A stretch of 64,000 bases of DNA from Fibrobacter sp. (GCA_012523595.1 JAAYIG010000222.1:1-64000); one strand, 5' to 3'. Counted from the first letter of the stretch, positions 1 to 64,000 are shown. Translations and numbers: made by a program. The notes: generated from the sequence alone by a model not told the origin.

Positions 1-30
1 ATGCGGACCGCCTCCCGTTTAAAGGAAGCA

Positions 31-246
31 TCATATTTCTTTCTTGTTTTCTTGGACATGAACACACCCTCCATGAATAAAAATATTTTGGTAATAGGTG
101 TGTCCACCAATTCGGGTACAATTCATCTCGTTGTCTTTATTCCCATCCTCATCGCTTCCTTCATTGCCACTTAGGATTCTACAACCGACCAGGGCTATAT
201 TAACAATCAGGGTTAAGATAAGGTAAAAGTTAGCACTTTTTTTCAT
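31..246 (-). CDS. Small putative lipoprotein
   Basis: This encodes a 71-residue protein with a short basic start (MKKS), a hydrophobic stretch and a lipobox-like LVGC at residues 19-22, so it is probably exported and lipidated at Cys22. The mature part is short, acidic at first (GNEGSDEDGNKDNE) and has two further cysteines. I recognise no family. An AGGAGGATGG-like Shine-Dalgarno lies just upstream of the ATG, which supports real translation. It stands alone, with about 1.1 kb lacking a recognisable gene on its upstream side. Confidence 0.55.
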   Translation of the reverse strand: MKKSANFYLILTLIVNIALVGCRILSGNEGSDEDGNKDNEMNCTRIGGHTYYQNIFIHGGCVHVQENKKEI

Positions 247-1414
247 TTTCCATCCTCCTGCCAGCTTAGAAGTATCTGGTTGTGAATTTGAACAGGCAAG
301 CCGGTTGTTGGTTTCCGGTCATGACTCCATCTGTAATCTTTCCGTTTAAATATTAGTTGTATTCTTAATAATTTTTCCGAAAAAATCAACTCTTAACTTT
401 AGGCATTTTCTATTACCATTCCAAAATAATTCATTGCTATCGATCATATTTTCTTATTCTGAATTTTATTGTAACTACTCAGGATTCTCTTAGTCATTTG
501 TTGGAGGTAAACAGGTTGAAATATCATCTACTAATTCGCTACCTGCCCTTTTCTGTTGCCTTTCGTGTCCCAAAAAGGAATAAACGCATGTGCAAGTATA
601 GCAAATCAACAGTTGCCAAGCGAGGCAGCTATTCTCTTATATCAATGCCCATACGTGCTTGCACGTTCGATCACCCTTCCGCTCAGTCTTATTACCGGCT
701 TATTTCCGGAAAACAGTGAATTATCCGGGTATAAAAGGTGACTACTAACCACCCATCCCGGGTACCACCTCTCCGTTGTCAGTTGCCGTAAGGCTACCAT
801 CGGAATACAGTTTGTCCCTGCCGTTACCCATTTATGCTTCGCACTTGCTATTATTTGCATTGCATTGTCTTTGATCAAAGCTGTCTGTGATTCCTGTCTT
901 TTTCCGGCGGTTTATTACACTATCCACGGCTCCACTATTGTCAAATTAAGAAAATACCCTAAGGGTACCTTTCACCGGTTACTCAGCATTAAACTACAGA
1001 ACACATAACAATCCTCTCAAATGGATTGCCCCGGAGAGCTGATAGCATCATATTATCCTTGCCTGCATAAACCTCTGTCAATCTGTTATCATTTGACAAC
1101 TCTCAATCGCTCGTATTTCGGGCAAAAGGGATTGTTACCTGAAAGGCTCCAGGGTACAAAAATGAAATGGAGGTTAAGCGGTCCATTTGGAGCACTCATT
1201 CCGGTTTTTGAAACGAGGGTTGACGGACCCTATTCGTACCTGAATGAAAACAAGTATCTCAGTTCCGATCCTGCCACGTCTGGCGCCGGGGTATCAATAA
1301 CTTTCCATGAAAGAGAATAATCATGATGATATGGATTAATGATTTTTCTCAGAGATGGTAAGATCTGCTTTATCATAGAGATTTCAGGTGTAGACCATGA
1401 AAGAATGCTTATGG
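247..1414. other. Long stretch without a recognisable gene
   Basis: This 1.17 kb stretch has short open frames on both strands, but none has a convincing ribosome site or a family I recognise. The longest are a 78-residue frame on the minus strand (642-878) and a 99-residue frame on the plus strand (1021-1320). The latter ends in an alternating polar/hydrophobic segment (GAGVSITF) that could be a remnant of an outer-membrane strand. Positions 640-960 contain several GC-rich self-complementary segments, so a decayed structured RNA or intron remnant is possible. I cannot name it. Confidence 0.4.
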
Positions 1415-3781
1415 TTATTTATCCGGCGCAGTGAAATTCTCTGTTGCCATGGCCAGTTCTCTTGTATGGCTGTAAAGCTCCTCCAGACTCATCTCCTTTA
1501 AATAGACAATCCCCCGTGTCGCCCTGATCAGAGGACTGGGGTGCTCATAAAACCATTCTCGACCAAGACAGGTCTTGACAGCATGGTACTGGTCAACCTG
1601 GATCTTCTGTGCCAGATCGCAGAAAGGGCCATCATATTCATAACTGGGAAATGGAGCATCTTTCTGAGAAACAAATGAGTGCATAAACGCCGCTTTCATC
1701 ACAGCAAACATGTTCAAAGAAACCGGAACGAATTTATTGGCCTCTGACGGGTGAAACCTGTACCAGACATTACGGTACCCCCAGACTTTGATCTCTTTAC
1801 GCCCGGTTTTTCTGCTATACACCCGCAAGGCATCAGCAACAGCCTGCAGCGCCTTGTAATGGGTATCTGGACCGCTTCCCTCAGGATCGAGAGCGACAGT
1901 GACTATATCCGGATTGACCTCTGAGAGGAGTGCCGCAACAGGTGCAACGTCCCGCTCCTGTGTGGGCTGCGGATTGAATATGTCACCTGTGTAGAAACCA
2001 AGCCTGAGATGATGCACATTTTTGCTGTTCCATCCGAAATACCCCCAGAGGCATTCTGCTTCCCACTCCCTGCGCATGCCTTTGAGCCTCTGTACCTCCT
2101 CAGGATCTCTCTTTCCAGGATATGCGTTCCTGAAGTAACTGATAAGCTCCTGTATACGGGCTTTTACAGAGGCCACATCATAGCTGCCGTAAATTTCCCC
2201 GAGATCGCGTATAAGGCGTCTGGATTCGCCCTCTGCCTGCATCTGACAGTCTCCTGAAGTTACTCCGTCAAGGTACTGCCAGATATCCCGGTTACGTGCT
2301 TTGCGGTTGCTCCCGGTAAAATATCCTTCATCAGAGAGCATTTTGTACTCAGGCAGATCCATAAATTCAAGAGCTCTGGAGAGCTTCTCAAGCATAAACC
2401 GGTTGGTTACCGCTGTAAACCCGCTTGTCAGTGTGGCAAAAACATGTCTGTTGGCGGCACTGCGGACATGACGCACGGCTGCAGGAAGATATCCCAGCAT
2501 GATATCATCATGATGTGGTTCCGTATGAAGAATGCACACATCCTGAGCAACCTTTGCCCCCGCCTCAACAGCAGATTGAAGCCGATCCTTTACTCCGGAG
2601 AGAAGGTCATGAAGATCTTTCCCTGAGCGGTGCAAAACAGCCTCCCCCATGATATCACTCTTCAAGTCATCTTCAGTGAGATCTATCACCCGTTTACAAT
2701 TACGGAGTGCGCAATCTATAATAACACGCTCTGCAGTTTCCAAACCGATTTCAGGGGATTTTGTGATAACCTGGTACTGGCGTCTCTGCAGAAGCCCGGC
2801 AGCTCCTTTTGTCAGATAAAATCTGGCATTTGGCATCGAGTGGAAAGCACTTGCCGGTATATCCACACATTTTTGCCCCTCAATGGCCCGCGCAACCACT
2901 TCTGCCTTTGATGCACCGGCAGCAATAATTATCACTGTGCAATCGGGGTTAAAAGTTATGGTCCCAAGCCCGATAGTAATAACAAGCCTGTTTCGGGAGA
3001 TATCGATTCCACCAAGATCGGCGGCTGCTGCGGCCTGTGTCTCGTAATTTGTACCTGTAAGGCGGGTGGTGCAATGATGATCAGAGCCGCGGATATTAAA
3101 CCCGATGTGACCATCGGGGCCTATTCCACCAAGAAAAAACCCGATTCCGCCAAGAGCGCGGATTCTGTCCTCATGCTCAAGACACCACTGGTCAACTCTC
3201 AGGAGTGCCTCTCTTTGGATAATCTCCAAAGGAGTTTCCGGAGTTCTGAACCGCAGACTGAGATCTACCTTGTTATCCGGCCAGATATCATCAGTGGACT
3301 GGTCTGGCCCCATTCCAATCCGTGAGCAATCCATGAAAAGACACTTCGCAGGGTCGAGGCCGAGTCCCTTTATGTAAAATTTGTTTACATAGTAGTTGAA
3401 ACTGTTTACCTGAAGCGGGTTCATTGGATAGAACTCATCAATCTGCACATAGTAGAGACTTTTCAGATCCGGTTTCCTCGAAGACAACTCATTTCCGGCA
3501 AGGAGATCCTGTACGCCTTTAGTGTCCCAGTTGCCCAGAATCCACTGCATCCATTTGATGAAATATTCCGGAGTTTTTCCAGTCGGAAGGCTAATCACAC
3601 CGCCGGGATTCCCTTGGGCCCACTCTATAAAGCGTAATGCGGCCAGACGACCCAGCGCAGGGATATTATCGACCACTATCGCAGGAAGTTTTTCTTCGGG
3701 TAAATATTGAAAATCGAAAGCGGACTCTTTCAGCGCAGCTCTTTCGACCGGAGAAATTACCAACTCTGAGTCTCTTCCCAT
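1415..3781 (-). CDS. Glucosamine-6-phosphate deaminase-like protein fused to a PIG-L (LmbE-like) domain
   Basis: The protein is 788 residues. The ATG at 3781 is chosen because GGAAGGAGG lies six bases upstream, although the frame is open further 5'. The N-terminal half is NagB/isomerase-like: a phosphate loop LPTGKTPEYF, the IDEF segment with the aspartate of the deaminase site, and GGIGPDGHIGFN with the catalytic Asp and His. NagB enzymes normally have Glu in FNEP at the end of this motif; here it reads FNIRGS. The C-terminal half starts with EPHHDDIMLGY, a variant of the AHPDDE zinc motif of PIG-L/LmbE deacetylases, and has a later His in PDTHYKA that could complete the metal site. Similar NagB-PIG-L fusions exist in Bacteroidetes and Planctomycetes. 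It probably acts on an amino sugar or N-acetylated sugar derivative; the exact reaction is not predictable. Confidence 0.8.
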   Translation of the reverse strand: MGRDSELVISPVERAALKESAFDFQYLPEEKLPAIVVDNIPALGRLAALRFIEWAQGNPGGVISLPTGKTPEYFIKWMQWILGNWDTKGVQDLLAGNELSSRKPDLKSLYYVQIDEFYPMNPLQVNSFNYYVNKFYIKGLGLDPAKCLFMDCSRIGMGPDQSTDDIWPDNKVDLSLRFRTPETPLEIIQREALLRVDQWCLEHEDRIRALGGIGFFLGGIGPDGHIGFNIRGSDHHCTTRLTGTNYETQAAAAADLGGIDISRNRLVITIGLGTITFNPDCTVIIIAAGASKAEVVARAIEGQKCVDIPASAFHSMPNARFYLTKGAAGLLQRRQYQVITKSPEIGLETAERVIIDCALRNCKRVIDLTEDDLKSDIMGEAVLHRSGKDLHDLLSGVKDRLQSAVEAGAKVAQDVCILHTEPHHDDIMLGYLPAAVRHVRSAANRHVFATLTSGFTAVTNRFMLEKLSRALEFMDLPEYKMLSDEGYFTGSNRKARNRDIWQYLDGVTSGDCQMQAEGESRRLIRDLGEIYGSYDVASVKARIQELISYFRNAYPGKRDPEEVQRLKGMRREWEAECLWGYFGWNSKNVHHLRLGFYTGDIFNPQPTQERDVAPVAALLSEVNPDIVTVALDPEGSGPDTHYKALQAVADALRVYSRKTGRKEIKVWGYRNVWYRFHPSEANKFVPVSLNMFAVMKAAFMHSFVSQKDAPFPSYEYDGPFCDLAQKIQVDQYHAVKTCLGREWFYEHPSPLIRATRGIVYLKEMSLEELYSHTRELAMATENFTAPDK

Positions 3782-3954
3782 GTCGCCTCCTTCCCGGGTG
3801 CATAAGTCAGGTAAAAGATAGTTTGTGGCAGAACTCTGTGATTTCAGATAACAGAAGGATGATAAAAAAGCAGCGCATCCGGAAGGGAATGAAAACAAAA
3901 ACGGCCGGTGAGAATTAACCAGCCGATTTAATCCATTCAAGAGAAAGCGTGGTG

Positions 3955-4383
3955 TTATTTGAGATGTACCGGTAGCGACATTGCCTTGCCCCCTGAAACC
4001 TTAATAAAATAGAGCCCGGCAGGCCCCCGAAGATCATCTGCGTTCAGATCGCTGTTTTTTTTTAAAATCTCTCCGGTAATCATTGCCTGCAGAAACTGAG
4101 GTGTTGATCTTCCCCAGATTTTTTTGAACGTTACAGGAGAAGCCACAATTTTTCCGGCAGGTAATCCGGTTGAAGAATCAAATGGAACAGTGAATTGCAT
4201 GGAGAATTCAAATCCAGGGATTTTGTCTTTATCTCCATCACGCGGGAACTCACCCTTGAATTCTCCCTGTCCGGAACCCACAACCGAAACAAGGAATTCA
4301 TAAGAACACAAAACCTGACCGGCATTAAATAGAAGAATAAGAGCCGCCATCACGATCTTAACAGGTAACCTGCAGGAAAGCAT
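3955..4383 (-). CDS. Exported Hcp-like domain protein with a sorting-like tail
   Basis: This encodes 142 residues with a strong Shine-Dalgarno (AAGGAGG, five bases before the ATG). Residues 1-27 look like a Sec signal peptide. The middle resembles the Hcp1 tube-protein family of type VI secretion: SYEFLVSVVGSGQGEFKGE is followed by a central strand pair and then VTFKKIWGRSTPQFLQAM, close to the family motif in which a charged strand precedes SPLLFQA. The usual C-terminal strands of Hcp are not seen. The chain ends in GLYFIKVSGGKAMSLPVHLK, which resembles the last strand of type IX sorting tails. A canonical Hcp has no signal peptide, and no other T6SS gene is nearby, so a secreted Hcp-fold protein is more likely than a T6SS component. 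It may be an internal-deletion product. Confidence 0.55.
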   Translation of the reverse strand: MLSCRLPVKIVMAALILLFNAGQVLCSYEFLVSVVGSGQGEFKGEFPRDGDKDKIPGFEFSMQFTVPFDSSTGLPAGKIVASPVTFKKIWGRSTPQFLQAMITGEILKKNSDLNADDLRGPAGLYFIKVSGGKAMSLPVHLK

Positions 4384-4647
4384 AATACCTCCTTAATTAG
4401 GAGTTAAATGTGTTTTAATAAAAACTCAGCAGAACCGATTCCTGAATTGCTAAAGGGTAGTACAATGTTAAATTGTTCTATTTGGAAAGATTTTTACTGC
4501 GTATTGACGGAGTGCGGCTCAACATCAGGCTATTCATGACTGTGAACGACATCCAGGTGCATGGTGCGGGTGTACTGGCCAGCAAACCATTTATCAAATG
4601 GGAAAAGGACAGGGACAAAGATTTTGATTCAAGGATGACAGGATAAC

Positions 4648-4855
4648 GACTATCATTTGACTCTTGAGGAGAAGCAGGCTGGGATATTACGAGAGCACAC
4701 ATGATGCAGCCACAAACTTCTTCTTCTCAAGGCTGAATAAGGGAACTTACGTTTTTGAATATCCGCTTGTAGTTTCACATGCAGGAGATTTCTCAAATGG
4801 TATTACCACGATTCAGTGCATGTATGCACCTGAATTTACAAGCCATTCGGAGTGA
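4648..4855 (+). pseudogene. Remnant of the C-terminus of an alpha-2-macroglobulin-family protein
   Basis: Read from about 4664, the plus strand gives GYYESTHDAATNFFFSRL, then KGTYVFEYPLVVSHAGDF and MYAPEFTSHSE before a stop at 4853-4855. This matches the receptor-binding end of bacterial alpha-2-macroglobulins, which carry YYE..D, FF..L..G.Y.F.Y, the G.F strand and MYAPE followed by a short tail. Just upstream, a second frame reads RLSFDS, stop, GEAGWD, which fits the preceding part of that family, so at least one frameshift and one in-frame TGA separate the pieces. No further upstream homology is visible between 4384 and 4647. I read it as the degraded 3' end of a lost periplasmic protease-trap gene. 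Confidence 0.6.
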
Positions 4856-4942
4856 GTGAGGGTGGTGGTAGGAGGCAGGTAACGAGTCAGAAGCGATAAG
4901 TTGTACGAGCAGGATTGAGAATTTTCTTTCCGGTAAACATGT

Positions 4943-6556
4943 TTATTTAACAAAAACCTGCTTAGACCATACAACTCGCCCATAACGCCCAAAAGTAACG
5001 ACATAGATTCCCTGCGGCAGTTTTCTGTGGACAAAACGCTGTATCGATTGAGAAGAAAATACACCGCTGAAGGACCCGACTTTTTGACCCTGAAGAGAAT
5101 AAACTGTAAGTTCACCGGGAGCAGGACTTAACAAGTGCTGTTTTCTATTTCGGGCGTTTTGTTTATTCAATATAATTTCATCATAAAATTCCATTGCCCC
5201 GATATCTATCACAGCGCCGTTAATCCGTCTTTTTCCAAGAAGATCGTACTCCGGCAAACCAAGTCCTGAGGTATCCGGGTCCCCACCATTTATTGACGGG
5301 TCACCAACACCAAACAGGCTGAACAACTGGAATCCTTCAACAACTGTGTCCGGAATGCCGGAAAGATGCATAGTAGCGACAAACTTTGTATGGTAAACTC
5401 TGCTACCTGTAAATACCCCCTGATAGGGCTTTATCGTGTGGTCATAAACTGTATCATACATTTGACAATATCGGAAAGACGGAGTAACGGCACTGTCAAG
5501 GAAAATTCCGCAACCGGCACTGTCACGGGTAAGTCTGGCCAGGGTACCATTCCCTCCCTCGATCGTATTTATAAGAACAGGAGATGAGGCTGAAGAGTCA
5601 TGTCCGAAAAATATTCCACCGCCATAAAACGAAGAATTATTGACAATGGTGCAATTAATCAGCTTCAATGATGCGTCTGAACAATAAATACCTCCGCCCC
5701 TGTCGTGAGATTTACAATCAAAAATTATGCAGTTGCGCAAGGTTACATCAGTCGGCCCGAATATCGCCAACGCACCTCCTCTGATATCTCCAATTGAGGC
5801 GTTTATTGAAAGAGTTGTATCGCTGTAAAAAACGCAATTGTTGAATTCAACTTTTGAATTCCTGCCGATCCGAACAGCACCGCCAGTCCTGGCGCTGTTA
5901 CGTTCAAACCTGCAGTTCTGAACAAAAAGAGTCGCAGATCCTTTTTCGCTGGTCATTATTGCACCACCACCGGAAACAGTACCATTTCTGTTGTTCAGGT
6001 TATGCGCGAAATAACAGTCTTCAATATCAACTACTGACCCTGAATCACAGTAAACTGCCCCGCCTATATCACCATATGAATCTGTTATGCTGCAATTCTT
6101 CAGCGAAATATAGTTACCCGCTCCGCAATGAAGTGTTGTCCCCTGTGTCTTATACAGCACTTCACTGCTGGAAAAAACAGTATTCCTCAAAACACAGAAT
6201 CGAAAGAATGATGAATCAAGTTTGCCCGATTCACGGGATCGTGGTACTAAACGGATACCAGTCCAGCTATTGGCAGGGTTTAATCTTGTAATCCGGATAG
6301 AATCATCTACGGTACCGCTTGCGGTTATGGTGCCCTTTACAGTAATGAATGAAATGCTTTTATTGAAGATGATATGGGTTCCTGAAGCAATTGTCAGACG
6401 CGCTCCCTCCTTTATCTCAATGCCTTCTTTATCGATCAGCACCGTATCCACATCCCAGACAGCATCAGCGGTAAGGTCAGAAGTCACCACAAGTGAAGAC
6501 GCAAAAAGGTTTATTGTCAACAAAAAGGTGATTAAAAGAGTACCGATCGTTTTCAT
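4943..6556 (-). CDS. Secreted right-handed beta-helix protein with type IX-like C-terminal tail
   Basis: This is a 537-residue protein. The ATG at 6556 is preferred because GAGAGGTGG sits four bases upstream and a signal peptide (MKTIGTLLITFLLTINLFAS) follows immediately. Residues about 100-400 contain repeated short coils of the type NCSITDSYGDIGGAVYC, NCRFERNSARTGGAVRI and NCTIVNNSSFYGGGIFF, a pattern known from parallel beta-helix (pectate-lyase-like, polymorphic outer-membrane protein) folds. Near the C-terminus, GDPDTSGLGLPEYDLLGKRR and IDIGAMEF are the usual closing motif of such proteins. The last 60 residues (LTVYSLQGQKV, then LPQGIYVVTFGR and a final basic strand) resemble a type IX sorting domain. 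It is probably displayed or released outside the cell; the ligand is unknown. Confidence 0.75.
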   Translation of the reverse strand: MKTIGTLLITFLLTINLFASSLVVTSDLTADAVWDVDTVLIDKEGIEIKEGARLTIASGTHIIFNKSISFITVKGTITASGTVDDSIRITRLNPANSWTGIRLVPRSRESGKLDSSFFRFCVLRNTVFSSSEVLYKTQGTTLHCGAGNYISLKNCSITDSYGDIGGAVYCDSGSVVDIEDCYFAHNLNNRNGTVSGGGAIMTSEKGSATLFVQNCRFERNSARTGGAVRIGRNSKVEFNNCVFYSDTTLSINASIGDIRGGALAIFGPTDVTLRNCIIFDCKSHDRGGGIYCSDASLKLINCTIVNNSSFYGGGIFFGHDSSASSPVLINTIEGGNGTLARLTRDSAGCGIFLDSAVTPSFRYCQMYDTVYDHTIKPYQGVFTGSRVYHTKFVATMHLSGIPDTVVEGFQLFSLFGVGDPSINGGDPDTSGLGLPEYDLLGKRRINGAVIDIGAMEFYDEIILNKQNARNRKQHLLSPAPGELTVYSLQGQKVGSFSGVFSSQSIQRFVHRKLPQGIYVVTFGRYGRVVWSKQVFVK

Positions 6557-6852
6557 AATGCCACCTCTCTCTTCAATTCGAGTGTCGCTATACCGCGCGA
6601 AACGGTCAAAATTCACCCGAAAAGAGAAGCGTGGGCGCGGTAAGTGTCAGAACAGGGCTCTGATTCTATATGTTAAAATAGAAGCCGCAAGTTGCAAGGT
6701 GCAAGATCAGGAATGTGTAATGGATGTTTCTGAGGAGCCTGGTTTAAAGTAAGAAGAAATTGTTCCGGGGATTTATCCGGGAATAGTCCCTGGAGTTATG
6801 CAGGAATCAGGTCTGAGATAATAAAGAAAAAAGTAAAATCTCTGGGAATATC
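6557..6852. other. Intergenic stretch, nothing recognised
   Basis: Apart from the ribosome site of the beta-helix gene at its left edge, this 0.3 kb holds no gene, repeat or clear terminator that I can support. It separates the beta-helix gene from the end of the ftsY cluster, both on the minus strand. Confidence 0.5.
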
Positions 6853-7026
6853 CTAACCCTGATTTGACAACTCTTCCCCGGAAATCTCCTCCGGGTTATA
6901 CTCTGTGGTACTCTGCGATGAACAGTCAGGACACTCCTTGTCTCCTGAGAATCCGGCGGCAAAAACATTACCACACTTCCTGCATAACATAAGACGCATC
7001 GTGGGATACTTGCTCTCGTTTATCAT
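6853..7026 (-). CDS. Tiny zinc-ribbon protein downstream of ftsY
   Basis: A 57-residue frame begins with an ATG that shares its A with the last base of the ftsY stop codon (TGATG), a classic translational-coupling junction; GGGAGAG at the end of ftsY can serve as ribosome site. It encodes two CxxC knuckles, CRKC at residues 15-18 and CPDC at 32-35, 13 residues apart, which is the layout of a rubredoxin-like or zinc-ribbon fold. The remainder is acidic (EYNPEEISGEELSNQG). The function is unknown; the metal site is inferred from spacing. Its coupling to ftsY makes spurious translation unlikely. Confidence 0.65.
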   Translation of the reverse strand: MINESKYPTMRLMLCRKCGNVFAAGFSGDKECPDCSSQSTTEYNPEEISGEELSNQG

Positions 7027-7937
7027 CACTCTCCCTGCAAATCTCCAAACATCGCCTCGACATAAGCTTTGGGGTCAAAATCCTGAAGATCATCGATCCC
7101 CTCACCTACACCGATTTTTTTGATGGGAATCTTGAATTGCCTTGTCATGGCAATCGCCACCCCTCCCTTTGCAGTACCATCCAGCTTCGTTACAATAAGT
7201 CCTGTAAGCCCCAGCGCGTCATTGAAAACCTTTACCTGCTTGAGCGCGTTCTGCCCCGTTGTGGCATCGATTACCAGAAGAATCTCGTTTGGCGCATGAG
7301 GAGTATTACGCTTTATGACTCTTACGATCTTGTCAAGCTCGCTCATCAGATTTACTTTTGTATGAAGCCTTCCTGCGGTGTCAAGTATAAGCACATCGAT
7401 ATTTCTGGCTTTGGCTGCCTCTATGGCATCAAATGCCACCGATGCGGCATCAGAGCCCTCCTGCTGCGCCACAAAATCACACCCTGTACGGTCAGCCCAT
7501 ACCCTCAACTGCTCTATCGCACCGGCCCTGAAAGTATCAGCAGCCCCAAGCATCACAGATTTACCCTTCTGCCTCAGCTCATGAGCCATTTTGCCGATAG
7601 TAGTGGTTTTACCCACCCCATTTACACCCACCACGAGAATCACCCATGGCCTGGGAGGAAACTCCTCGGGAAGCTTTACAACATTCAGGCTTGATGCAAG
7701 CACTCGTTTGAGCTCCTTATAGGCCTCGCGGATATCCCGTATCCCCTCTTCATCGATTCGCCACTTTAAATCATCAATAATCTCCTCAGAGAGTTCCATC
7801 CCGATATCCGCAGCAATAAGCGCCTCTTCCAGCGATTCAAAAAACTGCTCATCAAAACGATCCTCACTGCCGACTATCGATATCAGTTGCGAGCGCGTTT
7901 TGCTCAAACCATCCTTTAACCGCGAAATAAGGCTCAT
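7026..7937 (-). CDS. ftsY: Signal recognition particle receptor FtsY
   Basis: The 303-residue protein is the membrane-associated SRP GTPase that docks ribosome-SRP complexes at the Sec translocon. Residues 1-85 form the N domain helices, with almost no acidic A domain. The G domain shows the P-loop GVNGVGKTTT near residue 104, the DTFRAGA insertion-box segment, DTAGR (G3) and TKLDGTAKGG (G4 and closing loop). The length suits a short-A-domain FtsY. It follows the HDOD gene after a 107-base gap and is coupled to the downstream zinc-ribbon gene. Confidence 0.97.
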   Translation of the reverse strand: MSLISRLKDGLSKTRSQLISIVGSEDRFDEQFFESLEEALIAADIGMELSEEIIDDLKWRIDEEGIRDIREAYKELKRVLASSLNVVKLPEEFPPRPWVILVVGVNGVGKTTTIGKMAHELRQKGKSVMLGAADTFRAGAIEQLRVWADRTGCDFVAQQEGSDAASVAFDAIEAAKARNIDVLILDTAGRLHTKVNLMSELDKIVRVIKRNTPHAPNEILLVIDATTGQNALKQVKVFNDALGLTGLIVTKLDGTAKGGVAIAMTRQFKIPIKKIGVGEGIDDLQDFDPKAYVEAMFGDLQGE

Positions 7938-8044
7938 TGAATCTTCCCATGCTTCGGCATTTCACGCCGGTTTGTGTGTTTTTTTACTTTAAAATAGGTA
8001 AATTCGGCACCTGAATCAATGTGGCTGATATAAGGGGGAAACAG

Positions 8045-8929
8045 CTATTTGATTATATCAAAAAATTCTGATGACTTCTCAAGGCTCTGAGCAAGTGTCT
8101 CAGTTACCTTCTGATAATCTGAATCGCCAAATCTCAGCACTTCCCTGGCCTTGTCCCATTCCTCCGGCCGCTCCTCATTATCCCATATCGCATTGCCGGA
8201 CTCATGTGCCAGAACATCTGCTATATGCACCGTAGTCACCAGATCCACCAGTTTATCTGTTGAAAAGGGATTGTGGTGAAAAACCAGAGGAAGACCCAGA
8301 TCAGGCGGCAGTTCCCACTTTTCCGCTAATATCATGCCGATTTCAGCATGTGTAATTCCAAGTATCTCTTTTTCCGCACTTAAAAGTGGTATACCGTTAT
8401 TACGGGCATATTCACAAGCCTTCAGATAATCCTCTGTTAAGTACTCATCAAAAATCAGCTTGCCCAGATCATGAAGAATCCCGGCGCAAAACGCACTCTC
8501 CGGATCCATCATACGGATATTGATAAAATGACGAGCCAATAGCCTGGATGCAAGCGCTGTGACAATGGAATGCTTCCAGAAACGATCCCTGTCAAAAGAC
8601 CTCTTCGTTGTCCCTGGAAAAACCTTCATCAACGCCGCACTTAGAACGATAGAGCGAATCGTGCTGAACCCAAGAATAACCACTGCAGTTGACACGGAAG
8701 AAATGCTTCGGGGAATTCCATAAAAGGCACTGTTTGCCAGACGGATAATCTTGCTTGTAAGCGCAGGATCCTTCTCAATCAGCTTTGCAGCATCGTCCGC
8801 CGATGAATCAGGTGAGTTGACAACCTCTATAAGCCGGGTCACTATTGCCGGCAGTGACGGAAGATGATCGATATTCTCTATGATACGATTATACCGCTCG
8901 ATTACCCCGGGATCTGCATTCTGATTCAT
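8045..8929 (-). CDS. HDOD domain signalling protein
   Basis: This 294-residue protein consists essentially of one HDOD domain, a relative of HD phosphohydrolases used in signalling. It shows LPSLPAIVTRLIEVVN at the start, the helix segment DPALTSKIIRLANSAFYG, and a retained HD pair in GILHDLGKLIF, with further His at HAEIG and FHHNP. HDOD proteins usually regulate motility, stress or cyclic-di-GMP responses rather than act as enzymes, although the HD here is kept. I choose the ATG at 8929 because it forms an ATGA overlap with the mtaB stop; an earlier ATG lies inside mtaB. Co-translation with mtaB and the STAS gene suggests shared expression. Confidence 0.85.
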   Translation of the reverse strand: MNQNADPGVIERYNRIIENIDHLPSLPAIVTRLIEVVNSPDSSADDAAKLIEKDPALTSKIIRLANSAFYGIPRSISSVSTAVVILGFSTIRSIVLSAALMKVFPGTTKRSFDRDRFWKHSIVTALASRLLARHFINIRMMDPESAFCAGILHDLGKLIFDEYLTEDYLKACEYARNNGIPLLSAEKEILGITHAEIGMILAEKWELPPDLGLPLVFHHNPFSTDKLVDLVTTVHIADVLAHESGNAIWDNEERPEEWDKAREVLRFGDSDYQKVTETLAQSLEKSSEFFDIIK

Positions 8930-10248
8930 AAATCTTTCCGGTAAAAAGGTTCTGCTATACAATATCTGTAATTATGCGCTTTTTTCAACAGGACTTCAAG
9001 CCAGGAATTTCGCGACGCATTTACCTCAGGCACTTTTACCCGTATGTAATTGGATGTAAGCCCTGATACAGGCTCCAGTGACTCCACTATAATTCTCAAA
9101 GGTACCCCCACGCACCTGCTGAGAAACTCACCCCTGCTCTCATCTATTACCCTCCGTAGAGAAGCGCTCCTTTCACTCTTCACACTCTCAGGAATCTTTC
9201 CGGACATCGAGAACGCAGCTGTCTGAGGACGAGCGGAAAAGCGGAAGACATGACCGTAAGAAAACCCCAGCAAGCGAACATTTTCAAGGGTAGAGGAAAA
9301 CATCTCCTCTGTCTCACCCGGAAAACCCACTATAAAATCACCGCCAAGTCCGGCATGAGGATACCTTTGACGGAAAGAGAAGAGCTTGCTGAGAAGATTA
9401 TCCAGCCCCCCACCATCCCTTTTCATCGCCACAAGCACATCAGCATTGAGACTCTGAACACTGACATGCAGATGATCACAGACCTTAGGCTCCTCCCCTA
9501 TTATCTGAAGCAACTCATCACTGAGATCACGGGGATCCAGAGAACTGAGTCTTACCCTGAAATCACCATCGATACTGATAATTTTCTTGAGAAGCTCTAT
9601 AAGTGTCCAACCCTCATCTTTTCCGGCCTGCCCGATATGGGTACCTGTCAGCACGATCTCTTTGAAACCGGCATCCACTGCTTCTCTGCATTTCTCCAGA
9701 ATTTTCCATCCGGGCACAGATCTTGATGGACCGCGAAGACGGGGTACGATACAATATGTACAACTGTAATCACAGCCCTCCTGAATCTTGATAGAAAACC
9801 TTGTGCGAAATTCATCCGCCTGAGACACCTCACCGCAATCATCTTCACATACAAGACCATTTTTCTCAAATGAGGAGTGATACACCCCCCCGCACTCATC
9901 CCGAAGTATCGAAACTATACTGTTCTTGAAAGTGTTTCCCACAACCCAGTGTATCCCCGATGATTTCAACTGCTCAGGTTTCTGCTGGGCAAGGCATCCG
10001 GTGACTAGAATACGGGCTGATGGAGCCCGGGATAAGAGAGTTCTGATCATTCTGGATGTCTTTGATTCGGTTCCAGAGGTCACGGAGCATGTGTTTACTA
10101 TTAATATGTCCGCATCCTCGGGATTATCCACCAGAAGATACCCCTCTCTGGACAGGCGCACTCTTAAAGCAGCCATCTCCTCCTGATTTGTCCTGCAGCC
10201 GATTGTTTTGATATGAACCCTGCGCTTTGCACAGGAGTCTTTATGCAT
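8926..10248 (-). CDS. mtaB: tRNA t6A37 methylthiotransferase MtaB
   Basis: This is a radical-SAM enzyme of 440 residues that would convert t6A37 to ms2t6A37 in tRNAs decoding ANN codons. The N-terminal UPF0004 domain binds one cluster through Cys18 (IKTIGCRTNQ), Cys53 (VNTCSVTSG) and Cys in LVTGCLAQ. The radical-SAM cluster motif CDYSCTYC follows near residue 159. RLSSLDPRDL, DFIVGFPGETEEMF and a C-terminal TRAM-like part complete the architecture. MtaB is preferred over MiaB or RimO from the IKTIGCRTNQ start and the overall spacing. It overlaps the STAS gene by eight bases upstream and the HDOD gene by four downstream. Confidence 0.9.
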   Translation of the reverse strand: MHKDSCAKRRVHIKTIGCRTNQEEMAALRVRLSREGYLLVDNPEDADILIVNTCSVTSGTESKTSRMIRTLLSRAPSARILVTGCLAQQKPEQLKSSGIHWVVGNTFKNSIVSILRDECGGVYHSSFEKNGLVCEDDCGEVSQADEFRTRFSIKIQEGCDYSCTYCIVPRLRGPSRSVPGWKILEKCREAVDAGFKEIVLTGTHIGQAGKDEGWTLIELLKKIISIDGDFRVRLSSLDPRDLSDELLQIIGEEPKVCDHLHVSVQSLNADVLVAMKRDGGGLDNLLSKLFSFRQRYPHAGLGGDFIVGFPGETEEMFSSTLENVRLLGFSYGHVFRFSARPQTAAFSMSGKIPESVKSERSASLRRVIDESRGEFLSRCVGVPLRIIVESLEPVSGLTSNYIRVKVPEVNASRNSWLEVLLKKAHNYRYCIAEPFYRKDL

Positions 10249-10933
10249 TGGCGATTTCCCAGGCCTCGAGTGCTTCCTGCCTGGAAGGGAAAAGAGGAAT
10301 TATGGAGCCTACATTGAGAGTTGAGAAGAGGTCATTGACAATATAATTTACAGAGCATATACTCATGCTTCCTCCGGTTTCCCGGAGAAGGTTATTGACA
10401 CTTAAAACCGTGCCCAGACTCATACTGTCAAAAAAGGTCAAATCTTCCATGTCAAGCAGTATCTTCCTGAACCCGTCCAGAGAGAGAAGTAACTGCTGTT
10501 TGAGATATTCTGAACCGGCCGGATGACTCAGCACGCCGGAGAGTTCGAACACACACACATCATCCAGAATCTCTTTTTTCAGGTCCAGACGGATATCCAC
10601 CGATGTACCCAGCAGATCAACCTCTGCCGGTCTGATCCCCCCGCCCCTATCAATTGTAAATATTCTATCAAGTCCGATATTCTGGAACAGATCATAAATA
10701 TATTCGTTTAGATTCTTAAGCACCAGCCCGGTATCCCTGTCTTTTGAATCGCGGGCCAGAGTGACAAGTGATCCTATGCCTGAACTGTCAATAAATTCGG
10801 TTTCTGAAAAATCCAAAGTTAAATCGACAGGATTTTCACTCCCGATATGCTCTCTGATTTCAGAAACAGTATTCTTGACTACCGATCCGGCAAAATGACG
10901 GACGATCTTTATTTCTACTTTACTTCTGGACAT
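10241..10933 (-). CDS. Tandem STAS-domain protein (anti-sigma factor antagonist type)
   Basis: Two STAS domains are joined in 230 residues. The first has LDFSETEFIDSSGIGSLVTL and the second LDMEDLTFFDSMSLGTVLSV; in each, the serine that is phosphorylated in SpoIIAA-like antagonists is in the expected place (DSSG and DSMS). Such proteins normally bind an anti-sigma kinase or another partner-switch component, but no kinase or PP2C gene is in view. The gene sits 13 bases downstream of mutL and overlaps mtaB, so it is probably co-expressed with both. The partners are unknown. Confidence 0.8.
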   Translation of the reverse strand: MSRSKVEIKIVRHFAGSVVKNTVSEIREHIGSENPVDLTLDFSETEFIDSSGIGSLVTLARDSKDRDTGLVLKNLNEYIYDLFQNIGLDRIFTIDRGGGIRPAEVDLLGTSVDIRLDLKKEILDDVCVFELSGVLSHPAGSEYLKQQLLLSLDGFRKILLDMEDLTFFDSMSLGTVLSVNNLLRETGGSMSICSVNYIVNDLFSTLNVGSIIPLFPSRQEALEAWEIANA

Positions 10934-10946
10934 CTATAAACCGCTC

Positions 10947-12779
10947 CTAACGAAGGAATCTTCTGGAAAGCTCATCGATCGAAATCCTGACCAGTGTAGG
11001 CCTCCCGTGTGGACATATATAGGGGTTTTTTGCAGAGAAAAGGCTGTTAAGCAACGCGTTCATCTCCTCCTGAGTCAACTTCTGGCCCGCTTTTATTGCC
11101 GCCCCGCAGGCAAATGCAGCCGCAAACCTTTTTTCCGGCTCCAGAAATGCCTGAGGATCTTTACCCTCCAGAAGGTATTTCACTATCCCGGTCACAGTCT
11201 CCTTCACTGCCCCGTCTTTGAGAAAAGCAGGAATAGCAGAAATCGATACCGCCTGCCCGCCAAAATCCTCAATTTCAAAGCCGAATGACTGAAGATACTT
11301 CCGGGCCGATTCAATGACCGCTTTTTCGGTAGCGGTCAATTCGAGGACAATCGGAAAGAGTAACTGCTGTGATGCGGCACGGCCCCTCTTCAGATCCTCA
11401 AGTGCCTGCTCAAAGAGCACCCGCTCATGAGCAGCATGCTGGTCTATGATGAGAATGCCGTTTTTTATGGGGGCCAGCACAAAAAGAGAATGGATCTGGT
11501 AACAGGGAATCAGATCCCAGCGCTCATCCCGCTCCTCTGACGTTAATTGTACACCGTTCTGTTGAGGAGGGTCAACTTCTTTCTGAGATGGCTCGTAACT
11601 GCTCCCGGGGAATGGAAGAATGGTCTGAGAACTGCCCGGAGTCTCGGGCGGCTGCTCCCGGACTGAGAAAGTGGACATCCCCCCCGATGTTCCTGAAAAA
11701 CAGGTAAGAGGAGAACTGTCCCAGGCTGGAGGAGGCACAGATGAGGGTGTTTCTCCGGTCAGGAATGAACCAGGCTGCACCATAGTAGAGGTGATACTGC
11801 TCTTTACGGTAGAGAAAATAAAACCGAACAGATCCCGCTCATTGTCAAATTTGACTTGCTGTTTAGTAGGATGAACATTGACGTCGATTCTGGATGGATC
11901 GATGTCGAGAAAACAGAAGAAAGAGGGTCGAAAAGAGGAGCCCAGAAACTGGGAGAATGCCTCTCTGACAGCGAATGTAACAGAGTCGTTGTCTATGCGG
12001 CGCAGATTTACAAACAAAGAATTGAACCTGGGACGCTCCTTCAGATCTTCCGGAGAGGAAACATAGATAAGCGCTTCCATCCCCGGCCTGCTCCCGCGGC
12101 ACTCTATAAGCCTGCGGGCAAACTGATTTCCAGCCACAGCACCGATTCTCTCCAGAGGAGATGATGCGATCGGAAATTCGAGAACCTTTTTGTTGTCGAT
12201 AGAAAGAGTAAAATGAACAGAGGGAAAAGGTATTGCTATCTGCTCGAAAAAGCGCATGCATGCAAGTTGTTCACCTCTATGGGTTTTCATGAACTTTTTT
12301 CGTGCAGGCACATTGAAAAAAAGATCCCTTACAGAAACGGTAGTACCGCGGTTATGAGGACAGGGTAGAAGCTCATGAACCGCTCCTCCATCGGAACTGA
12401 TCCTGAAACCGAGTCCGTCCTCCGAAGATGAACTCTCGACCTGAACCCTGCTCACAGCCGCGATGCTCCCCATAGCCTCACCCCTGAACCCCATGGTGGC
12501 GACAGCATAGAGATCATCGGCACTGCTGATTTTACTGGTAGCATGAGGAAGAAGGCAGAGACGAAGATCCTCTGAGGACATACCCAGGCCGTTGTCGACA
12601 ACCTTTATCAGGGAAAACCCGGCATCCTCCAGAAAAACATCGATTCTGGTAGCGGATGCATCGATGGAATTTTCGATCAGTTCTTTCAGTACAGATCCAG
12701 GCCGCTCAACGACCTCTCCAGCCGCGATCTTCTCCACAACTGTCTGTGGCAGTACTTTGATAGTGGTTGTATGTTGCAT
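10947..12779 (-). CDS. mutL: DNA mismatch repair protein MutL (endonuclease type)
   Basis: The protein is 610 residues. The start is the ATG at 12779; an in-frame TTG lies five codons earlier. The N-terminal GHKL ATPase has KIAAGEVVERPGSVLKEL, DNGLGMS and TMGFRGEAMGSI. The C-terminal third carries DQHAAHERVLFE, which fits DQHA-x2-E-x4-E, the metal-binding motif of nicking MutL proteins, together with ACGAAIKAG and CPHGRPTLV. It should therefore incise the strand itself instead of relying on MutH. A Ser/Pro-rich linker joins the halves. It is the first gene of the cluster running towards ftsY. Confidence 0.96.
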   Translation of the reverse strand: MQHTTTIKVLPQTVVEKIAAGEVVERPGSVLKELIENSIDASATRIDVFLEDAGFSLIKVVDNGLGMSSEDLRLCLLPHATSKISSADDLYAVATMGFRGEAMGSIAAVSRVQVESSSSEDGLGFRISSDGGAVHELLPCPHNRGTTVSVRDLFFNVPARKKFMKTHRGEQLACMRFFEQIAIPFPSVHFTLSIDNKKVLEFPIASSPLERIGAVAGNQFARRLIECRGSRPGMEALIYVSSPEDLKERPRFNSLFVNLRRIDNDSVTFAVREAFSQFLGSSFRPSFFCFLDIDPSRIDVNVHPTKQQVKFDNERDLFGFIFSTVKSSITSTMVQPGSFLTGETPSSVPPPAWDSSPLTCFSGTSGGMSTFSVREQPPETPGSSQTILPFPGSSYEPSQKEVDPPQQNGVQLTSEERDERWDLIPCYQIHSLFVLAPIKNGILIIDQHAAHERVLFEQALEDLKRGRAASQQLLFPIVLELTATEKAVIESARKYLQSFGFEIEDFGGQAVSISAIPAFLKDGAVKETVTGIVKYLLEGKDPQAFLEPEKRFAAAFACGAAIKAGQKLTQEEMNALLNSLFSAKNPYICPHGRPTLVRISIDELSRRFLR

Positions 12780-12955
12780 CTGCTTTGAGGCCAAATATTA
12801 GGAAGGTTCTCTTACATGTTCTGTCTGAAACCAGCAGAACACGCTCTCAAGCACCTAAAAGCCTGAAATTCTTATGCCAATAATATACTATATGTCTTTC
12901 TGTGACGGGGGGAGAGGGTGTGATCAAAATGGAGTAATTATGTGGAAAAAAGATG

Positions 12956-13039
12956 TGCGGAAGGGGGGACTCGAACCCCCACAGGCTTGCACCCACTAGG
13001 TCCTGAACCTAGCGCGTCTACCAGTTCCACCACTTCCGC
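12956..13039 (-). tRNA. tRNA-Leu (anticodon CAG)
   Basis: On the minus strand a complete class II cloverleaf can be drawn. The acceptor stem GCGGAAG pairs with CTTCCGC, followed by discriminator A. The D-arm contains TGGTAGACGC. The anticodon loop TTCAGGA is closed by CTAGG/CCTAG and reads CAG, hence Leu (CUG). A long variable arm precedes the T-arm GGGGGTTCGAGTCCCCC. The 3' CCA is not encoded (CA then T follows). It lies in the gap between mutL and the first NmrA-like gene. Confidence 0.96.
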
Positions 13040-13119
13040 AAAGAGCAAACAGCTAAATATATAATCTTTTCTCTTTTCATCAAAGAAGAATCTTTTAGTG
13101 GAACCGGCGAATTGAAAGA

Positions 13120-14016
13120 TCAGCTCAGGTACGTATGATGCTCCTGCTGGACAATAGCCTTAAAAATGTTACTGTAGTCATTTGCAAACTGATCGAAAGG
13201 AATCGGCTTTTTGCTTGTGATCTCTTCCACCAGAGCAGTAACTCTCTCGTTTATTCCGGAACGCTGCATTGCATAAAGCTCAAGCATCCCCTCCACCAGC
13301 CATCCAGGCGTACCCAGACTCTCCATGATATGTCTGGCAGTTTCCTGAGGGATATTGATATAACCGATATGACTTCCCACAGCCTCCGTCAGAATGTCCG
13401 CAACATCATCCATCGAAAGTGCAAAGGGCCCGGTAAGCTCGTAGGTGTTGCCGAAATGCTCCTTCCCTGCCAGAACCACCTCCGATGCCACAGCGGCAAC
13501 ATCACGCACATCGATATAGCTGACTTTAGCACCATTCATGGGGATATAGATAAGCCCTCCTGATGGCTGAATGAAGCGCAGGAAATTCTGCATATAGATG
13601 TTAGAACGCAGGACAGTGAAAGCCACAGAACTTGCCTCCAGATACTTCTCCACCCTCCTGTGCCATCTGCTGAACTGTGTACCCGGTACCTGATCCGCAC
13701 CCATGATCGACAGATACACAATATGACTCACTCCAAAAAGTGAGGCGTGATCGATCATGCGTTTTGCATACTCGACCTGCTCTCTGGCATAAGGAGTAAC
13801 CAGAAACAGAGTCTCAATTTCCTGAAGAGCACGGTCGATTGTAGCAAAATCTTCATACTCAAGTTTCGCCAGTTCCACTCCGGTCATCTTTACCAAATCG
13901 GATTTATCTTCTTTATGAACCCCCGCACGCACATCTTTGCCGCTCCGCACCAGGTTTCTTATAAGGACCCGCCCTACAGAACCTGTAGCGCCGGAGATAA
14001 GAATTTTAGCAGCCAT
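13120..14016 (-). CDS. NmrA-family NAD(P)-binding protein 1
   Basis: This is a 298-residue atypical short-chain dehydrogenase of the NmrA/HSCARG type. The N-terminal Rossmann motif is ISGATGSVGR, followed by the acidic GVELAKLEYEDFATID and LFLVTPYA segments typical of the family. SNIYMQNFL and ELTGPFALSMDDVADILTEAVG match the second half. A good ribosome site (CAGGGAGG) precedes the ATG. Members act as NAD(P)H sensors or quinone/azo-type reductases; the catalytic Tyr-Lys pair is not clear here. The next gene upstream encodes a related protein, so the two form a tandem pair. Confidence 0.85.
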   Translation of the reverse strand: MAAKILISGATGSVGRVLIRNLVRSGKDVRAGVHKEDKSDLVKMTGVELAKLEYEDFATIDRALQEIETLFLVTPYAREQVEYAKRMIDHASLFGVSHIVYLSIMGADQVPGTQFSRWHRRVEKYLEASSVAFTVLRSNIYMQNFLRFIQPSGGLIYIPMNGAKVSYIDVRDVAAVASEVVLAGKEHFGNTYELTGPFALSMDDVADILTEAVGSHIGYINIPQETARHIMESLGTPGWLVEGMLELYAMQRSGINERVTALVEEITSKKPIPFDQFANDYSNIFKAIVQQEHHTYLS

Positions 14017-14120
14017 AAAAACCTCCCTGAATCTTTCTCTCTGAAGACAAAGGGTCTCATAAAAACTACGCCCTCAGAAGGGGGCATATTGGAGCGGAAT
14101 GGATGATTAAGAGATATGTT

Positions 14121-14996
14121 TCAGGCTGCAAGTCTCCCACGGATCTCTTCTGCATAGTCACGGGCAAAATCGATGAATTGAATCGGTTCCGCACGGGCAA
14201 CCACCTCCTCGGCAGAACTGATAAGAGATGCCTGTCCCGATGAGAGCAGTTTGAGGTATTCAAGAATCATCCCGACCCTCTCACGGGGATAGATTTTCCT
14301 GAAATTCTCTGCGGCAGTACTTTCCGGCACATCGACATAGCCTACCTTTACCCCGCTTACCTCTGAGAGCCTTGAGGCAACCTGATGCATGGAGAGAGCT
14401 TCTTTACCGGTGAGATTATAGGTTTTGTAGTAGTGATGAGCTCCAGGGAGAAAGATATCTGCAGCCACAATCGCCACATCCCTGGCATCGATAAGACTCA
14501 CCTTCGCCTCACCCATGGGCAGATAGATCATGCCGGTAGAGGGCTCAATGAGAGAAAGGAAACTCTGCATGAGACAGTTCGGACGCAGGATAGTATAGGG
14601 TATCGATGAGTTACGGATAAGGTCTTCGGCCTGACGATGAAGTTTTATGAGGGGGCCTCCACAGGAGGGATTTTCGCCCCCCAGAAGCGAAACATAAACT
14701 ACCTGCTTGATTGAGAAATCACGCGCCACTTCCATCGATGATTTAACATTAGAGAAGAGATTCTCATTTTCAGGGGTAAGAAGAAAAAGGGCGCTTACCT
14801 GGTTAAATGCCCTCTCTATGGAGAGTTTGTCGCTGAAATCAAACGGTACTCTCTCCACAACAGTGCTGTAGTCGCCGGAATGGAGTCGCTGAGGATTATG
14901 ACAAGCTGCGCGGCACTTAACCCCCATCTGTCCCAGCCGTTCAACAAGGAAATTACCGACAGTTTTATCGGCTCCCATAATGAGGATCTTCTGCAT
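14121..14996 (-). CDS. NmrA-family NAD(P)-binding protein 2
   Basis: This 291-residue protein is a paralogue of the gene 105 bases downstream and shares its order of blocks: an ALFLLTPENENL segment, RPNCLMQSFL, IYLPMGEAKVSLIDARDVA and YNLTGKEALSMHQVASRLSEVSG. The dinucleotide loop is altered, reading MGADKTVGNFL where the first copy has ISGATGSVGR, so cofactor binding may differ. AAGAAGGAG is spaced well before the ATG. The pair probably arose by tandem duplication; substrates are unknown. Confidence 0.82.
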   Translation of the reverse strand: MQKILIMGADKTVGNFLVERLGQMGVKCRAACHNPQRLHSGDYSTVVERVPFDFSDKLSIERAFNQVSALFLLTPENENLFSNVKSSMEVARDFSIKQVVYVSLLGGENPSCGGPLIKLHRQAEDLIRNSSIPYTILRPNCLMQSFLSLIEPSTGMIYLPMGEAKVSLIDARDVAIVAADIFLPGAHHYYKTYNLTGKEALSMHQVASRLSEVSGVKVGYVDVPESTAAENFRKIYPRERVGMILEYLKLLSSGQASLISSAEEVVARAEPIQFIDFARDYAEEIRGRLAA

Positions 14997-15010
14997 ATTG
15001 CTCCTTCTTT

Positions 15011-15844
15011 TCAGGCACTCCTGGTCACATCGTGCAGGTTATTTCTTTCTGGTGGTAGGGAGGGAATATCGTTGATTTTGGGGATGTCTCTCAGAGAGAG
15101 TGAAAGATCGTACTCTTTAAGAAACACATCCTCACAGTCTGCAAGTGAGTATCGGACATGGTCGGGAATTTCGGAACCCACAAGATAGCTTCTTACCGGT
15201 TTTCCCTGGGCCAGGTGACGACGAACCCAGTTGCGGTATTTCAAGATCTGCCCGCTGGAGGCATCATGGAAATTGTCCCCCTCAACTTTCACCACTACAA
15301 AGGTCCCGTTCTTATCCAGAGCCAGGATATCCACGGGACCGAAATCTGAGGGATAACCCACACCGTCATTACCGAACACATCGACATAAAGCTCGAGTCC
15401 CTCTTCTATGAGGTACAGATGTTTTGCGAGATAGGCGCGAAGCTGCCTTGCCTCCAGGTACCCTCCGCCTACACTAAGGGGTTCCTTACGGTCGGATGCA
15501 GCCTTTTTCACCTCCCGTACAAAGAGCACCCCCTTTTCATCCTGGGCTATCTCCCACTCCCCATGGATACGGGGATCGTACATCTCGAGCTTGCCGGTTG
15601 CAGGACGGAAGAGAAAATCGTAGATGTCACAGCAGCGCCTGGGAGTGCTGTTTTCCTTGTAGTGGACACGGGACTGATGATTCACGGTACAGATTATGAT
15701 CTGGTTGAGAATCGTATTGACATTTACACCCGGATAATGCTCAAGAACCCAGTCCCGAACCGCCAGATTCGTTGTCCTGTTCCCATGAACCTCCACAGCC
15801 TCTTTTATCATCTGCCAAACCAAGGGCTTCGGCTGATTTTCCAT
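15011..15844 (-). CDS. NucS/DUF91-like protein with N-terminal winged-helix-like domain and altered active site
   Basis: The start at 15844 (276 residues) is chosen from an AAAGGGG ribosome site; the frame is open further upstream. Residues about 8-70 (WQMIKEAVEVHG, then PGVNVNTILNQIIICTVNHQSRVHY) resemble the HB1/DUF7669 DNA-binding module found on restriction-like proteins. Residues about 125-225 look like the C-terminal nuclease domain of NucS: FGPVDILALDKNGTFVVVKVEG then GQILKYRNWVRRHL. The catalytic Asp172 is present, but the E-x-K pair reads K186-x-E188, so the metal site is rearranged and activity is doubtful. It ends 14 bases before the second NmrA gene. Confidence 0.65.
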   Translation of the reverse strand: MENQPKPLVWQMIKEAVEVHGNRTTNLAVRDWVLEHYPGVNVNTILNQIIICTVNHQSRVHYKENSTPRRCCDIYDFLFRPATGKLEMYDPRIHGEWEIAQDEKGVLFVREVKKAASDRKEPLSVGGGYLEARQLRAYLAKHLYLIEEGLELYVDVFGNDGVGYPSDFGPVDILALDKNGTFVVVKVEGDNFHDASSGQILKYRNWVRRHLAQGKPVRSYLVGSEIPDHVRYSLADCEDVFLKEYDLSLSLRDIPKINDIPSLPPERNNLHDVTRSA

Positions 15845-15967
15845 CTGTTTAACCCCTTTCCTGCCAGATTCAACTAAGCCCCTCAATCGGAAAGACTCAA
15901 GAGAGAGGGCTCCTTGAGAGCAGAAACTTGCAAATAGCAGGCCACGAGTGTTGACTCAGGATAGAGT

Positions 15968-16588
15968 GTGGCAGACATTTTGCTTTATAAAAAGAGTATG
16001 AGTACACAGGAAGAAATTATCCTCAATAAGCAGATCTATATAAAGAGCTCTCCTGAAAACATCTATAAAACCTGGCGGGACTTCTCCAATCTTCCCAAAA
16101 TTCTCGACTTTCTGGATACGGTGATGTTGCTTGATGAAAGAAATTCCAGATGGGCAGCAATTATAGGAGAGGAAAAAGAGAGGCTGGTCTGGGATATAGA
16201 GATCACCGATGACCAGGAGAACCGGTTGATAGAGTGGCACTCCGGCAATAATCCCGATATCTTTCATCGGGGACAGATAAATCTCTCCAACCACCAGGAT
16301 AAAGGAACACTGCTGAGACTCGAGCTTCATTTCTTCTTTCCCCTCCGTGATGACAGCAGGGAAAACCTTCTCGAGGATGGCTTTGAGGAGAGAATTGAGG
16401 AAAATCTAAGAAGATTGAAACTGGCTCTGGAGGCAGGCCGCCCCCCAGGAGGAGTAAAGGAGGGGCAGGAGAGCCTCCCGGAGGGTCTGCCTCTATCGGA
16501 GAGCCCAAGTCAGGAGTTTCTCAACACCGACAGCACTAAAAAGCATCCCCCCCACAGCACTTTCAATACCTCTGCCCCGGAGGTCTGA
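15968..16588 (+). CDS. SRPBCC (polyketide cyclase/dehydrase-like) protein
   Basis: The first 150 residues resemble the START/SRPBCC helix-grip fold: a short strand (LNKQIYIKSSPENIYKTWRDF), a loop with LPKILDFLDTV, strands through WDIEITDDQENRLIEWHSG, and a long C-terminal helix. This matches stand-alone cyclase/dehydrase-type proteins that bind a hydrophobic ligand. The tail beyond residue 165 is low complexity (Pro, Ser, Glu, Thr). The GTG at 15968 has CAGGA seven bases upstream; an ATG ten codons later is an alternative start. Its stop codon abuts that of the convergent lipocalin gene. The ligand is unknown. Confidence 0.65.
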   Translation: MADILLYKKSMSTQEEIILNKQIYIKSSPENIYKTWRDFSNLPKILDFLDTVMLLDERNSRWAAIIGEEKERLVWDIEITDDQENRLIEWHSGNNPDIFHRGQINLSNHQDKGTLLRLELHFFFPLRDDSRENLLEDGFEERIEENLRRLKLALEAGRPPGGVKEGQESLPEGLPLSESPSQEFLNTDSTKKHPPHSTFNTSAPEV

Positions 16589-17131
16589 TTAACGGCCTGC
16601 AATAGCACTGTTGGATTCCTGAGAAACAAGCTCCAGACGGTCCACATCGAAGCCCTGACGACGCGCAGAATCCACCAGCATATCGAATTCAGCCTGTTTC
16701 ATCTCCGGAGACCTGCTCAGTATCCAGAGAAACTTGTCTGAATCAGTGGTGATAAGAGCATACCTGTAATTATCTCTGTCAAGATCAATTACCCGGTAGT
16801 CAATAGAGAAAACAAACATCTTTATCTTCATCTCCCCCGCATTCTCCGGATCCTTCACCCTGACCTCACCCTTGACCGTGGTCTTCCTGCCGCCTCGTGA
16901 ACCCTTATAACCACTGGTAATCAGCACATATTTGCCATCTCTGGTTCGCTTAAGGGTTGACGTGACCTCAACCATACCTTTCTGGTGTTTGTTAGGAAGC
17001 CGGGCGATCTCATACCAGGTACCCTCAAATTGCCTTAGATCAACCCCATCTACAACTTCTCCCCTCTCCTCCGCCCACACCAGAGCGGTGACAAACAGGA
17101 AGAGAAGAAAAACACTGCGTCTTTTAACCAT
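16589..17131 (-). CDS. Bacterial lipocalin (Blc-like)
   Basis: This 180-residue protein has a signal peptide (VKRRSVFLLFLFVTALVWA) and the lipocalin signature FEGTWYEIARLPN at its start. RALITTD-like strands (YRYALITTDSDKFLWILSRSP) match the Blc group. The cleavage region lacks a lipobox cysteine, so the protein is probably periplasmic, unlike E. coli Blc. The ATG at 17131 follows AAGGAGG by five bases; a GTG two codons earlier overlaps that site and is unlikely. The family binds fatty acids or lysophospholipids. Confidence 0.88.
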   Translation of the reverse strand: MVKRRSVFLLFLFVTALVWAEERGEVVDGVDLRQFEGTWYEIARLPNKHQKGMVEVTSTLKRTRDGKYVLITSGYKGSRGGRKTTVKGEVRVKDPENAGEMKIKMFVFSIDYRVIDLDRDNYRYALITTDSDKFLWILSRSPEMKQAEFDMLVDSARRQGFDVDRLELVSQESNSAIAGR

Positions 17132-17282
17132 CCGCACCTCCTTGAAAAAGAAATGAGAATGAAATTACGCCTGTGTGAAATAATTATTCAATTTTGATTG
17201 GCCTGTTTGGATGATAAATATGATTTGAGGATTCCGATACCCGTCGCAAGGGCAGAGTAACAGTTCCAGGGATGGCATATCT

Positions 17283-17870
17283 TTACAAACCAAAAACTTC
17301 TATATACTTGTCCCAGATAAGATCCTGGAAACAGTCGGCATACTGCTCGGCAAACTTCTCACCCCTCGATGCTTCCCGCATTCTTCTGCTGGTGATACGG
17401 TCGTAATGATGCCCCAGTTCGTGAAGGAAAATGTGAAGAAGTTGAAAAGCCTTGACAGAAAGGAGATTGAACCTGCAGAGATAAAACATCCCCTGCTTTA
17501 CACACTGCACTCCCAGACGGAAGAAAACTGTTTTGTGCTCCAGATAATAATCCACCGGAACCTCCCGCCACATGTCACTCTCCCAGGCACTGATAGCCAG
17601 TACCTTTCCTGTGTACCATCCGTCACACCCATGCTCACCTCTTGCCAGAATTATCTCATTGAGATCCTGAAACAGAACAGGCCATCCGGGAAGAATCTCT
17701 ATGAAGGAGCGAAGATCTTTTTTGGTGATGAAATGACGAAAGCCCTTGCCCGGAGGTTCCCTGCTGATAACCGGGAGAAGTGTATCACTGCTCCCGGACC
17801 GGGCATGGTTAACCCTCTTTTCTCTGTCGCAGGATTTGGGATTTCTGGAGTATAAAAGCTTCTTTCGCAT
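17283..17870 (-). CDS. HExxH-motif protein, putative metallopeptidase
   Basis: The frame gives 195 residues with LHIFLHELGHHYDRITSRR around residue 148, a zincin-type HExxH with a third His directly after it, followed by EKFAEQYADCF, whose Glu could be the third metal ligand as in gluzincins. There is no signal peptide, so it would be cytosolic. I recognise no named family. The only canonical start, the ATG at 17870, lies in the loop of a strong hairpin (17858-17886) and has no ribosome site, so the true start or its control is uncertain. It is convergent with nothing and stands alone. Confidence 0.6.
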   Translation of the reverse strand: MRKKLLYSRNPKSCDREKRVNHARSGSSDTLLPVISREPPGKGFRHFITKKDLRSFIEILPGWPVLFQDLNEIILARGEHGCDGWYTGKVLAISAWESDMWREVPVDYYLEHKTVFFRLGVQCVKQGMFYLCRFNLLSVKAFQLLHIFLHELGHHYDRITSRRMREASRGEKFAEQYADCFQDLIWDKYIEVFGL

Positions 17871-17886
17871 TTAAGCGAAAAGAAGC
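17854..17886 (-). terminator. Hairpin with T-tract, overlapping a start codon
   Basis: On the minus strand GCTTCTTTTCGC pairs with GCGAAAGAAGC (11 pairs, one bulge) around the loop TTAAAT, and TTTTATA follows. This has the form of an intrinsic terminator for the small membrane-protein gene upstream. The loop also contains the ATG of the HExxH frame, so it could instead hide a start codon. Confidence 0.6.
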
Positions 17887-17934
17887 AAAAAGCAGACCAG
17901 GAGAAATCAAACAGTTCTGTATCTGCACTCTGTC

Positions 17935-18069
17935 TCAGGCGCCATTTATCCTGATTTTTTCCAGATCCAGAAGAGATTCGCTCTCCTTGCCTGATAGAAT
18001 TTTTCCCATCAGAAAAACTGCAGCTATGAAGGCAGAGATCGCCAGCACCAGACGAAAAAAAACTGACAT
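17935..18069 (-). CDS. Small single-span membrane protein
   Basis: The ATG at 18069 follows AAAGGAGGT by eight bases and gives 44 residues. One hydrophobic helix (VFFRLVLAISAFIAAVFLMG) is followed by a charged tail (KESESLLDLEKIRING). It matches no family I know. The strong ribosome site and a terminator-like hairpin 50 bases downstream argue that it is a real gene with its own transcript. Confidence 0.55.
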   Translation of the reverse strand: MSVFFRLVLAISAFIAAVFLMGKILSGKESESLLDLEKIRINGA

Positions 18070-18242
18070 GATAAAGTACCTCCTTTTTTGAGGAAGCTTA
18101 TAATGCTTTTCCATAGTTGTCAAGCAGATTTGAATGAAAAGTCTACTTTTATACAATCTTGTTTTCCCGTTCTCATTTCATTCTCCACATCTATGCCAAC
18201 TATGTTTTATATTTTTTATCAATCGTTTTACCTGAAAAGCCT

Positions 18243-19403
18243 ATGAAAAAAACTCTCCTGTTTCTTATCTGTCTTGCTGCAGTCTGTACTGAAGCCGGTG
18301 TAGGTGAATCTTCAGTTATAACACTTATCTTTCCCTTCGGAGCGCGTTCCTGCGGCATGGGAGAGACCGGAACTGCACTGGCCGATGATGAATCCGCTCT
18401 GTTTTTTAACCCGGCAGGATTGGCAATTCAGAACAGGCGATGGCAGGGAGGAGCTCTCAGCCAGTCCTATGGACCGATTCTTCCAGAACTTAAACAACTC
18501 GATTTGTGGCACCTGACTTTCTCCTCCTGTTACCAACCTTCAAATGTGAATATCGGAGGTTTTGGCGCATTCTGGAACTATATCAACATGGGAGAAAACA
18601 CCATAACTGATCACCTGGGAAACATAAGGGACATAGTTAATAGCTGGGAAGCAGTATGGGCTATGGGCTGGGGATTCAATTTCAAGGAATTTGGGGATAC
18701 CTCCCACAACTACGGAGTAACCTTCAAATATTTATTTTCCGCTCTGGCCCCTGGATATGGTCCTAACGGTGAAGGAACCGCATCCGGATTCTGCTTTGAT
18801 CTGGGATATCTCTATATAAGCAGGTTTGGTTTAAGGTTCGGATTTACCCTTATGAACATGGGCCCCAATGTTTTCTATGTTGACCATGACAACCCTGATC
18901 CCCTGCCCTTCACTGTCAACCTGGCAGCAGGCTATAAAAAGCAGATACTGAAACGCCTTGTAGATCTGGCCTGTGAACTGCGCCTGGATAAGGAACTGGT
19001 GGTTAACAATGGTGACAAACCTGAACCGTTCTGGAAAGCGATGCACACTGACTGGGGAGACGAAAACGCTTCCTACGAATTTCAGGATATTAATATTCAT
19101 CTGGGCTGGGAAGTGGGGTTGATGAACACCGGTTTTTACAGATGTGGTTTAATGCTGGATTTTGCCGGAGAACGGTATGAGTTTACCCAGGGATTTGGAA
19201 TAAATATTATGGATCATCTGCGGTGCGATTTCTACTATATTCATGCCCCGATATACTACATGAGAGACTTCGCGCAGCGCTTTAAGAGAGAAAGTGTGGG
19301 AGCAACCGGCGTGCGACACAGACAGTGGAGATTAAGTTTTACCCTTACAGGTCTTGCAAATTGGAGTGAAAACAACCGGCAGTGGTGGAAAACCTCAGAA
19401 TAG
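18243..19403 (+). CDS. PorV/PorQ-like outer-membrane protein
   Basis: From the ATG at 18243 the protein has 386 residues with a signal peptide (MKKTLLFLICLAAVCTEAG). The start of the mature part, FPFGARSCGMGETGTALADD and ESALFFNPAGL, is the hallmark of the PorV/UPF0164 family: a G-rich N-terminal strand and the NPAGL motif also seen in FadL-type barrels. The rest alternates polar and aromatic residues like a 14-stranded barrel, with long Gly/Tyr-rich loops. PorV is the outer-membrane shuttle that passes cargo of the type IX system to its attachment complex. Several proteins in this window carry tails resembling such cargo. No por core genes are adjacent. Confidence 0.72.
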   Translation: MKKTLLFLICLAAVCTEAGVGESSVITLIFPFGARSCGMGETGTALADDESALFFNPAGLAIQNRRWQGGALSQSYGPILPELKQLDLWHLTFSSCYQPSNVNIGGFGAFWNYINMGENTITDHLGNIRDIVNSWEAVWAMGWGFNFKEFGDTSHNYGVTFKYLFSALAPGYGPNGEGTASGFCFDLGYLYISRFGLRFGFTLMNMGPNVFYVDHDNPDPLPFTVNLAAGYKKQILKRLVDLACELRLDKELVVNNGDKPEPFWKAMHTDWGDENASYEFQDINIHLGWEVGLMNTGFYRCGLMLDFAGERYEFTQGFGINIMDHLRCDFYYIHAPIYYMRDFAQRFKRESVGATGVRHRQWRLSFTLTGLANWSENNRQWWKTSE

Positions 19404-19520
19404 AATACACTTCAGCAACCACACTCCTCTTCACCTCCGCTTCAGGCACGATATTTGCACCATCTATCATTGGCCGGTATGTCTTTTTTCCCGGCCTTTA
19501 AATATCCATGGGAGGTAGTA

Positions 19521-19928
19521 ATGAAATACGTGCAGAAAATCATTGAAACTCATCCTCAAGGCATAAAAGAGCCAAAAAAAGAGGTGCTTATAAACTGCAT
19601 TCAGTCTCTCTTTAACTGCGGCCAGACCTGTGTAACCTGTTCAGATGCCTGTCTGGGGGAGAGAGAGCCGGAGAAATTCAGGGCAGTTATAAGAGCAACC
19701 GCAGACTGTGCAGATATCTGCCTGACAACAGGGAAAGTCCTTTCCCGTTTAAACGATCCTGATTTCACCACAATAAAGTCACAGGTCAATGCCTGCATCG
19801 ATTCTCTGAAAAGATGCGGCACACTATGTAACGAACACAGGATGCACCATGAGCACTGCGGTGTGTGCGCTGATGTCTGCCGGGAGTGCGAAAACTATTG
19901 TTCAGAATATTTGAAGATGCTCTCCTGA
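19521..19928 (+). CDS. Cys-rich four-helix copper-binding protein (DUF326/Csp-like)
   Basis: The protein has 135 residues starting at an ATG preceded by GGGAGGTAGTA. It carries many cysteines spaced along helices: NCIQSLFNCGQTCVTCSDAC, ADCADICLTTG, NACIDSLKRCGTLC and CGVCADVCRECENYC, plus a His-rich turn (HRMHHEHC). This pattern matches the four-helix-bundle copper-storage proteins, in which the Cys line the inside of the bundle and hold many Cu(I) ions. There is no signal peptide, as in cytosolic Csp3-type proteins. A strong terminator follows. Confidence 0.85.
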   Translation: MKYVQKIIETHPQGIKEPKKEVLINCIQSLFNCGQTCVTCSDACLGEREPEKFRAVIRATADCADICLTTGKVLSRLNDPDFTTIKSQVNACIDSLKRCGTLCNEHRMHHEHCGVCADVCRECENYCSEYLKMLS

Positions 19929-19939
19929 GACCATTATGA

Positions 19940-19979
19940 GGCATGTTCTTCCAGAACGGAGAACATGCCGTTAATTTTT
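19940..19979 (+). terminator. Rho-independent terminator after the copper-protein gene
   Basis: A perfect ten-base stem, GGCATGTTCT with AGAACATGCC, encloses a ten-base loop and is followed by GTTAATTTTTA. It lies 12 bases beyond the stop codon of the copper-binding protein, so that gene is probably monocistronic. Confidence 0.85.
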
Positions 19980-20079
19980 ACATATCGTAAACAAAACCGA
20001 GAGTGCTGAAAGTGTAAATCGGTTGGCTTTTAATTAGTACTCAGCGCCAACAAATTAACCCATCTTTTGGGATTTCTTC

Positions 20080-21117
20080 TTAACTTTGCGTCTTCCCTCT
20101 GCGTTCTCTGCATTTACTTCCTATCCTGCCCCTCATCCTTCTTCTGATAAATCCCGCACCGGATAGAAACCCCAGAAATGATAGCGCATACACTGCCAAT
20201 GGCACCCTGGCCAGTTTCATCTGTATACTTCTGTCTCTTGCGCCTTCACCAAACCGGCCTCTTGTACCAGGATCGATATCAAGAGGAGCAAAGAGATTAT
20301 TTGGTTTTTCCGGATCACTTAAACCATCATGCTGCTGTGCCTCGCAGGCGGTCTTTGCAAGGTAGAAATCCAGCAGTGATGGAAAAAACCTGTTCATCCA
20401 TACTGCCAGCAAAGAGTTATTCCCCAGAATAAGATCTCTCCTTCTGTGATGAGCAACCCAGTAGATATTCTCTGATATGAGTTCCGGTTCAAATACAGGC
20501 GGCAGAGGCCTGGGCATCCGGGGCATGTTGTTTTTACACCAGTTGAACTGTGGTGTGTTTACAGCCGGAAGATATATCTCTGTAATCTCCACTTTGCTTC
20601 CCTGATGAATCAATTCGCAGCAAAGAGACTCTGTAAACCCGTGGATTGCGTGTTTTGCCCCGCAGTAAGCTGCCTGAAGCGGGATCGATCTGAATGCCAG
20701 AGCGCTTCCAACCTGCACAATTTTCCCCCTGTTACGGGGAGCCATCCTCTTTAAGGCACACCGGGTGCCATACACAACTCCCAGATACGTAACCTCTGTG
20801 ACCCGACGGAATTCAGAAGGTGTGATATCTTTAAACTCACCAAAAACAGTGGTCATCGCGTTGTTTATCCAGATATCAATATCTCCACAGCTTTTCTCGA
20901 TAAGAACAGATGCCTCCTCAAGCTGTTCCGCATCTGAAACATCGGCCGCAGCAATAACAGCCTCTCCACCAGCTCTTTCAATCTCTCTGGCAGTACTCTC
21001 CAATCCCTTTCTCCCCCGTGCAATTATCCCTATTTTTGCCCCCCTCCTGGCAAAGGCAATTGCAGTTGCCCTCCCTATCCCGGCAGAAGCCCCGGTTATC
21101 ACCACCACTTCAGACAT
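20080..21117 (-). CDS. Short-chain dehydrogenase/reductase with C-terminal membrane segment
   Basis: The protein has 345 residues. It has the classical SDR set: GASAGIGRA cofactor loop at residues 9-17, the NNAM segment near 88, Ser in QVGSALAFRS, and YCGAKHA with catalytic Tyr-Lys near 155. It is longer than the usual 250 residues. The extension contains FEPELISENIYWVAHHRRRD and a hydrophobic helix (VPLAVYALSFLGFLSGAGFI) before a basic tail, suggesting membrane attachment. Several such SDRs act on lipids or sterol-like substrates; the substrate here is unknown. It is divergent from oppA across 208 bases. Confidence 0.85.
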   Translation of the reverse strand: MSEVVVITGASAGIGRATAIAFARRGAKIGIIARGRKGLESTAREIERAGGEAVIAAADVSDAEQLEEASVLIEKSCGDIDIWINNAMTTVFGEFKDITPSEFRRVTEVTYLGVVYGTRCALKRMAPRNRGKIVQVGSALAFRSIPLQAAYCGAKHAIHGFTESLCCELIHQGSKVEITEIYLPAVNTPQFNWCKNNMPRMPRPLPPVFEPELISENIYWVAHHRRRDLILGNNSLLAVWMNRFFPSLLDFYLAKTACEAQQHDGLSDPEKPNNLFAPLDIDPGTRGRFGEGARDRSIQMKLARVPLAVYALSFLGFLSGAGFIRRRMRGRIGSKCRERRGKTQS

Positions 21118-21325
21118 ACTTTTTTATCCCTGGTTTATGTTCTGGTAAAGGGAGAAACCGCTCCCATTTAACCGGTCCACAGTTAAGTATTTCCGTATAG
21201 AGGTCTGCAACAACCATGCCTCAGGACAGGTTAAGCGGTTATAAGTATCTCCCGCAGTAACTGCATGATGTAATTTTCAGTGTCAATACTAACATTTTCC
21301 TTACTGCCGCAAGGAGATCTCTCTG

Positions 21326-22948
21326 ATGAGAAAGTTGATGAAATTTTTTCTTTTTGTCTCCAGTCTTATCCTTTTCTTTTTGTTCTTCAACTGCTCACAG
21401 AAACTCTCCCCGGTAGAAAGTGGTATCCAGACCGGTACTCTTCACTTCGGAAATCAGACCGAGCCCCAGGATCTCGATCCACATATAACCACCGGTGTAC
21501 CGGAGTTCCATATCCTGGGATCACTCTTTGAAGGGCTGGTAAATTTAGACCCCAAAGACCTCTCCCCTCTTCCGGGAGCGGCACGATCCTGGGAAGTATC
21601 CGATGACGGGCTTACGTATACTTTTCATTTAAGAAACGGCGCACGCTGGTCCAACGGCGATCCCCTGAAAGCATCAGACTTTGTTTTCTCTTTTCAGCGA
21701 ATTCTCTCCCCTGCCCTGGGAGCAGAGTATGCCTATATGCTTTACAGCATTAAAAATGCCCGGGATTTTCACACCTCACAAATCTCCGACTTCTCCCTTG
21801 TCGGTGCAAAAGCATCAGATGATTCCACCCTGGTAATAGAGCTTGATAAACCCACCCCCTATTTTCTCTCCCTCACTGCACATCACTCCTTTTTTCCGGT
21901 TAATCCGTCAATTATTCTCAAACATGGAAAAATCGACACCAGAGGAACCCCATGGACCAGACCGAGCAATCTGGTGGGCAATGGCCCCTTTAAGTTGACA
22001 TCATGGGAGATAAACAAGATCGTATCCGTGGAAAAAAATCCCCTGTACTGGGACAGTTCCAGGGTGTCTCTCAACACGATTCATTTCTATCCCATCGAAA
22101 ACAACATGACAGAGGAAAGAGCGTTCCGTACAGGACAGCTCCATATCACCGCCAATCTTCCTCCGCAGAAAATCTCCTGGTACAGGGAAAACCGTCCTGA
22201 AGTACTGCGAATAGATCCGTACCTGGGTACCTATTACTACCTTGTAAACGTAAACAGGAAGCCGCTCGATAATGTAAATGTCAGGCGCGCGCTTTCTCTG
22301 GCAATAGACAGAAAAGCTATTACGGAAAACCTCCTCAAAGGAGGACAAAATCCGGCCACATGTTTTACACCTCCTGAGGCCGGGGGTGGGTACAGATGCG
22401 ATTCCATGGTGATGTTTGACACTACAGAGGCAAAAAGGCTTCTTGCGGAGGCAGGCTATGGCCCAGGCAATCCTCTTCCGCTAATCTCTCTTTTGTATAA
22501 CACATCTGAAACTCATCACATGACTGCGCAGGCAATCCAGCAGATGTGGAAAAAATATCTTGGTATCGATGTCACACTCGTGAATCAGGAATGGAAAGTT
22601 TACCTCTCATCGACTCATGGGAAAAACTACGATATAGCACGCATGGGATGGGTTGGTGATTATGATGACCCCAACTCTTTTCTTGATATGTGGATTACTG
22701 ATGGCGGGAACAACCGTACAGGATGGTCCAATGCTGCATACGACAGTCTTATCGAGCTTGCCTCCCGGACTGCGGACAAGGATTCCAGATTTGCATTCTT
22801 CAGGGAGGCAGAAAAGATCCTCCTCTCCGAGCTTCCGGTCATCCCCCTCTATTTTTATACCAATGTCTACCTCCTGCATCCGTCAGTCAAAGGATGGGAT
22901 CCGAACCTGCTTAACATCCACAACCTCAAATTCATAAGCCTCAAATAG
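21326..22948 (+). CDS. oppA: Oligopeptide ABC transporter substrate-binding lipoprotein
   Basis: This 540-residue protein has a signal peptide ending in the lipobox FFNC, so it is anchored by lipidated Cys23. It follows the SBP_bac_5 (OppA/DppA) pattern: NQTEPQDLDPHITTG at the start of the mature chain, LFEGLVNLD, YTFHLRNGARWSNGDPLKA, and the C-terminal part SNAAYDSLIELA with IPLYFYTNVYLLHPSVKGW. GCAAGGAGAT lies eight bases before the ATG. It would capture oligopeptides in the periplasm for OppBC. It is the first gene of a five-gene operon and is one base apart from oppB. Confidence 0.94.
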   Translation: MRKLMKFFLFVSSLILFFLFFNCSQKLSPVESGIQTGTLHFGNQTEPQDLDPHITTGVPEFHILGSLFEGLVNLDPKDLSPLPGAARSWEVSDDGLTYTFHLRNGARWSNGDPLKASDFVFSFQRILSPALGAEYAYMLYSIKNARDFHTSQISDFSLVGAKASDDSTLVIELDKPTPYFLSLTAHHSFFPVNPSIILKHGKIDTRGTPWTRPSNLVGNGPFKLTSWEINKIVSVEKNPLYWDSSRVSLNTIHFYPIENNMTEERAFRTGQLHITANLPPQKISWYRENRPEVLRIDPYLGTYYYLVNVNRKPLDNVNVRRALSLAIDRKAITENLLKGGQNPATCFTPPEAGGGYRCDSMVMFDTTEAKRLLAEAGYGPGNPLPLISLLYNTSETHHMTAQAIQQMWKKYLGIDVTLVNQEWKVYLSSTHGKNYDIARMGWVGDYDDPNSFLDMWITDGGNNRTGWSNAAYDSLIELASRTADKDSRFAFFREAEKILLSELPVIPLYFYTNVYLLHPSVKGWDPNLLNIHNLKFISLK

Positions 22949-22949
22949 C

Positions 22950-23885
22950 ATGATCAAATTCATTCTGCGCAGAATCTTTCTCCAGACACTCCCTGCTCTC
23001 TTTCTGACAGTGACTGTCGCTTTCTTTCTTATCCGTCTTGCGCCGGGAGGACCCTTTTCATCCGAGAAAAACATCTCCCCTGAGGTAATCAAACAGCTAA
23101 ACTCCCATTACGGCCTGGATAAGCCTTTACTGATACAGTATTTTGACTACCTTAAAAATATCTGCAGAGGAGATCTTGGTCCCTCGTTTAAATATCCGGG
23201 ACGAACTGTTGCGGAGCTTATCGCCGAGGGATTTCCGGTTTCTGTGGAACTTGGCACCTATGCGCTTCTCTTTTCACTTCTGGCTGGAATCCTTGCCGGC
23301 CTCCTCGCGGCTTCCAAACCAGGATCCGCAAGAGACTTCGTCTCGATGATTCTCAGCACAAGCGGTATCTGCATTCCCTCCTTTGTACTTGGCCCTTTAC
23401 TTGTGCTTCTGTTCGGATTGAAACTGGGTCTTGTAAATGTCTCCGGATGGAACAGCATGTCAGATCGCCTGCTGCCATCATTTACCCTCGGGATGGTCTA
23501 TGTGGCATACATCGCCCGTCTTACCAGAGCAGGGCTTCTGGAGACAATGGTTCAGGATTATATCCGCACTGCCAGAGCCAAGGGTATCCCCGAAAGAGTG
23601 GTCATGCTAAGGCACGCCCTCCGGGGTGCACTTCTTCCTGTTGTCTCATTTCTGGGTCCCGCAGCAGCAGGCCTTATCACAGGATCGTTCGTTGTGGAGA
23701 CAATCTTCTCCATCCCGGGTCTGGGTCGATTTTTCATCACTGCAGCCTTCAACCGTGACTACACGATGATAATGGGAACTGTGGTGTTTTATGCCGCAGT
23801 GATAATCTTTTTCAATACCATTGTCGATATAACCCTGGCGATTCTTGACCCCAGACTCAGGAGCAGACTCAATGAAAAAACCTGA
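22950..23885 (+). CDS. oppB: Oligopeptide ABC transporter permease OppB
   Basis: This 311-residue inner-membrane permease begins with MIKFILRRIFLQTLPALF, typical of the OppB/DppB start, and has about six transmembrane segments. The cytoplasmic coupling (EAA) loop reads YIRTARAKGIPERVVMLRHALRGALLPV. The segment GLITGSFVVETIFSIPGLGR precedes the last two helices, as in the family. The stop lies within the start region of oppC (14-base overlap). Confidence 0.95.
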   Translation: MIKFILRRIFLQTLPALFLTVTVAFFLIRLAPGGPFSSEKNISPEVIKQLNSHYGLDKPLLIQYFDYLKNICRGDLGPSFKYPGRTVAELIAEGFPVSVELGTYALLFSLLAGILAGLLAASKPGSARDFVSMILSTSGICIPSFVLGPLLVLLFGLKLGLVNVSGWNSMSDRLLPSFTLGMVYVAYIARLTRAGLLETMVQDYIRTARAKGIPERVVMLRHALRGALLPVVSFLGPAAAGLITGSFVVETIFSIPGLGRFFITAAFNRDYTMIMGTVVFYAAVIIFFNTIVDITLAILDPRLRSRLNEKT

Positions 23886-24750
23886 GAAAGTGGAAACTGT
23901 AAACGGAAACTCCCTCTGGAGAGATGCACTCCGCAGGTTTTTGAGAAATAAACCGGCGATGATCGGGTTGATCGTTCTCTCTGTTCTATTGACATTGTGT
24001 ATACTTGCCCCTCTTATCGCCCCTTACTCTGTCGATGCCCAGGACCTCTCTCTTGGAGCCTCTCCTCCCGGCCGCAGCCATTTTTTAGGCAGCGATATTC
24101 TGGGAAGGGATCTTTTCAGCCGCATCCTTTACGGGGGACAAATCTCCTTTGCCGTGGGCCTTTGCGCCACACTGGTATCTGTTCTGATTGGGGTAAGCTG
24201 GGGGGCAATCGCAGGATGGGTCGGGGGACGGACAGATGTTGTCATGATGAGAATAGTGGATATAGCTTACGCCTTTCCCTTTACGATTTTTGTAATCATC
24301 CTGATGGTCTTTTTTGAGCGCAGCCTGCTTCTTCTCTTTGCCGCAATCGGGGCTGTGGAGTGGCTCACCATGGCCAGGATTGTAAGGGGGCAGGTGATGG
24401 CTTTGAAAAACCAGGAGTTTATCGATGCAGCAATCGGGCTTGGACTCTCGAATTTCAGGATTATTACACGTCATATTCTTCCGAATATTACCGGACCGAT
24501 CATAGTGTATGCCACATTGACCATTCCGGCAGTGATGCTTCTTGAGGCGTTTCTGAGTTTTCTGGGTCTGGGTGTTCAGCCGCCCGCCAGTTCATGGGGA
24601 ATTCTGATCCGTGAAGGAGCAGAGTCGATGGAGGAGTATCCATGGCTGCTTATCTTTCCCGGTGCAGTACTCTCGGCCACACTTTTCGCACTGAATTTTA
24701 TCGGGGATGGGCTCCGTGATGCACTTGACCCCCGCTCATCAAAGGAGTAG
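23872..24750 (+). CDS. oppC: Oligopeptide ABC transporter permease OppC
   Basis: The ATG at 23872 (CAGGAG eight bases upstream) gives a 292-residue permease; it lies inside the end of oppB. The order is as expected: a cytoplasmic N-terminus with LRRFLRNKPAMIGL-like residues, first helix, then HFLGSDILGRDLFSRILYGGQIS, which is conserved in OppC, several helices, an EAA loop (EFIDAAIGLGLSNFRIITRHILPNI) and the ending GDGLRDALDPR. It pairs with OppB in the membrane. Confidence 0.95.
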   Translation: MKKPEKVETVNGNSLWRDALRRFLRNKPAMIGLIVLSVLLTLCILAPLIAPYSVDAQDLSLGASPPGRSHFLGSDILGRDLFSRILYGGQISFAVGLCATLVSVLIGVSWGAIAGWVGGRTDVVMMRIVDIAYAFPFTIFVIILMVFFERSLLLLFAAIGAVEWLTMARIVRGQVMALKNQEFIDAAIGLGLSNFRIITRHILPNITGPIIVYATLTIPAVMLLEAFLSFLGLGVQPPASSWGILIREGAESMEEYPWLLIFPGAVLSATLFALNFIGDGLRDALDPRSSKE

Positions 24751-25728
24751 ATGGTGCTGCTCGATGTAAGAAACCTGCGGACATCTTTCAAACTCAGGGG
24801 GACTACTCTGAATGCGGTAAACGGTGTCTCTTTTTCCCTGACAAGAGGAGAGACTCTGGGTATAGTTGGCGAGTCCGGGTCAGGGAAAACAGTTCTCTGC
24901 CATTCAATAATGGGACTTCTTCAGAAACCTCCGGCACATATAAGCGGTTCCGCCATCTTTGGAACTCTGGATCTTGTATCATGCAGTGACAAAGAGATCC
25001 GGAAAGTGAGAGGAGACCGTATAAGCATGATTTTCCAGGATCCCCAGGCAGCATTCAATCCCTACCTGAGGATTTGTGACCAGTTGATCGAGCCGCTGCT
25101 TTATCACAGAAAGCTGAGCCGTAAAAGTGCCATGAACCACGCCCTCTCCATGCTTGACAAGACCGGAATCCCCGACCCTTCGTCACGAATCCGCTCTTAC
25201 CCCCATGAGTTTTCAGGCGGGATGCTCCAGAGAGCGATGATCGCCATGGCTCTTGTAACGCATCCGGAAATTCTTATCGCTGATGAGCCCACGACTGCGC
25301 TGGATGTAACAGTACAGATGCAGATTCTTCAACTGCTGAAAGATCTTCAGAAACAGCTTTCGATGTCTGTCATTTTCATAACCCACAATCTGGGAATAGT
25401 GGCTGGTTTCTGTGACAGGGTGCTTGTGATGTACGCAGGAAGGATTCTGGAGTCGGCACCAGGTGATGAACTCTTTCTTAACACAGCACATCCCTACACA
25501 AAGGCTCTTATCCGCAGTGTGCCCTCTCTGGGAGAGAGCTCCACAGAGCTACTCAGTATCGAGGGAACTCCGCCTGACCTTACAAAAGAGATTATCGGTT
25601 GTCCCTTTGCCCAGAGATGTCCCTGCAGGGCGGAAATCTGCACGGAAGGAGACATGGAGCTTTACCCGGCAGGAGATTCCCATTTCACCTCATGTATTCG
25701 CTTTCTGAAAGGAGAGATAACGCTGTGA
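24751..25728 (+). CDS. oppD: Oligopeptide ABC transporter ATPase OppD
   Basis: This 325-residue ATPase has Walker A GESGSGKT near residue 39, the Q-loop [10 protein letters not shown], the signature [15 protein letters not shown] and Walker [13 protein letters not shown]. The C-terminal region has the Cys-rich oligopeptide extension ([15 protein letters not shown] then C), which in some Opp/Dpp ATPases binds an iron-sulfur cluster. AAAGGAG precedes the ATG and follows oppC immediately. Its last codons overlap the oppF start by four bases. Confidence 0.95.
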
Positions 25729-26690
25729 CAGGAGAAACTCTTCTTGAGGTGAAAAATCTCACCGTTTCTTTTCCATCAGAGAAAAGAGGCATAAAAACAC
25801 TGGCCGTAGACAACGTCTCACTCTGTATTTATAAAGGAGAAACACTGGGACTTGTGGGAGAATCCGGCTGTGGAAAGACCACTCTTGGCAGGGCAGTTTG
25901 CCTTCTGAGAAAAGCTGACAGAGGCAGCATAATCTTTGACAACAAAGATTTTCTGAAACTCAGGGGAGACAAGCTTAAAAAAGAACGCAGACGGATACAG
26001 ATGATATTTCAGAACCCGTATTCATCACTCAACCCCCGCATGACCGTTCTGGATATACTTTCCGAGGCACTTGTTGCTGGTAAGGGTATCCCTCCTGTAG
26101 AGTGCTCAGAGGCAGCCGCCTCTCTTATGAGACAGACCGGACTGGATCCTGCTGTGATCCGCAAATTTCCCCATGAGTTTTCAGGTGGACAGCGTCAGAG
26201 AATCGCCATCGCCAGAGCACTTGCAGCGGGTCCATCGCTTGTTATCGCCGATGAACCTGTGTCCTCACTCGATGTCTCCGTTGCAGCGCAGATTCTTACT
26301 CTTCTGCGCAGATTAAGAGAGAGCATGGGTCTTACAATGCTTTTTATCTCTCACGACCTCTCGATTGTCAGGTATATGTCACAGAGAACCGCGGTGATGT
26401 TCAAGGGAAGAATTGTGGAGAGCGGGAGCACAGATCTTCTCTTCAGAAACCCTGCGCACCCTTACACAAGGATGCTGCTCGATTCTGTTCCAGTCCCGGA
26501 TCCGTCAAAGAAAATTCTCTCCAGATTCTCGGTACCGCAGCATTCAACTTCTCTCATGAGTACAGGCGGCTGTCCGTTCCGTCCCAGGTGTTCAATCTCT
26601 TTTGAGCGATGTGCTCTTGAAGTGCCGGAACTGGCACCGGTTGGCGATGGTCATCTGTGTGCGTGTTTCAGAGCACATGGAGAGGCTTGA
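25725..26690 (+). CDS. oppF: Oligopeptide ABC transporter ATPase OppF
   Basis: I choose the GTG at 25725, which overlaps the oppD stop as GTGA and has GGAG ten bases upstream; this gives 321 residues. Earlier in-frame ATG codons lie inside oppD. Walker A is GESGCGKT, the Q-loop FQNPYSSLNPRMTVL, the signature FSGGQRQRIAIARAL and Walker B LVIADEPVSSLD. The Cys-rich tail (GGCPFRPRCSISFERC) matches OppF. It is the partner ATPase of OppD and ends the operon. Confidence 0.95.
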   Translation: MTGETLLEVKNLTVSFPSEKRGIKTLAVDNVSLCIYKGETLGLVGESGCGKTTLGRAVCLLRKADRGSIIFDNKDFLKLRGDKLKKERRRIQMIFQNPYSSLNPRMTVLDILSEALVAGKGIPPVECSEAAASLMRQTGLDPAVIRKFPHEFSGGQRQRIAIARALAAGPSLVIADEPVSSLDVSVAAQILTLLRRLRESMGLTMLFISHDLSIVRYMSQRTAVMFKGRIVESGSTDLLFRNPAHPYTRMLLDSVPVPDPSKKILSRFSVPQHSTSLMSTGGCPFRPRCSISFERCALEVPELAPVGDGHLCACFRAHGEA

Positions 26691-26742
26691 TTGTCAATTC
26701 ATTTGTAAAGGTCACAAAAAAACACTCTGTTAATTATGGAAA

Positions 26743-27300
26743 TTACAGATCAATCCAGTAGATATTGATAAATTTTTCCATCATGTCGTCAATATGATAA
26801 ACCTGGTTATCCAAGTATTTTTTTGTTTCTGTGAGAATGCCTCCGCATTTTTCTATAGTTCTGGCAGAGGGCAGGTTATCTGAAAAACACCCCAGCATCA
26901 CCTTTTTGATGCCCAGAGATTTTGCGTATAATAATCCCATTCTTAATATTTCTGTTCCGTAACCCTTTTTCCTTTCACATGGACGAACCGAAAAGCCGAT
27001 ATGGCCGCCATACTGAGCTAAAAACTCATTATTCAGATTGTGACGGATATCGATCATCCCCACAATTTTCTGATCATGTTTTCTGACAGCAAAAAAAGTG
27101 GTTGCAGGCACCCAATTGGAATCAGCAGTACTTGATTGCCGGTTTTTTGTGTTAATCTCCAGCCATTGCCCGTATTCCATCTGATCAAACAGTGCGCTTC
27201 CGTTAATGACAGTCTCACCATTTTTTAAAAATTCATCCTTGAAATCATTGGCTGCCGCTTTATGCTCTAAAGCCGGTAACTGTAATTCTAACATATCCAT
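26743..27300 (-). CDS. GNAT-family N-acetyltransferase
   Basis: The 185-residue protein has the acetyl-CoA loop VRPCERKKGYGTEILRMGL near residue 110, the V/I-x-x-x-R/Q-x-x-G-x-G/A type of motif A, after the strand GGHIGFSVRP. The following DNLPSARTIEKCGG is also typical of GNAT enzymes. It resembles the YjbC or RimJ-like groups annotated as acting on small molecules; the substrate is unknown. No strong ribosome site precedes the ATG. A+T content rises around it and in the 120 bases upstream compared with its neighbours. Confidence 0.85.
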   Translation of the reverse strand: MDMLELQLPALEHKAAANDFKDEFLKNGETVINGSALFDQMEYGQWLEINTKNRQSSTADSNWVPATTFFAVRKHDQKIVGMIDIRHNLNNEFLAQYGGHIGFSVRPCERKKGYGTEILRMGLLYAKSLGIKKVMLGCFSDNLPSARTIEKCGGILTETKKYLDNQVYHIDDMMEKFINIYWIDL

Positions 27301-27424
27301 AATGAATTTCTTAATCTTATATCTGATGAACTGGAATACTTATGTAATGAATTTAGTATCTCTTTTTACTATAGTAAATTCATCAATTCTTCTCTAATCA
27401 TCTTAATCAGTCTAATCAGCTTAA

Positions 27425-27844
27425 TCAGTGGTCCCCTTTCCACCGCCAGTTAACCTTCCTCTCATCGAGGTAATCCTCCAGTTCCTTCACATTCGTAAAC
27501 AATTTCCGGTAGGGCTTCATCTCTGTTTTCCGTTCACAGATCTCGTCTTCTGCCGGGTATTCCCTGCAGATTCTGGGGCGGTTAGGGTAGTCTGAGCAGC
27601 GGTTCCCTTTGATATTGATACAATCGGTGCGGAACTCAAGCAGCCAGTCTCCGTCAAGGTCGATAGAGATCCAGATATTTTTGTGGAGCAAATACCAGCG
27701 GAGCTGATCGTAATCCCTCTTGCAGACCGGTTTATCGATTGTCAGGGCCACATGACGGCAGCAGAATGCATCACATCCCCCGCAATCCTTGACAATTTTT
27801 GACTTTGTCCTTCTTTTGATGGTATTTACCTGTTTTCCATGCAT
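27425..27844 (-). CDS. YkgJ-family cysteine-cluster protein
   Basis: The likely start is the ATG at 27844, inside the end of the Mut7-C gene in another frame; this gives 139 residues. The Cys pattern CGGCDAFCCRHVALT, then TDCINIKGNRCSDYPNRPRICREYP, matches the YkgJ/DUF(CxxCxxxCC) family, thought to bind zinc or an iron-sulfur cluster. Biochemical function is not known. The overlap with the gene upstream suggests translational coupling. Confidence 0.8.
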   Translation of the reverse strand: MHGKQVNTIKRRTKSKIVKDCGGCDAFCCRHVALTIDKPVCKRDYDQLRWYLLHKNIWISIDLDGDWLLEFRTDCINIKGNRCSDYPNRPRICREYPAEDEICERKTEMKPYRKLFTNVKELEDYLDERKVNWRWKGDH

Positions 27845-28587
27845 ATCTTTTGAATCCTCTTTATCATTTTCTCGTGATGACTTCCTTCCCAGTAAATCCT
27901 GCCGCAACTTGCACATCTGGCAAATTTGTTAAAATACTTTACTGTTTTTTCCTCCAGTAAGCTTTCTATCTCCTGTTTCTGTACCGGTTCCAGTTTCCCG
28001 TTGCATTCCATGCAGATTGTAAACGGATGTTTCCTTTTACAAAGACCGAATCTCCCTGCCACCTCCCTTAACTGCTCCTGCGGCTCAAAGGATCTGACAT
28101 AGTAACCATGAGATACAAGACGGTATTTCAGCAAGCCTCTATCTCTGGTGAGGATAATTCTATTCTGTTCATGCGCAAGAGTAACTATCTCCCTGTCGGC
28201 AAAATCGTTTCTGTACAGGGAATCAAAGCCCATCATCCGTAAATAATGCGTCAGTTTGCCAAGGTGTACATCTAGGATAAACGCGGGGTTTTGCGGAATC
28301 GGGGGCTGAAGATGAATTAAAGGGGTAACATTAGGAAAGCAGGAGAAAGGAAATGCCTCGATACTCTCCCCATCGCGCAGTTTTTTTGAAAAGTCCACCG
28401 ACACCCCATCCACCAGCAGAACATCTATTTCCGGGTGAGGAATCCCTGAGGATTCTATTACGTCCTTTATTGAAGCACCTTCATCAAAGAACAGTATACG
28501 ACAGGGATCTTTCCGTTTCCGGGGCAGAAAATCAGTAAGTTCGCCATGAAGGCAGAGTCTGGCGCTGCTTCTCATTTTTTTCACCAT
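27826..28587 (-). CDS. Mut7-C RNase-domain protein with N-terminal ubiquitin-like domain
   Basis: From the ATG at 28587 (253 residues; the next Met four codons on is an alternative), residues 5-80 form a small beta-grasp domain (ARLCLHGELTDFLP ... VLLVDGVSVDFSKKLRDGE). Residues about 95-250 are a Mut7-C domain: FILDVHLGKLTHYLRMMGFDSLY with the first acidic site, ADREIVTLA, ILTRDRGLL, then a zinc ribbon (CMECNGKL and CASCGRIYWEGSHHEKM). Mut7-C is a PIN-like nuclease domain. The bacterial family with this architecture has no established substrate. It overlaps the YkgJ gene downstream. Confidence 0.85.
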   Translation of the reverse strand: MVKKMRSSARLCLHGELTDFLPRKRKDPCRILFFDEGASIKDVIESSGIPHPEIDVLLVDGVSVDFSKKLRDGESIEAFPFSCFPNVTPLIHLQPPIPQNPAFILDVHLGKLTHYLRMMGFDSLYRNDFADREIVTLAHEQNRIILTRDRGLLKYRLVSHGYYVRSFEPQEQLREVAGRFGLCKRKHPFTICMECNGKLEPVQKQEIESLLEEKTVKYFNKFARCASCGRIYWEGSHHEKMIKRIQKICMENR

Positions 28588-28685
28588 CCAGACCCCAAAA
28601 TACAAACGGCGGTAAACCGACAAAACGAATAAAGCGAGGCGACTTATGAGGGAACACTCTCTGTCCACCCTTTCCCCCCCTTAAT

Positions 28686-28703
28686 CCCCCTTAATAAAGG
28701 GGG
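28686..28703. repeat. Short perfect palindrome
   Basis: CCCCCTT and AAGGGGG flank a four-base AATA loop, directly after another CCCCCCCTTAAT run. The structure stands in the 0.27 kb between the divergent Mut7-C gene and the 187-residue unknown gene. There is no T-tract, so it is more like an intergenic repeat than a terminator. Confidence 0.45.
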
Positions 28704-28858
28704 CGGGGATTCTTCACAACAGAACGGATACAAGCGGCGCATTATTTGCAGAAGAATTCAAAGAGAGGCAAAAAATAGGCCGGATTTCAGAGATTCCTCC
28801 CCAAAAGAGAGAATTCTGCCTTCCGGTATTCTGTTTCCCGGAAAAATGGGAGGAATTG

Positions 28859-29422
28859 ATGGAAAACCAGGATAGCTTTCATAACTACTTTGAAGATGCA
28901 TTGAAGATCCACGCGATCTGTGCTGATATAGATCTGAATGAAAATGATGCCCGCCTGTTGACCTACATGCACGCCAAGGCCTCAGAGAGTGGAAAAGGGA
29001 TCGAGTACTTTTTAAACCCTGCTGCCGAGGATTCTGAGGCGCTGGAGATCATGCTTGGATGCTGCAAGAAAACTATCAGGCTGCCGGCTGTGATGAGCCT
29101 GGATGAGAAGGGGCAGGAGGCACTGGAACTGATACTGACAATAGCCGATAAAATCTCCAATCTCGATACCCTGCTGGCAAGAGAGTGCGGTCTTGAGAAC
29201 CGTCTCTCCGGGGAACTGCGTATAAGGCTGAAACTTTACCAGGATGAGGCTTTTCGTGATAAGATGATCGAGATTTACAAAAGCAAGATCCAGCCCATGC
29301 TTCCATTTTACGACAAGGAAAAAATCGAACGCGCGTTCTCAAATCTCAGGGCACAGCAGCAGAAAAAAGAAGAGGAACTCAAGGAGATAATGGCAAGTAT
29401 CAACCATGATTTACGTGATTAA
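28859..29422 (+). CDS. Hypothetical alpha-helical protein
   Basis: This 187-residue protein has an ATG preceded by GGGAGGAATTG. It is almost wholly helical and acidic, with no signal peptide or membrane segment. The last 40 residues (FSNLRAQQQKKEEELKEIMAS) have coiled-coil periodicity. The segment EDSEALEIMLGCCKKTIRLPAV contains a Cys-Cys pair but no metal motif. I recognise no family. It is convergent with the algH gene 37 bases on. Confidence 0.55.
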   Translation: MENQDSFHNYFEDALKIHAICADIDLNENDARLLTYMHAKASESGKGIEYFLNPAAEDSEALEIMLGCCKKTIRLPAVMSLDEKGQEALELILTIADKISNLDTLLARECGLENRLSGELRIRLKLYQDEAFRDKMIEIYKSKIQPMLPFYDKEKIERAFSNLRAQQQKKEEELKEIMASINHDLRD

Positions 29423-29459
29423 AGGATTTTCTGATTATTAAACAGAGAAAAAGACTTTA

Positions 29460-30041
29460 TTATCCAGGCTGCTCTTTAAGCTCCTCAAGATAGGACGCCA
29501 GTTTACCGGAATCGGAAAAAAGAAGTTTTTGGGAATCTAAAAGCAACCTCCCCAGATCTACTTGGTAGACATCCCAGGCCCCTGCCCTGATCTCCTCTTC
29601 AAGCTGCCCCGGTCCCCACCCCGAGTAGCCGAGAAACAGATGTGTCGATGAGGGATCAGTCTCGATCATCTGAATAATACTCTCCCAATTCCCGCCCATG
29701 TAAACCCGAGGCTTTATCGCAAAAGCCCCCTCCATCGGCTCATCTGTAACCTGCACTACCTGAAGCTGCTCCTGCTGGACCGGGCCCCCGATAAAAATCT
29801 CCCTCTTAAGATCCAGCCCCTTGAAACCATCAAAGATCTCAGAAAGAGGCATGTAGGATGGACGGTTGAGGACAAGCCCGTATGCACCCTCTTTGCTGTG
29901 AAGGCAAATAAGCACTGTGCTGGATTCAAAATTGGGGTCCTGAAGAATATCCCTGGCAAGAAGCACAGCACCCTGGGAAAGCCTGCTGACCCTCTCTTCT
30001 GCTGCTAAATCTCCGGTCTGGCCCGGAAAAAACTGATTCAT
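29460..30041 (-). CDS. algH: YqgE/AlgH family protein
   Basis: The 193-residue protein matches UPF0301 (AlgH): QGAVLLARDILQDPNFESSTVLIC, then EGAYGLVLNRPSYMPLSEIF, FIGGPVQQEQLQVV, VYMGGNWESI and LFLGYSGWGPGQLEEEI, where each block is strongly conserved. No enzymatic activity is established for the family; AlgH was linked to alginate regulation in Pseudomonas. It is divergent from the RuBisCO-like gene across 170 bases. Confidence 0.92.
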   Translation of the reverse strand: MNQFFPGQTGDLAAEERVSRLSQGAVLLARDILQDPNFESSTVLICLHSKEGAYGLVLNRPSYMPLSEIFDGFKGLDLKREIFIGGPVQQEQLQVVQVTDEPMEGAFAIKPRVYMGGNWESIIQMIETDPSSTHLFLGYSGWGPGQLEEEIRAGAWDVYQVDLGRLLLDSQKLLFSDSGKLASYLEELKEQPG

Positions 30042-30211
30042 ACATTAAAAATACTATCGGGAAACACCTTTTTCACTACCCTGTAATTCAAACCTGCAGC
30101 CATTTCTTTCATGTAACTACGGACGATTTTATTGCCCGGACAAAAGCTTTCAACTATCTTTTCCCTTTTTAACCTGGATTTTATACCGCTTACATTTCTT
30201 CTGCAAACGTT

Positions 30212-31324
30212 ATGAAAACAGAGCGCTTTACAGTTCACTACAGCATTGATGCCCCGGATATAAATACCGCTGAGCAGATCGCAAGCGATATCACAGTTGA
30301 ACAAACGGTGGAAATTCCCTTTGTTTGTATTCCTCAAAAACATTTCGAAGAGGGCCTGATCGGGAGAATTGAATCCCTGGAAGCTGGAGAAAAGTGTTAC
30401 CATGCCGGCATAAGTTTCCGCAGTGACATTACTTCATTTCAGGTAACTCAATTCCTCAATGTTCTTTACGGAAACATCTCACTTAAAACCGGTATTAAGG
30501 TTGTGGATATTACATTTTCCCCCTCTTTCTACTCCCGTTTCAGGGGGCCGGCACTGGGTATCAAAGGACTGCGGAAACTTACCGGCATTTACAACCGTCC
30601 TCTTGCCTGTACAGCTCTGAAGCCGATGGGTTTGTCAATTGACGGACTGGTATCGATGGCGGAGAGCTTTACTGCGGGAGGAATCGATCTGATCAAGGAT
30701 GACCACGGGATTACAGACCAGGAGTTTCATTGCTTTGAGGAACGGGTTACGCACTGCGCTGATGCTGTGGAGAGAGTAAACAGTTCCACCGGCGGAAACA
30801 CGCTCTACTTTCCGTGTGTGAGCGGAACCTTTGACACAGTAGAAAGGCAGGTACAGTTTGCTGTGTCCAGAGGTATCAAAGGGATCCTCATAGCGCCCAT
30901 GCTTTCCGGTCCGGACACAGTCCGTTACCTCTCCGAAAAGTACCGGATAACAATCATGGCCCACCCCGCCTTCACCGGCTCCTTCTTTGCCAACAGACTC
31001 AGCGGTATCGCTCCATCTGTACTTCTGGGAAAAGTTTTCCGCCTAATCGGTGCAGATATCTCTGTTTTTCCCAACTGGGGAGGGAGATTCCCTCTTAGTA
31101 AAGATGATTGTACGGGTATTGCAGAAGCATTAAGGGAGGAGTCCGGATGGAGAGGAGCATTTCCCTGCCCTGCGGGCGGAATGAATCTAAGCAGACTCCC
31201 GGAGATGATCAGTGTATACGGGAAAGAAACAGTTCTTCTGATTGGAGGCGCGCTGATGCAGGATAACAGAGGGATAGAGAAGAGCACATCCGATTTTATG
31301 GAGAGAATCAGAAATATCCGGTAA
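30212..31324 (+). CDS. RuBisCO-like protein (form IV type)
   Basis: This 370-residue protein has both RuBisCO large-subunit domains: an N-terminal domain to about residue 110 and a TIM barrel. The first active-site Lys is kept (TALKPMGL, Lys137), while the second Lys of KPK is Met139. The carbamylated-Lys segment reads GGIDLIKDDHGITDQEF: Lys162 and Asp164 are kept but the metal-ligand Glu is His165. Loop 6 has FPNWGGRFPLS with no Lys334 equivalent. It therefore cannot be a CO2-fixing RuBisCO; form IV proteins catalyse enolase, isomerase or decarboxylase-type steps in sulfur or sugar-acid metabolism. No methionine-salvage gene is in view. Its 3' end is three bases from that of a convergent PHP protein. 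Confidence 0.88.
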   Translation: MKTERFTVHYSIDAPDINTAEQIASDITVEQTVEIPFVCIPQKHFEEGLIGRIESLEAGEKCYHAGISFRSDITSFQVTQFLNVLYGNISLKTGIKVVDITFSPSFYSRFRGPALGIKGLRKLTGIYNRPLACTALKPMGLSIDGLVSMAESFTAGGIDLIKDDHGITDQEFHCFEERVTHCADAVERVNSSTGGNTLYFPCVSGTFDTVERQVQFAVSRGIKGILIAPMLSGPDTVRYLSEKYRITIMAHPAFTGSFFANRLSGIAPSVLLGKVFRLIGADISVFPNWGGRFPLSKDDCTGIAEALREESGWRGAFPCPAGGMNLSRLPEMISVYGKETVLLIGGALMQDNRGIEKSTSDFMERIRNIR

Positions 31325-31327
31325 TTT

Positions 31328-32509
31328 TTACATCTCAGAAGCCATGTGTTCTCTAGGGATCGAACTTCTGATCAGTTCATCACCGGTATCAATAAATCTC
31401 TTCAGATCACCACCTTTCACTACCCTCTCTCCATATTCATCAACGAATCCGTTCAACCCCCGTCTGTGCATCTCCTGGTTTGACGCCACAATGCAGGCAC
31501 CCTGATATGAGAGTTTTTTCAGTTCATCATCGAAAGCCTGATTACCCCTGCACACAGGCACAAAGGATCCGTACTCAAAAGTGTTGCATCCTGTACCGAA
31601 TGTAACACAGAAACCTTTCTGATGAAAATAAAGGGCATACTCTTTCATCAGGTCAATTGACATCCGATGCGGGATGAATTCTATGGCGTAAATTCCCATT
31701 TCTGTGAGTCTTCTGGCCAGACCTGAAACCGATTTTTCACACTCTGTAAGCCCCGCCTTCTCATCAGCCTGCATCAGGTAGCAAGGGATACCCCCGGCTT
31801 CAAGAATTATCCTTTTAGCCTCCTGCACACAAAGTAACCCTTCATGCTTTTTCTCTACAAAGGCAACTTTTCCGTTTACAAGGAGCCTTTTGTGTATCTC
31901 ATTCTGCATCGCTACCGCGTCGGAGGTATCGGCTGAAAAAGAGGTATCGTTAAAGAGCCTCTTGAAAGCAATATGGAGTTTCAGGGGATCACTCCATTTC
32001 CGGATCAGAGTCATGTAAAGAGCTCTGGCAATGTGACGGCCCCGCACAGAGTTTCTGGCATACAGCCTGCGAATTTCATTATAGGTCAGGTCAATATCCA
32101 GACCCTGAACTCTAAGGTATTCATTAAGAAGCGAGAGCACCTTCCAGATCCTGTCCTGGGTTCCTTTCCAGATGGAACTCATCAGGTTTCTGGTATCAGT
32201 GGAAAGAGAGGGATTCCTGTTAAGGCCTTTGCCGCAGAGATAGATTTTTCCGGGATAATAGAGATCATTCCAGCGATACCCCCTCATCTGGTCATCGATG
32301 GAGAGTGTCTCAAATTCCACATTGAAGAGGGGAAAGATGCCCTGTCCCTGACAAGCCGCTTCAAACTCATCGAACCCATCCATGGTTCCGGTGTCACTTA
32401 TTCCCAGAACCGAAATCATCTCCTCTCTGGCAGATTTTACAACCTGCTCAATTGAGTCAAATGAACTGAAGGAGTAAGGGGAGTTGATGTGTGTATTGAC
32501 ACTCAGCAC
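31328..32509 (-). CDS. PHP-domain protein with altered metal ligands
   Basis: The 393-residue protein begins like a PHP phosphoesterase: VNTHINSPYSFSSFDSIEQV, then ISDTGTMDGFDEF and FPLFNVEFE. In active PHP enzymes the first motif is H-x-H and the second TDH; here they read His7-x-Asn9 and SDT, so at least two metal-binding His are missing. The Glu in NVEFE is retained. Residues 100-250 are helical and unlike typical short PHP enzymes, and GTGCNTFEYGSF late in the chain may carry another metal residue. The start is a GTG without a clear ribosome site. Function unknown; it may be linked with the RuBisCO-like protein by position. Confidence 0.65.
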   Translation of the reverse strand: MLSVNTHINSPYSFSSFDSIEQVVKSAREEMISVLGISDTGTMDGFDEFEAACQGQGIFPLFNVEFETLSIDDQMRGYRWNDLYYPGKIYLCGKGLNRNPSLSTDTRNLMSSIWKGTQDRIWKVLSLLNEYLRVQGLDIDLTYNEIRRLYARNSVRGRHIARALYMTLIRKWSDPLKLHIAFKRLFNDTSFSADTSDAVAMQNEIHKRLLVNGKVAFVEKKHEGLLCVQEAKRIILEAGGIPCYLMQADEKAGLTECEKSVSGLARRLTEMGIYAIEFIPHRMSIDLMKEYALYFHQKGFCVTFGTGCNTFEYGSFVPVCRGNQAFDDELKKLSYQGACIVASNQEMHRRGLNGFVDEYGERVVKGGDLKRFIDTGDELIRSSIPREHMASEM

Positions 32510-32726
32510 GCTGGACCCTGATTTACTTGATTAAGGGATTACCTGGCATTAACCAGGAAAAGGATTCTTTTTTCTATAAAAGAACTGAAAGACTAAAAAG
32601 AAAAGATATAATCTGCCCCTTATCATGGGAAATACTTGTTGGCAGAGTCAGATTATAGGGATCCCTGGCACTCGAATAGTATTTTAACATTTCACAGCAG
32701 AACTCAACTGTTTCCCGGGACAGGAA

Positions 32727-33476
32727 ATGTTTCCTCTTCGCGATGAAAACCCGACACTGAGAGCCTCATTAGTAACTTATCTGATAATCCTTGTAAATAT
32801 TCTTGTCTGGGTATTCATTCAGGGGATGGGTTCCGAACCATCCCTGATCAACTCAGTCTGTAAACTGGGTCTTATTCCGGGAGAACTTCTTGGCAAGGTA
32901 AGTGAAGGACACAGGGTTCCCCTTGGTCGTAATCTGGTATGTATTCTTGATGGTAAAGCTGACTGGTACACACTTGTCAGCCACATGTTTGCTCATGGTG
33001 GCTGGTTTCATATTATTGGCAATCTCTGGTTTCTTGCGATTTTCGGGGACAATGTCGAAGATTCCATGGGACGCATAAAATTCCTGTTCTTTTATCTTCT
33101 TTGCGGACTGGCTGCAGCAGCCACTCAGATCTGGACAAATCCCTCTAGCACAATACCCATGGTGGGCGCATCAGGAGCTATCGGCGGGGTAATGGGAGCA
33201 TACGCGGTTCTTTATCCAAGAAGTCCTGTGCACATGCTGGTAATTTTCGGTATTTTTATCGACCGGGTAATAGTACCGGCTTACTTTATGCTGGCATACT
33301 GGTTTCTAATCCAGCTTCTTAGCGCTATTCCGACACTTGGGGGAGCCGAGGGAGGAGTGGCGTTCTGGGCACATGTGGGCGGTTTTTTGGCAGGAGTAAT
33401 TCTTATTCCATTTTTCAAAGACAAAAAGAGAGTAGAAGCACACAGAAAGGTGGTTTTCCGGCGCTGGGGCAGATAA
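32727..33476 (+). CDS. Rhomboid-family intramembrane serine protease
   Basis: The protein has 249 residues and six or seven membrane helices. It has HMFAHGGWFHIIGNLWFLAIFG (the conserved His and Asn of helix 2), GASGAIGGVMGAY with the catalytic Ser, and FWAHVGGFLAGV with the catalytic His, so the dyad is intact. The luminal L1 loop contains the inserted VCILDGKADWYTLVS. The basic tail is cytoplasmic. Substrates cannot be predicted. It is followed by about 0.2 kb with no gene before the E1 dehydrogenase. Confidence 0.93.
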   Translation: MFPLRDENPTLRASLVTYLIILVNILVWVFIQGMGSEPSLINSVCKLGLIPGELLGKVSEGHRVPLGRNLVCILDGKADWYTLVSHMFAHGGWFHIIGNLWFLAIFGDNVEDSMGRIKFLFFYLLCGLAAAATQIWTNPSSTIPMVGASGAIGGVMGAYAVLYPRSPVHMLVIFGIFIDRVIVPAYFMLAYWFLIQLLSAIPTLGGAEGGVAFWAHVGGFLAGVILIPFFKDKKRVEAHRKVVFRRWGR

Positions 33477-33767
33477 TTTCCTCAGGAAGTTACTTCCGCT
33501 TTTCTGTACCTGCCTCTTTGCCTCTATGTCTCCTTTACACAATTATTTACCGCCACAAATAAAACCGTCAAATTCATCATACACCTCTACTCTGCCTGCC
33601 TGATCAATACCCTGTCTCCGATTTATTCGTTGGCGTTTCCCTTTAAAACACTTATTTTAGTCCTTTGCTAAAACTAATTCCAGAAGGAGGCACTTATCTC
33701 CACTGCAACTTCCAGACCGCGTGACATTCAGGCGATTATAAGTTCTCTGAACCGCTATCCATCAAAG

Positions 33768-35729
33768 ATGCCAAAGGATGACTTTTATCCGGTTGCCTAT
33801 TATTATATGTACCTTTCCAGGACAATGGACTGCAGATTCAAAGAGCTCTTCAGGAAAGGACATGTAAAGGGAACCGTTATTCTCTGCAATGGAAATGAAG
33901 CCACAGCTGTCGGGGCTGCAATGCCTTTCCGTCCGGGTAAAGATATCATATCAATATTACACCGGGATCTTGGAGCCCACCTTGTATCCGGGGCTTCTCC
34001 TTTTTCCCTGATGTGTCAATACATGGCCAATGAAAAGAGTCCCACTCACGGCAGAGAGGGAAATGTTCATCATGGTGATGCCGCAAACAGACGGTTTCCC
34101 ATGATAAGTCATCTTGGCAGCATGCTTGCCCCTGCGGTTGGAGGAGTATGGGCAGCAAGAAGAAACGGAGAGGATGTATTCGGCTTAACCACTATTGGTG
34201 ATGGGGGCAGCAGCACCGGAGAATTTCATGAATCCCTGAACCTGGCATCTGTACAGAGAGTTCCCATTCTCTTTGTCATCGAAAACAATCATTACGCATT
34301 TTCCACTCCGACATGCCTCCAGTACAACTGCACTCAGCTCTCTGACAGGGCGAAAGCTTACGGCATAGAGGGAAAGACAATTGACGGAACAGATGCCTGG
34401 GAAGTTTACAATGCGGTTTTTGACTTCCTGGAGGGAATGAAAGAGGATTCTCTTCCAAGAATTCTTGAATGCATGACACTGCGTCTGGAGGGTCATGCGG
34501 TTTACGATAATGCGGAATATGTCACCGATGAGGAGCGTCAGGAGTGGTTAAAGAGGGACCCTCTAAAAAAGGCTCGTTTATCTCTGCTTCAGTGCGGGTA
34601 TACAGAAAAAGATGTCCTATCGCTCGAAGAGAGTATCGAGAAGGAATTGGAGAGTGTAATCGAAGATGCACTGGCTACTCCGCGTCCCAGTGTATCTACA
34701 CAGAACTTTGATGTTTACGCTCCGGAAACCGTATCAAAAGTAAAACCTTTCAGGATGCCGAATGCGCGCAACCTGAACGCGGTAAATGCAGCTCTTGAAT
34801 ACCTGCTTTCCGAAAACAAAAACGCCTTTATCTGTGGACAGGATATCGGTAAATACGGTTCTGCTTTTAAAACCTGTAAAGGTCTGATTGACAAATTCGG
34901 ACCTGAAAGGATAATAAACACACCTATCTGCGAGTCTGCAACTGCCGGTTTTTGCCTCGGCGCCTCCCAGACCGGATCTCTGCCTGTGATGGAGTTTCAA
35001 TTTGCCGATTTCTCCACAGAAGCGGTCACTCAACTGGGGTTCAATGCAGGCACCTGGTTTTTCAGAGCGGGAGTTCCTGCACCGATTCTCTTCCGCTTGC
35101 CCTGTGGAGGTGGAATCACCCTGGGAGCATTCCATTCCGGAGAATTTGACGGGCTCTGGACCAGATTTCCCGGGTTAAAGATATTTTACCCTGTAACACC
35201 TCAGGAAACCTTCGAAGCTCTTCTGGCGGGATTCTATGATCCAAATCCATGTATCGTTCTGGAACACAAACTTCTTTACTGGGGGCGGCAGGAAGAGATC
35301 TCTTTCGATGGTGATCTTGGAAAAATCGCCCGTCCCAGAAAGTACACTGAAGGATCGCAGTTAACAGTAGTTGCCCTGGGAGCGATGGCTGAATCTGCTG
35401 CTTCTGTCGTGAAAAATCATAATTATTCCGCTGAGGTATGGAATCCATTTATATTAAAACCTTCGGTTCTTGATCCCATAATCGAATCGGTAAACAATAC
35501 CGGTAAACTACTGGTTGTACAGGAGAGCGGTTCCACGGCAGGCCTGGGGGACAGGATAATATCTATTATCTGCAGAGAATGTTTTTCAAATCTGAAATGC
35601 GCACCGGCTCTGTTGAGCGCACCTGACATGCCGGTCCCTTTTGCAAAAGAACTGGAAAGCATTTATATTCCTAGTCAAGAAAAGATTCGTGAAAGTATAG
35701 AATCGATGATTGGAGAGAGGTGTGAATAG
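33768..35729 (+). CDS. Fused alpha/beta 2-oxoacid dehydrogenase E1 component
   Basis: The 653-residue protein joins E1-alpha and E1-beta. The alpha half has HRDLGAHLVSG, the thiamine-diphosphate motif GDGGSSTGEF (residues 144-153) closing with NNHYAF, and RLEGHAVYDNAEYV. The beta half (from about 330) has CGQDIGKYGSAF, IINTPICESATAGFCLGA, MEFQFADF and the ending transketolase-C domain. Both active-site sets are present. It should decarboxylate a 2-oxoacid and acylate a lipoyl group; pyruvate versus branched-chain acid cannot be told. A strong AAGGAGG at 33684-33690 lies 78 bases before this ATG, with an open frame between, so translation may begin at an ATC at 33696. It directly precedes the lipoyl-ketosynthase gene. 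Confidence 0.9.
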   Translation: MPKDDFYPVAYYYMYLSRTMDCRFKELFRKGHVKGTVILCNGNEATAVGAAMPFRPGKDIISILHRDLGAHLVSGASPFSLMCQYMANEKSPTHGREGNVHHGDAANRRFPMISHLGSMLAPAVGGVWAARRNGEDVFGLTTIGDGGSSTGEFHESLNLASVQRVPILFVIENNHYAFSTPTCLQYNCTQLSDRAKAYGIEGKTIDGTDAWEVYNAVFDFLEGMKEDSLPRILECMTLRLEGHAVYDNAEYVTDEERQEWLKRDPLKKARLSLLQCGYTEKDVLSLEESIEKELESVIEDALATPRPSVSTQNFDVYAPETVSKVKPFRMPNARNLNAVNAALEYLLSENKNAFICGQDIGKYGSAFKTCKGLIDKFGPERIINTPICESATAGFCLGASQTGSLPVMEFQFADFSTEAVTQLGFNAGTWFFRAGVPAPILFRLPCGGGITLGAFHSGEFDGLWTRFPGLKIFYPVTPQETFEALLAGFYDPNPCIVLEHKLLYWGRQEEISFDGDLGKIARPRKYTEGSQLTVVALGAMAESAASVVKNHNYSAEVWNPFILKPSVLDPIIESVNNTGKLLVVQESGSTAGLGDRIISIICRECFSNLKCAPALLSAPDMPVPFAKELESIYIPSQEKIRESIESMIGERCE

Positions 35730-35730
35730 A

Positions 35731-37041
35731 GTGCCATTTAAAACGGTGCTGTACCTGCCATCTCAGGCAGCAGCGGAAACGGAAGCCACTGTCACAAGGT
35801 GGCATGTAAAACCGGGAGAGAATTTTAACAAGGGCCAGATATTTGCCGAGGTGGAGAGCGCAAAGTCCACATTCGAATTCGAAGCTCCTTGTGATGGCAA
35901 AGTCATCTCCATCCTCTGCCAGGAAGGTAACTCAACATCCTTTGATTCTCCCGTCATTGAAATAGAAACCAGCGACACATCACTGAAAAAAACCATTCCC
36001 ACCGCAGGAAACAAGGCTCCGGAATTTCCCCAGATGGAAATCACGGCTGTCGAGAAGCTGCATGAACCGCAGATACGCACAATCTCCATGCTGGGTATAG
36101 GAACCTATCTTCCTGAAAGGATTGTAGCCAACAGTGAAATCCTGGTCGATCATCCGGACATCACTGAGGATTATATCTTTGGAGTAACCGGCATAAGGGA
36201 GCGCCGCTGGGCAAAGAAGGATGAAAAGCCCTCTGATATGGCCTATGCAGCATCACTGCAGGCAATCCGGAATTCAAATCTCACTCCTCAGGAGATAGAT
36301 GCTATCGTAGTGTCAACTACCACTCCTGATGTAATGATGCCATCGACAGCCTGCATACTGCAGGGAAAACTGGGAATAAGAGGCGTGCCGTCATTCGACA
36401 TAAACGCTGCATGCTCAGGATGGCTCTACGGGATTTCTGTAGCTAAAGGACTGATATTATCCGGAATGGCACAGAACGTCCTCGTTACAGCAGTTGACAT
36501 GCAATCAAGACTTCTCGATAAAAAAGACAGAAACACCTACTTTCTCTTCGGTGATGGAGCCGGAGCAACGGTAATTTCAGGCAACCAGCCCGGACACACA
36601 ATTAAGTGTGAAATTCTCACCGCCGATGCCGGCGGACTGCACATGGCCAGAAGAGAATACAAAGGCTACGAGGTACCTGCAAATACCACAGATTCCGACC
36701 CCTGGATCCGCCTTGACGGAAAGGCGCTGTTCAGGTTTGCAACCGAAAGCTTCTCATCACTGGTCAGGGAACTGATCATAAAGAGTGGATGGCAGCCTTC
36801 GGACATACGATGGATCGTACCGCATCAGGCCAACAGCAGAATCCTTAAAGCTGCGGCACAGAGAAGCGGCGTCCCATTCGACAGATTCTATCTGAATATC
36901 GACAGAGTCGGAAATACATCAAGTGCAAGTATCCCGATTGCCCTTTCTGAAATAGAGCGCGGACTGCAGAAAAACGACAAAATCATCTTCTGCACAGTCG
37001 GCGCGGGAATCACCGCCGGCGGTTTGTCAGTCGAGTGGTGA
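35731..37041 (+). CDS. Lipoyl domain fused to 3-oxoacyl-ACP synthase III (FabH-like)
   Basis: The GTG at 35731 lies one base after the E1 stop and has GAGAGAGG ten bases upstream; 436 residues follow. Residues 1-80 are a lipoyl/biotinyl domain (VTRWHVKPGENFNKGQ, VESAKSTFEFEAP) with Lys45 in the lipoylation position. A Pro-rich linker lacks the peripheral-subunit-binding motif of E2 proteins. Residues about 115-436 are a full KAS III: Cys228 in INAACSGWLYG, His365 in PHQANSR and Asn395 in GNTSSAS, i.e. the complete triad. The E2 acyltransferase domain normally downstream of a lipoyl domain is replaced by the synthase. I infer that E1 loads the lipoyl arm and the synthase uses that acyl group to prime chain elongation. 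E3 and ACP must come from elsewhere. Confidence 0.88.
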   Translation: MPFKTVLYLPSQAAAETEATVTRWHVKPGENFNKGQIFAEVESAKSTFEFEAPCDGKVISILCQEGNSTSFDSPVIEIETSDTSLKKTIPTAGNKAPEFPQMEITAVEKLHEPQIRTISMLGIGTYLPERIVANSEILVDHPDITEDYIFGVTGIRERRWAKKDEKPSDMAYAASLQAIRNSNLTPQEIDAIVVSTTTPDVMMPSTACILQGKLGIRGVPSFDINAACSGWLYGISVAKGLILSGMAQNVLVTAVDMQSRLLDKKDRNTYFLFGDGAGATVISGNQPGHTIKCEILTADAGGLHMARREYKGYEVPANTTDSDPWIRLDGKALFRFATESFSSLVRELIIKSGWQPSDIRWIVPHQANSRILKAAAQRSGVPFDRFYLNIDRVGNTSSASIPIALSEIERGLQKNDKIIFCTVGAGITAGGLSVEW

Positions 37042-37198
37042 TCAGTTTACATAGTTTTTTCCGCTGTCACTGTTTATCCGGATCGGCTCCATGCTGAACA
37101 CGACCGGATAAACGGTTTTTATTCTTTTCTTTCCTGAACCAGTTTTCTCGTGTGTAAAAAGTACTCTCTCAGGACCAACATTAAAGAGAGAAGAAAAC

Positions 37199-37918
37199 AT
37201 GGAAACCTCAACCGGGGAAGATTTACCCTCTCTGCAGGCACCTTCGAGTGCTGCCGGACACAGGATGCGGCTGCTGGAGCGCTTCATATCCTCCGGTATC
37301 ACCGCTTTTCACCCCCATGAAATACTGGAACTGCTGTTAACCTATGCTATTCCCAGGCAGGATACAAAGACTCTGGCCAAAGCCCTTATCTCAAGATTCA
37401 GAAGTATCGGTGGAGTGATAAACGCATCACCTGAGGAGCTCATCGAGGTAAAAGGAATCACCCGCCGAACCGCATTCCTCTTCCCTCTCCTTAAGGACAT
37501 CATGGGAATCTGTCTCAGGGAGAGATACGAAAAGCAGGAGATCATTTCTCACAGGAGAGATGTTGAGGAGTATCTGAGGTTTTATTTCGGGCAGCGCAGA
37601 GATGAGTATGTTGCTTCTCTTTTTCTTGATAATGCCAACCACATCATCAAAACAGAAATCGTTTCTGAGGGTATTGTTAATCAGTGTGCTGTTTACCCCC
37701 GGGCCATAGTGGAGAAGGCACTTGGCTGCGGAGCCGCATCTGTGCTTCTTGCCCACAACCATCCTGGCGGCGGACTCAATCCCTCCGAAGCCGACTGGCT
37801 TCTGACCGAAAGGATTTTTCAAATTGGCAAACTGCTGGAATTACCGCTTCTTGACCATATAATTATCTCCAGCAATAAGGTAGTCAGCCTCAGAGACCTG
37901 CCCCGCTGGCCTCATTGA
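37199..37918 (+). CDS. radC: RadC-family (JAMM/MPN) protein
   Basis: The 239-residue protein has N-terminal helix-hairpin-helix-like helices (AFHPHEILELLLTYAIPRQD ... INASPEELIEVKGI) and the JAMM motif with EIVSEG and LLAHNHPGGGLNPSEADW, so the zinc ligands His-x-His and the Asp are intact. It ends in the family segment LDHIIISSNKVVSLRD. Despite the name, a role in DNA repair is not established. It shows no clear link to its neighbours. Confidence 0.93.
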   Translation: METSTGEDLPSLQAPSSAAGHRMRLLERFISSGITAFHPHEILELLLTYAIPRQDTKTLAKALISRFRSIGGVINASPEELIEVKGITRRTAFLFPLLKDIMGICLRERYEKQEIISHRRDVEEYLRFYFGQRRDEYVASLFLDNANHIIKTEIVSEGIVNQCAVYPRAIVEKALGCGAASVLLAHNHPGGGLNPSEADWLLTERIFQIGKLLELPLLDHIIISSNKVVSLRDLPRWPH

Positions 37919-38015
37919 AATATTAACAAATACAAGCATTTTCAGGTACTCAATAAGCGCGCTGCCAGAGTGAGCCGGAAACAGACCCCGATATAATCTT
38001 TTCTTTGCAGGTTTT

Positions 38016-38069
38016 CGATTCCGATACCGATTCCGATACCGATTCCGATACCGATGCCGATACCGATGC
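38016..38069. repeat. Nine-unit hexanucleotide tandem repeat
   Basis: Nine consecutive six-base units of the form CGATNC: CGATTC and CGATAC alternate three times, then CGATGC, CGATAC, CGATGC. The array is intergenic, ending 51 bases upstream of the TonB-receptor start, and its copy number may vary by slippage. Confidence 0.9.
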
Positions 38070-38120
38070 CGGTTTAAGATAGATATTACAAAACACTGTT
38101 CAATAGTGTATTTTCTTCTC

Positions 38121-40469
38121 ATGCATCCGTGTTTCCGTTTTCACAGTTTCTCAATAGCTTTACTTTACATCTTGCTACTGATCTCCCAGTCATTCGCTGG
38201 AAAAATTGTTGGGAATGTGAAAAATGCCCAGACCGGAAAGCCTCTCTCCGGAGTGATGGTTGAAATAGAGGGCAGTGATATTTCTACGCTCACAGATTCC
38301 ACCGGTTTCTTCAGGTTTGAATCGGTTCCCTCAGGCTCCTTCAACCTCCTCTTTTTTCATGAAAAATCTGAGCCTTTGTCAATAACCGATATCTTTGTGC
38401 CAGGTGATGGAGAGAAGAGGATTGACGCAGAGATGAATCCGGTTATTGCCAATCTGGAGAAGATGGTTGTGACCGGGCATGCATTTCGCCGCGCTCCTGA
38501 CATGTCATCATCCACAAAGATGATGAACTTTGATGAAATCCTGCGCTCTCCCGGAGCACTGGTTGACGTTCAGAGAGCTGTTCAGGACCTCCCCAGCGTC
38601 TCATCGGCTGCAGATAATACCAACGAGATCATTGTCAGAGGGGGAAATCCGGGAGAAAACCTTCTTATAATGGATAATATTGAAATTCCCAATCCAAATC
38701 ATTTTGCAGACCAGGGTTCCGGAGGCGGTGTCATCTCCCTTATCAATCCTCTTCTTGTAAAAGGCCTCACCTTTAACGCCGGAGCACCCCCGGCCCAGTA
38801 CGGAGGGAAAGCGTCATCGGTATTGGATGTCAAGCTACGGGAAGGGAACGATAAAATTGTGCTTGGAGGAGTGGACCTGGGGATGGCAGGAGTGGGATTT
38901 CATGCAGAAGGTCCTCTCTGGAGAGGTGCCAATTTCATGGCTTCTGCCACAAAAAGCTACCTCGACCTCTTCTCAAAATTTGCCGATGCTACAGCGATTC
39001 CTGAATACTGGGGTTTACAGGGGAAAGTCGCACAGAATATCGGCAGCCAGAAACTTTACGCCAACTTCATATATGGTGACAACGCAATAGAGATCGCGGA
39101 TGCCAGCGGGCAGATAGGTACCGACGGGGATGAGATCGAGGCCGGAGGAAAGGTTTATGCAGCAGGTGTAAGCTGGGAGGGAAACTGGGGGGAAAGATTC
39201 TCGACACTGGTAACACTCTCAGGAACCGGAAACAGTTTTGAAAGGCTTGAATACTCAATTAACCCCGATGACACCCGTGATACATTCTTTACCAATACAT
39301 CGATGGAACAGGAACAGACCATCAAGGTACAGGGTTCACTCGATCTGCCCAGAAACACCCGGATTCAGGCCGGAATTCTGGCCAGACGATGCGATTTTGA
39401 TATCGATATCTGGGAGCGTCCCGACACTATCAACGACTCTGTATACCACAGAGCAGCGAAATCCGGCCAGATCGCTTACAAGTACGGTGGATTTATCTCC
39501 GGGATTTTCTATCCTCTCGATCAGCTGAGATTCATTCCCGGTATACGCGTCGATGGGTTTACATACAATCAAAACCGCTATATCTCTCCCAGATTGGGAC
39601 TTGTATATTCTTTCCCCTCAGGAATAGATCTGACCGGTTCTTTCGGGATACAATATCAGGACCCGGACTACGCCGATCTTGTGGCAACGAAACAGAACAA
39701 AAATCTCAAGCCACGGAAAGCCACCACAGGTATCCTGGGTGCAGAGTATCTACTTAAGAAGATTTCCGCCAAAACGGTGGTTGAGACATACTATAAGCAA
39801 TATGATGATCTTCCGGTGGAAGAAGCACTGATGACCCCGGACAGCCTCGATAAATCAGACGTTCTCCTCTCGGTGGGTAAAGGCAGAAGTTATGGAATAG
39901 AGTTTTTCATCCAGAAAAAATTGACACGCAATTTCTTCTTCACTGCTGCCTACTCACTCTCCAGGTCTGAATACCTTGACCCCAGACCAGGCCGGGAAAA
40001 CCAGTGGTACCGTGGTGACTTTGACTTCCGCAATGCCCTGACTGTTACCGGCGGCTGTAAAATCGATCTTATAGAGAAAGAATGGTATAAAAAGGTCCAT
40101 GATTCCTGGTGGCTCATCGCCCTCTCCCCTGTCATCCCCATCGCAGACCGGGTCGAGCTTTCGGCAAAATGGAGATACCTCGGAGGACGCCCCAGAACTC
40201 AGCCTGTCTGGAACAAAGAATACGAGCGATGGGTGTTAAATCAGCATGACCTGAACTCTTCACAATACCCTGATTACCACAGGCTGGATCTGCGATTTGA
40301 GCGGCGCTACGGCTTTGGATTTCTGCATATGATTTACTATTTTGATCTTCAGAATATTTATAACAAGAAAAATATCTGGAACTACATGTATTCTAACCAT
40401 CACGCAAGTGAAACACCCATTTATCAATTTCAGTTTTTTCCGGCAGGAGGGGTGATCATTGGATTTTAA
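38121..40469 (+). CDS. TonB-dependent receptor-like outer-membrane protein
   Basis: From the ATG at 38121 the protein has 782 residues with a signal peptide (FSIALLYILLLISQSFAG). A carboxypeptidase-regulatory-like domain follows (GNVKNAQTGKPLSGVMVEIEG), then a plug: SAADNTNEIIVRGGNPGENLLIMDNIEI and a barrel rich in aromatic strands to FFPAGGVIIGF. The ending is the aromatic residue usual for barrels. No TonB box is obvious. The start lacks a good ribosome site; a GTG five codons earlier is an alternative. Its last 11 bases overlap the ligase gene downstream, suggesting co-translation. Confidence 0.88.
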   Translation: MHPCFRFHSFSIALLYILLLISQSFAGKIVGNVKNAQTGKPLSGVMVEIEGSDISTLTDSTGFFRFESVPSGSFNLLFFHEKSEPLSITDIFVPGDGEKRIDAEMNPVIANLEKMVVTGHAFRRAPDMSSSTKMMNFDEILRSPGALVDVQRAVQDLPSVSSAADNTNEIIVRGGNPGENLLIMDNIEIPNPNHFADQGSGGGVISLINPLLVKGLTFNAGAPPAQYGGKASSVLDVKLREGNDKIVLGGVDLGMAGVGFHAEGPLWRGANFMASATKSYLDLFSKFADATAIPEYWGLQGKVAQNIGSQKLYANFIYGDNAIEIADASGQIGTDGDEIEAGGKVYAAGVSWEGNWGERFSTLVTLSGTGNSFERLEYSINPDDTRDTFFTNTSMEQEQTIKVQGSLDLPRNTRIQAGILARRCDFDIDIWERPDTINDSVYHRAAKSGQIAYKYGGFISGIFYPLDQLRFIPGIRVDGFTYNQNRYISPRLGLVYSFPSGIDLTGSFGIQYQDPDYADLVATKQNKNLKPRKATTGILGAEYLLKKISAKTVVETYYKQYDDLPVEEALMTPDSLDKSDVLLSVGKGRSYGIEFFIQKKLTRNFFFTAAYSLSRSEYLDPRPGRENQWYRGDFDFRNALTVTGGCKIDLIEKEWYKKVHDSWWLIALSPVIPIADRVELSAKWRYLGGRPRTQPVWNKEYERWVLNQHDLNSSQYPDYHRLDLRFERRYGFGFLHMIYYFDLQNIYNKKNIWNYMYSNHHASETPIYQFQFFPAGGVIIGF

Positions 40470-41769
40470 ACCTGAATATTCATGGGAATTTTTATCACAA
40501 GATGAGATACAGGCAAAAACGCTGCGGGCATTGCGTAACCATATCAGACACGCTAAGGAAGTATCTACTTACTACAAAGAAATGTTGTGGGACATTGCAC
40601 CTGAGGACATAAAATCTTTCGAGGATTTTCAGCGTGTCCCCTTTACAGGAAAAACTTCCCTTGCTGAACACAATTCCCGTTTTCTGGGATGTGATCCCGG
40701 ATCGGTCGTGGAGACAGTTGTAACAAGCGGTTCTACCGGAAAACCGGTTCATTTCGCACTTACATCAAATGATCTGGAACGGCTCGCTTTTAACGAAGCG
40801 CTCTCATTCCACAGCATCGGGATTCATCCCGGCGACACTGCTCAGATCCTTGTCAGCCTCGACAGGCTCTTTATCGCCGGAATGGCCTACTACAGAGGAT
40901 TGACACTGCTTGGAGCCAATACCATGCGTATCGGCGTGCTGCCAATTGAGATGCAGAAACACTATATCGAGACATTCTCACCAACAGTTCTGATAGGTGT
41001 GCCTTCTTTTATCAAAAAACTTGGGCTTGAGCTTTCCAAAACCTCTTTCGATACAGTAAACAGCTCGGTGAAGAAAATTATCTGCATCGGTGAATCTCTG
41101 CGCACCCAGGACATGGAGCTTAACTCCGTCGGCAGATCCATTCAGGAAATTTGGGGAGCAAAGGTATTTTCCACCTACGCTTCCACAGAGATGTCCGTTT
41201 CCTACTGCGAATGCTCGGAACAACTGGGCGGTCATGCTCACCCGGAACTGGTTTACACAGAGATTGTCGATGAATCGGGGAAACCAGTTCCTGATGGTAC
41301 TCCGGGAGAGCTGGTAGCTACCCCTCTGGGGATAGAAGGGATGCCGCTGATCAGATACAGAACCGGAGATATCACATTCTCTATCACGCAACCCTGTACC
41401 TGCGGGAGAAATTCGATACGTATCGGTCCGATCCTGGGACGTAAATCACAGATGATAAAACTGAAAGGGACCACGGTGTATCCGCTGGCCATCACAAATG
41501 CCCTGGATGAGATCGAGGAGATTAAAGACTATATCATTATTCTTGAGAATGATGATTCCCTCTCGGACAGGGTGGCTATTCATGTGGCTACAACACCGGC
41601 TTCGGTCGAGAAAATTTCCAACCGGCTCAGAGCTGTTGCAAGGGTAAATTTTCCGGTTCTGGTTTCAAATATCGCTACCATTCAATCACTTCGCGGCGCA
41701 TCACGCAAGAAGATACGCATACTTGACTGGCGCCAGCAGGTCCTTGGCAAATCGACGAGCCTTAAATGA
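40459..41769 (+). CDS. PaaK/CapK-like AMP-forming ligase
   Basis: The gene starts at a TTG (40459) inside the receptor gene, with AGGAGGGG six bases upstream. The 436-residue protein is an adenylate-forming enzyme of the phenylacetate-CoA ligase type: the phosphate loop TSGSTGKPVHF, the adenine-binding YASTEMS, GELVATPLG and RYRTGDIT with the conserved Asp, then a C-terminal domain with MIKLKGTTVYP. It would activate an aryl or fatty carboxylic acid; such proteins (CapK) also occur in polysaccharide and lipid clusters. It overlaps the glycosyltransferase by four bases. Confidence 0.87.
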   Translation: MDFKPEYSWEFLSQDEIQAKTLRALRNHIRHAKEVSTYYKEMLWDIAPEDIKSFEDFQRVPFTGKTSLAEHNSRFLGCDPGSVVETVVTSGSTGKPVHFALTSNDLERLAFNEALSFHSIGIHPGDTAQILVSLDRLFIAGMAYYRGLTLLGANTMRIGVLPIEMQKHYIETFSPTVLIGVPSFIKKLGLELSKTSFDTVNSSVKKIICIGESLRTQDMELNSVGRSIQEIWGAKVFSTYASTEMSVSYCECSEQLGGHAHPELVYTEIVDESGKPVPDGTPGELVATPLGIEGMPLIRYRTGDITFSITQPCTCGRNSIRIGPILGRKSQMIKLKGTTVYPLAITNALDEIEEIKDYIIILENDDSLSDRVAIHVATTPASVEKISNRLRAVARVNFPVLVSNIATIQSLRGASRKKIRILDWRQQVLGKSTSLK

Positions 41770-42992
41770 AAGATACCCTGGAGTCATTACGGACTGTCGT
41801 CATAGTCCCAACCTACAATAATGTCCTCACTGTCTCCGGTGTTATCGCCGGCATTAAAAAGCATGTACGGGATATTATAGTTGTCAATGACGGTTCCACG
41901 GATGGCACAGCAGAGATTCTCCGTAGTGAAGAGGGAATATCCCTGATAGAGTTTCCCTCCAACCGCGGCAAGGGAGCTGCTTTGAAAGAAGCATTCAAGT
42001 TCGCTGTGGAAAAAGGATTTACACATGCTATAACCGTAGATGCTGACGGACAGCACATAAACGATGACATCCCGCTTTTTCTGCAGGCAATTGAAAGAGA
42101 ACCTGGAACTCTCTGGATCGGCGATCGCATCACTCCAGTTGAAGGCGGGCTGCCTCAACCGGCAAAATCCCGGTTCGGACGACGGTTCGGCGCATTCTGG
42201 TACAAGTTCTATACCGGTATTTATATCCGGGACACACAATCAGGATTCAGGGCCTATCCTCTGAGGGAGATCTCCTCTATCAACTGCAGAGGTGAACGTT
42301 ATGAATATGAAATCGAGATCCTGATCTGCACCGCCTGGAGACACATACCTGTCAAGAGTATCCCGGTTCACATTCTCTATCATGAAGAAAGAGTGTCGCA
42401 TTTTCACCCTGTGCGGGACTTTATGCGCATAAGTAAAATCAACTCCAGGGCGGCAATCTCCAGAATTTTCTTTCCCCGGAAATACCTTGAATCCGGAGGT
42501 CTGGAGATAAGAGAAAAAATTCTTTCCCTGATTGTCAATGAGTTACGCTCGAATGCCACTCCGTCCAGAGCCGCGTTTTCCCTTGCATTCGGAGTATTCA
42601 TGGGAGTAACTCCCATTCATGGTTTCCAGGTGATAACACTTCTTGCCCTGGCCATAGTACTCCGCCTCAATAAACCACTTGCCATGCTGGGAGTAAGTGT
42701 ATCCTCTGCACCACTGCTTCCATTCTGGATCGCCGCCGGTATCTGGACAGGAAAAGTGATACTTCCCCAAAACCTCTTATCACCTGCATTATCTCTAATC
42801 AGATTACCGCAGGACAGCGCATTGCTGATCGGCTTTATTCATTTTGTAATCGGAAGTTTTGTGCTGGCAGTAGTCTGCGGTATAGCGGTGTTTTTCATCA
42901 GCCTGCCTGTCTTCCGCTCAATCCGCGGAAGAAGAAAGTTCCTGTTGAGAAGTCCCTTTGTAAAGGCTGTTGAAAGTATCCCTGAGAAGTGA
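41766..42992 (+). CDS. GT2 glycosyltransferase fused to DUF2062
   Basis: The ATG overlaps the ligase stop (ATGA). Residues 10-235 are a GT-A family 2 transferase of the dolichol-phosphate-mannose-synthase type: VVIVPTYNN, VNDGSTDGT, NRGKGAAL and VDADGQH with the DxD metal site. Residues about 260-400 are a DUF2062 membrane domain: GVFMGVTPIHGFQ followed by three hydrophobic segments. The fusion suggests sugar transfer at the inner face of the membrane, possibly onto a lipid. The last 75 bases overlap fliS on the other strand. Confidence 0.87.
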   Translation: MKDTLESLRTVVIVPTYNNVLTVSGVIAGIKKHVRDIIVVNDGSTDGTAEILRSEEGISLIEFPSNRGKGAALKEAFKFAVEKGFTHAITVDADGQHINDDIPLFLQAIEREPGTLWIGDRITPVEGGLPQPAKSRFGRRFGAFWYKFYTGIYIRDTQSGFRAYPLREISSINCRGERYEYEIEILICTAWRHIPVKSIPVHILYHEERVSHFHPVRDFMRISKINSRAAISRIFFPRKYLESGGLEIREKILSLIVNELRSNATPSRAAFSLAFGVFMGVTPIHGFQVITLLALAIVLRLNKPLAMLGVSVSSAPLLPFWIAAGIWTGKVILPQNLLSPALSLIRLPQDSALLIGFIHFVIGSFVLAVVCGIAVFFISLPVFRSIRGRRKFLLRSPFVKAVESIPEK

Positions 42993-43295
42993 CATTATGG
43001 AGACAGCATTCCTGTATTCATCCTTGCTGTCTTTTTCCAGAAGACAATAGCAGTAGTCATAGAGGTAAAAAAGACCCTGCGAGAGATCATCGTCGATTAC
43101 AAGCACCCTTTCCAGTTCCGCGAGAATATTCTGAGCACGGTCAAGAAGAAGCCTGTCTGCCGGAGAATCGGTTTCTACGACTTTCTGTATGAGGTTAACG
43201 CACTTTTCATGGAGCATGCAGATCACTCTGGAATTGGAAGCTGTCTGGATCTGCATGCTGGCGTATTTCCTGGCAGTATTGTAAAGAGAATTCAT
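42918..43295 (-). CDS. fliS: Flagellin export chaperone FliS
   Basis: The 125-residue protein starts with NSLYNTARKYASMQIQTASNSRVICMLHEKCVNLIQK, close to the FliS N-terminus (..Y...Q..TASP..LI.MLY..A...). The helices continue with RAQNILAELERVL and LFYLYDYCYCLLEK, matching the FliS NL.LYDY segment. FliS caps the C-terminal helix of flagellin before export. It lies 22 bases downstream of the flagellin gene, and its 3' end overlaps the convergent glycosyltransferase gene by 75 bases. Confidence 0.8.
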   Translation of the reverse strand: MNSLYNTARKYASMQIQTASNSRVICMLHEKCVNLIQKVVETDSPADRLLLDRAQNILAELERVLVIDDDLSQGLFYLYDYCYCLLEKDSKDEYRNAVSIMSLLRDTFNSLYKGTSQQELSSSAD

Positions 43296-43317
43296 ACCGG
43301 GAGTAAGGTCTCAGGCA

Positions 43318-44157
43318 TCAGCCCAAAAGCCCCATAATGTGATTCTGGGTAATCTGATTGAATCTGCTGAACGCCTTTATTCCACCCTCCTGAAGTAATC
43401 TTTCTCTGGTTAACTCCGCAAGGCCTGCCGCCATATCCTGGTCACGTAAAACCGATTCTGCAGCCTGGGTATTAACCATTGCTACAGAAAGGTTATTGAT
43501 AGCGGATTCCAGCCTGTTGAATGCCGCCCCTACAGTACTCCTCTGCGCATTGACCGAATTCAGAGCATTGTCGATTGCTGAAATCGCAGCTTCAGCATCA
43601 CTGGATGTAGCAATCGATGTTAAAGCCAGATCCTGAGCAGCAGCTCCGAAATTCACCTCCGGAAAGGTTATCTGGTCACTTATCTCAGGCCCAGCCTGGA
43701 TAATCGCATCGCCTGATGCCAGTTCCTCTCCGCCGCTTACCCCTTGTCTGTTGAACTGAGCTGATGTGGAAATACGGTTGATTTCGGCTGTAATCTGCTG
43801 ATACTCGACATCTAAAGTCTGCCTGTCCTTGTCGGTCAGAGTATCATTGCGGGCTTGAATCGCCAGATTTCTTTGACGTTGAAGCAGACTGGAGATCTGC
43901 GTTGCGGCACCATCGGCAATGTTGAGAGCAGACATGGAGTCCTCCACATTGCGCGAAGCCATCTTGAAGCCTCTGATACGGGTATCGAGTTGCTCGGCTA
44001 TTGCCAACCCCGCCGCATCATCACTTGCCCGGTTAATCTTTTTGGCAGTGGAAAGTCGCTCCAGAATCTTCTTGAGTTCCCTGCTTGTTTTCTTCAGCAC
44101 CCGTTCGGTACTGCGCCCATTTACGGCAAACTGCGGTCCTGTACCTTGGACTTGCAT
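43318..44157 (-). CDS. fliC: Flagellin
   Basis: This 279-residue protein has the two conserved flagellin ends only: STAKKINRASDDAAGLAIAEQLDTRIRG near residue 37 and, at the end, VNTQAAESVLRDQDMAAGLAELTRE followed by a C-terminal helix. The central variable domain is nearly absent, so the filament surface would be small (core D0/D1 plus a short hinge). AGGGAGGTGTCC precedes the ATG, and a sigma-28 promoter lies 48 bases upstream. It is the filament protein, exported with help of FliS. Confidence 0.94.
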   Translation of the reverse strand: MQVQGTGPQFAVNGRSTERVLKKTSRELKKILERLSTAKKINRASDDAAGLAIAEQLDTRIRGFKMASRNVEDSMSALNIADGAATQISSLLQRQRNLAIQARNDTLTDKDRQTLDVEYQQITAEINRISTSAQFNRQGVSGGEELASGDAIIQAGPEISDQITFPEVNFGAAAQDLALTSIATSSDAEAAISAIDNALNSVNAQRSTVGAAFNRLESAINNLSVAMVNTQAAESVLRDQDMAAGLAELTRERLLQEGGIKAFSRFNQITQNHIMGLLG

Positions 44158-44205
44158 TGGACACCTCCCTGTAAAATTCTCTTAAAAAACAGCTTCCCCT
44201 TATAT

Positions 44206-44232
44206 TTATCGGCAGATTTTTCTCAAACTTTA
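44206..44232 (-). promoter_or_regulatory. Sigma-28 (FliA) promoter of flagellin
   Basis: On the minus strand TAAA is followed after exactly 15 bases by GCCGATAA, the consensus -35 and -10 of the flagellar sigma factor. The -10 element lies about 48 bases before the flagellin ATG. It implies late-class flagellar expression and a fliA gene elsewhere in the genome. Confidence 0.9.
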
Positions 44233-44363
44233 GCCTTTTTTGCAAATTTTATCCTGATTTTGAAAAAAATGCCATAGAGAAATGCCTTTAGGAGATCTTT
44301 TCGATGGGATTACAGGTATTACCTGCAATGCAGCAAGAATTGTACCGAGAGCTAAATCACAAA

Positions 44364-44380
44364 TTCACCTTTGAGGTGAA
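44364..44380 (-). terminator. Possible terminator hairpin downstream of the macro-domain gene
   Basis: TTCACCT and AGGTGAA form a seven-base stem with a three-base loop; on the minus strand TTTGTGATTT follows. It lies about 50 bases past the macro-domain stop. The T-tract is weak. The element AAATTCACCTT recurs 45 bases away. Confidence 0.4.
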
Positions 44381-44432
44381 ATCGTGACTTAATCCCTTAA
44401 ATCAAAAATTCACCTTCAAGATGATTTCCCAC

Positions 44433-44966
44433 TCACTCACAAGCAATTCTTCTCTTAAGCAGCCCCTCGTATATCTCCTGGTCCCTCCCGGAAAAACAAG
44501 CAAATGTAATCCTGATCTTATTCCCGTTTTCTTTTATAAAAGAAGAACACGTATCTACCGCTATAACAGCCGCCCCTTCAGGCGGGTAACGGTAAATACC
44601 TGTACTGATACAGGGGAAAGCTATACTTTGACATTTATACTTCATGGCAAGGAGAAGTGAGTTTTTGTAACAACTCTCCAGTAACTGCGGTTCACCCTCA
44701 GCACCTCCTCTCCAGACCGGACCAACAGTATGGATTACATATTTTGAAGGCAAGTTATAAGCTGATGTTATCTTCGCGCTGCCCACATCACAGCCGCCCA
44801 GTTTCCTGCACTCCTCCAAAAGTTCCGGGCCTGCTGCACGATGAATCGCACCATCTACACCTCCTCCCCCAAGAAGGGTCCTGTTGGCGGCATTTACTAT
44901 CGCATCAGTATCCAGTTTTGTTATGTCTGCCAGAACCACAGACATACCAGATATGCCTTCGTTCAT
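44433..44966 (-). CDS. Macro-domain protein (ADP-ribose-binding)
   Basis: This 177-residue protein is a stand-alone macro domain: ITKLDTDAIVNAANRTLLGGGGVDGAIHRAAG and, later, IAFPCISTGIYRYPPEGAA, the two ADP-ribose-binding loops. It resembles YmdB-type O-acetyl-ADP-ribose deacetylases. Its start codon overlaps the stop of the MscS gene by four bases, so the two are probably co-translated. Confidence 0.93.
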   Translation of the reverse strand: MNEGISGMSVVLADITKLDTDAIVNAANRTLLGGGGVDGAIHRAAGPELLEECRKLGGCDVGSAKITSAYNLPSKYVIHTVGPVWRGGAEGEPQLLESCYKNSLLLAMKYKCQSIAFPCISTGIYRYPPEGAAVIAVDTCSSFIKENGNKIRITFACFSGRDQEIYEGLLKRRIACE

Positions 44967-46687
44967 GATTTTACCCCTTCCCTGTAATCTCTTTCTTCCT
45001 CTCCTTTTGCCTTATTCTCCTCCTGCTCTGCCAGCACTTCCCGCAATATCGCCCTTATCTCCTCTCTGCTTACAGAGTAGCCATCAAACTTCAGTGAAAC
45101 CGGCTTGCTGGCCTCACCAAAGTAAACACTTGTATGCGGAACCGGGATCTCGATTCCCTTCTCGTCAAATCGCTTCTTTATAAGACGGTTCATCTCCCTC
45201 CCTACCACCCACTGCTTTATGGGGAGAGTCTTTACACGCGCTTTTATTATCACCGCTGAATCCGCAAACGAGTCCAACCCCAGGATCTCCAGAGGCTCAA
45301 GAATTCCCTCTTTACAGATTTTATTTTCCATCGCCTCTCTTCCGACCTCCTGAAGCACAGAGACCACCCTGTCGATATCCTCCTTAAGAGCAACTCTGAT
45401 ATTGAAAACATAATATGAAAATTTGTGTGTCATATTGGAAAGACTCGTGATAGAACCATTGGGGAATACATGCACCGTACCATCAAAGCTTCTAAGTACC
45501 GATGTGCGGAGATTGACCTGTTCCACAAGCCCCGCCGTGCCGTTAATGATGGCTACATCTCCCACCCTTATGCGGTTCTCAAAGATGACAAACAGTCCGC
45601 TTATCACATCACGCACCAGATTCTGTGCCCCGAAACCAATAGCCACACCTACTACGCCAAGTCCGGTCAGAAGCGCTTTTATGTCAAAACCCAGTTCATC
45701 TATTATCATCATCGCTGCTATCAACAGAGCAGATATCAGAACGATTCTCTTGAAAATACTGCCCAAAGTAGAAACCCGCTTCTCTACCTCCATAGGGCTG
45801 CTTTTATCCGATGAAATCATCCTTGTCGCAGCCTCTTTCTGAAACTTCATTATTATGATGTTAAGCACCTGAACCGCTGCGAAGGCAATGGCAATGATAG
45901 TAATGATGTGAATTGCTGTTCGCCAAAAGGGGAGATCGGTTTTAAAGATGTACATGAAGTCTGTTCCCCAGATATTGACAAGGCCAAACAAACCCGACAG
46001 CAGAATCAGGCAGTGCCCTCCCTTCCCAAGAATCTGTCTGGCACGGACATCATAAATACCCAGGTAAGGATTGCCTGAGATAAATGAGGTGATTCTCCTG
46101 TAAATAAAATTCCAGATAAACAGCGAAACTGCTATCCCTGAAAACAGAATCAGTGTTTTTACTGTTGACTGAAGAAGATATGAATAGAGTTTTTGCTTGT
46201 TAAATATTGAGGCTGTACTGAGTGCTGCCATGAGTAAAAACAGGACTAGGTAGAACCTGGAGAGAATAAACTTCACAGTTGAACCGGTTTTGGAAGAGAG
46301 AAAACCATGCCTGAGGGCATAATCTACTACAGATGATGAACAGGCTTTTCTGAATTTGTATATAAATGCCGGGATCAGGATTGTTATTGTAATCAAATAG
46401 AGATTGAAAAGTACGGAAGAGAGAGTCTTCCATTGAAGTATCAGAAATAGATTATATGCGATATAGACAAAAAGAGAATAGCGCAGGGAAAAGACAGCTC
46501 CTCCTGTAAAGACCGTACTGGTGGAGTCACTCCAAGGGATAACCCGGAACCGGGGAAAACGGGGAGATAAGAGTAACTGGATCAGTGCAACCGATAAACC
46601 GTAAATGGCTGCAGCCGCTGCAAATTTCATCAGCAGTGATGATACCGGCTCACCCCAGGGAATCACCAGTAAACACAATACGCCCAC
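44963..46687 (-). CDS. MscS-family mechanosensitive channel, main part
   Basis: The frame gives 574 residues with several transmembrane helices and then the MscS core: LLTGLGVVGVAIGFGAQNLVRDVISGLFVIFENRIRVGD is the pore helix and the start of the beta domain, followed by DGTVHVFPNGSI and the C-terminal cytoplasmic vestibule. It should open under membrane tension to release solutes on osmotic downshock. The first codon is a GTG with no good ribosome site, and the frame upstream continues as hydrophobic sequence without a start. This indicates that it belongs to the frame at 46663-47226, separated by a one-base shift. Confidence 0.85.
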   Translation of the reverse strand: MGVLCLLVIPWGEPVSSLLMKFAAAAAIYGLSVALIQLLLSPRFPRFRVIPWSDSTSTVFTGGAVFSLRYSLFVYIAYNLFLILQWKTLSSVLFNLYLITITILIPAFIYKFRKACSSSVVDYALRHGFLSSKTGSTVKFILSRFYLVLFLLMAALSTASIFNKQKLYSYLLQSTVKTLILFSGIAVSLFIWNFIYRRITSFISGNPYLGIYDVRARQILGKGGHCLILLSGLFGLVNIWGTDFMYIFKTDLPFWRTAIHIITIIAIAFAAVQVLNIIIMKFQKEAATRMISSDKSSPMEVEKRVSTLGSIFKRIVLISALLIAAMMIIDELGFDIKALLTGLGVVGVAIGFGAQNLVRDVISGLFVIFENRIRVGDVAIINGTAGLVEQVNLRTSVLRSFDGTVHVFPNGSITSLSNMTHKFSYYVFNIRVALKEDIDRVVSVLQEVGREAMENKICKEGILEPLEILGLDSFADSAVIIKARVKTLPIKQWVVGREMNRLIKKRFDEKGIEIPVPHTSVYFGEASKPVSLKFDGYSVSREEIRAILREVLAEQEENKAKGEEERDYREGVKS

Positions 46688-47226
46688 AGCCAGAGAAAAC
46701 GGGAATGATACCCTGCTGAAAAATACGTAACCCGCCCGGCAAGCCGTCCGGAATTTCCAGGCTCTTTACCCGACAGAGTCTTGAGAAATCTTCCGGTTTT
46801 CCACAGCAGGATGCCGCATGCTACAGCAGCTCCTATGCAAATTGCCACCATTATAAGCAGAGAAAAAAACCTTTCCCGGTAATCATCATCACCAAGCCTC
46901 ACTTTAAACTCTGCGAAACTATTCGAAAGTGAGGTAATCTCTCTTTTTGAATTGTCAATACTCTCATTGAGTTTGTGAACCAGATTATCCCTGATCCGGA
47001 ATAAATTTATAGATAAGAGTTCCCTCCTGTTCTTTTCTTTTTCCGCTTTATCAATGGAACTCTGGAACCCGCTGACAGAAGTCACAACACCGGGAATAGC
47101 ACTTTTCTGCTGACTTTCTGCTGCTGCGGGAAGAGAATCTCTTTTCAGTTCAAGGCTGTCCTGAGAAAAAGAGAAGGAAAAAGCTGCTACGATGATTAAA
47201 GGCAAAACCGGAGCTGAAAAATTCAT
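46663..47226 (-). CDS. MscS-family channel, N-terminal part (frameshifted)
   Basis: The ATG at 47226 follows TTTGGAG by seven bases and opens a protein with a signal peptide (APVLPLIIVAAFSFSFSQ), a charged periplasmic helical part (SIDKAEKEKNRRELL ... ESIDNSKREITSLSN) and a membrane helix (LLIMVAICIGAAVACGILLW). The frame stops at 46663. Reading one base back at the A5 run 46719-46723 gives YFFSRVSFPFSLAVGVLCLLVIPW, joining smoothly to the channel frame. Together they would make about 750 residues, like other large MscS proteins with extracytoplasmic N-termini. A programmed shift, a mutation or a sequence error are all possible. Confidence 0.7.
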   Translation of the reverse strand: MNFSAPVLPLIIVAAFSFSFSQDSLELKRDSLPAAAESQQKSAIPGVVTSVSGFQSSIDKAEKEKNRRELLSINLFRIRDNLVHKLNESIDNSKREITSLSNSFAEFKVRLGDDDYRERFFSLLIMVAICIGAAVACGILLWKTGRFLKTLSGKEPGNSGRLAGRVTYFSAGYHSRFLWLWAYCVYW

Positions 47227-47309
47227 CAATAACTCCAAATCGGGAAAAGGGGTCAGTATCGGTACTGCGAAACAAAGGTCCAGCAGGAAATAATTAAAAT
47301 AAATATATT

Positions 47310-47441
47310 GGCGACATAAATGCCGTGTAGATTGCGGCGGCGGCATAAATGCCACCACAACGAAAGAGAACCCCGGTGAACCGGGATGGAATAGCCCGGT
47401 TCACCGGGCTTTATTTGGCTAGAGGCGGCATTGATGCCGCC
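47310..47441. repeat. Cluster of REP-like palindromes with a long hairpin
   Basis: Three copies of the palindrome GGCGGCATNNATGCCGCC are present: 47310-47327 (degenerate), 47339-47356 (two mismatches) and 47424-47441 (perfect). Between the last two, CCCGGTGAACCGGG at 47372-47385 and its exact reverse complement at 47395-47408 form a 14-base stem with a nine-base loop. It lies between the NmrA gene and the MscS gene and could stop transcription in either direction or be a mobile REP/BIME type repeat. Confidence 0.75.
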
Positions 47442-47450
47442 GACCGACGA

Positions 47451-48320
47451 TCACGCCGCTGCTTTGTGCCATCCCGTCTCCGATACCCATGTCTCAAAAG
47501 TCTTCAGGCCCGGATACAGTTTACGACATTGAGCAATATCCGCTGAAAATCCCTGAATATTGAGCCAGTCAAAAAGCATGGCGAAATCAGCACCCTGCTC
47601 TCTGACTTTGTCAATATCTGTCTGCTGAAACTCCACTTTCCTGCCTGTGCTTCTGCTCAGGATTTCAGCCATCTGGTTACCGGTGATCTCATCACCAGCA
47701 ATCTCCAGCGCTTCTCCCATAAATTTATCGGGATCCTTAAAAGCAAGCGCCACTAATGCCCCGATATCATCGACACAGATAAGCTGCAGGGGCATCTCAG
47801 AGTCAAGTGCCATTGGAAGCACTCCATTGTACACTGAATCCCTGATCTCAGGCTCAAGCAGATTATCCATAAAGAAAACCGGTCTGAAAATTGTATAGTT
47901 CAATCCAAGTTTTCGAATATGCTCCTCTATCTCCCATTTACTGTCAATAAAAGGAACACCCGGCTGCAGATCAGCTGCCCCATAACTGCTGTACACAAAG
48001 TGCTTTACTCCAGCACTCTTTGCGGCATCTGCCAGGGCTTTCCCTTCCTTTATCTCCCGATCCACCCCGTTGTCAAGCGGCTGCTGCACGCTGAATACAC
48101 CATAAACCCCCTTCAGAGCTTCATCGAGTGTTGATGGCACATCGAAGTCACCCTTAACCACCTCTACCCCGGAATTCTCGAGCGCACGCGCCTCAGCATG
48201 ATCAGGATGTCTGGTCAATGCCCGCACCTTCCATCCATCAGCCAGAAGATGCTTTACCACGGCTCCCCCCTGTTTTCCGGTAGCACCTGTCACAAGTATA
48301 ATCTTGTCTGCAGTTTCCAT
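47451..48320 (-). CDS. NmrA-family NAD(P)-binding protein 3
   Basis: The ATG at 48320 (AAGGAG eight bases upstream) gives 289 residues. It has an intact Rossmann loop, VTGATGKQGGAVVKHL, then GDFDVPSTLDEALKGVYGVFSVQ and a YSSYGAADL / SKWEIEEHIRKLGLNYTIFRPVFFM pair characteristic of HSCARG-type NmrA proteins. It is more typical of that group than the two paralogues at 13-15 kb and is probably not their recent duplicate. It may sense the NADPH/NADP ratio or reduce quinones. Confidence 0.88.
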   Translation of the reverse strand: METADKIILVTGATGKQGGAVVKHLLADGWKVRALTRHPDHAEARALENSGVEVVKGDFDVPSTLDEALKGVYGVFSVQQPLDNGVDREIKEGKALADAAKSAGVKHFVYSSYGAADLQPGVPFIDSKWEIEEHIRKLGLNYTIFRPVFFMDNLLEPEIRDSVYNGVLPMALDSEMPLQLICVDDIGALVALAFKDPDKFMGEALEIAGDEITGNQMAEILSRSTGRKVEFQQTDIDKVREQGADFAMLFDWLNIQGFSADIAQCRKLYPGLKTFETWVSETGWHKAAA

Positions 48321-48483
48321 AATGCGCACTCCTTATGCAGTACTGCCATTCCGTTTAATCTGTCAGCGCAATCTCAATTGCACATTTGAGGTATCTGAAA
48401 AAATTACGGGGAGTCCTGTCTTTATGTTGCCCGGGACAGAGAGCAAGCATATGTAAAGCGTTTAAAAAGTGAAGGTGGTGCTC

Positions 48484-50178
48484 TCACTGAAAAAAATCTG
48501 TGCAGAGCCGGTACTTCAGGCTGTCTGTTTTATCTTTAACCAGTTGTATGGTATGCGATGTGTCACCACTTAAACGAATATTGCGGCTGGATTGAAATGA
48601 AATATCGAAAAAGTCGTAATAAAGGAAAGACGAACCTCCCGTTCCAGCATTCGGATTCTCTTTTGCATAGAAAGTGATACAATCCGATGCGCTCCGGTTC
48701 AGACGAACCACATAAGCTGCAGTTCTGATTCTTTTCATCTGGGCCATATCAGTGATACCCCTTTTCTCCATCTCAGAGATCACTCCCAGTTTTACAGAGT
48801 TAAGCAGACCCATCAACTGTGAAACCCCGGGAAGTGAAAACAGGACCTCCTCATCTCCGGATGTCCTTTCCACATCCCTCCTGCTGTTCAGGAATGCATT
48901 TACAAACAGTATAGGAGGAGTAGCAGAGTAATCTATTTTGATCACGGCCGGAAAACGCATACCGTTTACATTCAAAAGTTCCGGCTTCTTCTGCTCCAGA
49001 ATCTCACTGAAAAGCCTCTCCACGTTTTCGGAAAGCCCCAGAACATTGATGGCCAGATCAGCCTGATCAGCATTTACGAATAAAGGATGATCTTTGTTGA
49101 ACTGCTCCTCAGCTTTCACAATCCTGTTAAGTGAGTCCAGCACTGCCTTGACACTGTCAACTCTGGAATCCTTTTTCCTGAATCTCTTCCCTGAATACCT
49201 TTTAAGATAATCCTCAAGCAGATCTATCCTTGCAGAGCTCATAATCTCCGCATACCGGATCTTCATCGAGTCCACAGCAGTAAGTTTTTTCTTAACCGGC
49301 TGGGATGGAGGCGCTGTTTCCACCTGGTCATCCACATCCGCACAGGCAGGATTCAGTGCCAGACGTACCCTGCCGCACCATTGTTTTTCAATCTGATAGT
49401 AATCACAATCCGTAAGGAAATTCCTGAGCGCCATCGAATCCCCGGACTCAACTGCTCTGTTGTAATAGAACTTGTTCTTATAGTTGAAATCATCCCTCTG
49501 CTGGTCATAAATGACCTTGAAGAGACTGTCCACCCTGTCGAGGCCCAGGACAGCACGCTGAAACCCGTGTTCCAAGTCGGTCACACGGTCGGGATAACGC
49601 TGCATCATGCTGTCGATTCTCTGCCTGCACCGGCCGGTCAAAGCGATTACCCTGTGACGATCGGCTTCCGCAAGTTCGTCAGGCCCTGAAGGCAGCAGTC
49701 CTGTTAATGAATCCAGCAGAAAAGTCTCAGATCTTATACTGTGAAGAAACTCGCACCTGGAAATTGACTCATTTATTGAATCTATACTTGTACACTGTGA
49801 GGATCTCTTTCTTTTATGACAGTAGTGGCTGTATTGATCCCACAACGGCAGGGCGCTTTTCAGCCTGGACGCACACTGGTCATATTTATCCTCTGCAAAG
49901 AGAATGCGTGAGCTGTCGATAATCGAGCTCACTGCCGCGATTACTGAATCCCCGTGCTGACGATCCCTTTTTATGCCGCGTACAATAAAAAAAGTAGCCA
50001 CAGCAGTTCCTGCTGCAGCTACAGGAATACTTATGGAGGCGGCTACAACCCCTCTTTTGTCTGGTTCACTGCCCGATGCACCTGAATTGACAAGAATAAC
50101 CGCAGCAAGCAGAACGGCAATACGGTCTGAAAATCTGCTTCTGAAACAGATACGGCAAATCTCAGTAAGCTTTTGCAA
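48484..50178 (-). CDS. Large protein of unknown function, end of the proS operon
   Basis: The 564-residue protein has two hydrophobic segments near the N-terminus, IAVLLAAVILVNSGASG and VVAASISIPVAAAGTAVATFFIV, then a long polar helical domain with many charged pairs (SSIIDSSRILFAEDKYDQC is TPR-like) and a Cys-containing C-terminal domain rich in beta strands (FPAVIKIDYSATPPILFVNAFL). It has no family I recognise. The first segment may be a signal peptide, the second a membrane anchor. Its start overlaps the end of proS by 17 bases, so it is probably co-translated. Confidence 0.6.
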   Translation of the reverse strand: MQKLTEICRICFRSRFSDRIAVLLAAVILVNSGASGSEPDKRGVVAASISIPVAAAGTAVATFFIVRGIKRDRQHGDSVIAAVSSIIDSSRILFAEDKYDQCASRLKSALPLWDQYSHYCHKRKRSSQCTSIDSINESISRCEFLHSIRSETFLLDSLTGLLPSGPDELAEADRHRVIALTGRCRQRIDSMMQRYPDRVTDLEHGFQRAVLGLDRVDSLFKVIYDQQRDDFNYKNKFYYNRAVESGDSMALRNFLTDCDYYQIEKQWCGRVRLALNPACADVDDQVETAPPSQPVKKKLTAVDSMKIRYAEIMSSARIDLLEDYLKRYSGKRFRKKDSRVDSVKAVLDSLNRIVKAEEQFNKDHPLFVNADQADLAINVLGLSENVERLFSEILEQKKPELLNVNGMRFPAVIKIDYSATPPILFVNAFLNSRRDVERTSGDEEVLFSLPGVSQLMGLLNSVKLGVISEMEKRGITDMAQMKRIRTAAYVVRLNRSASDCITFYAKENPNAGTGGSSFLYYDFFDISFQSSRNIRLSGDTSHTIQLVKDKTDSLKYRLCTDFFQ

Positions 50179-51688
50179 AAATGACTCTCCTGGAAGATGG
50201 TTCTCCGCTAATCACACACCTTCCCTCCTCTTTTGGAGAATCCAGTGGAATGCACCTTATTGTCACGTTAAGATCGTTTTTAACCTTCTGCTCCACCTCT
50301 TCAGAACCATTCCAGTGACTGAATGCGAATCCGCCATGGATCTCCGGCTTCTCCGGATTTGCAGGTGTAAAGAACTCGTAAAACTCATCCCTGCTGTCGA
50401 TCCGCCTGATGTGGCTGTCCCGGTAAGCCCTTGCCCTCTGAAAAAGATTGTCCTGTATTTCCTGAAGAAGAGATGAAATCCCTGCAACAAATTCACTGCG
50501 TTTCTGAGAATATCTCTCTTTCCGGCTCTTATCACGCCTTCCCACAAAAACCGAATCGGATGCGATATCTCTGGGTCCGATTTCAAGATAAAGCGGAATA
50601 CCTTTCTTTATCCATGACCAGACTTTCTCTCCTCCCCTGCCTTCCCGTTTATCTACTTCCACCACGATCCTGCGTCCGTCAAACAGAACATCGCGCAGTT
50701 CCGCTGCCAGACTCTCACAATATTCTATCACATTTCCTGCGGTAGATTCATCATGTATCATTGGAAGAATTACCAAATGAGATGGTGCCAGCTTTGGAGG
50801 AACAATCAGACCATCATCGTCACCATGGGTCATTATAAGTCCCCCGATCAACCGTGTGGAGACTCCCCACGATGTGGTCCAGGCATACTCCTCTTTACCG
50901 GTGGAATCAAGGAACTTTATATCCGATGCTTTGGAGAAATTCTGCCCCAGGAAATGGGATGTCCCAGCCTGAAGCGCTTTCCTGTCCTGCATCATTGCCT
51001 CGATACAGTAGGTAGAAACAGCACCTGGGAAACGCTCTCCCTCTGTTTTTTCTCCTTTGATCACAGGCATAGCCATATAGTTTTCTGCGAAATCCGCGTA
51101 TATATCAAGCATTCTCATGGTCTCCTCCACCGCTTCCTGCGATGTAGAGTGAGCCGTATGCCCCTCCTGCCATAAAAACTCGGCAGTCCTCAGAAAAAGT
51201 CTTGTACGCATCTCCCACCTGACCACATTTGCCCACTGATTTATCAGCAGGGGCAGGTCACGATAGGATTGTACCCATTTGGCGAACATCTCACCAATGA
51301 TAGTCTCGGATGTGGGACGGACAATCAGAGGCTCTTCCAGCTCTCCAGCAGGAATAAGCTTGCCCTCAGGACCAGCCTCGAGGCGGTGATGAGTCACAAC
51401 CGCACACTCTTTGGCAAAACCCTCAACGTGTTGTGCCTCTTTTTCAAGAAAACTCTTGGGTATAAACAGGGGAAAATAGGCATTTTTATGCCCGGTTTCC
51501 TTGAACTTGGCATCCAGGACATTTTGAATATTCTCCCAGATACTGTAACCCCAGGGTTTTATAACCATACAGCCCCTCACAGGGGAATTTTCCGCCAGAT
51601 CCGCCGCACGTATTACCTGCTGGTACCACTCAGGATAATCCTGCTCCCTTGTGGGAGAAATCGCATTCTGAACTTTTTTATCAGCCAT
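50162..51688 (-). CDS. proS: Prolyl-tRNA synthetase, archaeal/eukaryotic type
   Basis: The 508-residue enzyme charges tRNA-Pro. It lacks the INS editing insertion of the E. coli type and has the archaeal-type order: VRGCMVIKPWGYSIWENIQ, LIVRPTSETIIGEMFAKW (motif 2 region), VVRWEMRTRLFLRTAEFLWQEGHTAH and WTTSWGVSTRLIGGLIMTHGDDDGL (motif 3). The anticodon-binding domain follows, then the C-terminal zinc-type domain ending in Tyr (FAKAY). It lies 100 bases downstream of purH. Confidence 0.95.
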   Translation of the reverse strand: MADKKVQNAISPTREQDYPEWYQQVIRAADLAENSPVRGCMVIKPWGYSIWENIQNVLDAKFKETGHKNAYFPLFIPKSFLEKEAQHVEGFAKECAVVTHHRLEAGPEGKLIPAGELEEPLIVRPTSETIIGEMFAKWVQSYRDLPLLINQWANVVRWEMRTRLFLRTAEFLWQEGHTAHSTSQEAVEETMRMLDIYADFAENYMAMPVIKGEKTEGERFPGAVSTYCIEAMMQDRKALQAGTSHFLGQNFSKASDIKFLDSTGKEEYAWTTSWGVSTRLIGGLIMTHGDDDGLIVPPKLAPSHLVILPMIHDESTAGNVIEYCESLAAELRDVLFDGRRIVVEVDKREGRGGEKVWSWIKKGIPLYLEIGPRDIASDSVFVGRRDKSRKERYSQKRSEFVAGISSLLQEIQDNLFQRARAYRDSHIRRIDSRDEFYEFFTPANPEKPEIHGGFAFSHWNGSEEVEQKVKNDLNVTIRCIPLDSPKEEGRCVISGEPSSRRVIFAKAY

Positions 51689-51788
51689 AAGCCTCCATTA
51701 ACCAGATCCGTAAAATTCCAGTTTACAATAAATCCTGACCGGAATTCAGGTGTAAAGTTTCAATATCAAAGAAAAAGTCCCGGATGGA

Positions 51789-52961
51789 TCAGTGATGAAA
51801 GAGTCTGATATTACTGAACGCCATTACCATCCCGTACTCATTACAGGCCTCTATCACAATGTCATCCCTTTTAGAGCCTCCGGGCTGAACAACATATTTC
51901 ACGCCGCTCTGCTGTGCTCTGTCAATAGAATCCCTGAACGGAAAAAACGCATCAGATGCAAGCGATATTCCGTTCATCAGATTGAGCCACTCTCTTTTCT
52001 CCTCACTTGACATCCGATTCGCCGGCACTTCGAAATTATTCTGCCATGTATACTGTTCAGCCGGGGTAAGATTCTCCTCCAAAAACTGATCTATGGCATT
52101 ATCCCTCTCCGGTCTGCCAATCTTCTCTTTGAACTTGAGTGCAAGCACAATAGGATGCTGTCTCAGGAACCAGCGGTCCGCTTTGGATGCGGCAAGTCTT
52201 GTGCAGTGAATTCTTGACTGTTGCCCGGCTCCTATTCCTATAGCCTGCCCCCCATAAGCGAAACAGACTGAATTAGACTGGGTGTATTTAAGCGTGATCT
52301 GTGCCAGTATAAGATCCCGCTTTGCATCCTCAGGCAGTTCCTTGTTCTCTGTTACCATGTTCTGAAGAGAATTACCGGTAATCTCTATTGTGTTGCGTTT
52401 CTGTTCAAAGCTTATTCCGAAAACCTCTCTGGTTTCCATCTCCGGCGGCTGATATGAGGGATCTATCTCCAGAACCACATAAGCGCCTTTTTTCTTTTCT
52501 TTAAGGATGTCAATAACTCCGGGTTCATACCCGGGAGCAATCACACCGTCAGATACTTCACATCTAAGGAGCCGTGCGGTAGCCAGATCAACAGGATCGC
52601 TCAGCGCGGCAAAATCCCCGAAGCTCGATACCCTGTCCGCGCCTCTTGCCCTGGCGTAAGCCGAAGCGAGGGAAGAGAGTTCCATATCCTCCACAAAAAA
52701 GGCTTTCTTGAGTTCTTTTGTCAATGGCAGTCCAATAGCTGCACCGGCCGGACTGACATGCTTGAAAGAAGCAGCCGCAGACAGCCCGGTAGCTTTGCGC
52801 AGCTCTGCTACAAGCTGCCATGAGTTTAACGCATCCAGCAGATTTATATATCCGGGGCTTCCGTTAAGCACTTTGAGCGGAAGATTTCCTCTGCCCGAAA
52901 AAATCCGGGCTGATGCCTGATGAGGGTTGGCGCCATACCTTAGCAGCAGTTCATTTGACAT
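51789..52961 (-). CDS. purH: AICAR formyltransferase without the IMP cyclohydrolase domain
   Basis: This 390-residue protein corresponds to the C-terminal, AICAR transformylase part of bifunctional PurH: LRYGANPHQASARI, FKHVSPAGAAIG with the catalytic Lys-His, and the ending YVVQPGGSKRDDIVIEACNEYGMVMAFSNIRLFHH. The MGS-like cyclohydrolase domain is absent, so the last step to IMP must be made by another protein. The symbol applies to the transformylase half only. It starts 11 bases after lysA. Confidence 0.92.
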   Translation of the reverse strand: MSNELLLRYGANPHQASARIFSGRGNLPLKVLNGSPGYINLLDALNSWQLVAELRKATGLSAAASFKHVSPAGAAIGLPLTKELKKAFFVEDMELSSLASAYARARGADRVSSFGDFAALSDPVDLATARLLRCEVSDGVIAPGYEPGVIDILKEKKKGAYVVLEIDPSYQPPEMETREVFGISFEQKRNTIEITGNSLQNMVTENKELPEDAKRDLILAQITLKYTQSNSVCFAYGGQAIGIGAGQQSRIHCTRLAASKADRWFLRQHPIVLALKFKEKIGRPERDNAIDQFLEENLTPAEQYTWQNNFEVPANRMSSEEKREWLNLMNGISLASDAFFPFRDSIDRAQQSGVKYVVQPGGSKRDDIVIEACNEYGMVMAFSNIRLFHH

Positions 52962-52972
52962 TATGAGTCCCT

Positions 52973-54241
52973 TTATGTGGCTTGAAATTCCGGAAGTCCC
53001 GCCAGGTCAAGAGTCGCGAAATAATCATCGACTGTCTCTGCCCGCCTGATCTGAACCACCTCTCCGTTCTCCCGGAGCAGCAGTTCCGCAGAGCGAAGCT
53101 TCCCGTTATAGTTGAATCCCATCGAATGACCATGCGCGCCGGTGTCGTGTATGACAACCAGATCACCCGGGTCCAGCGACGGCAGCATACGGTCAATAGC
53201 GAATTTGTCGTTGTTTTCACACAGAGACCCGGTCACATCGTATTTGCATGCGGCATCCAGATTCTCTTTACCTATTACAGTGATATGATGATATGCACCA
53301 TAGAGTGCAGGACGCATAAGGTTTGCCATACACGAGTCAAGGCCGGCATAGGTTTTATAGGTCTTCTTGATATGAAGAACTCTTGACACGAGGTACCCAT
53401 GAGGTCCGGTAATCACCCTTCCGCACTCCATCTGCAGTTTTAAAGGATGTAAACCGGAACCGGCGATTATGCGCTCGTAGGCTTCCTTTACCCCGTCAGA
53501 GACCACCTTCAGATCAACCGGCTTCTGATCAGGACGGTAAGGGATTCCCACTCCTCCGCCCATATTGACAAACTCAAATCTTATACCTTCCGCATTGTAA
53601 ATTTCAACCGCAAGCTCGAAGAGCATCACCGCAGTGTCCACAAAATACTGGGGATTAAGCTCGTTTGAAGCCACCATCGTATGAAGTCCAAAACGACGCA
53701 CCCCCTTCTCCTTAAGCAGCCGATACCCCTGATGAAGCTGCTCACGGGTAAAACCGTATTTCGCCTCACTGGGATTACCGATGATGGAATTGCCGGTTCT
53801 TGAGGGCCCGGGATTGTATCGCAGACAGATCAGTTCAGGAATCCCTGCATACTTCTCCAGAAACGGAATATGAGTTATATCATCCAGATTGATTATAGCC
53901 CCCATCTCGCGGGCCTTTTTAAATTCCTGCGCCGGTGTGTCATTGGAAGAAAATATCACTTCCTCACCGGTAATTCCGGCTTTCTGTGCCAGAATAAGCT
54001 CAGGCAGAGAACTGCAGTCCGCTCCACCTCCTCCCTTCTTGATAATCTTGAGCAGATAAGGATTAGGCGCGGCTTTGACCGCGAAAAACTCCCTGAAACC
54101 CTCAGACCAACTGAATGCATCAATAAGTGTCCTGAGACTCTCTTTAATCCCACGCTCATCATATATATGAAAAGGAGTCGGATACTTTTCAATAATTTTT
54201 TTTATCTGTTCCGCAGTAAATGGAACCTTTTTCACACTCAT
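52973..54241 (-). CDS. lysA: Diaminopimelate decarboxylase-family protein
   Basis: The ATG at 54241 follows AAAGGG by five bases; 422 residues follow. It is a fold III PLP enzyme: FHIYDERGIKESL, the PLP lysine in FFAVKAAPNPYLL, HTMVASNELNPQYF, MGGGVGIPYRPDQKP (phosphate-binding GGG) and MECGRVITGPHG. The C-terminal barrel has YDVTGSLCENNDKFA with the Cys of the second active site. It would make lysine from meso-DAP; a related decarboxylase of another amino acid cannot be excluded. Confidence 0.88.
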   Translation of the reverse strand: MSVKKVPFTAEQIKKIIEKYPTPFHIYDERGIKESLRTLIDAFSWSEGFREFFAVKAAPNPYLLKIIKKGGGGADCSSLPELILAQKAGITGEEVIFSSNDTPAQEFKKAREMGAIINLDDITHIPFLEKYAGIPELICLRYNPGPSRTGNSIIGNPSEAKYGFTREQLHQGYRLLKEKGVRRFGLHTMVASNELNPQYFVDTAVMLFELAVEIYNAEGIRFEFVNMGGGVGIPYRPDQKPVDLKVVSDGVKEAYERIIAGSGLHPLKLQMECGRVITGPHGYLVSRVLHIKKTYKTYAGLDSCMANLMRPALYGAYHHITVIGKENLDAACKYDVTGSLCENNDKFAIDRMLPSLDPGDLVVIHDTGAHGHSMGFNYNGKLRSAELLLRENGEVVQIRRAETVDDYFATLDLAGLPEFQAT

Positions 54242-54332
54242 ATTCACCCTTTAAAACCAGTTAAAGAATATTGCTGTGCTTTAAACACAAGAATCGGAAA
54301 AATAAGATTTTTCCTGTAAGTTGTCACTACTT

Positions 54333-54986
54333 TCAGCCAAGCTGGCTAATAATCCTCTCCCACTCCTGATCAGGGGGAGCTTCTATTGTCCTGCGGTTTC
54401 CTGAGAGAGTAAAGGTAATCCGATAGGCATGGAGCATCAGCCTGGTAATTCCTCCTACTGGACGACAATAGCCATAGAGCCTGTCCCCAAGAACCGGATG
54501 TCCTATGGAGTAGAGATGAACTCTTATCTGATGCTTTCTGCCGGTTTGCGGCCTGACCTCAAGAAGTGTTGAATTACGCAGATTGCAAAGTACTCTGTAG
54601 CAGGTTAGAGATTCTTTCCCCCTTGAATCCACCCCCATCCGTCCCGATCCGAACTGATACAGCGGCTTATCGATCACCCCCTCACCATCCATCATCCCTT
54701 CTGCAACAGCCAGATAAACCTTGTTGATCTCTCTTTTTTCAAACTGAAGATTCAGTTCCCGATGAGTCGATGCATCCCTGGCAAAAAGAACTACCCCGCT
54801 GGTTTCTCGATCCAGCCTGTGCACAACAAATATCTTTCCCCCACAGTAATCCTCCAGCCTCCTTACCAGAGTGTCTGAATCACTGACTCCTCTTCCGGGA
54901 ATGACAATCGTCCCGGGCTCCTTGTTCAAGGCAATAAGATGACTGTCCTCATAGAGTATCTGTAAACGCGTGGACTGTAAAGGCAT
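54333..54986 (-). CDS. RluA-family 23S rRNA or tRNA pseudouridine synthase
   Basis: The 217-residue protein has the RluA catalytic motif HRLDRETSGVVLFA with Asp, then REINKVYLAV, RPQTGRKHQIRVHLYSIGHPVLGDRLYG, and MLHAYRITF. It lacks an S4 domain. Its position target in RNA cannot be told from the sequence. It starts directly after the nitroreductase stop, so they are translated from one message. Confidence 0.92.
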   Translation of the reverse strand: MPLQSTRLQILYEDSHLIALNKEPGTIVIPGRGVSDSDTLVRRLEDYCGGKIFVVHRLDRETSGVVLFARDASTHRELNLQFEKREINKVYLAVAEGMMDGEGVIDKPLYQFGSGRMGVDSRGKESLTCYRVLCNLRNSTLLEVRPQTGRKHQIRVHLYSIGHPVLGDRLYGYCRPVGGITRLMLHAYRITFTLSGNRRTIEAPPDQEWERIISQLG

Positions 54987-55520
54987 CTACTTCAAATCTT
55001 CCCTGCTGCCGCCGAAATGCTCCCAATGCACTATCTGGTCCAGTTCTTTTCGCTTTTTAGTGGATCGCTCGATGGATGGATATCCCAGAGGAGTAAAAGC
55101 CACGGGCTCAACATTATCAGGAAGCCTCAACACCCTGCATGCCTCCGGATAATTGAAAGCACCTACCCAGCATGTACCCAGACCCATTTCCGCGGCAGCA
55201 AGGGTCAGATGATCCAATGCTATGGCAATATCAACATCTCCATATTCCTTCCCATCGGTTCTCTTCCAGGATATGTTTCTGTCACAACATGCTGCAATTA
55301 TAACCGGCGCAGCCAGAAACCATGGTCTGTTGTAAACCGCCTCAAGTCTCAGTTTAAACTCCGTGCTACGAATCACTATAAAATTCCAGGGCTGATTGTT
55401 GCAGGCCGATGGAGCCCATCTTGCCGCTTCCAGCACCTTCAACACCAGTTCATCACTTACAGGCCTTTCCTGAAAGCCGCGCACAGAGTATCTCTTCTTT
55501 ATCAGTTCGATAAAATCCAT
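54987..55520 (-). CDS. Nitroreductase-family FMN protein
   Basis: I choose the ATG at 55520 (GAGGAGG four bases upstream), giving 177 residues. It matches the short nitroreductase family: IKKRYSVRGFQERPVSDELVLKVLEAARWAPSACNNQPW with the FMN-binding Arg and Ser/Asn residues, ALDHLTLAAAEMGLGTCWVGAF and VEPVAFTPLGYP. It would reduce nitro- or quinone compounds with NAD(P)H. It is the first gene of the operon that runs to 48.5 kb. Confidence 0.92.
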   Translation of the reverse strand: MDFIELIKKRYSVRGFQERPVSDELVLKVLEAARWAPSACNNQPWNFIVIRSTEFKLRLEAVYNRPWFLAAPVIIAACCDRNISWKRTDGKEYGDVDIAIALDHLTLAAAEMGLGTCWVGAFNYPEACRVLRLPDNVEPVAFTPLGYPSIERSTKKRKELDQIVHWEHFGGSREDLK

Positions 55521-55659
55521 ATCCCTCCTCACTTCTCTTCCTCTTAACTTCGGATAAACTCTGATTTATGGATTGTTTGTACTCAAAGGGGACTTAAAAA
55601 GAATTCGCCGCTATACTGATAGTATGGCGGCGAATAACTCTCAGTACCGATTCAACAGG

Positions 55660-57996
55660 TTATTCCTGATTCTGCAGTTTTTCCATCTCTCTCTTCAGCT
55701 TCTCGATCTCAGCATCGATCTGCTTCTGCTCCTCCTCCATCTGCTGCTGTACTTTTTCTATACCGGACTGGCCAACGATCTTCTGTACCGTTGCCAGGGC
55801 GTAATCGATATCATCCCGTACAGCATCGATCGACCGGGCAAAGAAAGCTGCACGGCCAAATTCGCGTGAGAATGTGAAGTATTCGTTGAATTTAGCAATA
55901 TATTTATCCTGCTCGCTGCGGAGGCTGTCTGCCTGAGTACCCATGGTGGCAGTCTGTCCCACCATAGAGATGTTATCGACTTTATCAGCCATGAAATTGT
56001 GAGACATACGATTGCTTTCATACTGCATCCGTGAGTAGTTAAGAGAATCCTCACTTGGTGTAGAAAAAGTTCTTATCTTCTCCGAAGCTGTTTTCAGAAG
56101 CGCGAGTGATTGCGCATACTGTTTCTGCAGGAGATGGCCATAAGCCTGAATCAGCATACCTTCACACTGCAGAATACCCTTCTGGGATGTTTTGCTGAGC
56201 AACTGTCCTGTAGAGATACAGTCGGTCCACTGTCTGGCTTTAAGCGCTGTCCACCCCTGCCCAAGTAATGCATCCTCAGCGTAGTAACTGGTGGTAGGAA
56301 CCATTCTAAGAGCCACAACTGCTTTGGACAGAGTGTTCTCTTCATAGAAGATATATCCCAGGAAGAGATAAGATCTGTTAACGACTTCCTTCTGTGCAGG
56401 TGTCTCAGCTTTGGCCCCGACACAATTCTCCAGAGCCATTACAATCTCGCTCATATCTGAATCCAGACGGGCCCGTGCGATGGCAATTGCGTGCTGAGCG
56501 AAGATGTAGTCAGGATGTTCCTCAGGAACGATAGAGAGGACCTGAATTGCTTTCTGCAGGTCGTTTGTCTGCAGATGGGTCTGCCCCATCAGATAAGCGC
56601 CATGAAAACGGAGCGAATCGGGAACATTGGGTTTACTCAATTCAATGAACTGATTTGTCACATTTGAAAAATCGCCGTTTCGGTAGAAAACTCTCATCAG
56701 ACCCAGATCAGCATGAGGAACAGCAGTACTGAGCGGAAACTCCTTCCTGGTGTTCTCGTAGTTCTTTACTGCCATCTCTCTCATGTCCAGCTCTTCCTGA
56801 CAACTGGCGCGATAGTACTGCACCCAGTCGTTCTTGAAGAAATCGGGGAATTCAACGAGGATACGGCTGAAAACGAAGAAGGCATCCCAGTATTTCTTTT
56901 CGGAATACAGACGACGGGCCCTGTTGTAGAGTTCGTTTGGAGACAGGCTTGCAAGACGAGCCATCCTTCTGGCAAAAGCCTCTTCCCTGTGCTTCCCGAA
57001 ATCCATCCGGCCGTAAATAGTATGACCCGTAGCATCATTCTGTGCCTCTGTCATGATATTGTACTGGTAAAGAAGCTCCAGGTCGCGGCCTGAATTGACA
57101 GAGGGAAGATTGATTCCAAATGCCATTCCCCAGTAATCAATAGCATCCTCATCAAAACCGAACTGAAGGTAGAGTTTGAACATGCGCAGAAGCCATGCAC
57201 CCAGTTTCAGATTGATGTCCCATTCGATCTTTTTTGCCAGGCTCACTCCTCCATCACTGAGCCTGAATTCATCCTTGGCAGCCCAGAAATCTTTAATATC
57301 GATATCAAGCGCGCTCTCAAGCCTTCTTTCCCAGTAGTTGGCAATCCATGACAACTTGATATCTCTTGAATATTGGCCGGTACTTTTAAAATCCGGCATA
57401 TAGGATTTTCCCATAGTGGGAGCAATAAGGTTTATGGTTGAAAGCCCAAGCACATGATCCCCGAGTAAAGCATGGCGAAGCAGACGGTAGGTAATCCCGA
57501 TATCAATTCCTGTACCTCTCCTGGAGTCACCGAAATTACTGGAATAAGCTAAGTTAAAATTAATACCGGCTGAGAGTTTATCCCAGAAATGCCACGCATA
57601 GGAAAACATGACAAATGCATTCAGGTTAGATAAAGAGGACTCTCCCGGGACAATCTGACCTGACTCTGTATCCCGACCCTGCGTCACTGTACCCTCCGGG
57701 GATCCCAGTACCGTTACCCCCACCGACTGATAAAGCCCGATAGGAACAACAACACCAACTTCCACATGTTTGAACTCTCCAGACAGTATAGGAGCAAAGG
57801 CTACCCTTATGGAGACGTAATTTTCTTCTGTCATCAGGGCCGCATTGGTCAGCGGCGAATGATGAGCTATCATGTCACGCCAACGCTGAGTAAGAAGGTA
57901 TTCACCTGCCAGACCATCCGCCCGCACAGTTTGCAGGCTGGTCAGCAGGAAAAGAAAAGGTAGTATTACCCAGTAATTAGTCCTTCTAATTAACAT
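55660..57996 (-). CDS. Outer-membrane protein with TPR region and C-terminal coiled coil
   Basis: The protein has 778 residues and a signal peptide (WVILPFLFLLTSLQTVRA). Residues about 60-340 look like a membrane barrel: many Gly/Phe/Tyr strands (FKHVEVGVVVPIGLYQSVGVTV) and KLYLQFGFDEDAIDYWGMAFGIN. Residues 350-640 have TPR-like helices (LYNRARRLYSEKKYWDAFFVFSRIL, AVKNYENTRKEFPLSTAVP, AIQVLSIVPEEHPDY). The last 40 residues are a charged coiled coil (QMEEEQKQIDAEIEKLKREM). I know no named family; it may scaffold an envelope complex. Confidence 0.7.
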   Translation of the reverse strand: MLIRRTNYWVILPFLFLLTSLQTVRADGLAGEYLLTQRWRDMIAHHSPLTNAALMTEENYVSIRVAFAPILSGEFKHVEVGVVVPIGLYQSVGVTVLGSPEGTVTQGRDTESGQIVPGESSLSNLNAFVMFSYAWHFWDKLSAGINFNLAYSSNFGDSRRGTGIDIGITYRLLRHALLGDHVLGLSTINLIAPTMGKSYMPDFKSTGQYSRDIKLSWIANYWERRLESALDIDIKDFWAAKDEFRLSDGGVSLAKKIEWDINLKLGAWLLRMFKLYLQFGFDEDAIDYWGMAFGINLPSVNSGRDLELLYQYNIMTEAQNDATGHTIYGRMDFGKHREEAFARRMARLASLSPNELYNRARRLYSEKKYWDAFFVFSRILVEFPDFFKNDWVQYYRASCQEELDMREMAVKNYENTRKEFPLSTAVPHADLGLMRVFYRNGDFSNVTNQFIELSKPNVPDSLRFHGAYLMGQTHLQTNDLQKAIQVLSIVPEEHPDYIFAQHAIAIARARLDSDMSEIVMALENCVGAKAETPAQKEVVNRSYLFLGYIFYEENTLSKAVVALRMVPTTSYYAEDALLGQGWTALKARQWTDCISTGQLLSKTSQKGILQCEGMLIQAYGHLLQKQYAQSLALLKTASEKIRTFSTPSEDSLNYSRMQYESNRMSHNFMADKVDNISMVGQTATMGTQADSLRSEQDKYIAKFNEYFTFSREFGRAAFFARSIDAVRDDIDYALATVQKIVGQSGIEKVQQQMEEEQKQIDAEIEKLKREMEKLQNQE

Positions 57997-58038
57997 CTCC
58001 CGCCTCTCTCCGTTTTTGTATTAGAAAAGAACCGATGT

Positions 58039-60537
58039 TTATCTCTGTATTGCAACTTTAATATTGCCAATTCTGGTCTTTCTGGCGACGTCTGTGGTTA
58101 CCACTCTTACAAGGTAAATCCCTCTTCCGACAAGCCGACCGTTGTCATTGGTCCCGTCCCAGTAAATTCCGTAATCATTCCCGGCAGCCTTGAACACGTA
58201 CAGATTTGACCTCACGATGTTCCCGACAGCATCATAAACAACCGCTTTCCCAAAAGTGCTGTCAACAGGGCCAGGAATCTCCTGCAACGGTTTACCCTTG
58301 ACCTGAATTCCTATTACAGTCCCGTATTCCTTATTGGCAAATTCAACAGCGACCTGCTTCTGAATCACAGGAGCATAATAATTCTGAACTGCAGTAGAAA
58401 TCTTTGTCTTCTGCGGTATAAAAGGATTATTGCTGGGAATATAATTTATACTCACAGCACCCCACTCCACTGGAGCTTTACGTCCATTAGCCGGCGGACT
58501 GTTTGATGCCTTATCTTTTACATTTCCCGATGATGCCAGTTGGATACTGTCTCTGTCGGTCTCGACACTTATTTTATCGGAAACAACCAGCAGTGCAGTA
58601 CTGTCATCCAGAATAGAAATCGAAGAGAAGGCGTCTGAAACACGGGTTCCACCCCGGTGATAAGAAAATAGAGCGTTAGGATCAGGATTGGGAGGCCAGT
58701 TTACAAGCTCACTGATGGTTGCTTTTATGGTATCGGGTGTTCCGGATGTACTCTGCTGGCTTCTCAGAGCACCGGGATAGTAAAGAGCCCTGCTTACAAC
58801 TGGACCGGCTCCATCCGTACAGACATAATCGTGTACCGCTACCAGGTCAGTTCCACCCTGGATGGAAAGACGTGGTGTCCAGCCAGTCTGAAATTCACCA
58901 CCAGTTTTCTCTTTTAAATACACACTGAAAGTGTTCCCGCCTGAGGCCCTGATACTGTCAATAGTGAATACTACCCCTCCATTTACAATCCGGAAAAGAG
59001 GAATCATATCATCTGTGATTACAACCGAGGCGTCAAATGTCAGATCGATTCTATCAAGATAGCCGTTTCCATTATTATCCCTTGTCACAGCCGAACTCAG
59101 CTCGATCTGAGTTGTCCTGACCATCACATTAACAACCGCCGGTATCAGATTCGATTCAGTGACTCTGATCTGGGTCAATCCGCCGTTTACCTTTCCCACG
59201 ACCGCCTGGTATTTGTTCCCCTCCGGAGTTACAGTTGCCACCTGCGGATTTGTACTCTGCCACTGGGCATTATCCGCAAAGCGGATAAAATTACCCAGAC
59301 TGTCCCGTACAACAGCATATAAAGTTGCACTGTTTACATTCTCAGGGATCAGCAGTGAATCAAGACTGCTGTCTGTCGTCTGGATAATATCGGGGGTCTG
59401 CTGGATTGTTATATGATGCGGTTTCCCGGGGCCGATGTAAAGCCTCACTGAAGCAATTGCCGGAGCCTGAGTAGGATCGTTGGGATTAACAAAACGCGCC
59501 GTAAGGGTCACCGTGCCAAACGCTTTGGTGGGAAGAAGCTGTGCAATACCATCAGTCTGGGAAATTAAAGTGACATTTCCATCTGCACCGGTTAACTCCC
59601 ATGTAACAAGACTATCCCACTCCGGTTTCCAGACACTACTGTCAAAAACATGTGCATAAACATTGAATAATTCCCCGACACGGATTGTATCGCCCCCCCC
59701 CATAGGTATATTCCCATTGACATCCGGTGCTCCCGGCTTGGAATAAAGCCTCAGTATGGCAGGAGGAGTAAAAAGGTTTGTCGATACTCTGATTGTGCTG
59801 TTGGTTGTATGACGCTCTGCATAGAAGAAATCAAAGGGGAACTTTACGCCTTCAACAAGGCCATACTCAGCGGCGATACTATCCAGATTAATAGTACCGG
59901 CTTGTGAACCATGTATCCCGCCAAGATCCATGGCCAGTTTTCCGTTGATAAATGCCCAGACATCATCATCACCAAGGAAGTTAAACGTCAGTCCCTTCTT
60001 GTAGGTAAAAGTCGTATGAAGTTCCATGGTGAAGGAGAAGTTGTGGCGATATCTGGAGGGTTCATCACCAAAGCCCTTGCCATCGATCCAGAAAAACTCC
60101 GGAGTACCGTTTCTTCCACTCCGTTCAAACTCGTATACACCATCGCCAGCATGAATAAAAGGAAGGGAGTCCACGATAACGATGTTTTTAAAAGCTGTAT
60201 CATGGTCGAGTGTTGTTATACTCCCCAAAGTACCATTTCTGTCTGTGTAGACCGGGACAGTAGAATCACCCGGAGTCCATGGGCGGAACCATTTGTCGAC
60301 ATAATAGTTAAAGAATGGTTTTGGACCCAGAACCGGTTTACGGTCAGCCGAGAGTGTATCGGCCACCATCCCCTGTTTAAGGCCTCCATTGTGATTAGGC
60401 TCGAATTCGGGATTAGTTCCGTCCGCATGAAAATCGTAGAAAGTCACCTGAATCCACAGAGTGTCAGGGTACTGCTGGGAAAGAGCGGACGACATCATAA
60501 GAAGAATTGGGAAGAAAAACAGGGTAAAGCGTTTCAT
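58039..60537 (-). CDS. Secreted fibro-slime domain protein
   Basis: The 832-residue protein has a signal peptide (FTLFFFPILLMMSSALSQ) and a fibro-slime domain at residues 20-260: LWIQVTFYDFHADGTNPEF, then NFSFTMELHTTFTYKKG, FLGDDDVWAFINGKLAMDLGG and HGSQAGTINLD, typical of this PA14-related group first noted in Fibrobacter succinogenes. Ig-like repeats follow. The C-terminal 70 residues (VYDAVGNIVRSNLYVFK, GIYWDGTNDNGRLVGRGIYLVRV) are a FlgD-like, type IX-tail-like domain. It probably takes part in cell-surface attachment to polysaccharide. Confidence 0.88.
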   Translation of the reverse strand: MKRFTLFFFPILLMMSSALSQQYPDTLWIQVTFYDFHADGTNPEFEPNHNGGLKQGMVADTLSADRKPVLGPKPFFNYYVDKWFRPWTPGDSTVPVYTDRNGTLGSITTLDHDTAFKNIVIVDSLPFIHAGDGVYEFERSGRNGTPEFFWIDGKGFGDEPSRYRHNFSFTMELHTTFTYKKGLTFNFLGDDDVWAFINGKLAMDLGGIHGSQAGTINLDSIAAEYGLVEGVKFPFDFFYAERHTTNSTIRVSTNLFTPPAILRLYSKPGAPDVNGNIPMGGGDTIRVGELFNVYAHVFDSSVWKPEWDSLVTWELTGADGNVTLISQTDGIAQLLPTKAFGTVTLTARFVNPNDPTQAPAIASVRLYIGPGKPHHITIQQTPDIIQTTDSSLDSLLIPENVNSATLYAVVRDSLGNFIRFADNAQWQSTNPQVATVTPEGNKYQAVVGKVNGGLTQIRVTESNLIPAVVNVMVRTTQIELSSAVTRDNNGNGYLDRIDLTFDASVVITDDMIPLFRIVNGGVVFTIDSIRASGGNTFSVYLKEKTGGEFQTGWTPRLSIQGGTDLVAVHDYVCTDGAGPVVSRALYYPGALRSQQSTSGTPDTIKATISELVNWPPNPDPNALFSYHRGGTRVSDAFSSISILDDSTALLVVSDKISVETDRDSIQLASSGNVKDKASNSPPANGRKAPVEWGAVSINYIPSNNPFIPQKTKISTAVQNYYAPVIQKQVAVEFANKEYGTVIGIQVKGKPLQEIPGPVDSTFGKAVVYDAVGNIVRSNLYVFKAAGNDYGIYWDGTNDNGRLVGRGIYLVRVVTTDVARKTRIGNIKVAIQR

Positions 60538-60619
60538 AACCCCCCCCTTCTGCGGGCAAAAAAAGCGTTTAAATTGCAGAATTTTATGCCTTGACCCATA
60601 TTTTCCCTTTGAAACGGTG

Positions 60620-63600
60620 CTACAATCTCTTAAGGATTGCTTTCACTTTTGCATTCTGTCCACCTTCATTAATATACATCTCAAAGAACTTTTTTGCTTT
60701 TTTTTCGTCTTTTTTAATATAATATATAGTTCCGATATGCCTGAAAGCCTCCAGAGCCTGTATTTTATCAATCTTCACAGCCCTCAGATAAGCCTCTAAA
60801 GCATCATCTTGTTTCTTCATCATCCTGTACTCATGCCCTAAAGCCATGTAAAGCATTACATTTTTCTTGTTCTGCCGGATACCTTCCTTGATAGTTTCTA
60901 TAGCTTTTGCATGATCTTTGCTTTTGCTTGTGATACGGGCGATGCAGTAGTGAACATCCGGATGATCCGGCTGCCGGCGCAAAACTTCCTGGTAAAGATC
61001 CATGGCTGTAGGATAGTCCTGAGATCCCTCATAGGCTTTCCCCAGATCCAGGATCAACTGGACATTGTCAGGATCACCAGCCATAGCCATTCCGAAATAC
61101 GTGATAGCATTTGAATACTTACGCCTTGCCAGGCTTATTCTTCCGGCTGCATACTGAACTTCCGACACATTGGGAATCATCTTCAACGCCTTGGCAAAAT
61201 CAGCCATCGCCTGTTTGAGGTTTTTCTCGGCCTCAGCTATCTCTCCGCTGGCAAGATAGTACCACCCGGTCTTATTACTTGTGTTTCTGGCCAGTATCGC
61301 CTTAGCTTCAGGGATATTATTGTTCTTAAGATGAATATTACAGAGCCGGTACAGAGCTTCCCCATTACGCGGACTCTTGACTGTGATCGTTTGGTAAATA
61401 TCTCTGGCCTGGTCTATTTTACCAAGTTTGTAATATGACTGAGCCAGTTTAACCGAATTTACTTCATCGTACTCCATGGTGTTTACCACGATCTGGAGAT
61501 GCTTTGAGGCATTGCGGTAGTCCATCTCCTCGAAATAAATATCTCCCAAAGCCACATAACAATCACTACAGGATTTGTCGACCAAGATTGCATTTTCCAG
61601 AATCTGCTTTGCAGTGTCGTTATTACCTGTTGCCCTGTAAAGCAACCCGGCCCATCTAAGTGCAGCCGGCGGGGCCTTATCCCCCTTCACAACCGGACGA
61701 ATGGTCTTTAGTGCGTTTTCAAAAGCACCGACCCAGTAATAGGCCTCAGTCAAATTGATCCGATAATTGTTGTTTGAAGGTTCTCCGCTGACAGCCCGGT
61801 GAAAATAGTTGATCGCTTTCTTGTATTGACTCTGCATGGAAAGGCAGGTGCCAAGCATGTAGTTGGCCTCTATGTGACCAGACTGAAGACTGACAGCTTT
61901 ACGAAGATAACCCTCTGCTTTTGCAAAATCCTTCAACTGGTAATAGTAACGGGCAATCTGAAACTGCAGGTCCGCATTTTTCGGAGAACAGGTAGCTGCA
62001 GATTTTAACTGTGAAAGCCACTTTTCGTTATTACCAAGCTTCTCATAGATCTGGGCAAGTTTTATATGCAGATCGGTATCGCATTTCTTCAGCAAAGATG
62101 CTTCCTCAAGCACCTTTGCGGCATCGGCTGCTTTCGAAGCAGCAAGGAGCAGATCAGCCAGTTCCATACGTATCTGGACATTTTTACTGTCAAGCTGAGC
62201 CCATTTGATAAGAAGGTCTGTCAACTGCTTGCTGTTTTTGGTTTCCCTGTAACATCTGGCAAGCATATCTATGATTTCAATGTCCTTGTTGTTGATCTCA
62301 AGGGCTTTGGCCAGAGGATTCACGGCACTTGAGAGATTTGAGGCTCTTACATATGCTATTCCGATTTTCTTGAAGAGATCGAAATTGCTGCCCATCATTG
62401 TAGATGCTTTCTCGAGAGTTTTCGCCGCTTCAGCATACTTCTTCTGCTCAAAGTAAAGGTTTCCAAGCTCATACCAGGCAGCAGAATCCCTTCCCGCCTT
62501 CTCGAGATACAGGCGGTAATTTTCTACAGCGGCACTTTTATCGCCTGTTTTTATTTGTGCCCTGGCAAGCAAACCCTGCAGATCATTAGGAACATCACTG
62601 AACCGCAAAGCCCTCTCCAGCACTCTTATTGCATTCTTCCATTGCTGCATCGAACAGTAAAGCCGACCTAAACGCTGGAAACTCCGGGGATCATCCTTGA
62701 ATGCTTTGATATTAATCTCATACTGGGCCGCGGCCTCCTTTTTCATGTTCTGCTTCTCGTAGAGTTCCGCAAGACGGAAAGAGTATTCCTTGTGGTTTCC
62801 AGCCAGAGCCAGATACTTTTTGTACATGCTGATGGCATTTGTAACCTTGTTTGATTTCTCATAAACACTGGCAGCGAGTTCGATCGCTTCCAGGTTGCGG
62901 GGATTCTTACTAAGCAAAAAGGTCAGATGAGTTTCCGCTTTGGCATGCTGATCGGTGTTGCAGTAAGCAGTAGCCAACATCCAGGCCTCCCGCTCATTTA
63001 TCTTTGACGGGGGAAAGCCTTGAAGATGGTTGATTACAGCCTTGTAATTTTTATCATCAAATTCCAGATACGCCAGTTGGAGATTGATGTTGCTGTCAAC
63101 ATATTTTCTATCAAGAAATGTAGTAAAGACACTTTTAGCTTTGGCTTTATTTCCGCTTTTCAGGAAGAGTTTTCCGGCTTCGGCAAGTTTACTCTTGTAT
63201 TTTTCATTATTTATGGCAAAAAGCCTCATCAATGCCTCTGCAGCAGCACTGTCTTTTCCCGATTTCTCCAGCACTCCAGCCAGTTCCATCCATGCATCTT
63301 CCCTGGACGGGTCTTTCTTTACGCATGCCTCATAGGCAGAGACAGCGTCCTGTTGCGCCCCAATAACGGCGTACTCTTTTCCAATCTGGAAATAGGTCTC
63401 GGCATCTGTTTCACCCGCTTTCCGGGCTTTGGCATAATAAGACTGAGCTCCAGCTTTGTCCTTGAGCCGCAGGGAGATGATTGTCAACCTGTATAGAGCA
63501 TGTGCACCTCCGGCTCCCCTTTTGACAAGTTCCTGGTATTCAGTCCTGGCCTCTGTCGCAGTGGAGACCTCGTATGCCAGAGAGGCGATCGAGGACTGAA

Positions 63601-64000
63601 GGCTTGTGTCGGCTGTCTTGTTGATTGTACGCTCTTTTTTGAAATAGGTCAGAGCCTGTTTTTTGTCGCCCTTCTTCTGGAAGGCATCACCAAGCAGCCT
63701 GTTTAAACCAGGCACACTCAGGTCTTCCGGAGAAACTTCCTGCAGAAGAGAAAGAGCTGAACTGGTCTCGCCACGCTTGATGTAAATCATTGAGAGCCCC
63801 AGCTTGCACTTGCTTTTATCCTTTACCTGAGGCAAAGCGCGTGAAAACATCGCAAATGATTTATCCAGTTCACCTGTTCCCAGATAGATCCAGCCCAACC
63901 CCATCAACACCCGATGATCTTCAGTGGAAGCCCTGACACTCGCCTCCAGATGCACTTTAGCTCTGGCAGAATCACCATTGGCAAGTGATAGCACACCCAA
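60620..64000 (-). CDS. Giant TPR-repeat protein (5' end outside window)
   Basis: At least 1126 residues are encoded and the start lies beyond 64000. The whole visible part is tetratricopeptide repeats, each about 34 residues with the W/LG-Y/A-P pattern, e.g. AWYELGNLYFEQKKYAEAAKTLEKA and CYVALGDIYFEEMDYRNASKHLQIV; more than 25 can be counted. No enzymatic or membrane segment is visible in this portion. Such proteins assemble large complexes, often at the envelope; the role here is unknown. A run of Lys-rich helices closes the C-terminus (KKAKKFFEMYI). Confidence 0.9.
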   Translation of the reverse strand: MGVLSLANGDSARAKVHLEASVRASTEDHRVLMGLGWIYLGTGELDKSFAMFSRALPQVKDKSKCKLGLSMIYIKRGETSSALSLLQEVSPEDLSVPGLNRLLGDAFQKKGDKKQALTYFKKERTINKTADTSLQSSIASLAYEVSTATEARTEYQELVKRGAGGAHALYRLTIISLRLKDKAGAQSYYAKARKAGETDAETYFQIGKEYAVIGAQQDAVSAYEACVKKDPSREDAWMELAGVLEKSGKDSAAAEALMRLFAINNEKYKSKLAEAGKLFLKSGNKAKAKSVFTTFLDRKYVDSNINLQLAYLEFDDKNYKAVINHLQGFPPSKINEREAWMLATAYCNTDQHAKAETHLTFLLSKNPRNLEAIELAASVYEKSNKVTNAISMYKKYLALAGNHKEYSFRLAELYEKQNMKKEAAAQYEINIKAFKDDPRSFQRLGRLYCSMQQWKNAIRVLERALRFSDVPNDLQGLLARAQIKTGDKSAAVENYRLYLEKAGRDSAAWYELGNLYFEQKKYAEAAKTLEKASTMMGSNFDLFKKIGIAYVRASNLSSAVNPLAKALEINNKDIEIIDMLARCYRETKNSKQLTDLLIKWAQLDSKNVQIRMELADLLLAASKAADAAKVLEEASLLKKCDTDLHIKLAQIYEKLGNNEKWLSQLKSAATCSPKNADLQFQIARYYYQLKDFAKAEGYLRKAVSLQSGHIEANYMLGTCLSMQSQYKKAINYFHRAVSGEPSNNNYRINLTEAYYWVGAFENALKTIRPVVKGDKAPPAALRWAGLLYRATGNNDTAKQILENAILVDKSCSDCYVALGDIYFEEMDYRNASKHLQIVVNTMEYDEVNSVKLAQSYYKLGKIDQARDIYQTITVKSPRNGEALYRLCNIHLKNNNIPEAKAILARNTSNKTGWYYLASGEIAEAEKNLKQAMADFAKALKMIPNVSEVQYAAGRISLARRKYSNAITYFGMAMAGDPDNVQLILDLGKAYEGSQDYPTAMDLYQEVLRRQPDHPDVHYCIARITSKSKDHAKAIETIKEGIRQNKKNVMLYMALGHEYRMMKKQDDALEAYLRAVKIDKIQALEAFRHIGTIYYIKKDEKKAKKFFEMYINEGGQNAKVKAILKRL

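Follow-up and report, generated by a model that had tools for sequence, protein, structure and literature searches.

The 64,000-nucleotide stretch of Fibrobacter sp. DNA analyzed here (the window) carries, on its forward strand, a gene for a fused, thiamine-dependent E1 alpha-beta 2-oxoacid dehydrogenase (33768..35729), followed by a gene for a 436-amino-acid protein that joins a lipoyl domain to a ketoacyl synthase III (KAS III) domain (35731..37041). The E1 stop codon TAG ends at 35729 and the GTG start of the next gene is at 35731, and the spacing of one base given in an earlier, sequence-only reading of this locus is thus exact. Both halves of an alpha/beta-type E1 are found as a single chain in one frame of at least 653 amino acids, with Pfam/NCBIfam matches to E1_dh (1.6e-52), Transket_pyr (5e-27), and Transketolase_C (1e-19). 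The thiamine diphosphate motif GDG...ENN (E1 residues 144-174, from G144-D-G to E-N-N174; 34197..34289) and the catalytic GH/HS histidines are invariant in an alignment of six homologues. The chain shows the three domains and the GDG...NN thiamine motif of alpha2beta2-type E1 enzymes; intact thiamine motifs had also been described from the sequence alone. With regard to the start of this gene, E1 homology runs 5' of the ATG at 33768, where there is no in-frame ATG, GTG, or TTG; as a purine-rich, Shine-Dalgarno-like AAGGAGG is located at 33684..33690, the true start probably lies between this element and the ATG, suggesting a rare start codon. While the open reading frames and domains of the locus stand as first described, the E1 start codon is uncertain, which corrects the earlier description. 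E1 is predicted to act on a 2-oxoacid, most likely of the branched-chain type; in comparisons with solved enzymes in the PDB, E1alpha scored 124 and 118 bits against branched-chain enzymes and 95 bits against pyruvate enzymes, whereas E1beta, which pyruvate enzymes match at least as well as branched-chain enzymes do, does not discriminate.

The lipoyl domain of the second protein (35755..35964) was identified by a domain search (Biotin_lipoyl, 1.8e-13) and in an AlphaFold2 model of the fusion (12 related sequences, mean pLDDT 82), in which the barrel is modeled confidently and Lys45 (35863..35865), the predicted lipoylation site in the motif ESAKST, sits in the hairpin joining strands 37-43 and 47-51; ESAK is present in 27 of 27 fusions. 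A first model (7 sequences, pLDDT 58) was set aside. A flexible Ala/Pro-rich linker (35977..36078), variable in both length and sequence and disordered at residues 88-114 of the model, leads to the FabH-like KAS III condensing domain (36079..37038), which matches ACP_syn_III (5e-24) and ACP_syn_III_C (9e-28), exceeds the cut-offs of NCBIfam FabH models, and shows approximately 30-38% identity to solved FabH enzymes. Its fold, likewise modeled confidently, matches Staphylococcus aureus FabH (TM 0.90 to target), and FabH enzymes account for all of the best matches among solved structures. The domain combines this thiolase fold with a complete Cys-His-Asn triad, formed by Cys228 (36412..36414), His365 (36823..36825), and Asn395 (36913..36915), which align with E. 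coli C112, H244, and N274, respectively. By sequence and model, the protein also has the lipoyl domain with a putatively modifiable lysine that is expected of an E2. A Pfam scan detected neither a peripheral-subunit-binding domain nor a 2-oxoacid_dh (E2 catalytic) domain in the fusion, and no ACP domain in either the E1 or the fusion. The lipoyl lysine, the intact triad, and the replacement of the subunit-binding and E2 acyltransferase domains by a synthase, all of which the sequence-only reading had reported, were thus borne out.

A search for lipoyl-KAS III fusions and their gene neighbors, which that reading had suggested, identified the fusion in 27 of 168 Fibrobacterota genomes (26 full-length and one fragment), all of them within four families of the window's order, Chitinispirillales; in other Fibrobacterota orders, we found only stand-alone FabH, or nothing at the search threshold. 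Open frames in 27 genomes rule out an assembly chimera or frameshift. At every one of the 26 loci for which upstream sequence exists, an E1 gene lies directly 5' of the fusion (gap, -2 to +5 bases), and the same gene pair is present in six named relatives (Fibrobacter sp., Chitinispirillia, Chitinispirillales, and Chitinispirillaceae MAGs). When the best four candidates from each of 396 Bacteroidota genomes were considered, none of the matches listed (E<=1e-68) reached the lipoyl part, and no match in plasmids, phages, or viral contigs covered it. The KAS III domains of the fusions group in a single, fully supported clade on a long stem. Both domains of the fusion are under strong purifying selection, with dN/dS values between the window and a sister genome of 0.066 (lipoyl) and 0.042 (KAS III); the linker value was 0.41. 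A P-x-M motif in the linker was considered as an E1-docking site and is not claimed as such, as it is present in the window's family and absent from other families. Most fusion carriers also have an ordinary FabH, and the fusion therefore probably provides an additional, dedicated route for priming.

In FabH, Trp32 and Arg151 sandwich the adenine of CoA, to which Thr28 is bonded, and Arg36 touches the phosphopantetheine and phosphates of CoA (PMC4606726, PMC3734052). We compared these positions between 26 fusions and 38 stand-alone KAS III enzymes (18 from Fibrobacterota and 20 from Bacteroidota). Among the stand-alone enzymes, Thr28 and Trp32 were found in 38 of 38 and Arg36 in 37 of 38; in the fusions, by contrast, Thr28 is replaced by Ile or Val (25/26), Trp32 by Tyr (26/26), and Arg36 by Val (26/26), such that the CoA contacts typical of KAS III are missing, and Arg, Lys, or Met is found at position 151. 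The Mycobacterium tuberculosis FabH mutants W42A, R46A, and R161A (2ahb, 2aj9) presumably affect the equivalents of Trp32, Arg36, and Arg151; the numbering used here follows an E. coli FabH sequence whose length and key residues were checked. Cys112, His244, Asn274, and the ACP-docking Arg249 are invariant in all 26 fusions as well as in all stand-alone enzymes. Phe87, which lines the FabH primer pocket, is Met in 25 of the 26 fusions, a change that would be consistent with a larger pocket. In the window, Tyr148 and Val152 (36172..36186) replace Trp32 and Arg36, i.e., the residues in contact with the adenine and phosphate of CoA (PMC4606726). Judging from the alignment, the CoA-nucleotide site is degenerate in the fusions, whereas the catalytic triad and the ACP-docking arginine are intact. 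Loss of Arg36 need not discriminate against CoA alone, since this residue has also been assigned to phosphopantetheine, and, given the long stem of the clade, some of the changes may represent drift or reflect another kind of acyl donor. Many fusions have a basic residue at position 210, which counts against a CoA-free reaction; as a marker of the fusions, such a residue was ruled out because it is common in Bacteroidota FabH too. Separately, KAS III enzymes on three IMG/VR contigs (L135, L136, and L137) have Leu at the Arg36 position (WIYKKLGI, WIYNKLGI, and WIYEKLGI).

The E2 catalytic domain was searched for in 40 genomes of the window's order, and a full 2-oxoacid_dh domain was absent from eleven fusion-bearing genomes, with only a weak fragment in G021. 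Completeness of E2-free fusion genomes is 98% for G005, 97% for G006, 99% for G018, 98% for G030, and 91-92% for G009, G013, and G014; six of the eleven are at least 91% complete with at most 6% contamination. The chance that incompleteness hid a single-copy E2 in all seven is approximately 1e-10 if calculated naively and approximately 3e-7 for four lineages, values that are indicative only because the genomes are related. As E2 and the fusion show a weak positive association across the 40 genomes, loss of E2 is lineage-specific rather than caused by the fusion. Where E2 is found in G016, G024, and G017, it belongs to an unfused E1a-E1b-E2 operon that is distinct from the fused E1, with E3 directly 3' of this operon in G016 and G017. 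In the genome of the window itself, a fragment with E2 and E3 lies on a contig of 3.2 kb (C80), which ends at the E2 start. These genes were considered as partners of the fused E1, but this is disfavored in view of a complete, separate E1a-E1b-E2-E3 operon in the sister genome G016; its E2 and E3 are 70 and 81% identical, respectively, to those on C80, and the E1 genes belonging to C80 probably fall in a gap. E3 was identified in 37 of the 40 genomes (30 above the curated cut-off) and LipA above cut-off in 12 of 13 genomes, and a lipoate ligase, LplA, is present in the window's genome; E3 of E2-free genomes may serve glycine cleavage only.

We propose, as the likely explanation of this gene pair, that E1 and the fusion form a two-protein, CoA-independent condensing lipoyl complex. 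E1 would decarboxylate a 2-oxoacid, most likely branched-chain, and reductively acylate the lipoyl-lysine of the fusion; the lipoyl arm, on a flexible linker of approximately 30 residues, would swing into the KAS III tunnel and deliver the acyl group to Cys228; and His365 and Asn395 would drive decarboxylative condensation with malonyl-ACP to yield 3-oxoacyl-ACP. An E3 encoded elsewhere would reoxidize the dihydrolipoyl arm with NAD+, for a predicted net reaction of 2-oxoacid + malonyl-ACP + NAD+ -> 3-oxoacyl-ACP + 2 CO2 + NADH. The direct channel from dehydrogenase to synthase put forward in the sequence-only reading is well supported by comparative evidence, because E1 and the fusion are paired, E2-free carriers exist, the CoA site is changed, E3 and lipoylation genes are present, and the linker is relaxed; from this we infer direct lipoyl-to-Cys transfer and CoA-free chemistry. 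The lipoyl-lysine arm is somewhat shorter than the pantetheine arm, which counts against direct transfer. With slightly more reserve, we also consider it probable that a C-C-forming synthase replaces E2, and that fatty-acid or polyketide chains are initiated from a primer carried by lipoyl rather than by CoA or ACP. As for the product, the phospholipid fatty acids of the cultured relative Chitinispirillum alkaliphilum are dominated by anteiso-C15:0 and C16:0, with iso-C16:0 present (PMC4814513), which indicates that branched primers are needed in this group. The fusion thus probably primes anteiso/iso fatty acids, C. alkaliphilum being compared here by lipid profile and not by gene pair; this would be the most likely use of the 3-oxoacyl-ACP, with a specialized lipid or polyketide as the alternative. 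C. alkaliphilum converts pyruvate to acetyl-CoA through ferredoxin oxidoreductases and pyruvate-formate lyase (PMC4814513), and ferredoxin-dependent oxidoreductases could be another source of branched acyl-CoA in these anaerobes.

Compared with known systems, the pair resembles the branched-chain 2-oxoacid dehydrogenase complex (E1, E2, and E3) in its alpha/beta-type E1 and in a lipoyl domain predicted to be acylated by E1, but its E1 subunits are fused and a KAS III domain stands in place of the subunit-binding domain and E2 acyltransferase. In the canonical complex, the acyl group passes from lipoyl via E2 to CoA, and FabH then takes the acyl-CoA. The synthase shares its fold, catalytic triad, and ACP-docking arginine with FabH of Bacillus, Staphylococcus, and Xanthomonas; unlike FabH enzymes that prime branched fatty acids from acyl-CoA, it has an N-terminal lipoyl domain and has Thr28, Trp32, and Arg36 replaced. 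The nearest, partial precedent for an E1 complex tied to a ketosynthase is BkdABC of Photorhabdus luminescens, whose product is described as a 3-oxoacyl thioester, 5-methyl-3-oxohexanoyl, that goes into branched fatty acids, stilbene, and photopyrones (PMC4578411, PMC3838401, PMC4901931). Both systems link an E1 operon for 2-oxoacids, branched-chain in BkdABC, to a ketosynthase and, as proposed for the window pair, to 3-oxoacyl thioester formation. BkdB, however, has an ACP domain that needs a phosphopantetheinyl transferase, whereas the window pair lacks an ACP domain and has its lipoyl domain fused to the synthase itself, a distinction drawn from the published description of BkdB; BkdC is presumably the ketosynthase of that system. 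A described lipoyl-KAS III fusion was not found in the literature searched, with subscription papers mostly outside its scope, and the fusion is likely new to the literature; the earlier reading likewise knew of no described example, while the idea of coupling E1 to a ketosynthase was partly preceded by BkdABC. In known complexes, lipoyl passes its acyl group to CoA, a small carrier, whereas the evidence here suggests direct delivery to a condensing enzyme. If this is true, lipoyl would be a further type of primer carrier for fatty-acid initiation, the first C-C bond of a fatty-acid or polyketide chain would be built without free acyl-CoA in little-known anaerobes, and E2-free anaerobes would have a means to make branched lipids; the pair would also represent a ready-made, CoA-independent starter module for engineering.

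A possible, though less probable, variant retains the same direct transfer but assigns it to a specialized lipid, pigment, or polyketide made together with a FlxY-like ligase and a glycosyltransferase; it is a sub-case of the condensing lipoyl complex and not exclusive of it. In several families of the order, a PaaK/FlxY-like AMP-forming ligase gene (40459..41769, forward strand; 453 bits to FlxY_rubin, less than its cut-off of 520) is a conserved neighbor of the pair, and a gene for a GT2 glycosyltransferase with DUF2062 (41766..42992, forward strand) is found in most of these; this conserved neighborhood makes a specialized product possible, the functional link being suggested by synteny only, and BkdABC likewise supplies both branched fatty acids and secondary metabolites. 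By contrast, the pair also occurs with neither gene nearby (L007 and L008), and the anteiso/iso phospholipid fatty acids of the cultured relative need such a primer. It seems unlikely that the KAS III domain does not condense and serves only as an atypical E2, with Cys228 relaying the acyl group of lipoyl to ACP (or CoA) and a separate ketosynthase then using the acyl-ACP. KAS III enzymes do have transacylase activity, and the changed CoA site with retention of Arg249 would suit this role, but His365 and Asn395, which are dispensable for transfer and needed for decarboxylative condensation, are invariant in 26 of 26 fusions. Marginally less credible still is an ordinary CoA-dependent KAS III whose lipoyl domain is decorative or regulatory, in which case acyl-CoA would come from another enzyme and E1 would serve another E2. 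While stand-alone FabH uses CoA and several carriers have a PDH-type E2, this explanation is at odds with the constant pairing of fusion and E1, the eleven fusion genomes without E2, the position of PDH E2 genes next to their own E1 where inspected, the loss of CoA-nucleotide residues in the fusions, and selection on the lipoyl domain that is nearly as strong as on the synthase. Biotinylation of the lipoyl-like domain, which would indicate a biotin-dependent carboxylation or condensation protein, is very improbable, since, even though the Pfam model spans both cofactors and the genome has a BirA-like gene, the motif ESAKS(T) is that of lipoyl/GcvH sites and not the biotin AMKM, the closest matches are lipoyl E2 domains, and the partner gene encodes an E1, with no carboxylase nearby.

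Several other genes were observed around the pair or in the same genome. On the forward strand, radC (37199-37918) is located 3' of the pair, as it is in most other genomes of the order, with no apparent functional link, and a gene for a TonB-dependent receptor with a carboxypeptidase-like domain (38106-40469), also syntenic 3' of the pair, overlaps the ligase gene in several genera. A RuBisCO-like protein (30212-31324, forward strand; RuBisCO_large, 4e-22) is encoded approximately 2.4 kb 5' of E1, and a homologue is found 5' of the pair at L009 too. On the reverse strand, 51789-52961 encodes a 390-amino-acid protein of the AICARFT/IMPCHase family whose match to the Pfam model is confined to positions 77-311 and which is perhaps a stand-alone variant. 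Finally, on a 5 kb contig of the window's genome (L024; G000:C260, 1-2268), a ketosynthase gene of which only the end is present is accompanied by genes for a type III PKS of the chalcone-synthase type and for a methyltransferase, a gene set that may represent a polyketide or pigment cluster.
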